Of a stretch of 64,000 bases of DNA, positions 1 through 64,000 are shown piece after piece. The notes below the pieces were generated by a model. The model did not search any database. It was given only the letters and a program-made list of their open reading frames with translations, and was not told the origin of the DNA. Within the stretch, counting starts at the first letter, position 1, and every line of letters begins with the position of its first letter. The DNA is from Cloeon dipterum (taxonomy: Eukaryota > Arthropoda > Insecta > Ephemeroptera > Baetidae), in NCBI RefSeq assembly GCF_949628265.1, contig NC_088786.1, forward strand, positions 39,949,681 to 40,013,680, in the 5' to 3' direction. The position numbers and the translations under genes are program-made.

Positions 1-919
1 CTTCTGCTGTCCACATTTGATTTTCTTCTCCGAATGCTTCAGTCGAACATGTGTTTTCAAGTTGCAATTCTGCACTGCCGAGTAATGGCAAAATTGGCAC
101 TGGAATTTCTTTCGTTCCTGATGCTCCTGTTGCTCGTGCTCGATTCTCTTTTGAACTGAGGCGAAATATTTCTTGCAATCGCGAGAAGCGGTGCACTTTT
201 TCAACTTTCCATTGTGCTTGTAACTGGAGTGCATGGAAATATGGAGATAAAATTTGTTGCATTCGCAGCATTTGCCACTACAGTCTTGTTTTTTTATGTC
301 ATTTAATCCAGATTTAGAAGAAACAGAAGATTTTCTCTGTAATTCCATTTCTTGGATGTCGTCCTTTCCACGACCATTGTTTTCCTTCAGATTCGAGACT
401 TGGTTTTCTCCTGATGACTGTTCCAGAGTCGGATCTTGCTCACTGTTCGTTGTTTCAGCGCATTGATTTTGGAGTTCCTCCTCGAATCCCAGGAATTGGT
501 TGAGTTCAGGAAAAAGTTCATTTCGATCAAGCTCTTCCAGCAACAGCAAACCATCATCGATTTCTGCCTCAGTGCTAATATAAAAAAAGATATTAATAAA
601 TAAATTTCACAATAAAAAATATATCACCTCTCTTTTTCTGGGTGAATAGGAGCAAGCTCACTGCTTGCAACATCAATTTCCTCCCATGGATTTTCGTGTC
701 CTGGCTGGAATTCCAGGAATTGCATTAATTCCTGCAAGAAATCCTCATTTTTAGCTGTCCCTTCTTGTCTTAATCCTTCCGTTCCTGGCTCAGGGCTACA
801 ATGAAAAGAAAAAATAACCAAATTTCAAATTTAAATATTGAAATAGGAAATTTTTACCTTTTTATTTCCATTGGAACAGGAAATAAGGCCTCGCTGGACA
901 TTTCTCCGTTGAGAGACAT
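1..919 (-). CDS. C2H2 zinc-finger protein, copy A (3' end outside window)
   Basis: Exons on the minus strand are 919-858, 795-628 and 574-1, running off the window. Exon 1 encodes a short N-terminus (MSLNGEMSSEALFPVP), exon 2 an acidic segment ending in PEKER, and exon 3 a second acidic segment followed by zinc fingers. All junctions are GT-AG and all phases are 2, as in the other copies. Visible fingers begin CCECNKFY..H....H, then KCTASRDC..H....H, then FQCQFCHYS..H....H. I see no stop or frameshift in the visible part. The family is probably nuclear and nucleic-acid binding; the target is unknown. The last one or two fingers lie beyond base 1, so intactness cannot be judged. Confidence 0.75.
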
Positions 920-1553
920 CTCAACAGAACGATTTCTATCCCCTAACAAGCTCAATGAACAATAAAGACGGGAGAAATCGTGCTATTCAAGAAATGAAAT
1001 GTAAAATATTCACGGTATTTTCATTTCAATTTGTAAAAAAATTTGTTAAAAAAAGACACACTCATTTTTAATTGTTTGGGACATTTCTAAAGATAAAATT
1101 CTCGATAAATATTTCAAAATAGAAGCATTCATGCGCGGACATAGATGAAATGACTTAGCTTAACGAAAATGGATATTTGACAATGATGATGAATAATTTC
1201 TAAATTTGCCAGGATAAAAATTCAACGAGGAATAATTTGAAATTGGAAAAAAACAAGATATATATGTAACCAGAAAAATTAAATGTGTTCACCGCAGAAA
1301 TTAACTAACTCACACCAATTCACAATTAAAAATTCGTGTTAAAATAATTTGCGTTCCAATGTAAAAAACAATTGCTAAAATTTTCTGTCGAAAAAGCTGA
1401 TTTAAAATGAGACTCTCAATTAGTTGAAGCGAGCTATAAATTAATTTAAAAGGTAAATCAAAATATAAAGTTTTTTTTACACACAAATGGATTCACCCGT
1501 AAACGTGAAACAGAAAGGAATAAAAATTGGAGTTATATAGAAAATTTGATTAC

Positions 1554-1800
1554 TCGTCGCTTGATGGGTAGGTTTTTCTTCCCCTTCGACAATCGTGATG
1601 TGGACGCGTCCAGCTGATCCTCTTTCTTTGACGACAATAAGCAGCATTCGAGGTGGTAAACGATATCTCTATTTTTTTCTCTAGAATTTTTGGTGATATA
1701 TTTGTCAATAGAAATTTTTCACTCTTTGAAAATACCAAAATCAAATGAAAGGATGGAATTTATGATATGGCCAGGGGGGAATTTCGTGAGAAATAGGCCG
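1554..1800 (-). promoter_or_regulatory. Conserved 5' block of zinc-finger copy A (candidate 5' UTR exon plus promoter)
   Basis: Minus-strand block with conserved GAATGCTGCT, AAGAAAGAGGATCAG and GAAGGGG..GAAAAA segments, ending in GCGACGA|GTAATC, which reads as a splice donor. Equivalent blocks lie upstream of copies B, D, E, H, F and G. The coding exon 1 of each copy is preceded by AG|AATT.TTTCTGCTGAA before the ATG, a matching acceptor. I infer a non-coding first exon spliced to the ATG exon. The short reading frames inside the block differ between copies, so it is not coding. From 920 to 1553 only AT-rich sequence is seen, with the copy's conserved AATAAAGACGGGAGAAATCG just upstream of exon 1. 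Confidence 0.5.
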
Positions 1801-2430
1801 GGAAGGTTTTCCTTTGTTATATAAAAATCGTTTTCTTTTTTTGGTTGCACTCAAAATAAGAAAGTACGATTTTATGGAATTTATATTCCTCTTAGAAAAA
1901 TCTTAAAATATATGCAAGCGAATTTTCAAAAGCTTTAATACTCTGAATCATTAAAGCACTTTTCAGAGTGAAGGTTTCATATCGTTGAAATTATGCAGTC
2001 ATCTGTATTTAGAGTAAATTATACATTTCTCAAAAATTTCAAAAATATAATACAGAAAAAAAATCAAAATGTAAAAGTGCAGGGTTAAAAAAATATTTAA
2101 AAATATACTTTTGAGCATCGCCTTCTTTTTTCTTAAAATAGTCAAGATGATATCATTTATATTTTATGAGGTTGCGTTAACTCTACACAGATTTTTAATT
2201 TTTTGCATTAATTGCCAACTCCAAACCAGCAGAATTGCAAAAATTGCATATCAATCAACTCGTCTCAACCTCCCTAAACCAGCTAAAGGGTTTGGAGGAA
2301 AGCCTTTCGACCCATTTGAATAAAATTAGAAACCCCAATTTCAAAAATAATTTTTAATTAACATTAACAGGACCCTATTTTTCTTAGAATGAAGTTGTAT
2401 TTATGGACTTTTGGATCCATTTGTTTAGCT
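1801..2430. repeat. AT-rich intergenic DNA with a fragment of a dispersed inverted-repeat element
   Basis: Mostly AT-rich with no supported gene. Around 2210-2320 a stretch reading CTCCAAACCAGCAGAATTGCAAAAATTGC followed by CTCGTCTCAACC matches one arm of the foldback element seen more completely at 10200-10620. The short open frame at 2111-2323 overlaps this repeat and is not credible as a gene. Confidence 0.4.
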
Positions 2431-2439
2431 GCCAGGCCG

Positions 2440-2900
2440 TTGTTTTGAACACGGTGGCACTAACGAAAGAGCAATTTCTTTTGCGTAGTTGTAAACTAGA
2501 GATGCGACTGATTAAACAAAAGCTTCATGTGCGAATTTGAAATGCAAAGCTAGAGTGAAGACGTTTACTCGCCATCTGGATAGAAGAAAAAAAAATGAAA
2601 TGCAAGCGGTGAAGTGTCCAGATGACCAGAACACACGTGAAAAAGATTTTTTCTCATATTTTACATGCGGTGTAGATAAAATCAAATTAATTTTGTTCAT
2701 GTTATTAGGCTTCTTTACGAGCTTGTATTTTATTAATTGATTTGTTTTACAGAGGCTAACAACCTTCGTCAAATTTAAAATTTATTTTCTACCTAGAAAC
2801 TCTTTAGGGTATCAATTGTCTTTAACGCACGTATATCATTTGAAAATTTATTGCGAAATATATTTTTACGCTATAGTCAGAAATATAGAGAATATTTATA
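2440..2900 (-). repeat. 3' flanking unit of zinc-finger copy B
   Basis: Shares blocks with the regions downstream of the other zinc-finger copies: GGCACTAACGAAAGAGCAATTTC, TAAACTAGAGATGCG, GTTATTAGGCTTCTTTACG, and ACAGAGGCTAACAACC..CGTC. It marks the 3' side of the duplicated segment. Open frames here (2512-2772, 2537-2740) are in repeat sequence and are not taken as genes. Confidence 0.55.
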
Positions 2901-2981
2901 TATATGGGTCGAGGCATTTGATCTAAAATCTACAAATAGCATAAATAGATAACACTCAGAAAATGGTCTATTTCAAGTCTC

Positions 2982-4053
2982 TCACTTTGAAACTATTCCA
3001 GGACATCTTCCATACCGATTGTGATCATACAAACCATAATGGCTCATTTCCCTGCCACACGTGGGACATTTTACCATTTTGTGATACTTCTTGACATGGT
3101 TTTTCAAATCTGCTTCTGAAGCAAACATCTTGTCACACTTCTTCTGATGTACACATCTGATTTTCTTCTCCGAATGCTTCCGAAGAACATGTCTTTTCAA
3201 GTTAGCCTTCTGCTCTGTCGAGTAATGGCAAAATTGGCACTGGAATTCCTTTCGTTCCTGATGCTCCTCTTGCTCATGCTCGATTCTCCTTTGAACTGAG
3301 GCGAAATATTTCTTGCAACCAGAAGTGATGCACTTTTCCAACTTTCCATTGTGCTTGCGCCTGGAGTGATCGCGAATTCGGAGATACACCTTGTTGCATT
3401 CGCAGCATTTGCCTCTTTGGTCACGTTTTTTTATGTCATTTGATCCAGTTTTGGAAGGAGCAGAAGTTTTTCTCCCTTCTTCCATCTCTTTGATATCCTC
3501 CTTTCCACGATCAATGTTTTCCTTCATATTCAGGTCTTTGTTTTCTCCTGACGGTTGTCCTGAAGTGGAATCTTGCTCATTGTTCAGTATTTCCGCGCTA
3601 AGAACTTGGAATACTTCCTCGAGATTCAGGAATTGATTAATTTCCTGGAAGAGATCTTTTTGTTCAACCATATCTCCCAGCATCAGCAATCCATCACTTT
3701 CGGCCTCATGACTGTTATCCAATTACAAAATTAGAAATTCTTTTATAAATTGAAAAAAGAATTAAAATCAGCACCTTTCTTTTTCTTGTGGAATTTGAAC
3801 GAGTTCACTGCTTTTCGTATCAGTTTCCGCGCATGGAAGGTCGAGAACTTGCTCAGATTCCAGGAATTGCATCAACACCTGCAAGAGATCTTCATTTTGA
3901 TCTCCCTCTTCTGGCCGAAATTCATCTCTTCCGGCATGAGGGCTACAATAAAAAATATTAACTTACATAATTTTATAAATTAATTTTGTACCTGTTTTCT
4001 TCTAGAGGAACTGGAAAGAAGGCTTCGCCTGACTTTTCTTTTTCGTGAGACAT
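2982..4053 (-). CDS. C2H2 zinc-finger protein, copy B (intact, 319 aa)
   Basis: Exons are 4053-3992, 3942-3775 and 3711-2982 (62, 168 and 730 nt; 960 nt total). The start MSHEKEKSGEAFFPVP is preceded by the conserved acceptor-like AAG|AATCC.TTTCTGCT. The protein has two short acidic repeats (GDQNEDLLQVLMQFLE in exon 2; EQKDLFQEINQFLNLEE in exon 3), a Lys/Ser-rich linker, then five zinc fingers. Four are C2H2 (CCEC..H-x4-H; C-x4-C..H-x4-H; CQFC..H-x4-H; C-x5-C..H-x4-H) and the last is C2HC (CPTCGREM..H..C). No lesions are seen. It has the same length and exon structure as copy D. It is probably a nuclear nucleic-acid-binding protein; the target is unknown. Confidence 0.85.
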
Positions 4054-4626
4054 TTGGAGCAGAAAGGATTCTTATTCCAAACTAACACAAACTCGAACAA
4101 TCAAAAGGGAAGAAAGTGTCCAATTGGAGAAGAGGAATGCGAGAGATTCACGATATTTTCTTTTCTGTACGTAGAAAACCTGGTAAATGAAATAAAGAAA
4201 TATTCATTATTTATCAAAGGAAATATTTTCCAGAGATATTTAAAAGTTCATTCTAGGGGTATTAGATGAAAAAATTTATCTTATTTATTCAAATAAATTT
4301 TTAAATTTAACACTTTCCGTGTAAAAAGATCGATAAGTAATCAGAGCTCAACAGAATGAAGAATTATAATAACAGCAAGTAACAGCAGTATTTTATAGCC
4401 TAACTGTATTCAATAATTCGTCCTATATTAATTTGCGTTGAAAAATAATAAAAAATTCCTAAGACTTTCCAGGGAACAAGAGCTGATTTAAAAGTAAACT
4501 CACTCAATTGGCTACGGATTACATTAATTTTGAACTATCTAAAATGTGACCATTGAAATTTGATAGCACAAAAGCTACGAGAAATAAAGGATTGGAAATT
4601 GGAGAAATTATCGAAAAATTGAATAC

Positions 4627-4860
4627 TTGTCGCTCTACGATGTTTTTCTGCCCCTTCAGCGGTCGTGATGCGCACGTCCACCTGATCCTCTCTCTTCGAC
4701 GAAAATGAGCAGCACATTCGAGTAGTACAAAATTTCTAAATATTTTTCTTTGGAATTTTTGTTGATGTCTAAAGAATTTTTTACCCTTTGAAAATACCTC
4801 ACAAAAATATTGAAGGATGGAATTTATAATATAGCCTAGGGGGAATTTTGTTAGAAATTC
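4627..4860 (-). promoter_or_regulatory. Conserved 5' block of zinc-finger copy B
   Basis: Homologous to the block at 1554-1800. It contains GAAGAGAGAGGATCAGGTGG and ends GCGACAA|GTATTC (candidate donor). Next to it lies the conserved GGATGGAATTTATAATAT stretch. It is probably a 5' UTR exon and promoter. Sequence from 4861 to 5287 is AT-rich without a recognisable feature. Confidence 0.5.
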
Positions 4861-5287
4861 GTTTTTTTTTCAAAAATTTAATTGCTTTGCGTTTAATTTG
4901 TACACACACTATAGCAACTTATTATTTAATTTATTATTTAAATAATCGATTCCACGAGCTGAGAGAAAATTTGATTTTGCGGTATTGAGTTTAGAAGAAT
5001 TTTTGTTAGATTTTCATAATAAAGATGCGACTTTTGTATCATCGTTATATTATATTTTTTAGTTTCCATTACTATACTCTTTTGGAGTAAAAAACAATTT
5101 AATTGAAATATTGAGAGAAGTTTTTTTTAAACTGCTTAAATATTTGACCTGAATTAACATCAAGAATTTTATCGTTTATAATTACGTCCACTCAAATGTG
5201 GATGGAGAATTTAACAATATTTACAAATTTAGTTAATTATGAGACAAAGTTAAAATTGGAAATGATAGTATACATTAAATAATAATA

Positions 5288-5401
5288 TAAAAAGGAAACA
5301 ACAAGCATTTAAAAAAAACATTAGAGTCGTACAACGTTAAAGACAAAAGCAAAGTATTCATCAGTTTGTTCTATCGCTCCAAGTATTCATAATTTATTAA
5401 A
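5288..5401 (+). promoter_or_regulatory. Promoter shared by the REXO1-like copies
   Basis: Contains AACAACAAGCATTT near its start and CATCAGTTTGTTCTATCGCT about 40 nt before the ATG. The same pair occurs upstream of the 18594, 22577 and 33379 copies and, altered, of the 28110 chimera. TCAGTT resembles the arthropod initiator, so transcription may start there. Confidence 0.5.
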
Positions 5402-6898
5402 ATGGCTCCAACTAACGAAATCGACTCGCTGCAACAAGGTAAGAATCTCTTTGTAGTTTGATTAAATGGACGCTTTAAATACAATCTAATTTTTCATTAA
5501 AATAAAGTATTTAATTTGTTTCAGGATCGATTTACTGCATGCTCAAACCTCTCATCAAGAGCAAAAAAAGCAACTTGACGAATATTACACCGGATTTCAG
5601 CAAAACGCCAACACGGCGGAGAACCGCAAGTGCAAACGCTGCAAAATCAGATATATAGTGGAAAAGGACTCGAACGGCGTCCCGAAGCCCCTCGACGCAA
5701 ACAATTTGTGTACTTTCCACTCTTGCAGAGTTATATTCAACAAATTCCCTGATGATTATTATTACGCCTGCTGCAGTTCTAATTCCAATTCGCACACGTT
5801 TTTTGGCCGGAAAATTAAACCTTGCACAACGCACAAATACCACATTTCTGAAAATCCCGACTTTTTTAAAACTGTCCAGTGCAAGCAGCAGTGGGTCGAA
5901 CAAAGCAGTGTACGCGCTGGAATGCGAATTGTGCGCAACTGTAAACGGTTACGAGTGTTGCCGAGTTATTCTTGTGGACGAGGAAGATAAAGTCGTCTAC
6001 GAGTCGCTGGTCAAGCCGGAGGACTTAATCATCGATTACAAAACAGATTTTAGCGGAATCACTAAAGAAATTATGGAGAATGGACCTTGCAAGTCGTTGA
6101 AAGAGGTCCAAAAGGACTTGCTAGAATTCATTAAAGAAGACACCATTTTGATGGGCTATGGCATCAACGATGAGCTGACGTCTCTGAAGGTATAAATAAT
6201 TTATTATTCTGATTAAAGAGCGTCTTTGACGAAGTTTTTGAGCACACCAATCGATTCCTGAGGGTCAATTTTAGGTTAAGTGGATATTTTAAAAGAACAA
6301 AAAGTGAACTTTTTTCCCGCCCAAACAATATGAATGTGAGAAGTGCGCATGCGTGAAAACTGGTTTGAGCACATGCAGAGAGACCACCTGTATGGATGAC
6401 GTCTTTGTCACATCCAGCCAACTCTGGCGCATGCGCAATTCTCGAATTCATATTGTTTTTTGGCGGGAAAAAAGGTCACACGTCGCGCTGCACACGTTTT
6501 GGTCGAAAAACTTTTTACCCTTAACCTTAATTCGACCGTCGAAAATCGATTGGTGCGCTCAGAAACTTCGTCAAAGACAATCGGCTAATTTATTTTTGAC
6601 CCTGCAATCTTTGCGGAAGTTTATTTTACAGCTCCATCAGTCCATCACGACAAGCTAATCAACACCGTTACTATTGAAACGCGTCGACGACATCCTTTCA
6701 AAAGAAATTCTGTGCGGGAGGTGGCAGAAAATCTCGTTCTGGAGAAAATGCACGACGGTACGAATTAAATGAAAAGACATCTGTGAAATTGTTATTAAAT
6801 TTATTCAATTTTTGTTCAAAGAAATTAGGCGTGAAAAGGAGAACGACGCCTCAAGTACGTGCCTGAGTTGGCGCAACTTCATAGCAATTTTTAGTTAA
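5402..6898 (+). pseudogene. REXO1-like exonuclease copy R1, frameshifted
   Basis: The exon pattern is that of the intact relatives: 5402-5438, 5525-6189, 6632-6757 and 6822-6898. Against those copies, exon 2 has two extra A in an A-run near 5568, which leads to an in-frame TAG at 5656-5658. It also has an 8-nt deletion near 5873 that restores frame, and exon 3 carries an 8-nt insertion near its start. The catalytic DxE motif reads ALECELC instead of ALDCEMC, and the fourth exon has REKENDAS where the active paralogue has HDSAEDA. Intron 2 holds a foldback MITE. Both coding continuity and active site are lost, so I call it a pseudogene. Confidence 0.8.
6222..6579. mobile_element. Foldback MITE, family 1 (intron 2 of R1)
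   Basis: Long terminal inverted arms: GTCTTTGACGAAGTTTTTGA at the left matches CAGAAACTTCGTCAAAGAC at the right, and GCACACCAATCGATTCCTGA matches AATCGATTGGTGCGCTC. An inner pair includes CCCGCCCAAACAATATGAAT and ATTCATATTG..GGCGGGAAA. No coding capacity. Related copies lie in 18935-19291, 22897-23256, 37077-38668 (interrupted), 41011-41366 and 61193-61440. Confidence 0.85.
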
Positions 6899-6929
6899 TA
6901 TATTTTTGAAAATATGATTTATTCAATAC

Positions 6930-7130
6930 CATCCTCTAGTAGCTAAAATATTTTAAAACCCTAGGAAAAAAGCTTCCGATTACATTTCGCTGCGAAAACT
7001 TTGGCGAGGGCGTTTAAAGGAGTGGAAGTCTTACACTTCTTTAACCCCTCATATTTTTAGGGTAAGTTTAAGATGTGGGAAATAATTCTTAATGAACAGG
7101 AATGAACCCTTTGACCCTAATAGATTGCCA
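6930..7130. repeat. Partial copy of dispersed inverted-repeat element (family 2)
   Basis: GCTAAAATATTTTAAAACCC, then GGCGTTTAAAGGAGTGGAAG and TTTTTAGGGTAAGTTTAAGATG match the left half of the element at 10200-10620. Only one arm is present. Confidence 0.5.
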
Positions 7131-7309
7131 CCATTAAATTCACCCTGGATATTTATTGTTGTTATTTTTACTGATGTGATAATTCTAAACGGTGCAGCGT
7201 TGCTCATAAATTTTACAATTTATTTATTTATTTACTAATTGAAACTGAAAACTCTACATATAGGTACCAATATAATTACAAATAAAGTTATTACGGAATT
7301 TTGTACTGG

Positions 7310-7480
7310 CCATTTGTCGATCTGCAAAGCCATGATTTGAACAGTGGCACTAACGAAAAAGCAATTTCTTTGGCACTGTTGTGAACTAGAGATGCGATCA
7401 TAATTAAAAAATGAAAATGAACGAAAACGTTAGCGGCGGCGATCAGATGATCAGAACGAAAATGAGAAATTTTCGACAGA
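7310..7480 (-). repeat. 3' flanking unit of zinc-finger copy C
   Basis: GGCACTAACGAAAAAGCAATTTC and GTGAACTAGAGATGCGATC match the 3' flanks of copies B and G. The frame at 7291-7503 lies in this repeat and is not a credible gene. Confidence 0.5.
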
Positions 7481-7527
7481 CATTTAAGAAAGGTGGCATT
7501 CATGAAGATATAGAAGAAATAACTTAC

Positions 7528-7660
7528 CTAAAATGAATTTGTATTTCCAATATTTGCCGAGATTTGCATAAAAGCCCTTCGTGAACAAAGCCACCTTTTT
7601 TAGGCTATACCCTTCCTTAGGAAAGAATCCTTGATGTCCTTTTCCTCCCCTTCCAGACAT
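7528..7660 (-). CDS. Possible first exon of an unidentified small protein
   Basis: A minus-strand frame starts MSGRGGKGHQGFFPKEGYS and runs 44 codons, basic and aromatic-rich (KGFYANLGKYWKYKF). It then meets TTTTAG|GTAAGT, a strong splice donor. I found no convincing downstream exon before the next repeat. The first residues recall histone H4 by chance but the rest does not. I do not recognise it. A further in-frame ATG lies nine codons upstream. Confidence 0.2.
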
Positions 7661-8052
7661 TTTGAAGTTGTTTACATTTTTGGCCATTCAAACAATTGAT
7701 TTTTTAATTAATAGTCCTCTCAGATTATTGTTCCTCCATGAGCGGAATAATCAGTAATAATCTTAATTATTTTGAAAGATGGATGTCTTTTATTTCAATT
7801 GTATATACAGAGTTATCGGTGTACAATAAAAGAGTAGTGTACTAACTAAATCAAGTATAGATGTGTTTCCCTTCAAGTCAATTACTCTGCTGCTGATCCA
7901 GGACACCATCCATACCGGTTGTGCTCGTTCATTGCATAAAATGGCTCAACTTTCTACCGCATGTGGGACGTACATTATTATTTTGCCTTTTCTAATCTGC
8001 CTCTGAAGAAAAATTCTTGCCACACTTCTTTTTCTTTCCGCATTTTGATATT

Positions 8053-9354
8053 CTATTTCGAATGCTTCGCTCGAACATGAACATTCAAGAGACTCTTCTG
8101 ATCTGCCGAGTAATGGCAAAATTGGCAGCAGAATTTCTTTCGTTCCTGATGCTTCTGTTGCTCGTGCATGATTCTCTTTTGAACTGAGGCGAAATATTCT
8201 TTGCAATCACGAGAGGCTGTGCACTTTTTCAACTTTCCACTGTGCAAATGCCTGGAGTGATTGAAAATATGGGCAAACTCTTCGTTGCACTCGCAGCATT
8301 TACCTCTTAATCTTAGTGTTTTAATGTCTTTTGATCCAGCATTCTTAAAAGTGGCGGAAGATTTTCTCTGTAAATCAACCTCTTGAATTTTCTTCTTTCT
8401 TCGATCCATGATTTCCTCTCTGTTATCACCTGATGAAGGTCCTGGAGTGGGATCCGAATGCTTGAGTTGAACATGACCTTTCAAGCAATACTTGTTCCCT
8501 GTCGAAAAATGGCAATGTTGGCACTGGAATTCCTTTCTAATCAAATGCTCTTGTTGCTCGTGCTCGATTCTCTTTTCAACTGAGGCAAAATAATCTTTGC
8601 AAACACGATCAGAGGCGGTGCACTTTTTCAACTTTCCATTGTGCTTGTTCTTAGAGTGAGAGGAAATTTGGAGATACACCTTGTTGCATTCGCAGCATTT
8701 GCCACTAAAGTCTTGTTTTCTTATGTCATTTGATCCCGATTTAGAAGGTGCAGAGGATTTTCTTTGTAAGTCCGTCTCTTGGATTTCCTTCTTTCCCCGA
8801 CGTGCGTTGTTTTCCTTCGATAAGTTCAAGTCTTTGTTGTCACCTGATGAAGGTCCCGGAGTGGGATCTTCCTCGTTGTTCAGTTTGTTCGCGCATTGAA
8901 TTTCGTATACTTCCCCGAGATCCAGGTACCCATGCTTAATTTCCTGGAAAACTTCATTTTGTTTTTTCTCTTCTAGAATCAGCAATCCATTATCGATTTC
9001 GTTCTCAGAGCTGAGACATCCAATTAAAAAATTAGCAATACGTTTTCAAAGTTAAAAGAAATTTAGTACCTCTCTTTTTCTAGTGAATCTGAAAGAAGGT
9101 CATGGCTTGTCATATCAAATTCTGCGATTGGAATTTCGGGTCCTTGCTTGAATTCCAGGAATTCGATAATATCCTGAAAGAGAACCTCATTTTGATCCCC
9201 TCCTTCTTGCCTAAACCCATCCGTTCCTGGTTCAAGGCTACAATATCAAAAAGAAAATATCGAATTTCAAATTTTAATATTCAAATAGCAATCTTTTTTA
9301 CCTGTTTACATCTAGAAAAAAGGCTTTGCTGGACGTGTCTTTTTCGTGAGACAT
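8053..9354 (-). CDS. C2H2 zinc-finger protein, copy C (internal duplication, C-terminus truncated)
   Basis: Exons are 9354-9302 (53 nt, nine fewer than usual, in frame), 9237-9070 and 9010-8053. The protein begins MSHEKDTSSKAFF. Exon 3 has the usual linker and three fingers, then repeats the unit: a second PTPGPSSGDN linker and three more fingers. It ends early at AKHSK with TAG at 8053-8055. Beyond the stop, relics of the fourth and fifth fingers continue to about 7882 (GKNFSSEAD-like, then RYGWCPG), so the family's C-terminal fingers have been lost. The remaining frame has six fingers and could still be expressed. No 5' block like that of the other copies is seen upstream; a MITE lies at 9712. 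Confidence 0.7.
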
Positions 9355-9711
9355 CTCAGCAGAAACGATTCTCCAAACTAACACTGCTGACTCAACCAAT
9401 CAAGAGGGAAGAAAACGTTCAATTGTAAAAAAGGAATGCGAAAGATGCACAGGATTTTCTTTTCAATTTGTTGAAAAATCTGGCAAAAAAATGAATAAAC
9501 ACACATTATTCTCATAAACCTGTCCTAGGAAATATTTCCGAGAGGTATTTAAAAAATGCATTCATGCGGACATAGATGAAATTATAACTTTTACTTCACC
9601 TTAAATTGCCATTAATCTGTTAATTTCGATATTTCCCCCCATGCGTGAAAATTTTAATAAAAACGATTGTTGGCCTACATGCACGCAAAAAACCGCATTT
9701 ATTTAAAGACA

Positions 9712-9908
9712 CCAAGCAGTACGAACCTGTGTATTTCGCTCTGAATAGTCGATCCTGGCGTTTGCGCTTAATCTAGGTAGGGGAGTGGTTGTAGAGGCGT
9801 CACAAATTGTCTGTGCGACGGCTGACGGGCCGGCCATCTAGCCTAGATTTGACGCAGGCGCCGGACTCAACCAATCAGAGCGAAGCCAACAGGTTCGTAC
9901 TGCTTTGG
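9712..9908. mobile_element. Short foldback element
   Basis: CCAAGCAGTACGAACCTG at the left pairs with CAGGTTCGTACTGCTTTGG at the right, and TTCGCTCTGA pairs with TCAGAGCGAA. An inner palindromic part includes AATCTAGG..CCTAGATT. About 200 bp, non-coding. It sits where the conserved 5' block of copy C would be expected. Confidence 0.75.
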
Positions 9909-10199
9909 CGCCAAAAACACATTGGATCTAATCTACATACGTCATGCAGAAGTTCCGGTCTAATGATTTTATGTATTGTACTATTCTTCATACATAAAAA
10001 ATCTATAAGGAGAAATATATAATTTTTTGCTTGGTTTGACTGTTCTTTTATTTGTTTTTGAAATTAAAATTACGTGTTTTGACCAATGCTATCAACACAT
10101 ATTTGAAAATATTCGATCACATTATTTAGTTTGTTTTCCCAGAAATTGATTTATCGCTTCGTCAGTTGGTTGAATTAATTCTTGACCTCATCTGACCAA

Positions 10200-10625
10200 G
10201 CTATTGGGTTTTGGGGGGTGCCTACCCCCACCCACTAATTGCTAAAATATTTTAAAACCCGCGGAAAAATGCTTTCGAGTACATTTTGCTGCAATATATT
10301 TTGGGAGGGGGTTGAAAGGGGTGGTAGATGAGCACCACTTGAACCCTTCAGATATTTAGGGTAGGTTGAGATGTGACTAATGGTGGTTAGATTTTGCAAT
10401 TCTGATATTTAGAACCCAAGATTTGGAGCTGGCAAAATACGAAAAAAGCCGGAAAATTCGTGATTTTTGCGTTTTTGCGAATATTGCAAACTCCAAATCT
10501 TGGGTTTTAACCATCAGAATTGCAAAAACTACCCATCGTTGGACTCGTCTTAACCTTCCCTGACCAGCTAAATGGTTTAGGGGTGCTAAATCTACCCTCT
10601 TTCATCCCCACATTGCCTCAATTTC
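10200..10625. repeat. Inverted-repeat element, family 2 (most complete copy)
   Basis: The left arm has GGGGTTGAAAGGGGTGG..TAGGGTAGGTTGAGATG..AATTCTGATATTTAGAACCC and AAGATTTGGAG. The right arm has CTCCAAATCTTGGGTTTTAA, CATCAGAATTGC, GACTCGTCTTAACC and ACCAGCTAAATGGTTTAGGG. The arms pair around AAATACGAAAAA. Other copies lie at 15363-15630, 27395-27850 and 32440-32720, with fragments at 2210-2320 and 6930-7130. Confidence 0.65.
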
Positions 10626-10790
10626 AATGGCAAAATTTTTAGCATGGCCTAAAACAATTTCAAATTATCTAAAATATCTCAATTACAAACCCAATCTTTC
10701 GATCAAACTAAAAAATCAAATATTTTGAAAATTGATAGTAATAGATAATAAGAGTAGCAAAGTTTAAAAAACGCAATATTTTATAATGTA

Positions 10791-12949
10791 CCCGCATAAA
10801 AAAATATCGCCTGAGAATGTTCTAAGAATATACCGACTTCGCCCAGGATTAATCTAAAAAATTAATTATATATGAACTTATGATACGGTTTTTCGTGATA
10901 CTGGATTAATCTGTAGATTAATTTAAGAGAATATCCTTAGAATGTTCCAGGATTATTCTGCCGGGGTTTGTTTCAAAAAGCTCTAAAGAATGATCCTAGA
11001 ACATTCTCAGAATATACTTATGGATTAATCTTTGGATTGTTCTAGGATTAATATTTAGCGTATCAAATCTTAACTTTGGATTATTCTTTGAGGATAATCT
11101 AAGAATGTTCTTAGGTGATTCTAATATCATTTTAAGGTTAACATAGATTGTGACAAAAATTATCCCCAAATTATTCTTAAAATTACCCTCAGATTGTTCC
11201 TAGAATATTTCAAAATCTGTTATTTCTATTACTACGATATAATTGGGAATTATTTAAATAATAACAAACTTATTCAGTTAAATTTTTAAAATTTATTTGT
11301 TTTTAATCATATCAGGTACAAAATTTTCTCTCATTCGATGCCAGCACCGCCAATCTTGAAGCCCAAACTGCAGAACTTAAACGATTGTATCTTTTCCCGT
11401 CGTGCAAAACAGCTGCGGACGGCTTGAAGCTAAAAAAAGGGAGCGACTCATAGAAAAAAATAAATAAAAGCTTTTTTCAATTAGCTGTGCTTGGAAAATG
11501 GAAGGTAGAAGTATGTCAAGTTCATGCATAATATTTTTCCATTTTCCAAGCGAAGCCAATTGAATCGTAATGTGTAATCAAAATTCTCGAAAGCGTACAA
11601 AAAACGCGACCGCGATTTACGTGGAAAAATTACATTTTTCATCACCGATTTACAGTTTCCGCCACCCAAACTTATTTATAGGGTTCTAATTAAGAACATT
11701 TAGGACTGGAGAAGATCCCATATCAAAATATTGGTGGCGAAAACTGCATAAGTAGCGGCGAAAAGTGTAATTTTACAATAAAACCGTTGGATTTCAAAGT
11801 TGCGCGATCTGTTCTAATTTCTTTGGACGCTAATCTATAAAATGGGACTTACCCTGTTAACCGCCAGATCCAGGCCATCCGTCCAAGTCTGCGGGACGTC
11901 CGTGTTGTCCCTTACTGGCGGCGTCCGGCGTCCTGCGTCCGTTAATAACTTTAACTTTGAACGGCGGTTGACCGTTGACGCGTTGGACAAAGAGAGCGAG
12001 GCAGGATTTTGTAAGTCTCTTGCTGCGCTTGCTGCTGCCACCGCCCGTCGCCCCTCCCCCGCTCCACAACAGAGGCAGGCAGCAGCAGCAGGCATTCCAT
12101 GCAAGTGCGTGCATGCATGTGCAGCCGCCGCTACCACGCGCACACTAAAATCGCCCTTTTAACCCTTTTTTGTCCTTCTGACCATTATTTTCATATTTGC
12201 CCGTTTATCGGTAGCATTAAATAAGACTCTTTGTGTTAAGAAATTAATTTATTCAATCGCATTTATGATTTTTACCCTTTTTAATCCGGGCAGATTCTTT
12301 GAAAAATAAAGGCATCATAATTTTGTATCAGATAATGAAAAAGGTTTAGGTTTTAATATTAAAATATAATCCATCGACTTAATTACAAAATATTTCCTAG
12401 AAAAATATTTTTTGTGATATTATTCATATTATTTAACAATATGGCAGTTAATTTTCTTGATTAAATTATGTTTCATATTTAATTTTGTTTTTAATTTTAA
12501 GAAAAATATCGAAGTTATTCTCTTTTAGGGTTTTTTAAAGAATATTCTTGGAACATTAAAAAAATATTTTTGGATTAATCTCAGAATGATCCATAGAATA
12601 ATCTGGGGATATTCTATTAACTATATTCAAATTGCCCCTTTGGGATTATTCTAGGGATATTCTTGTAAATTAATCTCTAGATTGACTTTAAAACATTTTA
12701 AGGTTAATCTGGATTCATTCTAAGAAAATTCCAAAAATTATTTCTTTAGATTAATCTCAGAATGATCTAAAGAATAATCTGAGAATATTTTTTTAGATTA
12801 ATCTCTAGATTGATCTTAAACATTCATAGATTAATCTCAATTAATACAGGATTAATCCAGGATCATTTTTTCGGATTAATTTTTTCGGGTAAATTTTGAT
12901 TAATCTAAGATTATTCCGGATATTCCTGGGTTATATTTTTTTATGCGGG
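10791..12949. mobile_element. Non-autonomous DNA element with 17-bp TIRs and a GC-rich core
   Basis: CCCGCATAAAAAAATAT at 10791 is the exact inverted complement of ATATTTTTTTATGCGGG ending at 12949, and both ends are flanked by TA, as for a TA target duplication. Both subterminal regions (10800-11240 and 12530-12930) are packed with variants of GATTAATCT..AGAATATTCT. The centre (about 11850-12160) is GC-rich (GTCCGGCGTCCTGCGTCCG and CAGGCAGCAGCAGCAGGC) and unlike anything nearby. No transposase is seen. Open frames in the core occur on both strands and are not conserved in an evident way, so I do not call them genes. Confidence 0.7.
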
Positions 12950-13149
12950 TATAAGAAGATTATAGTTTTGGCAAATCACCTTCAAAAATTATAATTTAGT
13001 TTAAATTAAATTACATTTTTTAAAGAGGCATACTTTTCATAAAATCGTATTGTCTGATTATGAGTGCAAACGAAAAGAGAAAACAATTTGTGTAACAAAA
13101 GAAAAAATGCCTCGTGAAAAAAACCCCCTGACTAAATCCTCTCTAGACT

Positions 13150-13316
13150 AGAATTAATTCCATTCTTTGATATTTTGAGCTATTGTAAAAGAGTGAAAAA
13201 ATGAGAGACGAAAAAATGTAGAAATTTCGTTTCCCTTCTCGAATATACTGCTCACTGTTGTCAAAGAAAGAGGTTCAGGTGGACGCGCGAGTGGGAAGAA
13301 AAAGCTTAGAGAGCGA
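13150..13316 (+). promoter_or_regulatory. Conserved 5' block of zinc-finger copy D
   Basis: Plus-strand equivalent of the 1554-1800 block: CTCGAATATACTGCTCACTG, AAAGAAAGAGGTTCAGGTGG, and end GAGAGCGA|GTATTC (candidate donor). It supports a 5' UTR exon about 640 nt upstream of the ATG exon, whose acceptor is GATAG|AATTCCTTCTGCTGAA. Confidence 0.5.
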
Positions 13317-13956
13317 GTATTCATTTTTTTCCATTTAATTTTCCCCAATTTCGTGCCTTTGTTTCTCGTTGACGGGTGAAGCATTGTGTTATCAAATTTT
13401 ATTTGTTTTATTTGAGATATTTAAAAATAATTTGTTCCTTAGCTTATTATTTGTGGGTCAACTTTTAAATTTGCTTATTCGCCGGAAAATTGTGGGATTT
13501 TTTTATTTTCTTTTTAACACAAATAAATTTACGATGAATATTGAATGTCTGTTAATTATTTAAAATATTCTAGTTACATATATCAATCTCTTTCCACTTT
13601 GAAGACTTTTTTTGCATTCATATGAGTCTCCGATCGTTTTTATCAACTTTGACCACTCCTGGCCAATATTTAAATTATAAATCCTTTTAATTCCATTTTA
13701 CCTATGTAAGGAATGATATTTCATCTATGTGCCCATGGATGCTATCCTTTTTTTAAAACAAATCTCGCTAAATTTTCCGTGGGAATGCCATTGAGAATAA
13801 CGAGTGTTTATTTATTTATTTTAACAGATTTTTCTACGAATTGAAATGAAAATATCTTGAATATTTTGCATTTCTGTTCTTCAATTGGACGATTTCTCCC
13901 CCGTCTCTATTGTTAGAGGTTTTTGCTAATTTTGAGATAGAATTCCTTCTGCTGAA

Positions 13957-15046
13957 ATGTCTCTCAGCGACGAAACGTCCGGCGAAGCCTTTTTTCCCGT
14001 TCCACCAGATGTATACAGGTACAAAATTGCTAATTATTATGATATTTAAATCAGAAATTTTGGTCAATTTTCTATTTGATTGTAGCCCTGAGGCCGGAAC
14101 AGAGGGATTTAGGCAAGAAGGAGCGGATCAAAATGAGGATCTCTCGCAGGAATTAATGGAATTCCTGGAATTCGAGCCAGGACTCGAAATTCCATGGGCG
14201 GAAATTGAAATTACAAGGAGTGAGCTTGATCGAATTCCACTAGAAAACGAGAGGTTCTAATTTTAAATTGTTTGAAATATATGAATATTTATGCTAAATT
14301 TCTAATTTGATGCCAGCTCTGAGACCAAAATTGATGATGCAATGCTGATGCTGGAAGAGATTGATCAAAATGATCTCTTCCAGGAAATTAACCAATTCCT
14401 GGATCTTGAGGAACTATTACAAATTCCATGCGAAGAAATATTGAACAGTGAGCAAGATCCCGCTCCAGGACCTTCATCAGGAGAAAACAAAAAAGACTTG
14501 AATTTGAAGGAAAACAATGATCTTGGAAAGGAGGAAGTCCAAGAGATGGTATTACAGAGAAAATCTTCTGCTCCTTCTAAAACTGGATCAAACAACATTA
14601 AAAGAGAATACAAAAGAGGCAAATGCTTCGAATGCAACAACGTGTATCTCCGTATATTCGATCACAACAAGAATAATCACAATGGAAAGTTGCAAAAGTG
14701 CATCACTTCTGGTTGCAAGAATTATTTCGCTTCAGTTCAAAAGAGAATCGAGCACGAGCAGAGGGAGCATACAAAACAAAGGAAATTCTGCTGTCAATTT
14801 TGCCATTACTCGACAGAGAAGAAATATAACTTGGAAAGACATGTTCGAGTGAAGCATTCGGAAAAGGAAATCAAATGCGGACAGAAGAAGTGTGGCAAGA
14901 TGTATGCTTCGGAGGCAGATTTAAGACATCATGTCAAGACGTGTCACAAAATGAAAAAATGTCACACATGTGGTAGAGAAATGAGCCTTGGTGCACTTGA
15001 CCAGCACATCTGGTATGGGAGATGTCCTGGAACGGTAGCAGAGTGA
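13957..15046 (+). CDS. C2H2 zinc-finger protein, copy D (intact, 319 aa)
   Basis: Exons are 13957-14018, 14086-14253 and 14317-15046 (62, 168 and 730 nt). It starts MSLSDETSGEAFFPVPPDVY. Exon 2 carries DQNEDLSQELMEFLEFEPG and exon 3 the related DQNDLFQEINQFLDLEE, an internal acidic duplication. Fingers occupy about residues 180-315: CFEC, KCITSGC, CQFC, KCGQKKC-type C2H2 fingers and a final CHTCGREM..H..C. This is the only zinc-finger copy on the plus strand, the others being minus. No lesion is seen. It probably binds nucleic acid; the target is not known. Confidence 0.88.
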
Positions 15047-15362
15047 TACTCTTAAATTACGACATTTTCGTACTGTTAGCAATTTAGAGACTTTAGTTCA
15101 TACCTCCGATTCATTGATTAATCCTTTAATTCTGACTATTACATAACAAATGCTGATGTAACATTACTTAAAATACTGTACACATTTTACTTTTAGGACA
15201 ATCATATCTGCGTAGAAAATAAATTTAAAATTAGACAACAGTTGTTGGCCTGTAAAACAAATAAACTAATAAAAAATAAGCCCGTAAAGAAGCCCAATAA
15301 CTTGAAATAAATTCGTTTTATTTTATCCACGCAGTTAAACAAATGAGAAATAAAAGCTTTTT
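15047..15362 (+). repeat. 3' flanking unit of zinc-finger copy D
   Basis: Inverted relative to the other 3' flanks, as the gene is. GTTGTTGGCCTGTAAAACAAA and AAGAAGCCCAATAACTTGAA match the complement of the units at 16140-16310 and 24600-24810. Confidence 0.55.
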
Positions 15363-15632
15363 AATTGGGGTTGAAAGGGGTTGAAGGGTGAGCGCCCCTA
15401 ATACCATTCAGATTTATAGCGTAAATTGAGATGTTTTTCTAACGATGGGTACTTTTATGATTTTGAAGATTTATGACTCGAGATTTAAAGTTTACAAAAT
15501 ACGAAAAAGTCGATAATTTTGTGATTTTCGTATTTTTTTGCGAATATTGCCGACTCTAAATCTCGGGTTCTAACCATCAGAATGGCCAAAATTACCCACC
15601 GTTGGACTGATCTCAACCTCCCCTGACCAGTT
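15363..15632. repeat. Inverted-repeat element, family 2
   Basis: GGGGTTGAAAGGGGTTGAAG.., ATGACTCGAGATTTAAAGTT, AAATACGAAAAAG and CTCTAAATCTCGGGTTCTAA follow the arm order of the 10200-10625 copy. From 15633 to 16139 I see no gene; the frame at 15695-15928 has no supporting feature. Confidence 0.5.
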
Positions 15633-16139
15633 TAACATGCAAAAATAAAAGCCTTATTCCATTTGTGTTCTGATCATTCTGATCACCGCCTCTTTTGCAT
15701 GTTCATTTTCTTTCGTTCAGAAGGTGCGCACACGTCGTTCGCTCCATGCAGCTATGCAATTTTAGACTTACAATCAGAGTAGCAAAAATGAAGCTTTTGT
15801 TTAATTGCAGTCGCACAATGTATTTAGTTTACATTTGCGCCACAAGAATTGCTTCTTATTCTTTGGGGGTAAAGTTCAAAAGACGGCAACATCCGACAAA
15901 TAAGCCAAAAATCATGATATCCTTTTAAAAGGAATCATATTATACTCTCGTTTATTATTTTCTTGCAAAAATGTCAAATTAAATAAGTAAATTAAATATT
16001 GATGATTTGAGGGAAGAAACGGCAAAAAGCTAAGATTTTGAAAACATTTTTCGCCTTAGTATTAATGTGATTTTATAAAGTAAATCTGTTGTGGGTAAAA
16101 TAAGAAAAATAATACATTTGATTCAAGTTGTTGGGCACC

Positions 16140-16310
16140 TTCGCGGGCTGGTTTTTGATTAATTTATTTTTTTACAGGCCAACAACCGTCGTCCAATTTT
16201 CTACGCAAAAACTCTAAGGAATTGATTGTCTTTGATGTCCACATTTCTACTATTTTTAACGAAATATGTTACATAAGCATTGCTGTTGCTGCACCGGTCA
16301 GAAGTATTTA
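16140..16310 (-). repeat. 3' flanking unit of zinc-finger copy E
   Basis: ACAGGCCAACAACCGTCGTC, AATTGATTGTCTTTGATG and CATAAGCATTGCTGTTGC repeat the order seen downstream of copies F, G and H. Confidence 0.5.
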
Positions 16311-16389
16311 TATTTGCTTATGGGAAAATGTATGAATTTTAAAATCTAAAAATTGCTGGCATACGAAAATGTTTTGCTTCAAATGTCAT

Positions 16390-17413
16390 TCACTCTGCTA
16401 CAACCGTTCCAGGACATCTTCCACGCCATTTGTGCATTTTAAATGCAGCAAGGCTCATTTCTCTGCCGCATTTGGGACATTTTTCCTCTTTGTGACACAT
16501 CTTGACATGCTTGTTCAAATCTGCATCTGAAGCAAACATCTTGCCACACTTCTGGTGTCCGCATTTGATTTTCCTTTTCGAATGCATATATCGAACATGA
16601 GTATTCAAATTACCCTTGTGATCTGTCGAGTAATGGCAAAGCTGGCAGCAGAGTCGCTTTCGTTCCTGATGCTCCTGCTGTTGCTCGTGCTCGATTCTCT
16701 TTTGAGCAGAGGCGAAATATTCCTTGCAAACACGATCAGTGGCGGTGCACTTTTCCAACTCTCCGTTGTGCTTCTTCTGGTTGTGTTTGAAAATATCGAG
16801 ATACACATTGTTGCATTCGCAGCATTTGCCACTATAATCACGTTTTTTACTGTGGTTTGATCCAGTTTTGGAAGGAGCAGAAGATTTTCTCCCTTCTTCC
16901 CCCTCTTGGATATCCTTCATTTCACGATCAATGTTTTCCATCAAATTCGAGTCTTGGTTTTCACCTGATGAAGGTCCTGGAGTGGGATCTGGTTCATTGA
17001 ATTGGTTGAGTTCCGGAAAAAGTTCATTTTGATCAATCTCATCTAGTGTCAGCAAACCATCATCGATTTTGGCGTCAGTACTGACATCAAAATAGAAAAT
17101 AAGAAATTCTTTTCACTAAAAATATATCACCTCTCTTTTTCTGGTGGAACAGGAGCAAACTCAGTGCTTGTTATGTCAATTTCCACCCATGGAATTTCGG
17201 TTCCTTGCAGAAATTGCATTAATTCCGGCAAGAGATCTTCATTTTGATCTTCCTCTTCTTGCCTAAATCCCTCCGTTCTAGCCTCAGGGCTACAATCAAA
17301 TAGAAAATTAGCCATATTTCAAATTTAAATATTGAAATAGCAATTTTTCACCTGTTTACTTACATTGGAACGGGAAAAAAGGCTTCGCCGGACGTTTCTT
17401 CGTTGAGAGACAT
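16390..17413 (-). CDS. C2H2 zinc-finger protein, copy E (likely active through a shifted splice donor, 302 aa)
   Basis: Exon 3 is 17080-16390 and exon 2 is 17289-17131 (159 nt, nine fewer than usual). With the ancestral exon-1 end (17352) the frame would meet TAA at residue 18. The same substitutions create a consensus donor, GTAAGT, at 17363-17358, so exon 1 can end at 17364 (50 nt). That keeps phase 2 and joins exon 2 in frame as ..FFPVPIPEARTEG. The spliced product is then open from MSLNEETSGEAFF to the terminal GTVVAE. Five fingers are present as in copies B and D. The acidic segment of exon 3 is shortened. Without the shifted donor this would be a pseudogene. Confidence 0.75.
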
Positions 17414-18012
17414 TTCAGCAGAAAGAATTCTTACAAACTTGTTTATGCTCAAACAATAAAGACGGGAGAAATCGTCCAATAAGAAAACAAACGAGCGTCT
17501 GGAATGTGAAATATTCACGATATTTTCATTTCAATTTGTAGAAATATTCTGTTTAAAAAATAAATGACTTTCATTATTCTAAAAGGCATTCGTAAAGAAA
17601 AATTGGCGAGAAATATTTCAAAATAAAAGCATTCATGCGGGGACAAAGATGAAATAACTTAACTCGCCTGAAATGGATATATTTAATAGGAATTTGAATT
17701 TCAATATTTGCCAGGATAAAAATTCAACGAGGCATAAATTGAAATTTGTGATCATCAATCTGATATTTTTTTAAAGAATAATATGCGTTGGGAGTCAAAA
17801 AATTTGAGTTAAAAGATTTAAAAAAAAATTCCCACAATTTTTCGACAAGAAAGCTGATTTAAAATTAAACTCGCAATTACCTGGCGAGTTAAAAATTAAT
17901 TTAAAGTAAAACAAAATATAAATTTGGCAACACACAGTGGCTTGAGCCGTAAACGAGAAACAAAAAGAAATAGTAATAATTGGTGAAGGTTATATAGAAA
18001 ATTTGATTATAC

Positions 18013-18260
18013 TCGTTGCTCTGTGAGGTTTTTCTTCGCTCCTTCAACGATCGTTAAACGCACGTCCACTTCATCCTCTTTCTTCGACGACAATGAACAA
18101 TGAGCAGCATTCGAGATGGTTAACGAAATTTCTAAATTTTTCTTCTCTAGAACGTCAAAAGAAATTTTTCCCTCTTTGAAAAAACTTCAAAAAATATGAA
18201 AGGATGGAATTTGAAGTCTAGGGGGAATTATTTGTGAGAAATAGGGAATGTTTTCCATCG
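18013..18260 (-). promoter_or_regulatory. Conserved 5' block of zinc-finger copy E
   Basis: GAAGAAAGAGGATGAAGTGG and GAAGGAGCGAAGAAAAA, ending GCAACGA|GTATAA (candidate donor), followed upstream by GGATGGAATTTGAAGTCTAG. Homologous to 1554-1800. The stretch 17414-18012 is AT-rich and shared in part with the other copies. Confidence 0.5.
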
Positions 18261-18593
18261 TTATTTACAAATCGTTTCCTCTTTTCGGTTGAAATCGAAG
18301 ATGAGTATAATTTTATAAAATGTGTATGCCTCTTAGAATAATATTGAAACTCTTTATAATTTTTGGACATGATTTTTAAAACCTTTCTAGCTCTAGTTTG
18401 TTATAAAGGTATCACGACATAAATATTTTCGTTAAAGTATTTTCCAGAGTGTAGGTTTCAAATATCTCATATCGCTGAAAACAGTCATCTCTGTATTGAG
18501 TAAATAATATATTTTCCTAACAAAATGTTTACAAAAATGCAATACAGAAAAATAATTTAAATTAGAAAACAATAAAAGTAAATGACAAAAAAA

Positions 18594-20105
18594 TTAGTTA
18601 CAAATTGTTTTGAAGACGCGCCAACTAAGGCAGGAACATGAGGCGTCCTTCTCTCTTTCACGTCTAATTTCGGTGTATTCTGTGAACGCAAATATTGAAT
18701 TAATTCAATGAAAAATTCATGAATTGTCATTATATACCGTAATTCGTACCTTCCCCCATACTCTCCAGAACGATGACATTTTTTGCCAACTCCCGCAGAG
18801 AATGTCTTCCGAAAGGACGACGCGATTCAATGACTTCAGCAGTGTTGATTAGCTTGTCGTGATGGAGCTGTAAATAAGTTAAAAAAAGATTAAATTTGAC
18901 TTGAGGAAAATTCCTTGGCAAGGTCAAAAATAAATAAGCCGATCATCTTAAAAAGCACGCCAATCGATTCCTAAGGTCGAATTAGGTTAAGTGGATGTTT
19001 TTTCCCTCCAAAAAATGCAGCGCGATGCGTGAACTTTCTTTCCCGCCCAAACAATATGAATGCGAGAAGTGCGCATCCGTCAGAGCTGGTTTGAGCACTT
19101 TCAGAGAGACCACTTGTACGAATGACTTCTTTTTCAGATCCTGCCAACTCTGACGCATGCGCACTACTCGCATTCATATTGTTTGGGCGGGAAAGAAAGT
19201 TCGCAAGTCGCGCTGGACATTTTGGTCGGAAAATCATCCACTTGACCCTCAGGAATCGATTGGTGAGCTCAGAAACTTCGTAAAAGACGGTATTTAATCA
19301 GAAGAATAAATTATCCATACCTTCAAAGACGTCAACTCATCGTTGATGCAAAATCCCATCAAAATGGTGTCTTCCTTAATGAATTTTAGCAAGTCGTTTT
19401 GGACCTCTTTCAACGACTTGCTAGGTCCATTCTCCATAATTTCTTTAGTGATTCCGCTAAAATCCGTTTTGTAATCGATGATAAAGTCCTCCGGCTTGAC
19501 CAGCGACTCGTAGACGACTTTATCTTCCTCGTCCACAAGAATAACTCGGCAACACTCGTAACCGTTTACAGTTGCGCACAATTCGCATTCCAGCGCGTAA
19601 ACTGTTGTGTTCGATCCACTGCTACTTGCACTGGACACGATTCCAGTTTTAAAAAAGTCTGGATTTTCAGAAATGTGGTAGTTGTGCGCTGCGCAAGGTT
19701 TTATATCCCGGTCTCGATATGGGTTCACATTGCAGCAAGTGTAATGAAAATCATCATTCAGATATTTAACGCTGCCAGAGTGAAATTTGCACAAATTGTT
19801 TTCGTCGAGGGACTTCGGGACGCCGTTCGAGTCCATTTCCACTCTATAATCGATTTTGCAGCGTTTGCACTCGCGGTCCTCTGCCGTATTATCGTAATTG
19901 TCAAATCTGGTGAAATCATCGTCAAGTTGCTTTTTGCTCCTGACGTGAGATTGGAGCATGCAGTAAATCGATTCTGAAACATTAATTAATATAGTTTTTA
20001 AGGAAAATAGACTTTTAACCTTCCATGAAATCAAACTTAAATTCAGAGAGGTATAAGATTGTTACCTTGTTGCAGCGAGTTATTGATTTCGTTAGAGTTT
20101 GCCAT
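18594..20105 (-). CDS. REXO1-like protein R2 (298 aa), full reading frame but altered catalytic site
   Basis: Exons are 20105-20066, 19973-19321, 18867-18750 and 18679-18594 (40, 653, 118 and 86 nt; 897 nt). The start is MANSNEINNSLQQ. An N-terminal Cys/His region (CKRCKIDY..LCKFH..CC..HNYHIS) precedes an exonuclease fold with IIDYKTDFSGITKE and DTILMGFCINDEL. Known DEDDh exonucleases use DxE, a second Asp in GHS..xDL, and HxxxxD. Here they read ALECELC (D to E), INDEL (D to E) and REREKDAS (His to Arg). The gene lacks stops or frameshifts, so it may be a pseudoenzyme or a recently inactivated copy. Intron 2 contains a foldback MITE (18935-19291). Confidence 0.75.
18935..19291. mobile_element. 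Foldback MITE, family 1 (intron 2 of R2)
   Basis: Same arms as 6222-6579: GCACGCCAATCGATTCCTAA with GAATCGATTGGTGAGCTC, and CCGCCCAAACAATATGAAT with ATTCATATTGTTTGGGCGG. It sits at the same intron position as in R1 and R3. Confidence 0.85.
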
Positions 20106-20260
20106 TTAATAATTGATGAGAACTGTTAAAAGCTGGATTAAACTATAGACACATTGGAGCGATAGAACAAACTGATAAATTCTTTGTTTTCGGTCTTTGA
20201 CTCTATAGGACTCTAATAATGATGTTTTTAAAGGCTTGTTGTTGCCTTTTAGCTTATTAT
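20106..20260 (-). promoter_or_regulatory. Promoter of R2 (shared REXO1-like promoter)
   Basis: On the minus strand it carries GGCAACAACAAGCCTTTAAA and, closer to the ATG, TTATCAGTTTGTTCTATCGC and CTCCAATGTG. TCAGTT fits an arthropod initiator. The pair is conserved with the other copies. Confidence 0.5.
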
Positions 20261-20429
20261 TGAATGGATAATAAAAGTATTATTTCAAAATTTAACTCAT
20301 CTCATAATTATCCAAATTATATTTGTAAATTTAATATTTTTCATTCCTCTATCCGCAAGTGAGTGGACAAAATTAACTCTGAAATTGGAGCGAAGGCGTG
20401 TAGGACCTTCTTAATTAAATAAAATGAAT

Positions 20430-20770
20430 GAAGAATGAACACGGAAGTGCCGGCGAACGAACTGATCAGAACACAAATGCAAAAGCTTTTTATTTTTCAT
20501 GTGTTTTGCTGAGTGGATATATTAAAACGAATTTGTTTCAAGTTATTGGTCTTCTTAACGGGCTTGAATTTGATTCATTTATTTAACTTACAGAGGCCAA
20601 CAACTGTCGTCTATAATTGTAAATTTATTTTCTACGCAGATATGATTGTCCAGGAAAATGATTGTCCTAAGAGTAAAATGTGTACAGTATTTAAGGTAAG
20701 TTACAGGAGCATTGTTACAAAACAGTCAGAAGTAGAGGATTAATTTATGAATCAGAGGCATGAAAAATAA
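20430..20770 (-). repeat. 3' flanking unit of zinc-finger copy H
   Basis: AAGTTATTGGTCTTCTTAACG, ACAGAGGCCAACAACTGTCG and GTCAGAAGTAGAGGATTAAT match the flank of copy G. It abuts the truncated exon 3 of copy H directly, so the finger-coding part has been deleted. The frame at 20513-20743 is within this unit. Confidence 0.5.
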
Positions 20771-21183
20771 CTATTGAAGTTCATTTTGATCAAGCTCTTC
20801 TAGCATCAGCAATCCATCATTTTCGGCCTCAGGACTGACATTACAAAATTAGAAATTCTTTTATAAGTTTTAAATAAATTAAAATTTGCACCTCTCTTTT
20901 TCTAGTGGAAATAAATCAAGCTCGCTGCTTGTCATTCCAATTTCCGCCCATGGAACTTCGAGTCCTGGCTCGAATTCCAGGAATTTCATTAATTCCTGTG
21001 AAAGAACTTCATTTTGATCTCTCTCTTCTTGCCCAAATCCATATGTTCCGGTGTCAGGACTACAATTAAATATAACAATTACCAAAATTCCAAATTATCT
21101 ATCCAAATAGTAATTTTGTACCTGTTTACACCTGGCGGAACGGGAAAAAAGGCTTCGCCGGACGTTTCTCCGTTGAGAGGCAT
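20771..21183 (-). pseudogene. Zinc-finger family copy H, lacking all fingers
   Basis: Exons 1 (21183-21122) and 2 (21059-20892) are intact and in phase, encoding MPLNGETSGEAFFPVPPGV and the acidic PDTGTYGFGQEERDQNEV segment. Exon 3 begins at 20834 normally (SPEAENDGLLMLEELDQNEL) but ends after about 20 codons at TAG 20773-20771, where the sequence passes straight into the family's 3' flank. A deletion removed the linker and every finger. The remaining frame could encode about 97 residues containing only the two acidic repeats. It is either a pseudogene or a short protein made of the N-terminal domain alone. Confidence 0.75.
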
Positions 21184-21831
21184 TTCGGCGGAAATGATTC
21201 AATCCCCAAACGAACAATAAAGACGAGAGAAAACGTCCAATTGAAGAAAAGCAATGTGAAATATTCACGATATTTTCATTTCATTTTGTAGAAAAATCTG
21301 TTAACAAATAAATAAACTCACTCATTTCATTGTTAAAAGGCATTCCTAAAGAGAAATTGTAGAGAAATATTTCAAAATAGAAGCATTCATGCGGGTATAT
21401 TACTAAAATTACCAAAAATAGATATTTAATATGCTTTTGAATTCTAATATTTTCCAGGGTAAAATTCAACGAGGAATAATTTTAAATTGGTGATCGAAAC
21501 TCTTATAAAAAAACGTTGTAAGATTAATAGGCATTGGAAATGACTTAAAATTTGAAAAAAAATGAATTTGTAAGAAAAACTAAATGAGCTCATCAAAGTA
21601 TAATTTGAAATATTTCACAGCAAGTGACCGTTCAATATATTGGTTCTAAATTCATTTGTGTTGAAAGATAATAAAAAATTTCCTGCAATTTTATGGCTAA
21701 AAGGCTGATTTAAGAGTAAACTCACTAATAAGCTGAGGTGCAAATTATAGTTTAAAATAAAACAAACACACAATGTTTTCAACCGTAAACGAGAAACAAA
21801 GTTGGAGAAAATTTCAAAGAAAATTTGAATA

Positions 21832-22110
21832 CTCGTCGCTCTATGATGTTTTCTGCCCCTTGAAAGAACCTGATCCTCTTTCTTGAGCGACAATGAGCAG
21901 CATTCGAGATGGTAAAAACAACTATTTTTCTTTTCTCCAGAATTTTGTGGTGATGTCAAAAGAAATTTTTCCCTCTTTGAAAATACCTAAATAAAATGAA
22001 GGGATGGAATTTATTATATGGCCAGGGGGGAATTTTGTGAGAAATAGGGAAGGTTTTCCTTTGTTATATACAAATCGTTTTCTCTTTTCGGTTGCACTCA
22101 AAATCAAAGA
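21832..22110 (-). promoter_or_regulatory. Conserved 5' block of zinc-finger copy H
   Basis: ATGCTGCTCATTGTCGCTCAA, AGAAAGAGGATCAGG, and end GCGACGA|GTATTC, then GGATGGAATTTATTATATGG and CCAGGGGGGAATTTTG. It is retained although the fingers of this copy are gone. From 22111 to 22576 I see no gene. Confidence 0.5.
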
Positions 22111-22576
22111 TCCCATGAAATTTATGACTCTTATAGAAACAGCGGGGTCCAGATGTGCGATAAAATTGGTTCGCACTGCGCAGATGCAAGATGGCGTCTA
22201 AATGTGGGAAACAAAAAGCTCTCTTTGGATTGCCGTTCGAGTGTCGAGAATTTATTTTTACGATCCAAAAGGCACAATTATAGTTAAGAATAATTCAAAT
22301 TGTTCGTCACAATGTTGACCAAACCTTCGTTCTTTTCGCGAATTTTCACGTGACCTTATTTTTATATTAAAAATCTGACAATTATCCCAATTTAAGGAAA
22401 GAGACATTTCATCTAATTAGGTTTAATTATCACGAATGAGTCCAAGAACAATATCGTCCGCATATACATAACAGCCTTAATAACATCTGGATAGTTTACA
22501 AGCAGATCATTAAAGTTGCTGAAGGCAAGAATGAACAAAAAAAGGGATAGACTGCCTCCCTTTACATACTACAATA

Positions 22577-24080
22577 TTAATCGAAAATTGTTCTGAAGTT
22601 GCGCCAACTGAGGCAGGTACACGAGGCTTCCTTCTCTCTTTCACGCCTCATCTCTGTGGACAAATATGAACTAATTTAATTACAAATTCAGAGTTATCTT
22701 CATTTTAGTCATTCGTACCTTCCCGCAAGTTCTCCAGAACGATGACATTTTTCGCCAACTCCCGCACAGAATTAGTTATCAAACGATGTCGTTGTCGTTG
22801 ACGCATGTCAAAAACAACGCTGTTGATTAGCTTGTCGTGATGGAGCTGTAAAATAAATCCAAAATTTGTTATGAGGAAATTTCCAGAAAAAATAAATCGT
22901 CTTTGACGAAGTTTCTTAGCACACTAATCGATTCTTTGGGGTTGAATTACGTAAAGTAAATATTTTTGCCAACCAAAATGTTCAGCGTGACGTGCGAGCT
23001 TATTTCCCGCCAAAACAATATGAACGTATAAGTGAGAAGTGCGCATGCGTATGAGCTGGGTGGATGGGACAAAGAAGTCTTTCAGACAGGCGGTCTCTCT
23101 GCAAGTGCTCAAACCAGCTCTCACGCATGCGCACTTGTCGCATTCATATTGTTTTGGCGGGGAAAAAGTCCACACATCGCGCTGCACTTTTTGGAGGCCT
23201 AATTCGACCCTCAGGAATCGATTGGTGAGCTCAGAAACTACGTTAAACACGGTCTTTAATCAGAAGAATAAATTATCCATACCTTTAGTGACGTCAACTC
23301 ATCGTTGATGCCATAGCCCATCAAAATGGTGTCTTCTTTAATGAATTTTAGCAAGTCGTTTTGGACCTCTTTCAATGATTTGCAAGGCCCGTTCTCCATA
23401 GTTTCTTCAGTGATTCCACTATGTTCTGTTTCGTAGTCGATGATGAAGCCCTCCGGCTTGACGAGCGACTCGTAGACGACTTTACCTTCCTCGTCCAATA
23501 AGGTGACTTGGCAACACTCGTACCCGTTTACAGTTGCGCACATTTCGCAATCCAGCGCGAAAACCACTTTGTTCGACTCACTGCTGCTTGCACTGGACAC
23601 GATTCCATTCTTAAAGAAGTCGGGATCATCAGAAATGTGGTAGTTGTGCGTTTTGCAAGGTTTGATTTTGCGGCCGATGTACGTGTAGCCATTGCAGCAG
23701 GTGTAATAGTATTCATCAGGGAATTTGTTGTATATAACGCTGCTGGTGTGAAATTCACACAAATTGTATTTGTCGAGGGGTTTCGGGACGCCGTTCGAGT
23801 CCTTTTCCACTTTATATCCGATTTTGCAGCGTTCGCACACGCGGTTCTCTGCCGTGTTACGAGAATTATGATCAAATCTGCTGTAATATTCGTCAAGTTG
23901 CTTTTTGCTCTTGATGTGAGGTTGGAGCTTGCTGTAAATCGATACTGAAACAAATTTAAAATAGTTTTTAAGGAAAAATAGGATTGTATTTAAATTTAGA
24001 AAAACGAACTTGTATAAATTCAGAGAGCTATAAAGATGATAGTTACTTTGTTGCAGTGACTCGATTTGTTCTGTAGCCAT
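22577..24080 (-). CDS. REXO1-like protein R3 (299 aa), full reading frame, partly altered catalytic site
   Basis: Exons are 24080-24047, 23944-23283, 22845-22719 and 22653-22577 (34, 662, 127 and 77 nt; 900 nt). The start MATEQIESLQQ joins SIYSKLQPHIKSKKQ. The Cys/His region (CERCKIGY..LCEFH..CC) is present. The first motif is normal (ALDCEMC). The second has GINDEL in place of xNDL (D to E), and the last exon reads REREKEAS where the active paralogue R4 has HDSAEDA, so both His and Asp are replaced. Exon 3 has LINSVV in place of LVDTVI. No stop or frameshift. Intron 2 holds a family 1 MITE. Possible pseudoenzyme. Confidence 0.75.
22897..23256. mobile_element. Foldback MITE, family 1 (intron 2 of R3)
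   Basis: GTCTTTGACGAAGTTTCTTA / CAGAAACTACGTTAAACAC and CCGCCAAAACAATATGAACG / CATTCATATTGTTTTGGCGG arms, inserted at the same intron position as in R1 and R2. Confidence 0.85.
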
Positions 24081-24245
24081 TGTAAATTCTTGATGAGGAC
24101 GTTTAAAAGCTGGAATATATAGTAGTAGTCACTTGGAGCAGTGATAGAACAAAACTGATGATTAATTTGCGTCTGTCTTTAACTTAAAACGACTTTGATG
24201 GTGTTTTTGAAAGACTTGTTGTTGCCTTTTATAATTATCTATATA
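24081..24245 (-). promoter_or_regulatory. Promoter of R3 (shared REXO1-like promoter)
   Basis: On the minus strand: GGCAACAACAAGTCTTTCAA, then TCATCAGTTTTGTTCTATCA and CTTTTAAACGTCCTCATCA before the ATG. The last block is also present in R4. Confidence 0.5.
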
Positions 24246-24499
24246 CTGTTTAACAAAACGTTCTTCGAATTATTTTAAATTTTAACTCATCACATTAATT
24301 AACCAAATTTGTGAAGAATTTGTGAAGAAACGACCATTAAATTGATTGCTTTTTTTACAAGAATCATTATCATGTCGATTGATAAGAAATTCAATTTTGA
24401 AATATCGATGTTTTTCATAATATGCCATAAGTGAGTAATAATATGTCTTAACTCATTAACAATTAACGCAGATTGTCCTTGTAAAATTACGTAAGCACA

Positions 24500-24830
24500 C
24501 TCTCTGGATGAAAGAAATGTGTGAACGAATTGTAAGCGGACGCGATTATACAGATGATCACAACAAAAATGAGAAAGCTTTTTTATTTCTCATAAGATGT
24601 GGATAGAATAAAACGAATTTAATTCAAGTTATTAGGCTTCTATACGGGCTTTTATTTGACCAGTTTATTTTTTACGTACCAACAACTGTCGTCCAAATTT
24701 AAATAATTGGGAATGAATTATCTTCAACGTCATATTTTTCGCAATTCTTTTCTAAATATTACATAAGAATTCTGTTCACGCTAGTCAGAAGTATGGATAA
24801 TTTATGTATTTGTCGAGGTATATGAAAAAA
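24500..24830 (-). repeat. 3' flanking unit of zinc-finger copy F
   Basis: AAGTTATTAGGCTTCTATACG, CCAACAACTGTCGTCC and GTCAGAAGTATGGATAATTT in the order seen in the other copies. Between 24246 and 24500 the sequence is AT-rich and featureless. Confidence 0.5.
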
Positions 24831-24869
24831 GTCTATAATGCTAATACAAAGAAAACGTTATACTTCAAG

Positions 24870-26337
24870 TCAATCACTCTGCTGTCGGAACACGACATCT
24901 TCCATACCGGATGTGCAAATAAAATGAACCAAGGCTCATTTCTCTACAACATTTGGGACATTTTTTCATTTGTGACAACACTTGACATGCCTTTTCAATT
25001 CTGCCTCTGAAGCAAACATCTTGCCACATTTCTGCTGTCCACATCTGATTTTCTTCTCCAAATGCTTCACTCGAACATGTTTATTCAAGTCACCCTTCAA
25101 CTCAGTCGAGTAATGGCAAAATTGACAGCAGAATCGCTTCCGTTCCTGATGCTCCTGTTGCTCGTGCTTGATTCTCTTTTGAACTGAGGTGAAATATTCC
25201 TTGCAAACACGATCAGTGGCGGTGCACTTTTCCAGCTTTCCATTGTGCTTGTACCTGGAGTGATCGCAAATTTGGATATAAACCTTGTTGCATTCGCAGC
25301 ATTTGCCTCTTTTGTCTTGTTTTTTAATATTGTTTGATCCAGTTTTAGAAGGAGCAGAACATTTTCTCTCTTCTTCCACCTCTTGGTTTTCCTTCTTCGC
25401 AAGACCGTTGTTTTCCTCTCTGTTATCACCTGATGAAGGTCCTGGAGAGGGATCCGAATGCTTGAGTTGAACATGTCTTGCTAAGTTTGTCTTGAGCTCT
25501 GTCGAGTAATGGCAAAGTTGGCAGCGGAATTTCCGTCTTTCAAGATGCTCTTGTTGTTCGTGCTCAATTCTCTTTTGAACTGAGGCGAAATATTTCTTGC
25601 AGTCACGAGAGGCGGTGCACTTTTCCAACTTTCCATTGTGCTTCTTCTTGTTGTGATCGGAAGTATTGAGAAACACTTTGTTGCATACGCAGCATTTGCC
25701 TCTATAGTATTCTCTTTTAATGTTGTTTGATGTAGTTTAAGAAGGACCAGATGATTTCCGTTTTAATTCTGATTCTTGAAATTCCTCCTTTCCACCATCA
25801 TTGTTTTCATTCAAATTCAAGTCTTTGTTTTCTCCTGATGAAGGTTCCAGAGTGGGATCTTGCTCATTGTTCATTGTTTTAACACACTGAATTTGGAATG
25901 CTTCCTCAATATCCTGGAATTGGTTAATTTCTTGGAAGAGTTCCTTTTGATCAATCTCCTCTAAAATCAGCATTCCACCATCAATTTCGGCCTCAGAGCT
26001 TTCATCCAATTAGATATTTAGAAATACTTTTCACAAAAAATCTCACCTCTCTTTTCTTTGTGGAATAGGAGCATACTCACTGCTTGTTATATCAATTTCC
26101 GACCTTGGAATTTCGAGTCGTTGCTCGAATTCCAGGAATTCCATAATGTCCTGCCAGAGAGATCTTCATTTTTATCTCCTTCTTGCATTAATCCCTCTGT
26201 TTCGGTGTCAGGGCTACAATCAAGTAGAAAATATACAAAATTTCAATTTGAAATAATCAAATATATGTTTTTTACCTGTTTACTTCCATTGAAATGGGGG
26301 AAAACGCTTCGCCGGACGTTTCTTTGTCGAGAGACAT
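24870..26337 (-). pseudogene. Zinc-finger family copy F, multiply broken
   Basis: Exon 1 (26337-26276) is intact. Exon 2 (26213-26047) is 167 nt instead of 168: a 3-nt loss and a 2-nt gain (CTCTCTGGCAGG for CTCTCGCAGG) shift the frame into a TAA. Exon 3 starts at 25998; a nonsense codon (TAA, where relatives have AAA in APSKTGSN) stops it at 25737. The downstream part stays in the same frame through a duplicated linker plus finger block until one A is lost near 24968 (CACAAATG for CACAAAATG), giving a stop before the last finger. Finger relics continue to about 24880. Six C2H2 units remain recognisable besides the fourth-type finger. Confidence 0.85.
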
Positions 26338-26997
26338 TATTCAGCAGAAAGAATTCTATCCCCAAACTCGAACAATAAAGACAGGAGAGATCATCGTAAT
26401 GAGGAAAACGAGTGAGCGTCGTCTGGAATGCAAAATATTCACAGTATTTTTCTTTCGTTTCAATAATTTATAAACAAATCTGGTAGAAAAATAGACACTC
26501 AAAGGGGCCTCTGTCAAAGGAAAAGTATTCGATCTAGAGATATTTAAAAAAAATTAGCAATCATGCTGGGAACATAGATGAAAGATTGTTAATATACAAA
26601 ATATTTGCAAGGATAAAAATGATTGTTAGCTAAAAATTACTTAACTCTCAGTTTTTGTCTGGATTAAAATACAACGAGGAGTAATCGAAAATTGAAATCA
26701 ACACGCAACAATCAGAAGACCTTTATGGGCTTAACACAAAATAATTTTCAAGATTTAATCACCATTGACAGAAGTCCTAAATTAATTCACAAAAGATTAT
26801 TATAAAAAATTCCACAATATCCCAACGAAGAGACTCACAATAATAAGCTAATTTACTCGTTATTATTACAAATATGTAGTGTCTCTGCTGATACAAATAT
26901 TTTGAAACAAATAAAATAACACAATTTCTTCACCCATAACCGGAAAAACAAAATGGAAAAAAATTGGGGAGAGAGTTAAATGGAAAAAAATAAGTAC

Positions 26998-27260
26998 TCG
27001 TTCTCGCATAAGCTTTTTCTGCCCCTTCAGCTTCAGCGATCGTGTTGAATACGTCCACACCTTCCTCTCTCTTGGACGACTGCGTATTCTGAGCAGAATT
27101 CGAGATGACAAACGGTATATCTATTTTTTCCTCTCTAGAATTTTTTTTGTCGAATAAATTTTTCACTCTCTAAAAATAGCTCAAATAAAGGAAGGGTGGA
27201 ATTTATGACCTAGGGGGAATTTGGTGAACGGGAACTTATCACGAAGCGGGTTTTCTTTTG
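26998..27260 (-). promoter_or_regulatory. Conserved 5' block of zinc-finger copy F
   Basis: GAATTCTGCTCAGAATACGC, CAAGAGAGAGGAAGGTGTGG, GAAGGGGCAGAAAAAGC and end GAGAACGA|GTACTT. Very similar to the block of copy G at 32005, which shows that F and G are the closest pair. Confidence 0.5.
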
Positions 27261-27394
27261 TTACACGAATCGTTGGCGAACTCATTATCAGACAATGCGA
27301 TTTTATGAATTGCATATAATATATTATATGCCTCTTAGAAAATTTCAAACTTTTTAAGCAAAATGCTAACAAATTTTTATAGAAATTTAAGCAA

Positions 27395-27850
27395 TGTGGA
27401 GATGAAAGGGGATGGGGATAAGCATCCCTAAACCATTTAGCTGTTCAGGAGAGGTCGAAGTGAGTCAAATGGTGGGTATTTTATGCAATTCTGATGGTTA
27501 GAATCCGAGATTTGGAGTTGGCAATAATTCCAAAAACATGAAAATCATGAAAACAATTCGACTTTTTCGTATTTTGCAAACTCCAAATCTCGGGTTGTAT
27601 ATAACCTTCAGAATTACAAAAACTACCCACCATTAGAATTATCTCAACCTACCCTAAATAACTCTAAGGATTAAGGAGTGCTAACCCTCCACCCCTTTCA
27701 ACCCCCTCGCAAAAATCATAGCAAAAAAATGTACTTAGAAGCATTCTTCCGCGGGATTTAAAATATTTTAGCAATTATTGTATCGGAGTAGGCAACTCCT
27801 AAACCCATTAGCTGGTAAGGGGAGGTCAAGATGAATCTAACGGCAGGTAA
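27395..27850. repeat. Inverted-repeat element, family 2
   Basis: GATGAAAGGGGATGGGG, TTCAGGAGAGGTCGAAGTGAG, AATTCTGATGGTTAGAATCC, and the opposing CTCCAAATCTCGGGTTG, CAACCTACCCTAAATAACTC and ACCCCTTTCAACCCCC. A second partial arm follows to about 27880. Confidence 0.55.
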
Positions 27851-28109
27851 TTCTCGCAATTCAGATGGTTAGAACCCGATATTAATAATAATGGAAAGCA
27901 TTTTTCTGTCAGAGCACAAGTCCAAAATAATATTTTCAAACTTCGCATTGAATAATAAAATGAAAGGGCAACAACAAGCCTTATTAAAAGCTCCCCTAGA
28001 AATGTAATATAGTCAAAATGACCATTATAAAGAAAAGCTTTGGTCATTTTTGTTCCATCTCACCAAGAATCTAGTTTATTATTTCATATTTTAATCGTCC
28101 TCGTCAATT

Positions 28110-28601
28110 ATGGCTCCAACTAATAAAATCGACTTGATTCAACAAAAAAGTATAAATGAAATTTAATTTTTGGATACTGCCTTAAATAAATTCAAATCGT
28201 AATATTTTTTCGTATATTATATTTTAATTGATCTCAATTTTTCATTAAAAACAATTAAATTTGTTTCAGGACAATGCAAGGTCAAGAATGTAATTAACGA
28301 GAGGAGAGAAACAGTTTTTAAAAATGGAAAAATGCAGACAAAGATTATTCAAACACGGCGAACGACCTCAAGCGATGGATCTGAAAAGATTGAGACGAAA
28401 TATGTTACAGGCAACTCGACGAAAATAATTAGTGTCAATTCGTGCGGAACAGGATCTGTTACAACAGCAGTGACGACGATTAATGCATCTTCTTCGACTG
28501 GGTGGTTGAACCGATTCATGAATTCAATATGTTGTTTATTCTGCCCGTGTGTGTATATCCAACATTCTTCAACAGCTGTGAGTTCGTGTGAAGTAGGGTG
28601 A
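28110..28601 (+). CDS. Chimeric gene: REXO1-like first exon joined to an unrelated second exon (123 aa)
   Basis: The shared promoter (AACAACAAGCCTTATT at 27970; GGTCATTTTTGTTCCATCTC) and first exon 28110-28149 (MAPTNKIDLIQQK) match the REXO1-like copies. The second exon opens at the expected acceptor (TTGTTTCAG|GACAATG, 28270) and continues in phase to a TGA at 28601. It does not resemble the exonuclease: it is Thr/Ser-rich (QTRRTTSSDGSEKIETK, SVTTAVTTINASSSTGW) and ends with a Cys cluster (CCLFCPC). Immediately after it, 28645-28705 is a decayed REXO1-like fragment (RVSVVDDEDNNVVYET). I do not recognise the second exon. It could be a genuine new gene or a chance open frame. Confidence 0.4.
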
Positions 28602-28633
28602 TGCGAATAATGCAGTGTATAATTTAACAGTTC

Positions 28634-28720
28634 ATGCGCTTACGAGTCTCCGTAGTTGACGATGAAGACAATAATGTCGTCTACGAGACGCTCGGAGGAC
28701 ATGATTTAAAATCGATCAAA
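28634..28720 (+). pseudogene. Relic of REXO1-like exon 2
   Basis: RLRVSVVDDEDNNVVYETLGG aligns to the CCRVTVVDERNVVVYESLVK segment of R4. The flanking parts of the exon are missing. From 28721 to 29610 I see only AT-rich sequence without a supported gene. Confidence 0.6.
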
Positions 28721-29619
28721 TTTTACGATGTTTTTTATTTTTGGCACGTAATTATTTTGTTTGTTTATTCTCACCATAAAAATTGTACGTACTTGTTAAA
28801 AGTAAGTTTTGTCAAAAATTACAAAATAAAATTTCATCGCAGACACCGCCAAGTTTAAAATTGAAAATGGACGTCAACTGGTTGGGTGTTTATCATGATT
28901 GACGAGGAATTGAATTTTTAAAAATCAATATTTTTCCTAATATGTCATTAGTGATCAGCAATACATGTGTTATTTTTATTAAAAATTAAAAACAACACAT
29001 TTTGACTATAAAATTTTGTAAATAAGGTGATCAATATTTTCAAAAACTTGCATTAATTAATTAAAAACTTTACATAATTTTAAATAGATCCAGCTAATAC
29101 AATACTTCAAAACGTGTGATTTTTTTATTTATTGTATTAAATATCGCACTATTTTGAGTGGAAAATAAATAAGAAATAAATCATAGAGAGGAGAGATTTA
29201 TATGCAAACAATTAAGAACAGAATATCAATTAATGCACAGAATATCTGACATTGCAATCGTTCTACATTGTTTTCATTTCCTCGTTTAGCTTTGTTGCCG
29301 ATTGTACTAGCTGGTACATAGAAACTTAAATTTCTTGTCAAATTCAACGAACCAATATTACACGCTAATTTATGTTTTCTAGTGTATGATTTTTATCGTT
29401 TTTACGAAAGTACTGATTCATCTTTCTCTCTCTAAAAACATCCATATATATTTAATGTATTTATTTTATTTGACTTAAAATTTCGTTTATTTCGCTGTTC
29501 CTATATACGCAAAAGGATAGCAGAGATTGTACAATCCGACAATTTAATTAATTGTTACCCTTCAATGTAACTCTTTTATGGAGGGTTTCAGGGATTTTTG
29601 GCTAAATTGTCAAAGCTAC

Positions 29620-30090
29620 CAATGTTTAGAACAGAGAGGTACTAACGAAGAAGCAATTATTTCTTTTTCGCAGTCGTAAACTAGAGATGCGATCAGTGAA
29701 CAAAAAAGATTCCTTTATGATTCTGAATTGCATAGCTGGCGCAAAATTTTGTATGCATTCCGTCTGGATGAAACAAAAATTAGTGAAATCGAAGCAGTGG
29801 CGATCGGAGCACAACGAAAAAGCTTTTAATTCTCATATATTTATCAGTGTTGTGTGGGTTCAATAAAAAACAATTTTGTTTCAAGTTATTGGGCTTCTTG
29901 GCGGGCTTCTATATTTGATAAGATTATTTGTTTTACAGACCAACCAACCATCGTCAAATGTTAAATTTTTTTCTTCCACATAGAAATTATTCGGTAATGA
30001 TTGTCCATATGACGTACATGATTTACGAATTTTTACGAAATATTGCATCAGCATTGTTGCAATATAGTCAGAAGTAGAGGATTAATATGT
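29620..30090 (-). repeat. 3' flanking unit of zinc-finger copy G
   Basis: AGGTACTAACGAAGAAGCAA, GTCGTAAACTAGAGATGCGATC, CAAGTTATTGGGCTTCTTGG and GTCAGAAGTAGAGGATTAAT match the flanks of copies B, C and H. Confidence 0.55.
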
Positions 30091-30151
30091 ATCGAAGCTA
30101 TGAGCTTATATTTCTAAATTACACTAACACTACGAATATGTTGTACTAAGT

Positions 30152-31227
30152 CTATCCCTCTGCAACTTTTCCAGGACATCTTCCATACCGGTTGTGCGCA
30201 TACATTGAAGCACGGCTCGTTTCTCTACCACATATAGGACATTTTTCCTTTTTGTGACACATCTTGACATGTTTGTTCAAATCTGCCTCTGAAGCAAACA
30301 TCTTGCCACACTTCTGCTGTCCACATTTGATTTTCTTTTCCGTGTGCTTCCGTCGAACATGTCTTTTCAAGTCTCTTGTCTTCTCTGAAGAGTAATGGCA
30401 AAGTTGGCAGCAGAATCCCTTTCGTTCCTGATGCTCCTGTTGCTCGTGCTTGATTCTCTTTTGAACAGAGGCGAAATATATCTTGCAACCGGAGGTGGTG
30501 CATTTTTCCAACTTTCCATCATGCTTATTCCTGGAATGCATGAATAAATTGCTATACACCTTGTTGCATTCGCAGCATTTGCCTCTTTTGTCTTGTTTTT
30601 TAATGTTGTTTGATCCAGTTTTAGAGGGAGCAGAAGATTTCCGTTTTAATTCTGTTTCTTGAAATTCCTCCTTTCCACGATTGTTGTTTTCCTTCAAGTT
30701 CAAGTCTTTGTTTTCTCCTGATGAAGGTTCCGGAGGGGGATCTTGCTAATTTTTCATTGTTTCAGTGCTTTGAATTTGGAGCTCATCCTCATCGAATTCC
30801 AGGAATTGGTTGATTTCAGGAAAAAGTTCATTGTGATCAAGTTCGTTCAGCAACAGCAAACCATCATCCATTTCTGCCTCAGAGCTGATATCAAAAAATA
30901 CAATAATAAATACTTTTCACAGTATAAATCAATCACCTCTCTTTTTCTAGTGGAAATATTAAATCAAGCTCTCTGCTTGCAACATCAATTTCCGCCCATG
31001 GAATTTCGAGTCCTGGCTCCAATTCCAGGAATTCCATTAATTCCTTTGAGAGATCTTCATTTTGATCTCCTCCTTCTTGCCTAAATCCCTCTGTTCCGGC
31101 CTCAGGGCTACAATCAAGTAGAAAATAAACAAAATTTCAATTTGAATCAAATATAATTTTTTTACCTGTTTACTACCATTGAAATGGGGGAAAACGCTTT
31201 GCCGGACGCTTCTTTGTCGAGAGACAT
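30152..31227 (-). pseudogene. Zinc-finger family copy G, one nonsense codon
   Basis: Exons are 31227-31166, 31107-30937 (171 nt, one codon longer than usual) and 30884-30152, with correct borders and phases. Exon 3 has a single in-frame TAG at 30748-30746, where relatives have GAG (..TMKN-stop-QDP.. versus TMNNEQDP). The rest of the frame, with all five fingers ending CPICGRET and RCPGKVAEG, is undamaged. This looks like a very recent inactivation. Translation could restart at the Met in MNLKENNNRGKEE and give a 183-residue product with all fingers but no acidic repeats. Confidence 0.75.
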
Positions 31228-32004
31228 TATTCAGCAGAAAGAATTCTATCCCCAAACTCGAACAATAAAGACAGGAGAGATCATCGTATTGAGGAAATCG
31301 AGTGAGCGTCGTCTGGAATGCAAAATATTCACGGTATTTTTCTTTGGTTTCAATAATTTATAAAAAAAAAATTGGTAGAAAAATAAACATTCAGAAGCCT
31401 CTGTCAAAGGTAAAAGTATTCTAGAGATATATATTTTAAAAAATTGCATTCATGCCGAGGACATAAATATATATGAAAGATTGTTAATATACAAAATATT
31501 TGCAAGGATAAAAACGATTGTTGGCTTATAATATGCACGCAAAATTGCATCTAAATAATTACTTAACTCTCAATAGTTGCCTGGATAAAATACAACGAGG
31601 AATATTCGAAAGTTGAGATCTCAACACGCTGATGAAAAAATTGAAATGAAAGACTACGCATCGGAACATGTCTTAAAATTTAAAAAAATTCAACAATCAG
31701 GACACTTCTATGGCTTACCACAAAATAATTATAAAAGAATTATCCGCCATTAACAGTAATAGTCTTAACTATATTCAATATTCGTCCTATATTAATTTGC
31801 AAAATATTATAAAAAAAATTCCACAATATCCGGCGAAGAGACTCACAATAAGCTGATTTACTCGTTATTATTACAAATATGTAGTGTCACTGCTGCTACA
31901 AATATTTTGAAACAAATAAAATAACACAATTTCTTCACCCATAACCGGAAAAACAAAATGGAAAAAAATTGGGGAGAGAGTTAAATGGAAAAAAATAAGT
32001 ATAC

Positions 32005-32280
32005 TCGCTCTCGCACAAGCTTTTTCTGCCCCTTCAGCTTCAGTGATCGTGTTGAATACGTCCACACCTGATCCTCTCTCTTGGACGACTGTGTATGCTG
32101 AGCAGAATTCGAGATGACAAACGAAATTTATACATTATTTTTTCGTCTCTGGAATTTGTTTTTGATGTTGTAAGAAATTTTTCACACAAAATTTTGAAAG
32201 GATGAAATTTATGGCCTAGGTGGTATTTCGTGAGAGACAACATTTCACGAATCGTTTTGTTCTTTCTGTTGCAGGAATTC
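32005..32280 (-). promoter_or_regulatory. Conserved 5' block of zinc-finger copy G
   Basis: GAATTCTGCTCAGCATACAC, CAAGAGAGAGGATCAGGTGTGG, GAAGGGGCAGAAAAAGC and end GCGAGAGCGA|GTATAC. Nearly identical to 26998-27260. Confidence 0.5.
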
Positions 32281-32439
32281 TCTCTCTTTTGAATTGTGTC
32301 TCGTCCAACAATGTGATTTGTTTCTTTTGTGAATTGTGTGTTGCTGAATGGTCATTGTTTGACAGAATCGGGGTATCGATCTCCCTACAAACTAAAGCTT
32401 AAACCTTTTTATAAATTAATAAAATATCGCGTTTTTTAA

Positions 32440-32720
32440 ACTTTGCTGCTCTATATCTGGGGTTCTAAGCATCTCAATTGCAATAAATAACCACCATTTA
32501 GACTCGTCTCAACCTTCTTTGAGTAGCTAAAGGGTTTAGGGGTGTTTGCTTTCCACACCTAAGTTGGCAAACAGCTTTAAAGATGCAACGCAGTGAGCGG
32601 CGCCAGGATCGATAGTCACTTTTTTTGAGGGGTGAAGGGTGAATAGGGTTGGATTTGTGCACCCCCTGAAACCTTTTTCTGCACAAAGAATGTCGAAACG
32701 AGTCCAACGGTTGGAAGTTT
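32440..32720. repeat. Degenerate inverted-repeat element, family 2
   Basis: GTTCTAAGCATCTCAATTGC, GACTCGTCTCAACC and AGCTAAAGGGTTTAGGGGTG correspond to the right arm of the 10200 element, followed by unrelated sequence. From 32721 to 33200 nothing is recognised. Confidence 0.4.
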
Positions 32721-33204
32721 GTGCAATTCTGACAGGCAGAGCTGCAAAAATAACGAAAATTGAAAATTCCTATTTTATTTAGAATTTTTATGTGTTTTTT
32801 GAACATCCAACCTTTGTGTTTTAATCAATGATGCTGTTTGATACAGAGAATAGCTCGTCTCTGAATTTTATTTCAACAAAATTATTTAAATTTAAATTTG
32901 ATTTTAATAAATTTTGTGTTTTCATTATTTTGTTATTGATAGAAAGTTGTTATTTACATTTATGTCGAATATAAAAACATGCTATTTCATGTCACACGTA
33001 AATACGTAACAAAAAAGTAAAATACAAAAGGGGAAATTTCATTACTGTGGCTTTTTAGTGCGGCGCGTCGTGAGATTGCTTTTTAGTTTTTAATCGTTTT
33101 TGCAGTTTTTCTGCTGCCATTGTTTGCGATTTCATGCAGGGATTTATTCATGTCTACAGAAAGTTAAAATTATGGAGTGTTATTTGTTGTCAGTTTATTA
33201 TGTT

Positions 33205-33378
33205 AGTCAAAAACAATAAAATTTACAAACATCGCATTAAATAATAAAATATAAAAACGCAACAACAAATCTTTCCAAAACACCACCGCAGATATAAATA
33301 CAATGACGAAATTAAAGCTTTGGTCAGTTTGGTTTTATCGCTCCAAGTGGCTTTTAAACGTCCTCGTCAGGAATTGAA
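33205..33378 (+). promoter_or_regulatory. Promoter of R4 with TATA-like and initiator-like motifs
   Basis: AACAACAAATCTTTCCAAAA, then AGATATAAATACAA (TATA-like, about 33288) and, about 30 nt on, GGTCAGTTTGGTTTTATCGC (initiator-like). CTTTTAAACGTCCTCGTCA precedes the ATG. The same order is seen in the other REXO1-like copies, though the TATA-like motif is clearest here. Confidence 0.55.
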
Positions 33379-34666
33379 ATGGCTTCTATTAATGAAATCG
33401 ACTCGTTGCCAGCAGGTAAGAATCATATTTCGATATTATTTAATTCCTATCTTGATTTGAAATGTTTATTTTTTTTTAAATGATCACAATTTTTCACTAA
33501 AATCAATTAAATCTGTTTCAGATTCATTTTACGTGAAGCTGCAGCCTTACATCCGGAGCAATGAGCAAGTAGACGAGCACTCGAACCGTTTCGACGCCAG
33601 GAAAAACGCAGAGAGAGCTGCAAACACGGCGGAGGAGCGCAAGTGCGAGCGCTGCCAATGCAAATACAGAGTGGAAATGGACTCGAACGGCGTCCCGAAG
33701 CCCCTCGACGCGAAAAATCTGTGCCAATTTCACCCAGGCAAACCGTTCTTCAGCCGCAACTACGGTGAAACCATTTACTCGTGCTGCGAGGCGTTTGTGG
33801 ACGAGCTGAACTACAATCTCGATGGTGACGAAGAAGATTATTGCAAGACGCACAACTACCACGTGTCTGAATATTCGGAATTTTTTACCAAGGAGAGTGA
33901 AATCGTGTCCACCGCAAGTAGCAGTGGATCAAATAAAGCAGTGTACGCGCTCGACTGCGAAATGTGCGTCACTGTAAACGGTTACGAGTGCTGCAGAGTC
34001 ACCGTCGTGGACGAGAGAAATGTTGTCGTCTACGAGTCGCTGGTCAAGCCGGAGGACTTCATCATCGATTACGTGACAAAATTTAGTGGAATCAATGAAG
34101 AAACCATGGAGAAAGGACCGAGCAAGTCATTGAAAGAAGTTCAAGACGATTTGCTGGAATTTATTAAGGAGGACACCATTTTGATGGGCCACAGCGTCAA
34201 CAATGATTTAAAGTCACTGAAGGTAAGAATATATCTGTGGCTATTTCTTTATTTATCATTGGAAATACATATTTTTTCGGCCGGAAAAAGATCCACTTCA
34301 CCTCAGGAATCGATTGGTGTAGTCTTTGAAAGAAATTTAATCTTTTGAATTTATTTCCAGCTCCGCCACGACATGCTCGTCGACACTGTTATTGTTTTCC
34401 CGCATCGAGATTCCTACAAAAGAAATTCTCTGCGGTGGCTGGCAGACAGGAAACTCGGTCGGAACATCCAGCAAGGTACGAATGACTGTTAATGAAATAC
34501 AAGTCTGAATTATTTATTAAATTAAATCAATATATTTACAGGCAATGATGGCCACGATAGCGCTGAGGACGCACGGACTTGCATTGATTTGATGCGGAGA
34601 GAAGTGGGACTCGATTATAATTTTTACATTAATACTGACTTAAACCAATTAATGTCGAAACTTTGA
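33379..34666 (+). CDS. REXO1-like 3'-5' exonuclease R4 (325 aa), catalytically complete
   Basis: Exons are 33379-33415, 33522-34222, 34361-34475 and 34542-34666 (37, 701, 115 and 125 nt; 978 nt). The N-terminal Cys/His region (CERCQCKY..LCQFH..CC..HNYHVS) resembles the putative zinc-binding part of the REXO1 family. The DEDDh exonuclease core is complete: D157 and E159 in YALDCEMC, D241 in GHSVNNDLKSLK, and H289 with D294 in HDSAEDA. VDTVIVFPHR and FSGINEETME are also typical. The family trims RNA 3' ends; the substrate here is unknown. It is much shorter than animal REXO1 proteins but carries their C-terminal unit. It is the only REXO1-like copy in the window with all acidic residues and the His. 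Intron 2 retains a MITE fragment near 34275-34322. Confidence 0.9.
34275..34322. mobile_element. Fragment of family 1 MITE in intron 2 of R4
   Basis: TTCGGCCGGAAAAAGATCCACTT and CAGGAATCGATTGGTG match the right end of the element. The remainder is deleted. Confidence 0.65.
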
Positions 34667-35751
34667 ATCTTTTTGAAATTTTTAAAGAAATTTCCTTGCA
34701 TTGTATTTTATCATTTGATTTAAATAAATATATGTTTTGTAAATATATTTGATCTTATTTTACGCTTTGACTGTTTAATTTCTCTGACTTTGCTAGTTTT
34801 GCACTTCAATTTCAGGTCCAATTTATAGAGTTTAAAGTTGTAAGATTGCGAGTTAATGAATTTTAAAATTTCCAAACTTTCGAGCGTCGGACATCCCTTA
34901 TAATCTAATTAAATGAAATAAATTGGGGCATTTTTTAGGATGGCAACCTTAGTTTACATATTATCGGTTTTACGGGGGAGGGGGTGTCAGGTGTCTCATG
35001 ACCTGAAAGCTCCTTTATACTAATCTCTTCTGCAGCTAGGCTAAATCCTTTATTTGTCTTCTGCTTATTCTAAAATATTATGATATTGTGGGAATGTCAG
35101 AGGTTTGGGATTTCCAGCGGATGCATATATTAATTGAATAGATGGTCACCATTCGATTGATCGAAACGAGAGCCGATGATTTTCATGCTTGTTTATTAAA
35201 AAGTTGAAGTTAGATTATAAAGATAGCATTTGAACTGTGAACAAATAAATAACAATAATGAATATCACATGGTAACATTGGAATTGAATTATTGGACAAG
35301 AATTGATGTGTCGCGAAAAGTTACACGGATTAAATTATGCACTGTCACTTTGAGAATCTCTATGGGCACTGTTATTATAATTAATGTTGACGCTTTCCCC
35401 TAGTCGGGTCCGATTAACGAAGATTATACTCCGGGAGCTCAGGACAGATTGTGCCTGGTTCTGGAAAGATGGTTGCGGAACTCTAAGATGAGGGCGTGGC
35501 ACTAGTTGTGCAAGAGTTGTGGTGGCGCTGCAGTGTGTAGAGCGCGAGTCACCACAATATTATGTCCCCGAACGAACCGTCATATATGATTTTAAAATCA
35601 GTCTATTCGACGTTACTAAAATTCAAGGAATAGCTAAACAGGATATGATAGACGTCATTTGGAAAAATCATGGCTGATACGGACCGTAAAATTAATTATT
35701 TCAAATAATAATCAAAAGTTTCAGTCGGTTGCAAAAGCTCGCCAGAGAGAC
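34667..35751. other. Intergenic region between R4 and L1
   Basis: An AATAAA-type signal follows R4 (AAATAAATATATG, about 34723). No gene or recognisable repeat was found in the rest. The L1 promoter probably lies within the last few hundred bases; I could not define a core motif. Confidence 0.4.
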
Positions 35752-38700
35752 ATGAATTTTTGTGCTTTCTATGTGGCATCAGTAGCTTTGATTTATTTGT
35801 TATTTGTTAATGGAGCACCGAAAAATCAAGTGAGTATACACATTTAGAATTAAAAATTGTATCAGGAAATCCATTTTCACAGGATAAAAAGATTAAAACA
35901 GTAAAAATTAGACTTCCCGGTGCAAATTATGGTAATTTATATTTTTCGTTTTCATTTAATTTTTAAAATAGGAGATTCATACTAACAGCTCCAGTTCGAG
36001 TAAGAATTTCAAAGGTTTATTCGCGAAGGCAGAACATCGTTAAGTGTTGCGGATTCAAAAAATGCCTGGGGACTGCAAACGGGACGGCAAATAGAAAGAC
36101 ATCTTCAACAAAGACAAGCGCCGGACAATTTCAAGTAATTTAAAATTTAAATGAAGAAATTAATCCAAGATCCAGCACGACACACGGATAGTTTCTTTCT
36201 TTGTACATGTACAAACTAATCCAGATCAGCAGGACTCAGAGGATGGATTTATTTCCTTTATTGACTTAATATCGTCTTAACATTCTTAATTTTCCATTTC
36301 TTTCTCTTCAATAAATTTTGATTTTGTGTTGACTTAAAATAAAACAACTTTCTTTGTGAAATAACGAATTATTAATATTATTAACATATATTTGAAATTT
36401 ATTCTCTAAGAGCGATGGCATATCCACAATGTTGCCCACCCGAGGGGCCCCTGCTTCGAGCGGAAGCATTAATTCCGGTGCAGGCCTGACTGCGAGCGAC
36501 GAGCTAACAGCATTAGATGAAAACGTTGAAACAAGTATGTCAAGTACAATCATCACGTTCCCCGAAAGTAAAATAACGTATGCAAAAGGTAGCCCGAGCG
36601 TCAGTGTGAGCAACGGGGACAACAGCACGCCTCAAGGGACAGAAGATATTACGGTTCGTGACGTCATCATGACTGCAGGTCAAGAAAATGAACCAATTTT
36701 TGGAACCAAATTGCCTAAATCTCCATCCATTATTGGTTCAACAACTGATGCAATCATCGGCAGAACTTCGTTAACAGGGTCGACAGCTTCATCCTTGGAA
36801 ATCCCTCGTCAAGATTCAACAACTAAAACGACGGCAGAAACAGTGAAAACCACTTCTCCATCAATAGTTGTTGCAACATCTGTGGCAACAATAACTGTGG
36901 CAACAACGTCAACCACTTCGACAGCATCAACATCAATTAGCACAACAACTACGGTAAGCTCAGTGGATCTGGTTTTGTGAAAAGGTTCAGAAAACATGGT
37001 TTAGCCTCCGGCACCATGCCGTTTAACCTGCACGGAATTCAACAACTACCTTTTGGTAATCTAATTTTCTATTTAAAGACCGTCACGCAATCCATTCGAT
37101 TCTTGAGAGTCGAATAAGATAAAGTGGATATTTTTTCCAATCAAAACATCCAACTTTTTTACCGCCAAAACAATATGAACCTCTTTGCGAGAAGTGCGCA
37201 TGCGTCAGAGCTGGCTAGATGTGACAAAGAAGTCGTTCGTTGCAATTTGTAGCCGTGATACCCCTGTGTTCCCGCCCGGTGCCCCGCCTGAGTCAAAAGT
37301 TTAGTTAGGATCAAAAGCACCACAGGTCAGTGGTGCGCTCGGCCAATCAATGCGCAGCGCGGGAACGCCAATCAGTCCAGAGCTGGAGTTGAGCGAACGC
37401 GCGTGTTGGATGCAGGCGGAGTAGCGCCAATCCAGGACTTTCGTGTGCGTTCAGGGCGGTCATGGTGACCTGTGGAGGTTGTTTCTTTTTGCACATAGCG
37501 CTAAGGTTTATAGATTTTGTAAGTTAACAATTTGTGCCTTGAGCAAAGAATCCAAAGTGAGGTCATCTTTCCCCCTAGACACCAACCCCAACCCTGTGAC
37601 CGCACCCTCCCAGCGAGGGTGCGAGCTAGAGCGTATTCAAGAAAGGTTTTTCTGTTCCTGTCCTGACCTGTTCCGGGAAAAAAATTTCCTGTCCTGTCCT
37701 GTTCCTGTTCAAAAATTGGATTTCTGGTCCTGTCCTGTTCCTGTTTTTTCCTGTTTTTATTTTCTCAAATTTAATTCCAATTTACAAAATGGTCTTCTAA
37801 TTCTTCCATATTAATATGTATACCTGTTTTTTGTTTGCTTTTAATTATTTGAAACTTACATTTGACAGATTTTCTAAGTGTTTAAATTTTGATCGAGTAT
37901 ATAATTTCTAATTCATCTAATTCCCCTTTATGAACAAAACGGAAAAAATAATATGCACCCCGCACAGAATTTAGTATCCAACAAAAATTATCACAAAAAG
38001 TGCTTAAAATGAAAAAGAATTGCAGAAAACCCCTAAAAAATGTTATTTTTGATACAGTTGATAGTTTCCCTAAAACGCTTGTTTTTCAAACACCGCTGAC
38101 TGTAATTAAAGAGTTGTGCATTTTAATTAAAGCTTTAGAGCAAAATTGTAAACGTCGTGGATAATTTTTAGGTTTTTTTGGAAAAATATTTATAGTTACA
38201 TGAAAGAAAGTAAACATTGTAAGGCAGTATCAAAATGAAAAGTAATGCTGTCTGTAAATGAGGTATATTTGATTTAAAATAGACCAAGAATGGAATTGTT
38301 TTGAAACAAAATTCTTGTCTTGTCCTGTTCCTGAAAAATATTTTCCTGTCCTGCCGGAATTCCAGGAAAAAGCAGGAATTCTTGTTTCCTGTTTCAATTT
38401 CCTGTCTTGGAATACGCTCTAGTGCTGCGAGCGCGAGAGCGCTAACCGAGCCCTCCGAGTTACGAGCAGCAGCCGGCACAAAGAAAAAGTGCTCGAACGC
38501 ACGCTCTGACGCATGCGTAGTTCTCGCATAATAAACGTTCGCATTGCTTTGGCGGGAAAAAAGTTCGCACATCGCGCTGCACTTTTTGGTCTGGAAAAAT
38601 ATCCACTTGACCAAATTCGACCCTCAAGGATCGATTGGTGTGCTTAAAAACTTCGTTAAAACGATCTCTAAATCAGCTTTGAATTTTTTATCAGAACCCA

Positions 38701-41700
38701 ACGGAAAAACCCTCTCCAAGTGAGTATTGGACTAGACAGAAAATTAAACAATAAAATAAAATGTATAAATTATAGTGGATGGTTCATTAGAAACCGTGAC
38801 AAAATGTACTAAGAAATACTTCGTTTCTAAAGCGTCCGTAAGTAAAACATTGCAACGATATTTGAAGGCGGAAGAATGAGAAAAATTTATAAATTTAGTT
38901 GACGAGAAATGAAGCAGCTTTAAAATGCAAGGCGTTGGACATGAAACTTCTGACCGTAAATTCTCTTGAGGAAATGGACTGTCTGGCTTCTTTAAAAGGT
39001 CTGATGATGCATAAATAATATTCATACAGAGATTGAGATTTTAAAACTGATCAGCGGAAACATATTGGACGAGTGGCTCAAATGAAGATGTTACTTGTGA
39101 CTTGCAAAAGAAGTACGCGTGGTGCTCAACGGGGTACAATGTGTCATCGTCGCTTCTCTCTTCGCCCAAATTCTGGCTGTCAACCACCGCAGCTCCTTCC
39201 ACCCTTGAACGTTGCCTGGCGCTGGTCAACTCCAATAACGCTGCCCAAAAAGGAATGGTTCACAGAAATTGCAAGGATACTTTGCCCTACATCTGTCAAT
39301 ACCCAGTCGACTGTCCTCAGCAGTGCATTAAAAACGTCAGTATTTGATGGAAAAAAAATAGGAAAATTTATCTAGAATAATTAATCATGTACAGACTTCC
39401 CTGTTTGACTCAACTGGAAATTTAAAAGGTGTATAAACTCTTTAAAAATTAATTTGTTAACCCTCCTTTTTGACCTCTTAGACAAAAATTCCTATGGTTT
39501 TTGGATTGACATTGGCATCTACACATATCTCCTCGGGAACAGACCGGTTTCTCACTTTTTTAGTTTTTATAAATATTAATTTTCTTTATGGTCAGATGAC
39601 TTGGCTATCAAACTATCTACAATGTTGTGCCTTGGGCATGGAGGCACTCAACATCGACAACATTGCCGAGCAGCTGGCCCTGACAACATTTTCTCGCGGC
39701 TTCAACACAAGTTCATTTTATTAAAAATCGTATAAATATAATATATATTTGCGGTTTAGCCACCTGGAAAGCAAACTTCAATTACTGGACATCTGGAACG
39801 TGGAAGGGGTCTCCTGTGGGACTTTGGTCGTGGTGCGAGCCCTCAGGTCCCGTGATTTTTGACCAGGGTCTGACCTGGGAACGTGGTCAGCCTGACAACA
39901 AAAATGGAAACGAGAGTTGCGTCCATTTCCGCTTCATCATGAACTCCACTGGCACGGTCTTGACCGACAGAAACTGCAGCAACAGTTTGATTTACGCCTG
40001 CAAGGTGAATTTTCAAAGAATTCTTGGGAAAATTTTAAAATGTGGTTTTTTTCAGATGCCAATCAGTGCAACTCCTAAGCCGTGCGTTGCTTCTTGTCCT
40101 AAAAATGTTTGCAAACGAGATGTAAATATATTTATTAAGGGTCAAATTCCATGTAGACAAACTTCAAATTTTTTTGGTTTATAGCAAAAATTTTTTGATG
40201 CAACTAACGCATTAATGAGTAAAGTTTAATTTAAAGTAAATTATATTAATCTGAATAATTCCAAATAAAGACTTTCTCTCGTACGGTGATTGGTACGACG
40301 GATGCGGCCGCAACTTCTTAACTTTTACCTCAAACTCGGTGAATTATTAAGATTATTATTTAATTAATTTCTTTCTACAAATACTTGAAAAATAGACAAA
40401 CTGGACCACAGCTTGGGATTGGTGTTGCAGCATTGGTTTAACCCTGGCTTCCATGGAGTCTGCCGGGAAAATAAGCTGCTACTCCAAAATTGTCTCCAGT
40501 GCGAAGATAATTTAAACTTTCGTCCTTCTTTTTTGAATTTGATTTCTAAAGAATTTGCGCCTACAACCTTTGGAGATTTCTGGATATCAGGTACAAACGT
40601 GGACTGCCCTTCAACCTTCCGTTGGTGCTCACGGAATCTCGATTTCATCGACTCCGATTTGAAATGGAAGGCAGGACACCCCGTTGCAGGATTAGGATGC
40701 GTTTATCTTGAAGTGAGAAACGGATCCGTGTTGTTGGCCACCGCCGATTGCAGCGAAAACAAAACTTTCCTTTGCGACGTCAGGAAAAACCAAACCACTC
40801 AAAAAGCGATGCAGGCAGAATGTGCTAACATTTGGAACATCACCAGCGGTGATTTTTATATATTTTTAAATTGATATCTTTGACATTGCTCTATATATGT
40901 ATAATAGCTCAAATTGACTTGCTCATGAACGTCACTGCTTTCCTGACTGCAAGCTTATCAATCAATTTAAAGGTTATTCTCAATAACTACAGAAAGTGCT
41001 TAAATAAGATCGATTTGACAAATATTCTGAGCACACCAATCGATTCTCGAGGGTCGAATTAGGTAAAATGGATATTTTTCCGGTGAAAAGGTCCAGCGCG
41101 CGAACTTTTTTCCCGCCAAAACAATATATGAATGCGAGAAGTGCGCATGCGTGAGAGCTGGTTTGAGCCGAGAGACCGCCTGTACGAACGACTTCTTGAT
41201 CACATTCAGACAGCTCTGACTCATGCGCACTTCTCGCATTCATATTGTTTTGGCGGGAAAAAAGGTCGCACGTCGCGCTGGACCTTTTCGCCGGAAAAAA
41301 TATCCATTTTACCTAATTCGACCCCCGAGAATCGATTGGTGTTCTCAGAAACTTCGTCAAAGATGGTCTCTAACTCTACATTAATTGTACGTGTTTTAGT
41401 GTTTTTTAAAATGCGTCGGAGTAGAAGTTGGATTGGTATGTCGAAACTTAATGGTTTAAGAAATAAATAAAATGTAATTTCAGTTTAATCTGGGTGCTCT
41501 GAACAAAATACCGATGCTGCGACAAATAGAATTCGTTTCCCAAGAGGAGCCTACGAAACTGGAAGACGGTTTTGTAGCCTTCGACCAATGCAGCGACAAA
41601 AGTTTAAATCATACTAAATTTTAACCGTAATCTTCATTTTAATTCTGAAACTTAGAGTTTGATGATGAGTGCGTGACTGCTCATGAAACCTACAAGTGCG

Positions 41701-43058
41701 GTCAGGAGAAGGCACCGCAATTGGTTTCTAAGATAATCAACAATAACCTCGGCAACGGAACATTTGTCAGAACTAATTTAAACGTGTAGGTGGGAGAGTG
41801 AAATGATTCATTTTTACTTAATTTTAAAGTACGCTCCACCGACTCCGTGTGTTCCGTTGCGTCGGACGTGCTGGTATTCGGAACATTTGCCTTGTGAAAT
41901 AAATGTAAAATAAATCTTTTGCTACCAAGCGTATTCGGTTGATTAACAAAATTCCAACTTCATAGCAAACAGCAATTGATACGCTCAACAGCAATGGATT
42001 TGGTATAGACACTTCACTCTCTATGTTTCAAGATAATCTATTTTTTATTTTAAGACAACTTTGGGTCCAGGGTTTTCTTTAATAACAAGACATTTTATAT
42101 CGGAAAGTTGGACCTTGCTGGCAATGTGGTGAGTGATTTAATCCATTATTTGAAAGATTGAAAATCGATCCCTGAAGAATCCGGTTGCGGCGTTCAAACG
42201 ATGCTGTGAGCTTGGAATGAAACTTTACGAGCCAGCAACCCTCGCTGATGTTCAAGCTGCTGACCGTATTCTCGGTAAAGAATTTGAACTGTCTCGAAAT
42301 TTAAACTTTTATATTTATACTAAATTATTCTGTAATTACTAATGATTGTATAGCGGTTTTTATATTCTTGTTTATTCTGCCTTTGTCATATAGATACATA
42401 AAATAAAATCACATAACGTTTTTGGACAGAATCGGCGATCTCTGCTGGCAAAATAGAGCAAAACGATTAATTATATACATTGTGCAACAGACCTCTTTCA
42501 AAAATCAATAACTTTTGAAAGAAAAAAAAAAATACAAAAATCACTTTTAAGACTCAAAAGTACAATTTTTTTATTTTTTCTCCGCGGAAGCAATTTTAAT
42601 ATTCTTAGCTCCAAACTGGTAAAATTCGAAAAATTAGATTTTGCGGCACTGTTTTGGTAGGTCGGTTGGGTTAACTTTACATGTAATTTCATTTAAAAAA
42701 AAAAAAACTCACTATGATACGACTTAATATTATTTATTATTCCTGTTGTGTTTAAGGGTCACCAACTCAAAAGTTCGTCGTTATAGCCGGCGAGACGGAA
42801 TTCATCAACCAAACGCACGAGGTGTGGTGTCGCAGCCGCGTTCTTTTGCAAGATAATATGTACGATACTGTCAATGCCAATAACCCTACATTTCAAAGGT
42901 ATACTTGTCGCGAGTCGATAATGAGCGTGTATCTTAAGTCTCTCAAATTGCATATTGTACGCATGGATACCATGAACATTCATGATATGTACATCAATCC
43001 GCAAAATTACACTCTCCCTTCAGGATATTTTTGCTCTTACATCTGTGAGAAACCTTGA
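35752..43058 (+). CDS. L1: secreted multi-domain protein, four C-type-lectin-like domains plus an odorant-binding-like domain (1080 aa)
   Basis: I place 26 exons: 35752-35829, 35883-35931, 35989-36134, 36411-36953, 38695-38719, 38776-38837, 38899-38998, 39055-39335, 39395-39428, 39482-39546, 39596-39710, 39760-40004, 40056-40121, 40185-40218, 40271-40338, 40396-40498, 40552-40848, 40908-40972, 41400-41435, 41484-41601, 41656-41783, 41830-41904, 41966-42002, 42055-42128, 42178-42274 and 42757-43058. They sum to 3243 nt with matching phases. Order: signal peptide (MNFCAFYVASVALIYLLF), basic segment, Ser/Thr-rich mucin-like region (about 92-272), three lectin-like domains (YWTSGS.., FNYWTSGTW.., FWISGTNVDC..), an odorant-binding-like domain with Cys 762, 793, 797, 840, 849 and 858, a Cys linker, and a fourth lectin-like domain. 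It is probably extracellular; ligands are unknown. Reading through the exon 4 donor would give a short mucin-like isoform ending at 36980. Confidence 0.8.
37077..38668. mobile_element. Family 1 MITE split by nested insertions (L1 intron 4)
   Basis: The left half is 37077-37240 (CATTCGATTCTTGAG.., CCGCCAAAACAATATGAAC, GAGAAGTGCGCATGCGTCAG). The right half is 38505-38668 (GACGCATGCGTAGTTCTCG, TTGGCGGGAAAAAAGTTCGC, GGATCGATTGGTGTGC). About 1.26 kb of other DNA separates them, and that DNA itself contains the element at 37629-38420. The segment 37245-37620 is GC-rich with several promoter-like GC stretches and no gene I can support. Confidence 0.75.
37629..38420. mobile_element. Inner TIR element with CCTGT-rich ends
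   Basis: AGAGCGTATTCAAGAAAGG at the left and CCTGTCTTGGAATACGCTCT at the right are inverted repeats, flanked by CTA/CTAG. The subterminal regions are runs of TTCCTGTCCTG variants on the plus strand at both ends, an unusual direct rather than inverted bias. There is no transposase. Confidence 0.7.
41011..41366. mobile_element. Foldback MITE, family 1 (intron inside the L1 odorant-binding-like domain)
   Basis: GAGCACACCAATCGATTCTC / GAATCGATTGGTGTTCTC and CCGCCAAAACAATATATGAA / ATTCATATTGTTTTGGCGGG arms are well conserved. It lies between the exon carrying the helix after Cys1 and the 36-nt exon with the Cys2-x3-Cys3 motif. Confidence 0.85.
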
Positions 43059-43911
43059 CCTTTTATTTTTCCGAATATGTTATTTCTTCCGTTTGAATCC
43101 CAATTTTTCATTGGCCGTATAGTTTTAAATGTTTCTCAATCATTTTTGGTGTTATAAATGGTGGTGGCTGAGGTTGAGCAGAGGGTTTAAATAAATAAAT
43201 TTCTTTAAATGGTCTGTTGTTTCAATCATCAATCAATTTTTTTCTGATTTTAAGAGTAGAATCCATAGAAGCGGCAGGATTGAGTCTAAATTCGCAGCGG
43301 AAATGCATCAAAATCCAGTGACTTCGAAAAGTAAAAAGGGCTTTTGCAACTTGTGAAATGATTTACGGATATTTTAATCTCTACTTTTGCTCAGCGGAGG
43401 ACGGGCAACACAACACAGCATCATATCCGCTCTGAGCTATACTGTTGCGAGCCAAAACATGGGAAACGGCGGTGGGCCTTCCCGATTTTGTGAAATAACA
43501 AACGAAACATTTTGAAGCACAATTTTTATAAAAGCATATTTTGCTTTTATAATTTTGCACCGAGGTATTTGTCAGATTTTTAAGAGCAATAAAATAATTG
43601 TTATCACATTTTCTCTCCCGTTAAAAACCGTTTTGAATAAATTGGCAAAATTACGCAAACATATTACGTTTACAAATTTAATTCCATCCTTTCGAAATTA
43701 CTCTGTATTGTTTAACTTCATCACGTATAGCAATATTGGGGACACACGTATATCGGAAATTTCAGTAACAACATCGAACCACTGCCCACTAGCTGACGAT
43801 CAAAAAGCATCCGGTGGATCGCGTCGACCGGAAATGGTATACACAGCGCTAGAAAACGCTGAAATGATGCTTCGTCTGTTATAAAATGAATCGCCAACTG
43901 CACGCTCTACA
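43059..43911. other. Intergenic region L1-L2; start of the L2/L3 duplicated block
   Basis: AATAAATAAATTTC near 43190 can serve as the L1 polyadenylation signal. From about 43420 (ACAGCATCATATCCGCTCTG, GCGAGCCAAAACATGGGAAA) the sequence is matched at about 50145. Just before L2, ACGATCAAAAAGCATCCGGTG and AAACGCTGAAATGATGCTTC are conserved with the L3 upstream region and probably hold the promoter. The frame 43555-43884 is not credible as a gene. Confidence 0.5.
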
Positions 43912-46900
43912 ATGATTATTCTCCTGATTTTACTCTGCTCAACGCTGGAACCTATTGTAAAGACTGAGAAATCTCAAATCATCATCACTTGATTTCGTTT
44001 CTTTAGCAAGCGGCAACAACCAAAAAGCCAACCAAAGTGCAAGTGCCGATAAAGTGCTCTTTGGGCGATTGCAGCCTTCATCATTCAAGACTCAAGGTAA
44101 AATAATCAGAATTTAGCTTTTCGATTTATCTTTAATAATTTTTTGAATAGAGTTTCCTTAGCTCTGCGCTGACCGAGGGTTAATTTATGAAATAGCTTTG
44201 ATTGTATCATTTAATTAACTTACATTCTGCCTATTTTAGAATTTGTATCAGTTTTGGCAGACAGTATGATCAAAACGCTTTTTTTAAATTCTTTCCGTCA
44301 GCCAAACTAAATAATTTAAAATTCCAGCGCCTTATTCTGCATTTATATCGGCTAATGTGGACTTGGGGGATGTATTTTACAAGTGCGGACGCATCTTTTA
44401 CAATAGCCACAATCAAGTAAGTGTCTTTTTGCTTCGGAAAATATAAATAAGGAGATTGAAGTTGAAACTATTTAAATATCTGTTCAGTAAAAAATAAAAA
44501 TACTACTAATTTAATTGCGTAATGCCCAAGGCTCCATTTGGAGCAGCCGCTCTAGTTTGTGCCAAGAGGAAAATGCAATTGGTTACGGTGGAAGAAGGAG
44601 CAAAGAACTTGGATTGTCTCGTCCCCAATTTGGACGAAATGACGTCAGAGGAGCAACAAAATCAGAGTGAAAATTTTCACATAAAAATTGAGGTGAAAAT
44701 AAAAGCTTTTCATTAGAATACTTTTTCGTTTGGACGAGCGGCATGGCCGAGGGGAGCAACTGCGGAAACGCGGCGTACTCGTGGTGCGCAGGAAACGGGA
44801 CCAGCATCGACGCGAAAGCGTTCGACCTGCCTCTGGAAGTTTCAAAAAAGGAAAGATGTCTTGCTCTTTCCAGGATGTCCAAGACGCTGGTTCGCATGAG
44901 TTGCACCACTCCTAATCACTTTTTCTGTGAAGTATAAAATTAAAAATATTCAGATGAGTGTGTAAAAGAGTTGTGTTTTAGTACAAGTGCAAAACTGTTT
45001 CATGCTTGAGCAACCAGCTGTGCGAAAGTAGTAAAAATGTATGAAATATCCACTGTTTAGGATAAATTTATAACAAACTCTTCCTTTAGAAATCTCTCTA
45101 TGAAGATGGGACTGGAAAAATAAAAGGTAAAAATGATAAATCATTTAATTAACAATTTCTCAAGGGGTTTTAGGTCGCGCTTTGAGTGGTGTTTGGGCAG
45201 AGTGGCAAAAGACGATTGGCTTCAATAAATATTCATACACGAGCTATATATTTGGCAACAAAAAAGTAACGCGAAGCTTCGATTTTCAGAGATAATTAAT
45301 TGATTGTTTGACCGTTACAAGGTGACTTGGACGGAAAATTTGAAGATTTGTTGCAGCTTGGGAATGAAGCCGATCAAAGTGACGGATGAGCTGCTTTTCG
45401 CGCTTAACAACGTGGGCAACGAGAGCAATCAAATCACCATCTTTAACACTCCTGGTCAGTAAACATTTGCATGGATGCTCAACGAGGCATATATGTATTT
45501 GAATTTATATAATTCAACTTTGAAAATTCACCTAAAACGCTTAATCATCAGATGTATTATATCGATTGCTTAAATTGAATAAATGAATTGCAATGTCCTT
45601 ATTTTAATCTCTGCTCAGCACTTCCCGTGGTCCCAATTAGCGGATAAAATTCACTTTTTTCACGATATTATTGTCTCTTATGTTGATCGCAGTGCGTAAT
45701 TTCAACCCAAGCGTAACTGAGGAGAGATATTTGATAAAAACTGCTTTCTGGACGGCGGCCACGCGGCAAGGGTGCGCCGGTCAGTACCGCTTCTGCTTTT
45801 ACGACGACATGGGTCCGTGGGACTCGCAGGACAAGTTTTGGGACATGGTAAACCCACGCGACGATGGATCGTGTCTCGCCGTCGACAGGGAGTACACGAA
45901 GGCCGGAACGCCGTTCGGGGTGCGGCAGATGCAATGCTCGTCACGCGGCACCAATTTCGCCTGTCAATTAGACGGCAAGAAGGTCGATGATTTCGTTAAT
46001 GGAGACCAGGAAATGGATGTTGAGGTTTCTATCTAGACTTTTAGTAAAAAATGACCTAATTTAACTTTTGTAGAGGGACAAGAAAGCTTGCGACTATCCC
46101 ATCTGCTCAGACCTCAAATACTGTCCACTCCATGTTAGTATATACTCTTCTTTACTTTAGTTTTGTCTCTCTAATTTTGAGCTAATTTTGTAGGAATCTT
46201 ACACTGGACTTTATAAAAACAAAGATCGACTTCTTTTTAGTATGCACATTACACTCTTAAACTCGAATCTTTCTAGTACCGAATATGCGTTTGAATGTAA
46301 ATTTCCTACGTTACAGAACCACACCTCTTGGGGGAGTGGAAAACAGCGTGCGGAGTTCGATATTTACTCCACAATGAAGACGTTAGCTTTTAAACCAAAT
46401 AAAGCCACGAAAAATATGCAATGTGTTCATTTATAGAAGTTTTGGCCTGATGCTCTTGAATTTTGCTGTTCCCTGGGAATGCGTCTCGTATCTGTGCAGT
46501 CCATTGAAAAATTAGTCTGCCTAGAACAAATTGTAGGGGATGAACAGTTTGGTTACTGGACTTCTGGAACGAACATGAACTGCTCAAATCAGCGATATCG
46601 GTAGATATATATAAATTAAAACCATAATTTTCCATACTTGAATTTGCTTTCACGCCAGTTGGTGCTCACCTGAAATTAGAGACTTCATCAAACCAAGTTT
46701 GAATCTCGACAACAGATCTATTAACTTCAGGCCAGATCCAAATAGTTTGTTAACATCTAATTTTAATTGGTTGCAGTTGTTTATCTCAAAATGCTTTAAG
46801 TTCCTATTAATCCTGAAACGTCTTCAAAATTATGCGTTGTATTGCAAAAATCAACGACTTTGGGGCCAATTTTGACCGTTGACAGGTGTGAAATGTCGGT

Positions 46901-48888
46901 TCGGAAACCTATTTGCGAAGTAAGTATAAAATTACACAATATATGTAATATATACTACACTTGATTTCGGAAAAAAGGGTCGCGTGAAGGCGCAGTCACA
47001 CCTGCAAGAGGTTTTCAACGAGTGCAAAGCGACACATCGCGTCACGCAACGTAGATTTTCATATTAATAATTATTAATACTTATTATCTCGTATATTTCA
47101 GGCGAGGTTGAAAAATTCAACACCACCGAAATAGAACAGTTTTCTTTCAAAATGAAGGTTACAGTTTTTTTTATTTGAGTTCACTTGCTTGATTGGTTGA
47201 TTTAAAACTCTTGTTCAGTGTTTTTCGTCTTGTATGGCGGAACTTCTTGGATTGGTAAATTTGAATCAAAATGCTAAACTCTAGTACTAAAAACACTTTG
47301 CAGGTTTATGATAATGGAGCGTTTTGGGAAGATGCGGTTGAGAAAGCGATTAAAAAAGTAAAAAATCCAAATGCGCTTCTAGGTAAATAAATTCAGCCTA
47401 TTTGGTATTTGTGCACAACTCACATTTGCATGTTTACGTTTCAGATTTCCGTTCTCTCTTGAAAAAATACCCTACAAGCTTATTTAAGAAAGCATCCGAT
47501 AATTTGAACGCCCTAAAAATGATGCTAGTAGAGCAACTCAAGGAAGAAGCTTGGAAATCTACGTTGTTCATTAACATGGCGCTTGAAAAGTTTGCGGAAT
47601 GCAATTCGATCGGTTAGCAAATTATTGAAACTATTCAGTCCTATAAAGTGGCATATTTTCAAGATTTTGCATTTCAAGAAAATAGTTTGGTATAAATTAA
47701 TGTTCTGTGTTTATAGTTGCATCGAATAAGGAGGTTGAATGCTCATATGTACACAATTTCCTCAAATGTTTTACGAACGGTTCCACATCATTTGAAAAAT
47801 TCTGGAACAGAGATTTACACAACCTATTTGATTCAAGAGATTATGCTATGTCGATATCAAAATCGTTAACCGATATATATATGATGGAGTTAACATCTCC
47901 AATGGATTTATCCACACATGGTTTGTTCTTTCCTACTTAAACTTGATTAACGCGACTCAAAATATATTAATATTTTAGTTAAAATAGAAAGTATGGATGA
48001 CCCAAGACTCCAAAAATATATCGAATATGTCGATTCCCAATCATTCTCAGAGGAGTTCACTAGGTGAGCTAATTTAAATATTCAAAAATTCGGCAGGTTT
48101 AATTTAACAGTCTATGTACATCTTTGAAAGTTTTAAAAAATTTGAAAAAATTTCAGCTCAAATTGCACCTTTAACCTGTTGAGACCAAAAAATATGACTT
48201 TGAATGGCAGTTGTTCGGCGAAAGGTACGTTTTTGTGTAGGCAGTTGAACGCGACGTCTAACAGGCTTTTCCTAGGGAAATATTTTGAGCCTATTACAGG
48301 ATACGATGACATATTTAAGAGTAAAATGTTGGAAAAAACACAGGTTTCCAAGCATTTGTGCCAAAAATTTCGAGTTGCTAACTGATTGAAGTTGTTCAGG
48401 CATTTTCTGCGATGGCTGCTGCTGCAATTTGTCGTGAAGCGAATGGAAGTCTGATCACGACAGCTGACTTAGATAATGTATCAAACCTCTTAAACATCAC
48501 GACAGCTGCGTTGAATCGGTATTCAGAAGCAATTGCAACGGGAGAGAATGCAATTACAAAGGGTGAACAGAAGCAATAAGAATATATTCATTGTTGCATT
48601 ATTATGGTGAAAATTCCATTTCAATTTTCAGCGACTCATTATATTCTTTTGGATGAAATTTATAAAGACTCTACAGGAGTGGCTCGTTGGTGCAGTAACT
48701 CGGCTAAGGCACCAAATGAAGTATATGATTTTTTTAACGATGGTTCGGCCTTCATTTGCTTGTACGGTGACTTTAGAATGAAATTATTTCCGTATCCTTT
48801 GAGCTTCGATCTCTCCTCATTCCCTACATTTTTCTGCAAGTTTGACAAATCTTTCTTGGCACTATGCAAAACGATTGCATCAAATTGA
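43912..48888 (+). CDS. L2: secreted multi-domain protein, four lectin-like domains plus an expanded odorant-binding-like domain (1033 aa)
   Basis: I place 27 exons: 43912-43956, 44007-44096, 44151-44178, 44328-44416, 44531-44666, 44717-44931, 44982-45038, 45090-45126, 45174-45265, 45322-45454, 45693-46024, 46074-46133, 46194-46239, 46317-46381, 46437-46600, 46659-46744, 46801-46919, 46978-47050, 47102-47157, 47219-47254, 47304-47382, 47445-47612, 47717-47920, 47979-48063, 48157-48343, 48400-48562 and 48632-48888. They sum to 3102 nt with all phases agreeing. Order: short signal peptide (MIILLILLCSTLEPI), linker, lectin-like domains near 46-201, 221-405 and 439-598, an odorant-binding-like domain with Cys 614, 642, 646, 732, 744 and 753, a connecting segment, and a fourth lectin-like domain (about 870-1033, ..RWCSNSAK..FFCKF). 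Motifs include VTWTENLKICCSLGM, FWTAATRQGC and GYWTSGTNMNC. The acceptors of exons 5 and 18 are weak, so those borders are the least certain. Probably extracellular. Confidence 0.8.
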
Positions 48889-50145
48889 AGTTGAATAACT
48901 CGAAATGCATTGAATTTAATTAAAAATTCACCTTGTTTGTTAGTTAATAATACGCATAACTAAAAGCATAAAGATTAATTTTTGGCAGTGTTTTCTGTAT
49001 TGCAAAATAAAGGTATGGCACATTCTTGCTTCAACAAAAACAATTATGTTATCTGTAGTTGAAGGAAGAACTAAAACGTTGTCACGGATTATGGTTTTTT
49101 TCTTGCAACTGAACTTCATTGTACAATTTTTATATTTAAATACATTTTAAACATGCACTACATAAATTTTAATGTCAAATTACATGCACTGTGTTCAATT
49201 CAATGTTCTGTTAATGATTTTGTTAAGCTGCACCACTAAAAGATATTGATTTCTTAACCGAGACTTAAAAATAAAAAGGATTGACTTGAATCGAAGACCT
49301 CTTCAACTATATACCTCCTATCCAATTCTAGATTTTTCAGATCAGATGATATAAGTCCGGATGATCTAAAATAAGATAATTTTTTGTTGAAACGGGAACA
49401 TATCTTGAGTAACAATTTTTGTTTTTTGTATAAGAGAATGGAAAATATAAATTAGCAAAGTAAAATAAAAAATAAAGCTCGAAATTATGCAAAAAGGCAC
49501 ATCCGCTCACAACCAGAGCTTATAGACAAATGAGACATAAATATTGAAGCAACAAAGATAAGCCGATGTCATGACGTTTGAAGGAGCAAAAAATAGCTTC
49601 TGTGTGGAATATTGGTAACCATGATCGTAACCACTATTTTATATTAAATTTTAACCCAATAATTATTAAGTTTCATTAGAATGATTGCTAAACCTGTCTT
49701 GATTTAATTGGCACTCGGAATTCAGAATTCATGCTAGTGCAGTAAGCGCCTGCTTTCCCGATCCGAGGACACGGACAAAAAGAGCAAAAAGAAAGAAGTT
49801 TCACGCAAGGAAAAGTGTGTCTTGCGCTTTGTAAAATGATCTAGGCGCTTGTGCGAGTGGACGGCAGTGAACTCAATTACTTTTTCTATGAAGTATATGT
49901 TTTTTTGCAAAGAAAAATAGTGTAGTGGTTTCCTTAATTCAACTGTTCTTCAGTCTCTTGCATGAAGAAGAGCAATCCACACTTTGTCTGAATTTGCGTT
50001 TATAGATTTTAATGAGAACATTTTAATGTACAGTCAGGTCATTTAAAATCCAAATAATATTAGGGAAAACACGTTATATAACTGAAACTTGAACTTGCAT
50101 GGTAATAAAACTGGATGCAGATGTGAGTGGAAATGGAAACGTTCG
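48889..50145. other. Intergenic region L2-L3
   Basis: GCAAAATAAAGGT near 49008 is a likely L2 polyadenylation signal, conserved after L3. The L2/L3 homology ends about 49120. Apart from the relic at 49735-49900, I see no gene. Confidence 0.45.
49735..49900 (+). pseudogene. Relic of a lectin-like exon (third copy of the L2/L3 family)
   Basis: AGTTTCACGCAAGGAAAAGTGTGTCTTGCG..AATTACTTTTTCTATGAAGTATA tracks the second half of L2 exon 6 (AGTTTCAAAAAAGGAAAGATGTCTTGC..AATCACTTTTTCTGTGAAGTATA) but has a stop and indels. Its first part (GCTAGTGCAGTAAGCGCC) is instead shared with 61080-61150, so the relic is a junction of two repeats. Confidence 0.55.
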
Positions 50146-50628
50146 ACCAACAGCATCATATCCGCTCTGGGCTGCTGCTGCGAGCCAAAACATGGGAAAT
50201 AGCGGTGGGACTTTCCAATCATAAGTAATATCAAACGAAACATTTTGAAGCACAATTTTTATAAAAGCATATATTTTGTATTTATAATTTTGCATCGAGG
50301 TATTTTTCAGAGATAGATTTTTAAGTGCCATCAAATAACTGTCATCACATTTTACACTACGCCCAAAACGACAACATAATTTAATTTCATCCTTTCTAAA
50401 TTACTCTGTATTGTTTAACTCCATCAAGTATAGCAATATTGGGGACACACGTATATCGGAAATTTAAGCAACCACATCGAACCACTGCCAACTGCCAGCA
50501 GAAACAGGGCGCTGACGATCAAAAAGCATCCGGTGGATCGCGTCGACCGGAAATGGTATACAACGCTAGAAAACGCTGAAATGATGCTTCGTCTGTTATA
50601 AAATGAATCGCCAACTGCACGCTCTACA

Positions 50629-53600
50629 ATGATTATTCTCCTGATTTTACTCTGCTCAACGCTGAAACCTATTGTAAAGACTGAGAAATCTCAAATCATC
50701 ATCACTTGATTTCGTTTCTGTAGCAAGCGGCAACTACTACCAAAAAGCCAACAAAAGTGCCACAAAAAGTGCCGATAAAGTGCTCTTTGGGCGATTGCAG
50801 CCTTCATCATTCAAGACTCAAGGTAAAACAATCAGAATTTACGTTTTCAATTTATCTTAAATCATTTTTTGAACAGAATTTCCTTAGCTCTGCGCTGACC
50901 GAGGGTTAATTTATGAAATAGCTTTGATTGTATCATTTAATTAACTTACATTCTGCCTATTTTAGAATTTGTATCAGTTTTGGCAGACAGTATGATCAAA
51001 ACGCTTTTTTTAAATTCTTTCCGTCAGCCAAACTAAATAATTTAAAATTCCAGCGCCTTATTCTGCATTTATATCGGCTAATGTGGACTTGGGGGATGTA
51101 TTTTACAAGTGCGGACGCATCTTTTACAATAGCCACAATCAAGTAAGTGTCTTTTTGCTTCGGAAAATATAAATAAGGAGATTGAAGTTGAAACTATTTA
51201 AATATCTGTTCAGTAAAAAATAAAAATACTACTAATTTAATTGCGTAATGCCCAAGGCTCCATTTGGAGCAGCTGCTCTAGTTTGTGCCAAGAGGAAAAT
51301 GCAGTTGGTTACGGTGGAAGAAGGAAAAAAGAACTTGGATTGTCTCGTCCCCAATTTGGACGAAATGTCGTCAGAGGAGCAACAAAATCAGAGTGAATTT
51401 TCACATAAAAATTGAGGTGAAAATAAAAGCTTTTCGTTAGAATACTTTTTCGTTTGGACGAGCGGCATGGCCGAGGGGAGCAACTGCGGAAACGCGGCGT
51501 ACTCGTGGTGCGCAGGAAACGGGACCAGCATCGACGCGAAAGCGTTCGACCTGCCTCTGGAAGTTTCAAAAAAGGAAAGATGTCTTGCTCTTTCCAGGAT
51601 GTCCAAGACGCTCGTTCGCATGAGTTGCACCACTCCTAATCACTTTTTCTGTGAAGTATAAAAATTAAAAATATTCAGACGAGTGTGTAAAAAGTTGTTT
51701 TAGTACAAGTGCAAGACTGTTTCATGCTTGAGCAATCAGGTGTGCGAAAGTAGTAAAAATGTATGAAATATCCACTGTTTAGGATAAATTTATAACAAAC
51801 TCTTCCTTTAGAAATCTCTCTATGAAGATGGGACTGGAAAAATAAAACGTAAGAATGATAAATCATTTAATTAACAATTTCTCAAGGGGTTTTAGGTCGC
51901 GCTTTGAGTGGTGTTTGGGCGGAGTGGCAAAAGGCGAATGAATTCCACACAAATACATACACTAGCTATATATTTGGCCACAAAAAAGTAACGCAAGGCT
52001 TCGATTTTCAGAGATAATTAAATGATTGTTTGACCGTTACAAAGGTGACTTGGACGGAAAACTTGAAGATTTGTTGCAGCTTGGGAATGAAGCCGATCAA
52101 AGTGACGGATGAGCTGCTCTTCGCGCTTAACAACGTGGGCAACGAGAGCAATCAAATCACTATCTTTAACACTCCTGGTCAGTATTCATTTTGCTAACAA
52201 TTAGAGTCGCATAAGGGCGGTATTAACTATAGGGTTGGCGAAAACCGTCATATTTACAGATTTTAGCGTCTCTTCCAATGACGTCACAGACTGTTAGCAA
52301 AACAACGCTTGCAGTCAGTGACGGCATTGGATGTAGTGGGGCTAAATATCATCCGTCTGTCAATATGGCGGTGTCCGCAATTCCTAGACATATTTCTTAA
52401 AGTGTATAGCAGCTTTTGAATACACCGGTTCTCGTTAGATCACTATTCAAATAAATTTATAAGCACATTTCGTTCACTGACAAATGAAGATTTTTCATGT
52501 TATTTGTCAGTTATGGAGACCGCTGCGCGTAATACAGACCCAAACATAACTGAGGCGAGATATTTGATAAAAACTGCTTTCTGGACGGCGGCCACGCGGC
52601 AAGGGTGCGCCGGTCAGTACCGCTTCTGCTTTTACGACGACATGGGTCCGTGGGACTCGCAGGACAAGTTTTGGGACATGGTAAACCCACGCGACGATGG
52701 ATCGTGTCTCGCCGTCGACAGGGAGTACACGAAGGCCGGAACGCCGTTCGGGGTGCGGCAGATGCAATGCTCGTCACGCGGCACCAATTTCGCCTGTCAA
52801 TTAGACGGCAAGAGGGTCGATGATTTCGTTAATGGAGACCAGGAAATGGATGTTGAGGTTTCTATCTAGACTTTTAGTAAAAAATGCACTAATTTAACTT
52901 TTGTAGAGGGACAAGAAAGCTTGCGACTATCCCATCTGCTCAGACCTAAATTACTGTTCACTCGATGTAAGATTACTCCTCTACTTTGGTTCATCTCCAA
53001 AATTTTGAGATCGTTTTTCAGGAAATTTATACTGGACTATATAAAAACAAAGATCGACTTCTTTTTAGTATGAACATTTTTTAAGGAAATATATCGAAAT
53101 ATTTACCAGTGTAGATTTAAATTGGTTCCGGGCACCTTTTAAACTCAAATCTTTCTAGTATCCGAATGCGTTTTGATGTAAATTTCTTACGTTTTACAGA
53201 ACCACACCTCTTGGGGGAGTGGAAAACAGTGTGCGGAGTTCGATATTTACTCCACAATGAGAAGGTGAGCTTTTAAACGAAGTGCATGCACATTGTAAAT
53301 AAGACTAAGGCAAAAAATATGCTTTAATGTTCTTATAGATGAATTGGTTTGGTGCGCTCAACTTTTGCTGTTCCCTGGGAATGCGTCTCATATCTGTGCA
53401 GTCCATTGAAAAATTAGTCTGCCTAGAACAAATTTTAGGGGATGAAGAGTACGGATACTGGACTTCTGGAACGAACATGAACTGTTCAAATCAGCGATAC
53501 CGGTATATATATATAAATTTAAACCAAATTTTTCCATACTTGAATTTGCAATCACACCAGTTGGTGCTCACCTGAATTTAGAGACTTCATCAAACCGAGT

Positions 53601-55738
53601 TTGAATCTCGACAACAGGACACTTCACTTCGATCCTAATAGTTTGTTTAATTGCATCTAATTTTAATTGTTTGCACTTATTTAATTTCTGCTTTCAGTTC
53701 CGATAACTTCAGGAAAGAACTTTTCACATTTATGCGTTGTATTGCAAAAATCTCCGACTTTGGGGCCAATTTTGGGCGTTGACATTTGTGGAGAGTCAGA
53801 GCTGAAGGCGATTTGCGAAGTAAGAATAAAATTACACACTGAGCAATATGTTCTAAGCATTATTCGGAAAAAGGGTCGCGTGAAGGCGCAGTCACACCTG
53901 CAAGAGGTTTTCAACGAGTGCAAAGCGACACATCGCGTCACGCAACGTAGATTTTCATATTAATAATTATTAATACTTATTATCTCGTATATTTCAGGCG
54001 AGATTGAAAAATTCAACACCACCGAAATAGAACAGTTTTCTTTCAAAATGAAGGTTACAGTTTTTTTCATTTGAATTCACTTGCTTGACACATTTATTAA
54101 TCTTGTACAGTGTTTTTCAACTTGCATCGCGGAACTTCTTGGATTGGTAAATTTTATTCAAATAAATGTTAAACTCTATAGTACTGAGACACGTCGCAGG
54201 TTTATGATAATGGAGCGTTTTGGGAAGATGCGGTTGAGAAAGCGATTAAAAAAGTAAAAAATCCAAACGCGCTTCTAGGTAAATAAACTCAGCCAATTTG
54301 GTATTTGTGCTCAACTCACACTTTCCATGTTTACGTTTCAGATTTCCGTTCTCTCTTGAAAAAATACCCTACAAGCTTATTTAAGAAAGCATCCGATAAT
54401 TTGAACGCCCTAAAAATGATGCTAGTAGAGCAACTCAAGGAAGAAGCTTGGAAATCTACGTTGTTCATTAACATGGCGCTTGAAAAGTTTGCGGAGTGCA
54501 ATTCGATCGGTTAGCAAGTTATTTAAACTACTCAGTCCTACATTTGCATCTATTATCTTGAATTTGAATTCATGCTTGCGATTATCAAAAATGTATTTAC
54601 TGTTTTCACAGTTAAATCACAACAGGAGGTTGAATGCTCATATGTACATAATTTCCTCAAATGTTTTACAAACGGTTCCACATCCTTGGAAAAATTCTGG
54701 AACAGAGATTTACACCACTTATTTGATTCAAGAGAATTTGCTATGACAATATCAAAATTTTATCTTGATACTTTGACGACGTTGGATTCTGATAATGGAA
54801 CGCCATTGATTGTGTCGGGTTCGTTTTTAATTTGATATGAACCTTATTAACATGATTCAAAATAAATTAATATTATAGATTTAATAAAAAATAAGGACGT
54901 GAGGCTCCAGCAATATATCGAATATGTTGATTCCCAATCATTCTCAGAGGAGTTCATTAGGTGAGCTAATTTAAATATTCGAAAATTCGGCAGCTTTAAT
55001 TTAACAGTTTTAAAAAATTTCAGCTCAAATTGCACCTTTAACCTGTTGAGACCAAAAAATATGACTTTGAATGACAGTTGTTTGGCAAAAGGTACGCTTT
55101 TGAGTAGACAGTTGAACCGCCGACGTCTAACAGGCTTTTTCTAGAAAAATATTTTGAGCCTATTGCAGGATACGATGACATCTTAAAGATTAAAAATTTG
55201 AAAATGATGGAGGTGTCCAATCATTTGTATTTGGAATTGTTATTAATTCATTTAAGTTGTTCAGGCATACCCTGTGATGGCTGCTGCTGCAATTTGTCAT
55301 GAAGCGAATGGAAGTTTGATCACGACTGCTGACTTTAGAAATATATCCATCCTCATAAACATCACGTCGAATGTCTACAAACTTTATTTACGGGCAACCC
55401 TCGGCACGGTTTCTCTTGCAGGTGAACAGAAGCAAGCTGAATAATAATGTATCATACATATTTAAAATGAAAATCCATTTAAAGGTTCTATCGATCCCAA
55501 TATTCTTGTGGACGAAATTTATGAAGACTCTAAAGGAGTGTTTCGTTGGTGCAGTACCTCGGCTGAGGTTCCAAAACATTTTGTTGGCTTCCACCACGCC
55601 TTTGTTTACACGTACGATATTTCTAAATTGAAATATGACTCTAGGCCTGTAAGCCCTAGTTTGGGTCAGTCGTCATTCATTACATTTTTTTGCAAGTTTG
55701 AAAAATCTTTTTTGGCACTATGCAAAACGATTGCGTAA
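50629..55738 (+). pseudogene. L3: tandem duplicate of L2, frameshifted before the last lectin-like domain
   Basis: All 27 exons of L2 can be placed with the same borders: 50629-50673, 50724-50822, 50877-50904, 51054-51142, 51257-51392, 51441-51655, 51704-51760, 51812-51848, 51896-51987, 52045-52177, 52511-52857, 52907-52966, 53022-53067, 53200-53264, 53339-53502, 53561-53640, 53698-53819, 53874-53946, 53998-54053, 54111-54146, 54200-54278, 54342-54509, 54612-54818, 54879-54960, 55024-55212, 55265-55421 and 55485-55738. Phases agree until exon 25, which has two extra bases near 55125 (AACCGCCGACG for AACGCGACG). The frame then meets TAG at 55142-55144. The predicted product is 878 aa: the three N-terminal lectin-like domains and the odorant-binding-like domain, but not the fourth lectin-like domain. 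The last two exons remain open. It is either a young pseudogene or a shortened secreted protein. Confidence 0.75.
52190..52470. repeat. Sequence present in L3 intron 10 but not L2
   Basis: The homologous L2 intron lacks this stretch, which includes GTTGGCGAAAACCGTCATAT, CCAATGACGTCACAGACTG and CAATATGGCGGTGTCCGC. Mode of insertion not clear; I see no obvious terminal repeats. Confidence 0.4.
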
Positions 55739-56360
55739 ATTTGACGTTGAAGAACTCTACATTTGCATTGAATTCAGCTCCAAATACACCTTGTTTGTCA
55801 GTTTTAAGCATAAACATTAATTTTTGGCAGTGTTTTCTGTATTGCAAAATAAAGGTGAGAACTGATATGACACATTCTTGCTTCAACAAAAACAATTATG
55901 CTATCTGTAGTTGAAGGAAGAACTAAAACTTTGTCACGGAGTAAGGTTTTTCTCTTGGAATTTAACATAATTATTGTATACTCTTAATTTTTAAATAAAT
56001 TTAAAGCAGTGGTATACGCGTTGTAACAACAAGATACATGCACTAGCTGTTTATTAGTTAATTCAACGTTTTGTTGACGATTTTGTTAATGTGCACGACC
56101 ATGATTTTGATTTCTGAAGCTTTTATTGTGAAATTCAAAATTATTCTAAAATGGACATGTATTTTCAAGCTATTAACTCTTCAACTATTCCTCCTATCTA
56201 AAATTATTGCAGATCCCATCATAAATATTTTGGAAATAAAACAATATTTAAAAATAAAGAGGACTTGCTTTGGAAAAATAAAATTACACTTTGCGCCTGT
56301 CCAATTTACAAATGCTGGTACGGGCTCTAATTATACAAGAAATTCGCTTTCAAAAAGTGC
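55739..56360. other. Intergenic region after L3
   Basis: GCAAAATAAAGGT (about 55850) parallels the L2 3' end. Homology to the L2 3' flank fades by about 55965. The frame 56071-56478 runs into a foldback repeat and is not supported. Confidence 0.4.
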
Positions 56361-56930
56361 CTCATTTTGCCTGGAAAGAAAGCTAAAGCTTTTACAGGCG
56401 AGAGTAGAGAGCTCTTTCCCAGCAAGATCAGTGAAGCTGAGCAGTCACGTGACTCAATCCCGCCATCTCATTGGCTAAGAGCAGGGGGCTACCACTCTTA
56501 TGGGCCGAACTCGTTCCCGCTAAGAGCTTTCCCCCCCAACCGTTGGTGTCGCGTCGGTCGCTTTAAAACAGGTCTTATGGCGGCCATATACGGTGTTTTG
56601 TGGGCGTAACTTTGTGACGTCATAAAGTTACGCCCCCCAAAACACCGCATATGGCGGCCATAACCCTGTTTTAAAGCGACCGACGCGACACCAACGGTTG
56701 GGGGGGAAAGCTCTTAGCGGGAACGAGTTCGGCCCATAAGAGTGGTAGCCCCCTGGCTAAGAGTCTCTTGTCTCGTTGCTAACTCCTTTCCATACTCCCT
56801 CCTAACAGTGCATGGACGTGGCCAATGAGGAGGCAGGATTGAGTCACGTGACTGCTCTTAATGGGTTTAAGAGCAGAAGTCTCTACGATCGCCTGTAGCT
56901 TTCTTCCCAGGCAATTGCATTCTCGAGCAT
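56360..56930. mobile_element. Large foldback element with a near-perfect 270-bp palindromic core
   Basis: The core spans 56484-56754, centred in TGACGTCA at 56615-56622. CCAACCGTTGGTGTCGCGTC, GGTCGCTTTAAAACAGG and ATGGCGGCCATA in the left arm recur inverted in the right arm with few mismatches. Outer arms (56390-56480 and 56820-56920) also pair, e.g. AGTCACGTGACTCAATCC with GGATTGAGTCACGTGACT. No coding capacity. Such a perfect structure suggests recent insertion or ongoing arm correction. Confidence 0.8.
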
Positions 56931-57048
56931 TTTTTTATTCAGCAAAGCAGGCTCATTTGCACTTTCGCACTTCGCACTGTGATTTCAGATTCTAACTTTC
57001 TTCTATGCATTTTGCAGGAAAATGATTTCATTTAAAAAGTGTTAATTG

Positions 57049-57461
57049 ACCAGTTGCATAAACCCTTAGTTATTGAAGCCGCCAACAGACGGCGCAAAAA
57101 CAGACTTTCTTAAAAATTTTGTTTTAAGCGGTTTTAAGGCATTTCCGCTGCGATTTCAGCTATATTGCTTTTTTAAATTAATTTGCTTTTTTTTGACGTG
57201 CTAAAAACCAAAATCGGTTCAGCCATCCGCCGTAGAAACGTTGGAAAAGATTTTTTATTTCAAAAAATAGTTTTTCCCGATTCTACGGTGATTGGCTGAA
57301 CCGATCTTGGTTTTCAGCAAAGTCAAAAAATAGCAAATTAATTGAAGAATGCACAGTAGCTAGATTAAGTCTGAAATCGCAACCGAAGTGCCTTAAAATC
57401 GAAAGTCTACGGTGGCGCCATCTGTTCGTAGCTTCGAACACTTAAGGTTTATGCAACTGGT
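57049..57461. mobile_element. Foldback element
   Basis: CCAGTTGCATAAACCCTTAG at the left pairs with CTTAAGGTTTATGCAACTGG at the right. The inner AAATCGGTTCAGCCATCCGC pairs with GTGATTGGCTGAACCGAT. Total about 410 bp, AT-rich loop, no gene. From 57462 to 57800 nothing is recognised. Confidence 0.8.
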
Positions 57462-57861
57462 GAATTTCCAATAAAATTATTTCCGCGATAGAAAGAATCG
57501 ATGGAAAAGATATTTCTGCAGTAAAGTGATTTTGAGAGAGATACGAGTTGAGCTTGCAGATGCAAAGAGCAAGGTTCATCCCATTAGAACCCTGTTTTTA
57601 CTATTTATTTTATCTTTCATGTTCCATGAAAAACAGCTGACCTCTTGAGCATACTTAGAAAAAACAGTTCGTTATGTGGCTATTAATATTTAAGTCGTAT
57701 TTTTTACTCTCGAAAATTGCCTCCTATTCATCTTTGATATATAATTTGGAAAAAAAGCATTATTTAAAAAAAGAGAACTGAATTTAATGTTGTAAATAAA
57801 CATTTTATTACACTAGGCAACTGTCCAATTTACACATGCTTGCATGGGCCCTAAAATGCCC

Positions 57862-59419
57862 CTAATCATCAGAGTCCGAATCATAATCGGATGTTTCTGC
57901 GTAGCATATCCAGACAACATCTTCGTGCGGACAAACCGAGTTGATTCTTGCAACTAATTCCTGCAGTTCCCATTCTTCCCATTGGTCTTCCACATGTATC
58001 CAATCTTTGATTGTAAAGTTTCGTAGGTTGGTCAAAATCTCGCGATTTCTTATCCGTTCGATAAGCTCCTCTGTGTCACCTAGGTTGAACGCGTTGCCTT
58101 CGATGCATAGATCTTCAAGTGAAGGCAAAGAAAAAATATTCTTTAGACTCGTGGAATGAACTTGATCGAAACTGAAAATCAAGATCGATTTTTATTTCAT
58201 AAATCACGCTATAAAATATCAATTCTTACTTGAGCTTCCACCAAATGCATTTTAGTTGGCGAAAAGAGGTCAGTTCTTCGTCATCGTCGATAGCCACAAA
58301 CGCGTCATCAATCTCAAGTTTTTCCAAGCTGCTGCAGTATTGACAGATGTTTTTTAGCGAAATTTCCAACAATTCATCATCTCCCATATTATGAAGAAAA
58401 AGATATGTCAAACTTTCTCCGAATCTGGCCAGGATGCACTGCAAACAGTTGTTTCCCTCGCACTGTAGATTTCGTCTCATGTCTGCAGTAGCACCAATCT
58501 GCAACAATATATAAATTAATACTTTTTAACAGTATAATAGTTTTGCAACACGTTACCTCCAGGTGCGTCAAATTTGTCGGAATGAAATCAAAGATAACAC
58601 TTAGCAGGCGGGCAGAAGCACGTCTAAAATGCTCACCAGAATTCGTTTTTTCAAGACCAATAAAGAATACCCGACGATATGGCACTTCCTCATAGTGGTG
58701 GATGTTAAATTGAGAGTTCAATGCCTCCAGACTCATCTTTATGGAATGAGCTTCCATGTCAAACAAAACATTTTCTGCTGTGATTAATTTCAAATTTGTT
58801 CTATCATTGCAGAGTTGTAGAAAATCGGAAAATTTGATGCAAAGAACAAAGTCAAATCTGATATGCGTCAAATTTTGCATTTGACCGATCAGTTTCATGC
58901 TACTAGGCTGTAGCGTTTGTTTGCCACAATAGCGGTACCACAAACATTCATGTGGCTTCATCAATATGTTCAAATCTCGCAGATTCGGGACAAATTGGAC
59001 GATGTATTGGAAAATCTGAAATAAAATCAATAAATGTTCATCATGTAATCATAAAAAACTCAATTTTTACCTCCTCCGTTGGAACTTCAGCTTGCACATG
59101 ATCTACACGACAAGTCCCCGAATGGAAAGTAACAGGGAAATTTTTAGATGTAAGTTCTTCCGTCATCCTGTGCACGTCTAAGTACGGAAGTGCAGTCCAT
59201 ACTTGATGATGTCCAATTTCTTTGATTCTTTCCATTGCTTTGTCGAACACCACTTTGCGCATAGGAGGAGCTAAAATCACATCAATTAAAATTCAAAGCT
59301 CACAAATAAAATATCATCTTACAAATTTTCTTCGTAATAAGCTTTTTGTAGCTTCCAATGTTTTCGACGATTTTGTCAATCGCTATATCTTCCAGCGAAC
59401 GTGGAGTAAACCTGCTCAT
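57862..59419 (-). CDS. Leucine-rich-repeat protein P1, probably F-box-like (444 aa)
   Basis: Exons are 59419-59323, 59270-59071, 59015-58557, 58498-58230 and 58171-57862 (97, 200, 459, 269 and 310 nt; 1335 nt), all GT-AG with matching phases. The N-terminus (MSRFTPRSLEDIAIDKIVEN..KAMERIKEIGHHQVWTALPYLD) is a helical region in the position where F-box proteins carry their F-box, though I cannot confirm the motif. The rest shows irregular LRRs (LTYLFLHNMGDDELLEISL, SLEKLEIDDAF, LEDLCIEGNAFN). It ends in an acidic tail (DYDSDSDD). It may act as a substrate adaptor in ubiquitin ligases, by inference only. A minus-strand AATAAA lies near 57803. Confidence 0.8.
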
Positions 59420-59603
59420 CTGGAATAAAAGGTTTAAATTTGTAACATTAATTTTCATGGATAATTAAAGGCAAATTTCGTTTGAAGTCTAGAATAAAAT
59501 AAAATAACTTTACTATTAACTATAATTAGGATTTAATCTGTCTGGAAAGTGCATGTGTATTTTTTGTATTCTATCGGCTGATATTTGACGCCACAGGAAC
59601 ACG

Positions 59604-60090
59604 ATTACTCGATTAAAAAAAGTGATTATAACAAGAGTGAGCCGGTGACACTGAGAAATGCACCTGTGGCCTGCGCACTGCGGCAACCCTATCTCTTTTC
59701 CCATGATAAAATGAGCGCAAGTGGTAGGCGCTGCAGCTAAATTCATGAAGCCAACCGCGAAGTTATTGGTGTCAATCGAACGTACACGAGTGTTTTTATT
59801 ACACAACTCGGAACCCGAGCCTGAAAACAAAAGCGCTTTCGAGAATACCTATATCACTGCTCGCTCTGACAATGAGAGCGACGATCGCACGCCAGCGGCC
59901 GTCGATGAAGCAAGCATCACCAGACAACAAGTGACGTCATCGAGCCGTCTCATTGGCCGGCCGTCATGCACAGCTGCTTGGGAAAGAAACATGTGGCCAA
60001 AAACGCCGGCCACAGGTGCATTTGTCAGAGTCACGCGCTCGTCCCGCTCACTCTCGTTGAAATCACTTTACTCTAAAGTAATCACCGAGG
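59604..60090. mobile_element. Inverted-repeat element upstream of P1
   Basis: GAGTGAGCCGGTGACACTGA..AAATGCACCTGTGGCC at the left pairs with GGCCACAGGTGCATTTGTCA..CCCGCTCACTC at the right; ACGATTACTCGATT near the left end and AGTAATCACCGAGG near the right form the outer arms. A related, internally deleted copy lies at 63680-63930, also 5' of an LRR gene. Open frames inside it are on both strands and are not genes. Confidence 0.7.
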
Positions 60091-60464
60091 CTTAACTCGG
60101 TTAATTTCATCAAGTTAAATTACAGTCTCACCTTAAATTTGGTCGAAATTTGTAGAAAAGGACAGGGGAACACGCACACGAACCTCCGACAGCGAGAGAT
60201 GTAAACAAACCTTCTAGTTATGCTTTGGTGGCGCTGACGAGCATGGAGCTAGGGGTGCCAGCTGCTTGGTACTTTTAATGTCAATTTTCCTATTGTTGTG
60301 TGCAAGAAACGGGCGTTTTACTTTTTAAAATTTAGCAATTTCACTATATTGAGCAGATTTTTCCTATTTTCATTCTCCGAAATTATAGTAATCTGAAAAC
60401 TCTTTGCGTTAATTTGTGCATGTGGCCTCCCTAGCCGGTATTTCGTTTGTTTGTAAGGCATGCC

Positions 60465-60550
60465 GTGTAAGGTAAGGAGTAGCAGAGTATCAGCTTCGTT
60501 GCGATTGTCGCCTGCTACTCCTGCTAGTGTCTACTCTCCTTACCTTACAC
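60465..60550. repeat. Short hairpin-forming inverted repeat
   Basis: GTGTAAGGTAAGGAG and CTCCTTACCTTACAC are exact 15-bp inverted repeats about 56 nt apart. A competing inner pair is AGGAGTAGCAG / CTGCTACTCCT. Possible small structured RNA or a MITE remnant; no family is recognised. Confidence 0.5.
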
Positions 60551-61192
60551 TGTAACACCAGAGCGGTCGTCGCGCATGGGCAAAGAGCTTAGAGTGATGG
60601 ACGCGCTGCTTTCCATAAAAACAGACTTGACGCATACGCAGTTTTCTTGAATGCTCAAAAATTCATTTCAAAATAGAGCTCTCCTTTGTGCCTCAGGGGC
60701 CGTGTGGCCCGGGGGTTAATTAAACTTCGAATAATAATCCGTAACTCTCCCATGGTACCATAAAAGACCAGCCCGTTGGCTCGCACTGTTTAGACATTCT
60801 CAGGAGTGTCAAAGCAATGGGAGCTATTTGAGCAGTTGGGAGTTCTAATACTGGCTACCCAATGCATCAGAGATGGCAAAAAGTGGTTAGTTTAGTGACT
60901 CGAAATGCTCAAATTGCTCAACGGGCTGCTTTGCACCTTTCCAGCATTTTTTGTGATTTGGCTTCACGGGACGAATGTCTAGCGTATCAATGCAGTCCTC
61001 GGTGCGGAGGCAAGTGGCTCTGTGCGGCCTCCTGCACCCATGTTATCCATTCAAGGTGTTATTGGGATCCGGGTTTCAGCATTCGTGCTAGTGCAGTGCG
61101 CGCCCTTCCCGGTCCTCCGGTCCTCGGACAGGGATAAAAAGAGCAAAAAAATAAAGCGTTTCTACAAACGGAACTGGGCATCACTGGTAAAA
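60551..61192. other. Intergenic region with a repeat shared with 49738-49800
   Basis: GCTAGTGCAGTGCGCGCCC..GGATAAAAAGAGCAAAAA at 61085-61155 matches the sequence at 49735-49790. The plus-strand frame 60862-61137 lies across this repeat, with no splice or domain support, and is not called. Confidence 0.4.
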
Positions 61193-61440
61193 GACCGTCT
61201 TTGATGAGAAGTTTCCGAGCACACCAATCGATTCTTGAGGGTATAATTAAGTAAAGTGGATGTTTTTTACTATCAAAATGTGCCGCGCGACGTGTAAACA
61301 ATTTTTCCGCCAAAAATATGAATGCGAGAGCTGCGCATACGTGAGAGCTGGTTTGAGCACTTGCAGTGGGACCACCTGTACGAATGACTTTTTTGTCAGA
61401 TCTAGCCAGCTCTGACTTATGTGCTGTTCTCGAGATCAAA
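61193..61440. mobile_element. Truncated family 1 MITE
   Basis: GTCTTTGATGAGAAGTTTCC, GAGCACACCAATCGATTCTTGA and GAGAGCTGGTTTGAGCACTTG match the left arm and loop. The element stops in the middle of the right arm (CAGCTCTGACTTATG). Confidence 0.75.
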
Positions 61441-61793
61441 GATTAAACTATGAAAATATTTTACTGCTAGATAGTGATTTTGAAAGAGGTACGAGTCGAG
61501 CCTGAAGATGCAAAATTGCAATGTTCATCCCATTAGAATCCTGGTTTTGCTATTTATTATATTTAATATGAGAGAAAGCTGACCCTTGAACAAACTAGAA
61601 ATTTTTTTTGTGTGGCTTTTTTTAAATAATATTTTGTTCTTTTAAACTTGAAAATTACCTCCTGTTTCTCATAAATATATATTTTGGAAAAATGAATCAT
61701 TTAAAAATAAATAGAATTGAATTAAACACATTTTATTACATTTTGCGCCATTTTAATTTACACATGCTTGCAAGGGCCCTAATCATCAGGGCT

Positions 61794-63336
61794 CTAATGC
61801 CTACCGTTCGGTGATCTAGTGTTTATCCAGGCAATATCTCCGTGCAGAGAAACAGAGTTTATTGCTTCACGCAATTCGTACAGGTTAGGATCATTTATCG
61901 TGTGGTCAACAATTGCAAATTTTCGAAGGTGGGTCAAAATCTCGCGATTTCTTATCCGTTCGAAAAGCTTCTCCTTGTCGCCAAGTTTGAAATCGTAGGC
62001 GTGGATGAAAAGATCATTGAGTAGTGGCAAAGTCAGAACATTCTTTAGACTGATGGTGCGAAGATGAGGGTCAAAGTCTCGATAGGAACTGAAAATCAAA
62101 ATCGAATTATAATTCACAAATACCGCTACAAAATATCAATTATTACTTGACCGTCCAAGTAATACGTTTCAGTTGGCGAAAAGAGGTCAGTTCTTCGTTA
62201 TCGTTTGCTACATATGAGTGATGAATCCCAAGTTCCTCCAAGCTGCTGCAGTGTTCAGAGATGTTTTTTAGCGAAACTTTATCTTCTTCCCTTATATTAT
62301 AAAGTCTTAGGTGTTTCAAACTTGCTCCAAATCTGGCCAGGATGCGCTGCATACAGTGTTTCTTACACGTTCCATATTCTTCTCTATCTTTTGGAGCATC
62401 AATCTGCAAGTAAATATAAAAAATATAGTCTTTAATATTTTAGTGGTGTTTGAAAAACGTTACATTTAGGTGCGTCAAATTTGGTAGAATAAAGTCAAGG
62501 AAACAACTCGACAGGCTGGAACGTGCACGTCTATATGGCTCATCCGATTTCACGTTCTTAAGAATAATGCTGAGTTTGCTTGGAAATGGCAGTCCATAAT
62601 AATCTTGGTAGTCAAACCGAGAGTTGACCGCCTCCAGACTCATCTTCACAGAATTTGGATCCATGTCACACACAATATTTCTTGCTTGGATGAATTGCAA
62701 ATTTTTGCATGCTTTGCAGATGTCCAAAAATCCGGATATTTTGATGTAAATATCTACGAATGTGATATGCATCAAATTTTCCATAAGGCAGATCTGTTTT
62801 GTGCCACTAGGCCCTAGCGTTTGCTTATCATCATCTTCCCGAATAACACTCGGGTCTTCAACAACAAGCTCTCGAACATTAGGGACAAATTGGGCGACGA
62901 ATTGAAGAAACTGAAATATAAACAATAAATTTTCATCTTTTTCCAGAAGAAACTTCAATTTTTACCTCCTCCATTGTAACTTTTGGCATTCTTGATTTAC
63001 GTTCCGAATGGAAAATGCTGGGGAAAATATTAGTAGAAAATTTTTCCGTCATCCTGTGTTGGTCTAGGTACGGAAGAGCAGCCCAAACTTGATCATCTCC
63101 AATCTCTTTGATCCTTTCCATTGCTTTGTCAAACAACACTTTGCGCATCGGAGGAGCTAAAATCACATCAATTTTATTGGAATGCTTACAAATTATTAAA
63201 AAATTAAATTACAAATTTTCTTGGTAATAAGTTCTTTATAGCATCCAATGTTTTCGACGATTGTGTCTATGGCCATATTTCCTAGCGAACGGAGAGGAAA
63301 ATCCAAATTTGTTTTTCTTCTTTTGCAACCAAGCAT
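61794..63336 (-). CDS. Leucine-rich-repeat protein P2, paralogue of P1 (437 aa)
   Basis: Exons are 63336-63213, 63156-62966, 62910-62464, 62403-62147 and 62088-61794 (124, 191, 447, 257 and 295 nt; 1314 nt), the same structure as P1. The start MLGCKRRKTNLDFPLRSLGN differs from P1, but MAIDTIVENIGCYKELITKK and SPPMRKVLFDKAMERIKEIG are closely shared. LRR-like segments include LKHLRLYNIREEDKVSL, SLEELGIHHSYV and LNDLFIHAYDFKLGD. The acidic tail of P1 is absent (it ends TRSPNGRH). No lesions. The function is inferred only from the family. Confidence 0.8.
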
Positions 63337-63679
63337 CTGAAAAAATGTAAATTTGAGGTTAATCACTTGAGAATGAACTTGGATAATATGTCTCTTTGTA
63401 AGTATCAAGGTTGATCAACAAAAAAAATCGCATTGTCACGATATGGGATCACGATTTCAAATTTATTACGTTACCTCAACACTGATAAATATACTTTTTG
63501 GTTTAATTTTGCTAAATGTAACTCTATTTCTTTTTAAGGGCTGTTTCCATTTACTACGCAGCCAGTGCATTTTTCTAGATTTTTTTTCAGTATTTACAAA
63601 CTTGTGCATTACTCTGTCTGGAAAGAGCACATGATGTTTTTAAGCGTGAATATTTTGATTCAATCGGCTGATATTTGAC

Positions 63680-63930
63680 GCCACAGGAACACGATTACTC
63701 GATTTAAGTAAAGTGATTACAACAGGAGTGAGCGGCGTCGGTGAGGCAAGCATCACCAGACAACAAGTGACGTCATCGAGCCGTCTCATTGGCCGGCCGT
63801 CATGCACAGCTGCTTGGGAAAGAAACATGTGGCCAAAACGCCGGCCACAGGTGCATTTGTCAGTGTCACCCGCTCGTCCCGCTCACTTTCGTTGAAATCA
63901 ATTTACTTTAAAGTAATCACCGAGGCTTAA
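63680..63930. mobile_element. Internally deleted copy of the 59604-60090 element
   Basis: GACGCCACAGGAACACGATT, AAGCATCACCAGACAACAAG, TTGGCCGGCCGTCATGCACA and GGCCACAGGTGCATTTGTCA are near-identical to the P1 copy, but the segment carrying the left inner arm is missing. The similarity continues to the window end (CACCTTAAATTTGGTCG), so the whole 5' region was duplicated with the gene. From 63337 to 63660 no feature is seen. Confidence 0.65.
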
Positions 63931-64000
63931 CTCGGTTAATTTCATCAAGTTTAATTACAATCTCACCTTAAATTTGGTCGAAATTTGTAGAAAAGGACAG

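Follow-up and report, generated by a model that had tools for sequence, protein, structure and literature searches.

The window, the whole stretch of 64,000 nucleotides analyzed from the mayfly Cloeon dipterum, contains a gene in which lectin-type domains are joined in one protein to a segment that, by its significant PBP_GOBP match, is an insect odorant-binding-protein (OBP) domain. The gene belongs to a family of roughly a hundred genes, arranged largely in tandem, for which 97 strong junction exons give the lower bound. With moderate confidence, we interpret its product as a large, probably secreted protein composed of a signal peptide, a mucin-like stretch, three C-type-lectin-like domains (CTLD-A, CTLD-B, and CTLD-C), the OBP domain, a Cys-rich linker, and a terminal module D, in which the conserved OBP would serve as a carrier of a lipophilic ligand throughout the family.

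Layout of the window gene

All coding features described here lie on the + strand, and the gene models were built from splice signals, without RNA. A signal-peptide-like exon (35752..35829; MNFCAFYVASVALIYLLFVNG...) with a GT donor was read from the letters, and its link onward to the later exons is tentative. The Ser/Thr-rich, mucin-like exon (36411..36953) was read in the sequence as an open frame. Both exons look right as parts of the gene, with provisional junctions. The intron preceding CTLD-A carries an insertion with 60-nt inverted repeats (37087..38643), whose arms are 78% complementary. CTLD-A (38776..39335) is encoded by exons 38776-38837, 38899-38998, and 39055-39335, the last of which includes the Cys linker CPQQC. 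CTLD-B and its Cys linker (39395..40121) occupy exons 39395-39428, 39482-39546, 39596-39710, 39760-40004, and 40056-40121, while CTLD-C (40185..40814) comprises exons 40185-40218, 40271-40338, 40396-40498, and most of 40552-40848. The splice sites of CTLD-A and CTLD-C were checked. The single open frame of the junction exon (40552..40848) encodes both the end of CTLD-C and the start of the OBP domain, with the first OBP cysteine at 40821. Since the lectin end and the OBP start share this exon, which recurs in the genome, separate neighboring genes are rejected as an explanation.

The OBP domain (40815..41765), assigned by Pfam PF01395, the six-Cys spacing, and OBPs in the PDB, continues from the end of the junction exon through exons 40908-40972, 41400-41435, 41484-41601, and 41656-41765. 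An intron within the domain holds a MITE-like element with 66-nt inverted repeats (41014..41361; arms 92% complementary). A Cys-rich linker exon (41830..41904; YAPPTPCVPLRRTCW...PCEIN), present in 22/22 copies of the local survey, and the terminal lectin-like module D (41966..43058 including the stop codon; exons 41966-42002, 42055-42128, 42178-42274, and 42757-43058) complete the gene. The 21 exons that run from CTLD-A through the stop codon (38776-43058) have AG acceptors and compatible phases, with GT donors at all 20 intron-ending exons; the chain encodes 793 residues, and its sole stop is the terminal one. A sequence-only reading of this DNA had proposed a continuous, phase-consistent gene of 26 exons, which the splice sites and phases uphold for these 21. 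The same reading had placed the OBP segment at 40780..41783, which is corrected here to about 40815-41765. The donor at 41784, corresponding to an exon end at 41783, reads gtgtag and adjoins an in-frame TAG, and the donor gtcagaac at 41766 agrees with the position in most paralog models. Since the donor lies upstream of 41784 in most paralog models, 41765 is the probable end of the last OBP exon.

Identity of the OBP and lectin-type domains

The cysteine spacing of the window copy is exactly C-x30-C-x3-C-x42-C-x8-C-x8-C, as claimed beforehand. This six-Cys spacing, with a first gap of x30 or x32, recurs in all 19 copies with a stop-free automatic model, and with it the C2-x3-C3 and C5-x8-C6 spacings that are diagnostic of insect OBPs; the count set aside three of the 22 copies (two models with stops and one without a resolved O2 exon). 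Pfam PF01395 matched the window OBP segment at 35.9 bits (E 8.6e-9; cut-off 22), bearing out the OBP-like identity proposed from the letters; with the initial splice choice, which carried one extra residue, the score was 31.5 bits, also over the cut-off. The model also matches 13 of 13 copies in alignment A1 (E up to 0.01). In profile comparisons, the segment aligned with LUSH from the first through the sixth cysteine; the E value was 4e-7 against 4pt1 and about 1e-3 against LUSH.

The likeness to classical OBPs (PF01395; LUSH, 1oof and 2qdi; "Odorant-binding protein 1d", 4pt1) comprises the six cysteines, the C2-x3-C3 and C5-x8-C6 spacings, and the Pfam match. Classical OBPs, however, are small and free, each a carrier with its own signal peptide, whereas the OBP domain described here begins behind CTLD-C in the same exon, lacks its own signal peptide, and forms an internal part of a protein at least about 800 residues long. 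Dimer OBPs and the mosquito D7 salivary proteins are multi-OBP-domain proteins that likewise hold the OBP fold inside a longer secreted polypeptide; they repeat that fold, and we know of none with lectin domains. A search of open-licence papers for an OBP-lectin fusion returned nothing but a corn-rootworm expression paper, in agreement with the sequence-only reading, to which the joining of the two families was unfamiliar.

Lectin_C (PF00059) matched CTLD-A alone at 24.9 bits (cut-off 22.6), while CTLD-B alone (22.2 bits) fell slightly below the cut-off and CTLD-C alone (20.2 bits) also scored below it; on the long chain, the model reached 38 bits over three stretches. Module D of the window copy gave no match to the Lectin_C model. 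C-type-lectin-like domains had been proposed on both sides of the OBP; for the module after it, the likeness is to the lectin units, in the layout of the exons and a CC-x-x-GM stretch, and not to the Lectin_C model. A weak profile comparison of module D with CTLD-B gave a probability of 90 over 31 columns around this stretch; the corresponding values were 48 for CTLD-C and 5 for CTLD-A. QPD (or EPN) is the calcium/sugar motif of C-type lectin domains; looked for in CTLD-B only, it was found as QPD..E.C in 21/21 resolved copies. An NCBIfam profile search returned two matches only, both far under their cut-offs. Arthropod multi-CTLD secreted lectins (PF00059) share with this protein the lectin-type units and the same kind of exons. 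Two such CTLD genes, one at about 44.7-46.6 kb and the other at about 51.4-53.6 kb, lie elsewhere in the window, with no OBP-exon match near either.

The gene family and its selection contrast

The local survey covered the window and 200 kb of the same contig, the latter picked for its abundance of matches. The junction exon served as the seed for each copy, so that other fragments fall outside the count. One domain order (CTLD-A, CTLD-B, CTLD-C, OBP, Cys-rich linker, and module D) and the same 16 core exons in sequence were found in 22/22 seeded copies. All splice sites were resolved in 20 of these copies, 18 of which were also stop-free (O5 excluded). This repeated order, the junction exon, and the genome-wide pairing support the earlier claim that OBP and lectin domains are joined in one protein. 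The family of about a hundred genes and the fast-evolving terminal lectin-like module go beyond that reading. A fragment at C1:40379747-40380886, limited to L, D2, and D3, was left out of the copy count.

Genome-wide, scoring of 150 of 393 candidates yielded at least 97 strong junction-exon matches; 96 of these lie at places other than the window copy, with an identity of at least 61% to the query. OBP exons lie within 2.5 kb downstream in 84 of the 97; the other 13 have no OBP exon downstream among the matches listed. None of 150 OBP-exon matches fell outside a junction-exon gene among the matches listed (about 150 of 180). Among the matches scored, 45 of 53 weaker junction-exon matches end ahead of the first OBP cysteine, while eight continue across the OBP start with an identity of 34-41%. 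These eight, seven at C3:13.737-13.780 Mb and one at C5:13.175 Mb, may represent an older branch of the family. A genome-wide PF01395 search, which gives neither a count nor an exclusion of stand-alone OBP genes, scored four candidates; the single place found, on C3 (E 1.6e-4), contains two stops and on inspection could not be assembled into an OBP gene. OBP profile scans gave pattern matches (146 for viral contigs, 42 for prokaryote contigs) and no relative, as expected for an insect protein. An insect origin of the genome is directly supported by five matches to the odorant-receptor family PF02949. Ser/Thr-rich open frames (at least 100 residues and 28% Ser+Thr) are found no more than 3 kb upstream of CTLD-A in 17 of 20 paralogs, and by the same strict test in 0 of 500 3-kb stretches drawn at random from the window. 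This test was relied on because a looser one (45 residues, 25%), passed by 18 of 20 copies, was passed by 211 of 500 controls too.

Across the copies, omega is about 0.1-0.2 in CTLD A-C and the OBP, and the frame is kept beyond chance. In seven non-overlapping pairs (14 of the 22 copies, hand-picked from tandem groups, with scaffold exons containing a model stop skipped), the scaffold (CTLD A-C) and OBP together gave an omega of about 0.14, indicating strong purifying selection, as against 0.49 for D2 and 0.92 and 0.79 for two parts of D3. Fisher tests on dN/dS, which treat changes as independent, separated D from the scaffold and OBP with p values of 2.5e-9 (D2) and 3e-11 and 3.8e-33 (the two D3 parts). 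Pooled over 22 overlapping pairs (for two of them, dS was undefined in some domain), omega for the OBP was 0.19. Mean identity of the OBP among the copies was 71%, and per-domain n ranged from 19 to 22, copies with stops or missing exons being excluded by domain. The existence of the family and its purifying selection rule out a lone curiosity or a decaying gene. For module D overall, binomial p values of 0.68 to 1 indicate no excess of amino-acid change above neutrality, and the omega of the variable D3 part differs among pairs, from 0.33 to 2.46; relaxed constraint therefore accounts for module D as well as diversifying selection does. Synonymous divergence in D is also higher in a wider set of pairs, so that gene conversion of the remaining gene may add to the contrast.

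Proposed role and alternative explanations

We infer secretion, glycan binding, ligand binding, and the role of module D from the domains and motifs. The mucin-like part and lectin domains A-C would anchor the protein in mucus, in the cuticle, or on glycan surfaces, and CTLD-B, with its calcium/sugar motif kept, would share in this putative anchoring. The conserved OBP domain would carry a small lipophilic ligand shared by all family members, while the variable module D may provide a separate binding partner for each copy. It is doubtful that the OBP segment is instead a disulphide-braced spacer between lectin domains, its fold kept without a ligand. Its position between CTLD-C and a Cys-rich linker like those directly after CTLD-A and CTLD-B would suit a spacer, and fold conservation alone is no proof of a ligand; however, conservation about equal to that of the lectin scaffold (pooled omega 0.19, identity 71%) is hardly needed by a spacer, although this argument is not decisive.

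A chemosensory role, in which the lectin and mucin parts would hold the OBP at a sensory surface (nymphal gills, antennae) for the delivery of waterborne odorants, seems unlikely. In its favor, the OBPs reported for C. dipterum, a set of 191 genes in a compact genome of 180 Mb, include 82 of 167 genes with gill expression, which is gill-specific in 25, and many are also expressed in nymphal heads (PMC7250882). That set resembles ours in its very large OBP expansion (the genome here is 190 Mb) and may or may not include the lectin-OBP genes; the word "lectin" has no occurrence in the main text of that source. Another mayfly, Parafronurus youi, reportedly has 10 OBPs, incomplete candidates excluded (PMC13205551). 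The diversity of the present family, however, resides in the terminal module and not in the OBP, whereas in a repertoire that codes for odors, the OBP pocket is where variation would be expected. An annotation artefact, with a stand-alone OBP gene wrongly chained between two lectin genes, is highly improbable: although the models rest on splice signals, an in-frame TAG lies just past the donor at 41784 proposed for the last OBP exon, and an ATG stands three codons ahead of the first OBP cysteine codon, the single exon encoding the lectin end and that cysteine recurs at 96 other places, the ATG-to-OBP stretch could not accommodate a signal peptide, the domain order is repeated in all 22 seeded copies, and the conserved donor sits upstream of the TAG.

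Returning to the anchored carrier, we tentatively suggest, as a possibility, that much of the apparent record mayfly OBP expansion consists of about a hundred secreted lectin-OBP proteins with a conserved scaffold of mucin, lectin, and OBP parts, one shared lipophilic ligand, and a module D diversifying in each copy, which would serve innate recognition, not olfaction, at mucous or gill surfaces. The usual reading of OBPs is as free odorant carriers, and OBP counts are used to infer the smelling ability of insects. With the OBP fixed inside a multi-lectin protein in about a hundred genes, an OBP match need not mean an olfactory carrier, and some genes counted as smell-related carriers may in fact encode proteins of quite another kind. 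The family allows a direct test of what the OBP fold does beyond olfaction, and it is a candidate diversified recognition family in a probably early-branching winged insect.

A single gene joining lectin-like and odorant-binding domains

The genome comprises 190 Mb in 10 contigs, with the window located on contig C1 (43.2 Mb), and contains five matches to the insect odorant receptor family PF02949, which marks it as that of an insect. On the plus strand of the window, 21 exons of the gene, for which the sequence-only reading gave a total of 26, lie between 38776 and 43058; each is preceded by an AG acceptor, and all 20 that end in an intron possess a GT donor. Their phases are compatible and yield 793 residues with a stop codon at the end only, which comprise three C-type-lectin-like domains (CTLD-A, -B, and -C), the odorant-binding protein (OBP) domain, a Cys-rich linker, and a terminal lectin-like module (D). 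Upstream of CTLD-A, on the same strand, lies a Ser/Thr-rich exon (from 36411), and the gene appears to start at 35752 with a signal-peptide-like exon, as the sequence-only reading had placed it. A short stretch encoding KCCGFKKC at approximately 36030–36090, also present ahead of one paralog, is possibly among the small exons between these two.

The exon at 40552–40848 carries the last part of CTLD-C (...DCSENKTFLCDVRKN) and continues unspliced into the first OBP cysteine. This junction exon supports the claim that both parts belong to one gene, and strongly disfavors the alternative of neighboring lectin and OBP genes. The proposed OBP cysteine spacing (30-3-42-8-8) is exact. With the corrected splice, the segment scores 35.9 bits (cut-off 22; E 8.6e-9) with the PBP_GOBP profile, covering positions 18–112 of 113, and all 13 copies scanned match this family. 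A profile built from these 13 copies was run against solved structures with E up to 0.01, and 11 distinct sequences were matched: Odorant-binding protein 1d (4pt1, E 4e-7), seven LUSH sequences (E 0.0013 to 0.0021), OBP 28a, a sequence labeled simply Odorant binding protein, and one with a gene-number name. The one LUSH alignment inspected runs from cysteine 1 to cysteine 6. For the final OBP exon, 41765 is the most likely end, because the donor there (gtcagaac) matches the site in most paralog models, and because the in-frame TAG behind the initially proposed donor at 41784 is thereby removed. Insertions with inverted repeats occur in the intron before CTLD-A (37087–38643) and, inside the OBP domain, in the intron at 40973–41399 (41014–41361); by eye, the two look related.

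Local copies and genome-wide extent of the family

With the exons of the window gene as queries, we searched the window and 200 kb of C1, picked where many matches had shown up, and seeded the copies on the junction exon. Twenty-two gene copies were found, including that of the window, and in each of them all 16 core exons have matches, always in one order. Every splice site was resolved in 20 copies, of which 18 are stop-free when the OBP exon O5 is left out, since its end was set automatically. The copy at C1:40610515, whose model contains a stop, has two pairs of the OBP exons O3 and O4 (at approximately C1:40610994–40612037), the first with a short O4, so that exons within the OBP domain are duplicated. 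A modeling error may account for the stop, since the automatic model used the first pair. The nearest paralog lies about 160 kb from the window gene at C1:39.83 Mb, where the stretch examined covers the exons from the last part of A3 through D3; its OBP exons O2–O5 are 90–100% identical to those of the window, and the module D exon D3 is 64% identical over the part compared. A fragment at C1:40379747–40380886 matches only the linker, D2, and D3, with no lectin or OBP exons before them. An open frame of at least 100 residues with at least 28% Ser+Thr was present within 3 kb before CTLD-A in 17 of 20 paralogs examined, compared with 0 of 500 random 3-kb window stretches; therefore, the mucin-like part seems to be a family trait.

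Since seeding on the junction exon biases toward fused copies, a genome-wide check with a junction-exon query was added, in which 150 of 393 candidates were scored. At least 97 matches form a sharp top group (E at most 6.1e-26, 61–86% identity), distributed over C1 (44), C4 (39), C5 (9), and C2 (5), and 96 of the 97 cover the first OBP cysteine. The other 53 scored matches show at most 49% identity; 45 end before this cysteine, and eight cover it with 34–41% identity. These eight, at C3:13.737–13.780 Mb (seven places) and C5:13.175 Mb, possibly represent a more ancient branch of the fusion family. A query made of the last two OBP exons found 180 matches across the genome, and the 150 listed were used for pairing. 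Among the matches listed, OBP exons follow 84 of the 97 junction exons within 2.5 kb downstream on the same strand, and none of these 150 OBP-exon matches lacks an upstream junction exon. For the 13 unpaired junction exons, the OBP exons may be among the further matches or may be absent. Two more lectin-type genes in the window (44692–46601 and 51416–53572) have CTLD exon matches with no OBP exon match at either, and are apparently a tandem duplicate pair.

Selection on module D

At the protein level, copies are on average 66–72% identical in CTLD-A, -B, and -C and in the OBP domain, against 35% in module D. In seven non-overlapping pairs of copies, omega (dN/dS) is 0.14 for the lectin scaffold with OBP, 0.49 for D2, and 0.92 and 0.79 for two parts of D3, a strong contrast (Fisher p 2.5e-9 for D2, 3e-11 and 3.8e-33 for the D3 parts). 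As wholes, D2 and the two D3 parts were not found above neutrality (binomial p 1, 0.68, and 0.94, respectively), and the second D3 part ranges from 0.33 to 2.46 across single pairs. D3 is not simply decaying, because it keeps its length (89–99 residues), the TH..WC.S motif is present in 19 of 22 copies, and 21 of 22 have a cysteine close to the C-terminus. Synonymous divergence over 22 overlapping pairs is 0.37–0.40 in D versus 0.18–0.29 outside it. Possible causes of this pattern are a relaxation of constraint, diversifying selection acting on certain sites, and gene conversion homogenizing the remainder.

Mayfly OBPs and proposed working of the protein

Among open-licence papers, searches for a lectin–OBP fusion brought up nothing but one corn-rootworm expression study (PMC8418000); the architecture may already be known from other sources, such as subscription papers or database annotations. 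The nearest report describes 191 OBP genes in Cloeon dipterum, with gill expression for 82 of 167, and the word "lectin" is absent from its main text (PMC7250882). In another mayfly, Parafronurus youi, 10 OBPs were reported with incomplete candidates excluded (PMC13205551). Hypothetically, a large share of the 191 OBPs could be fused lectin–OBP domains. The HRP antibody recognizes a glycan. Gill cells of C. dipterum were termed neural on HRP staining (PMC7250882). Given this glycan recognition, one hypothetical alternative is that these cells secrete glycoproteins.

The Ser/Thr-rich stretch, the four lectin-type units, and the 18 N-glycosylation sequons and 43 cysteines within the 793 residues suggest a secreted, glycosylated, disulphide-rich protein. 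The QPD..E.C sequence of CTLD-B, which we take to be a galactose-type calcium/sugar motif, is kept in all 21 resolved copies. Beyond the domain anatomy and the selection contrast, which are the observed parts, we infer that the lectin part would anchor the protein in mucus or on glycans, while the OBP domain would carry one lipophilic ligand common to the whole family and module D would give copy-specific binding.
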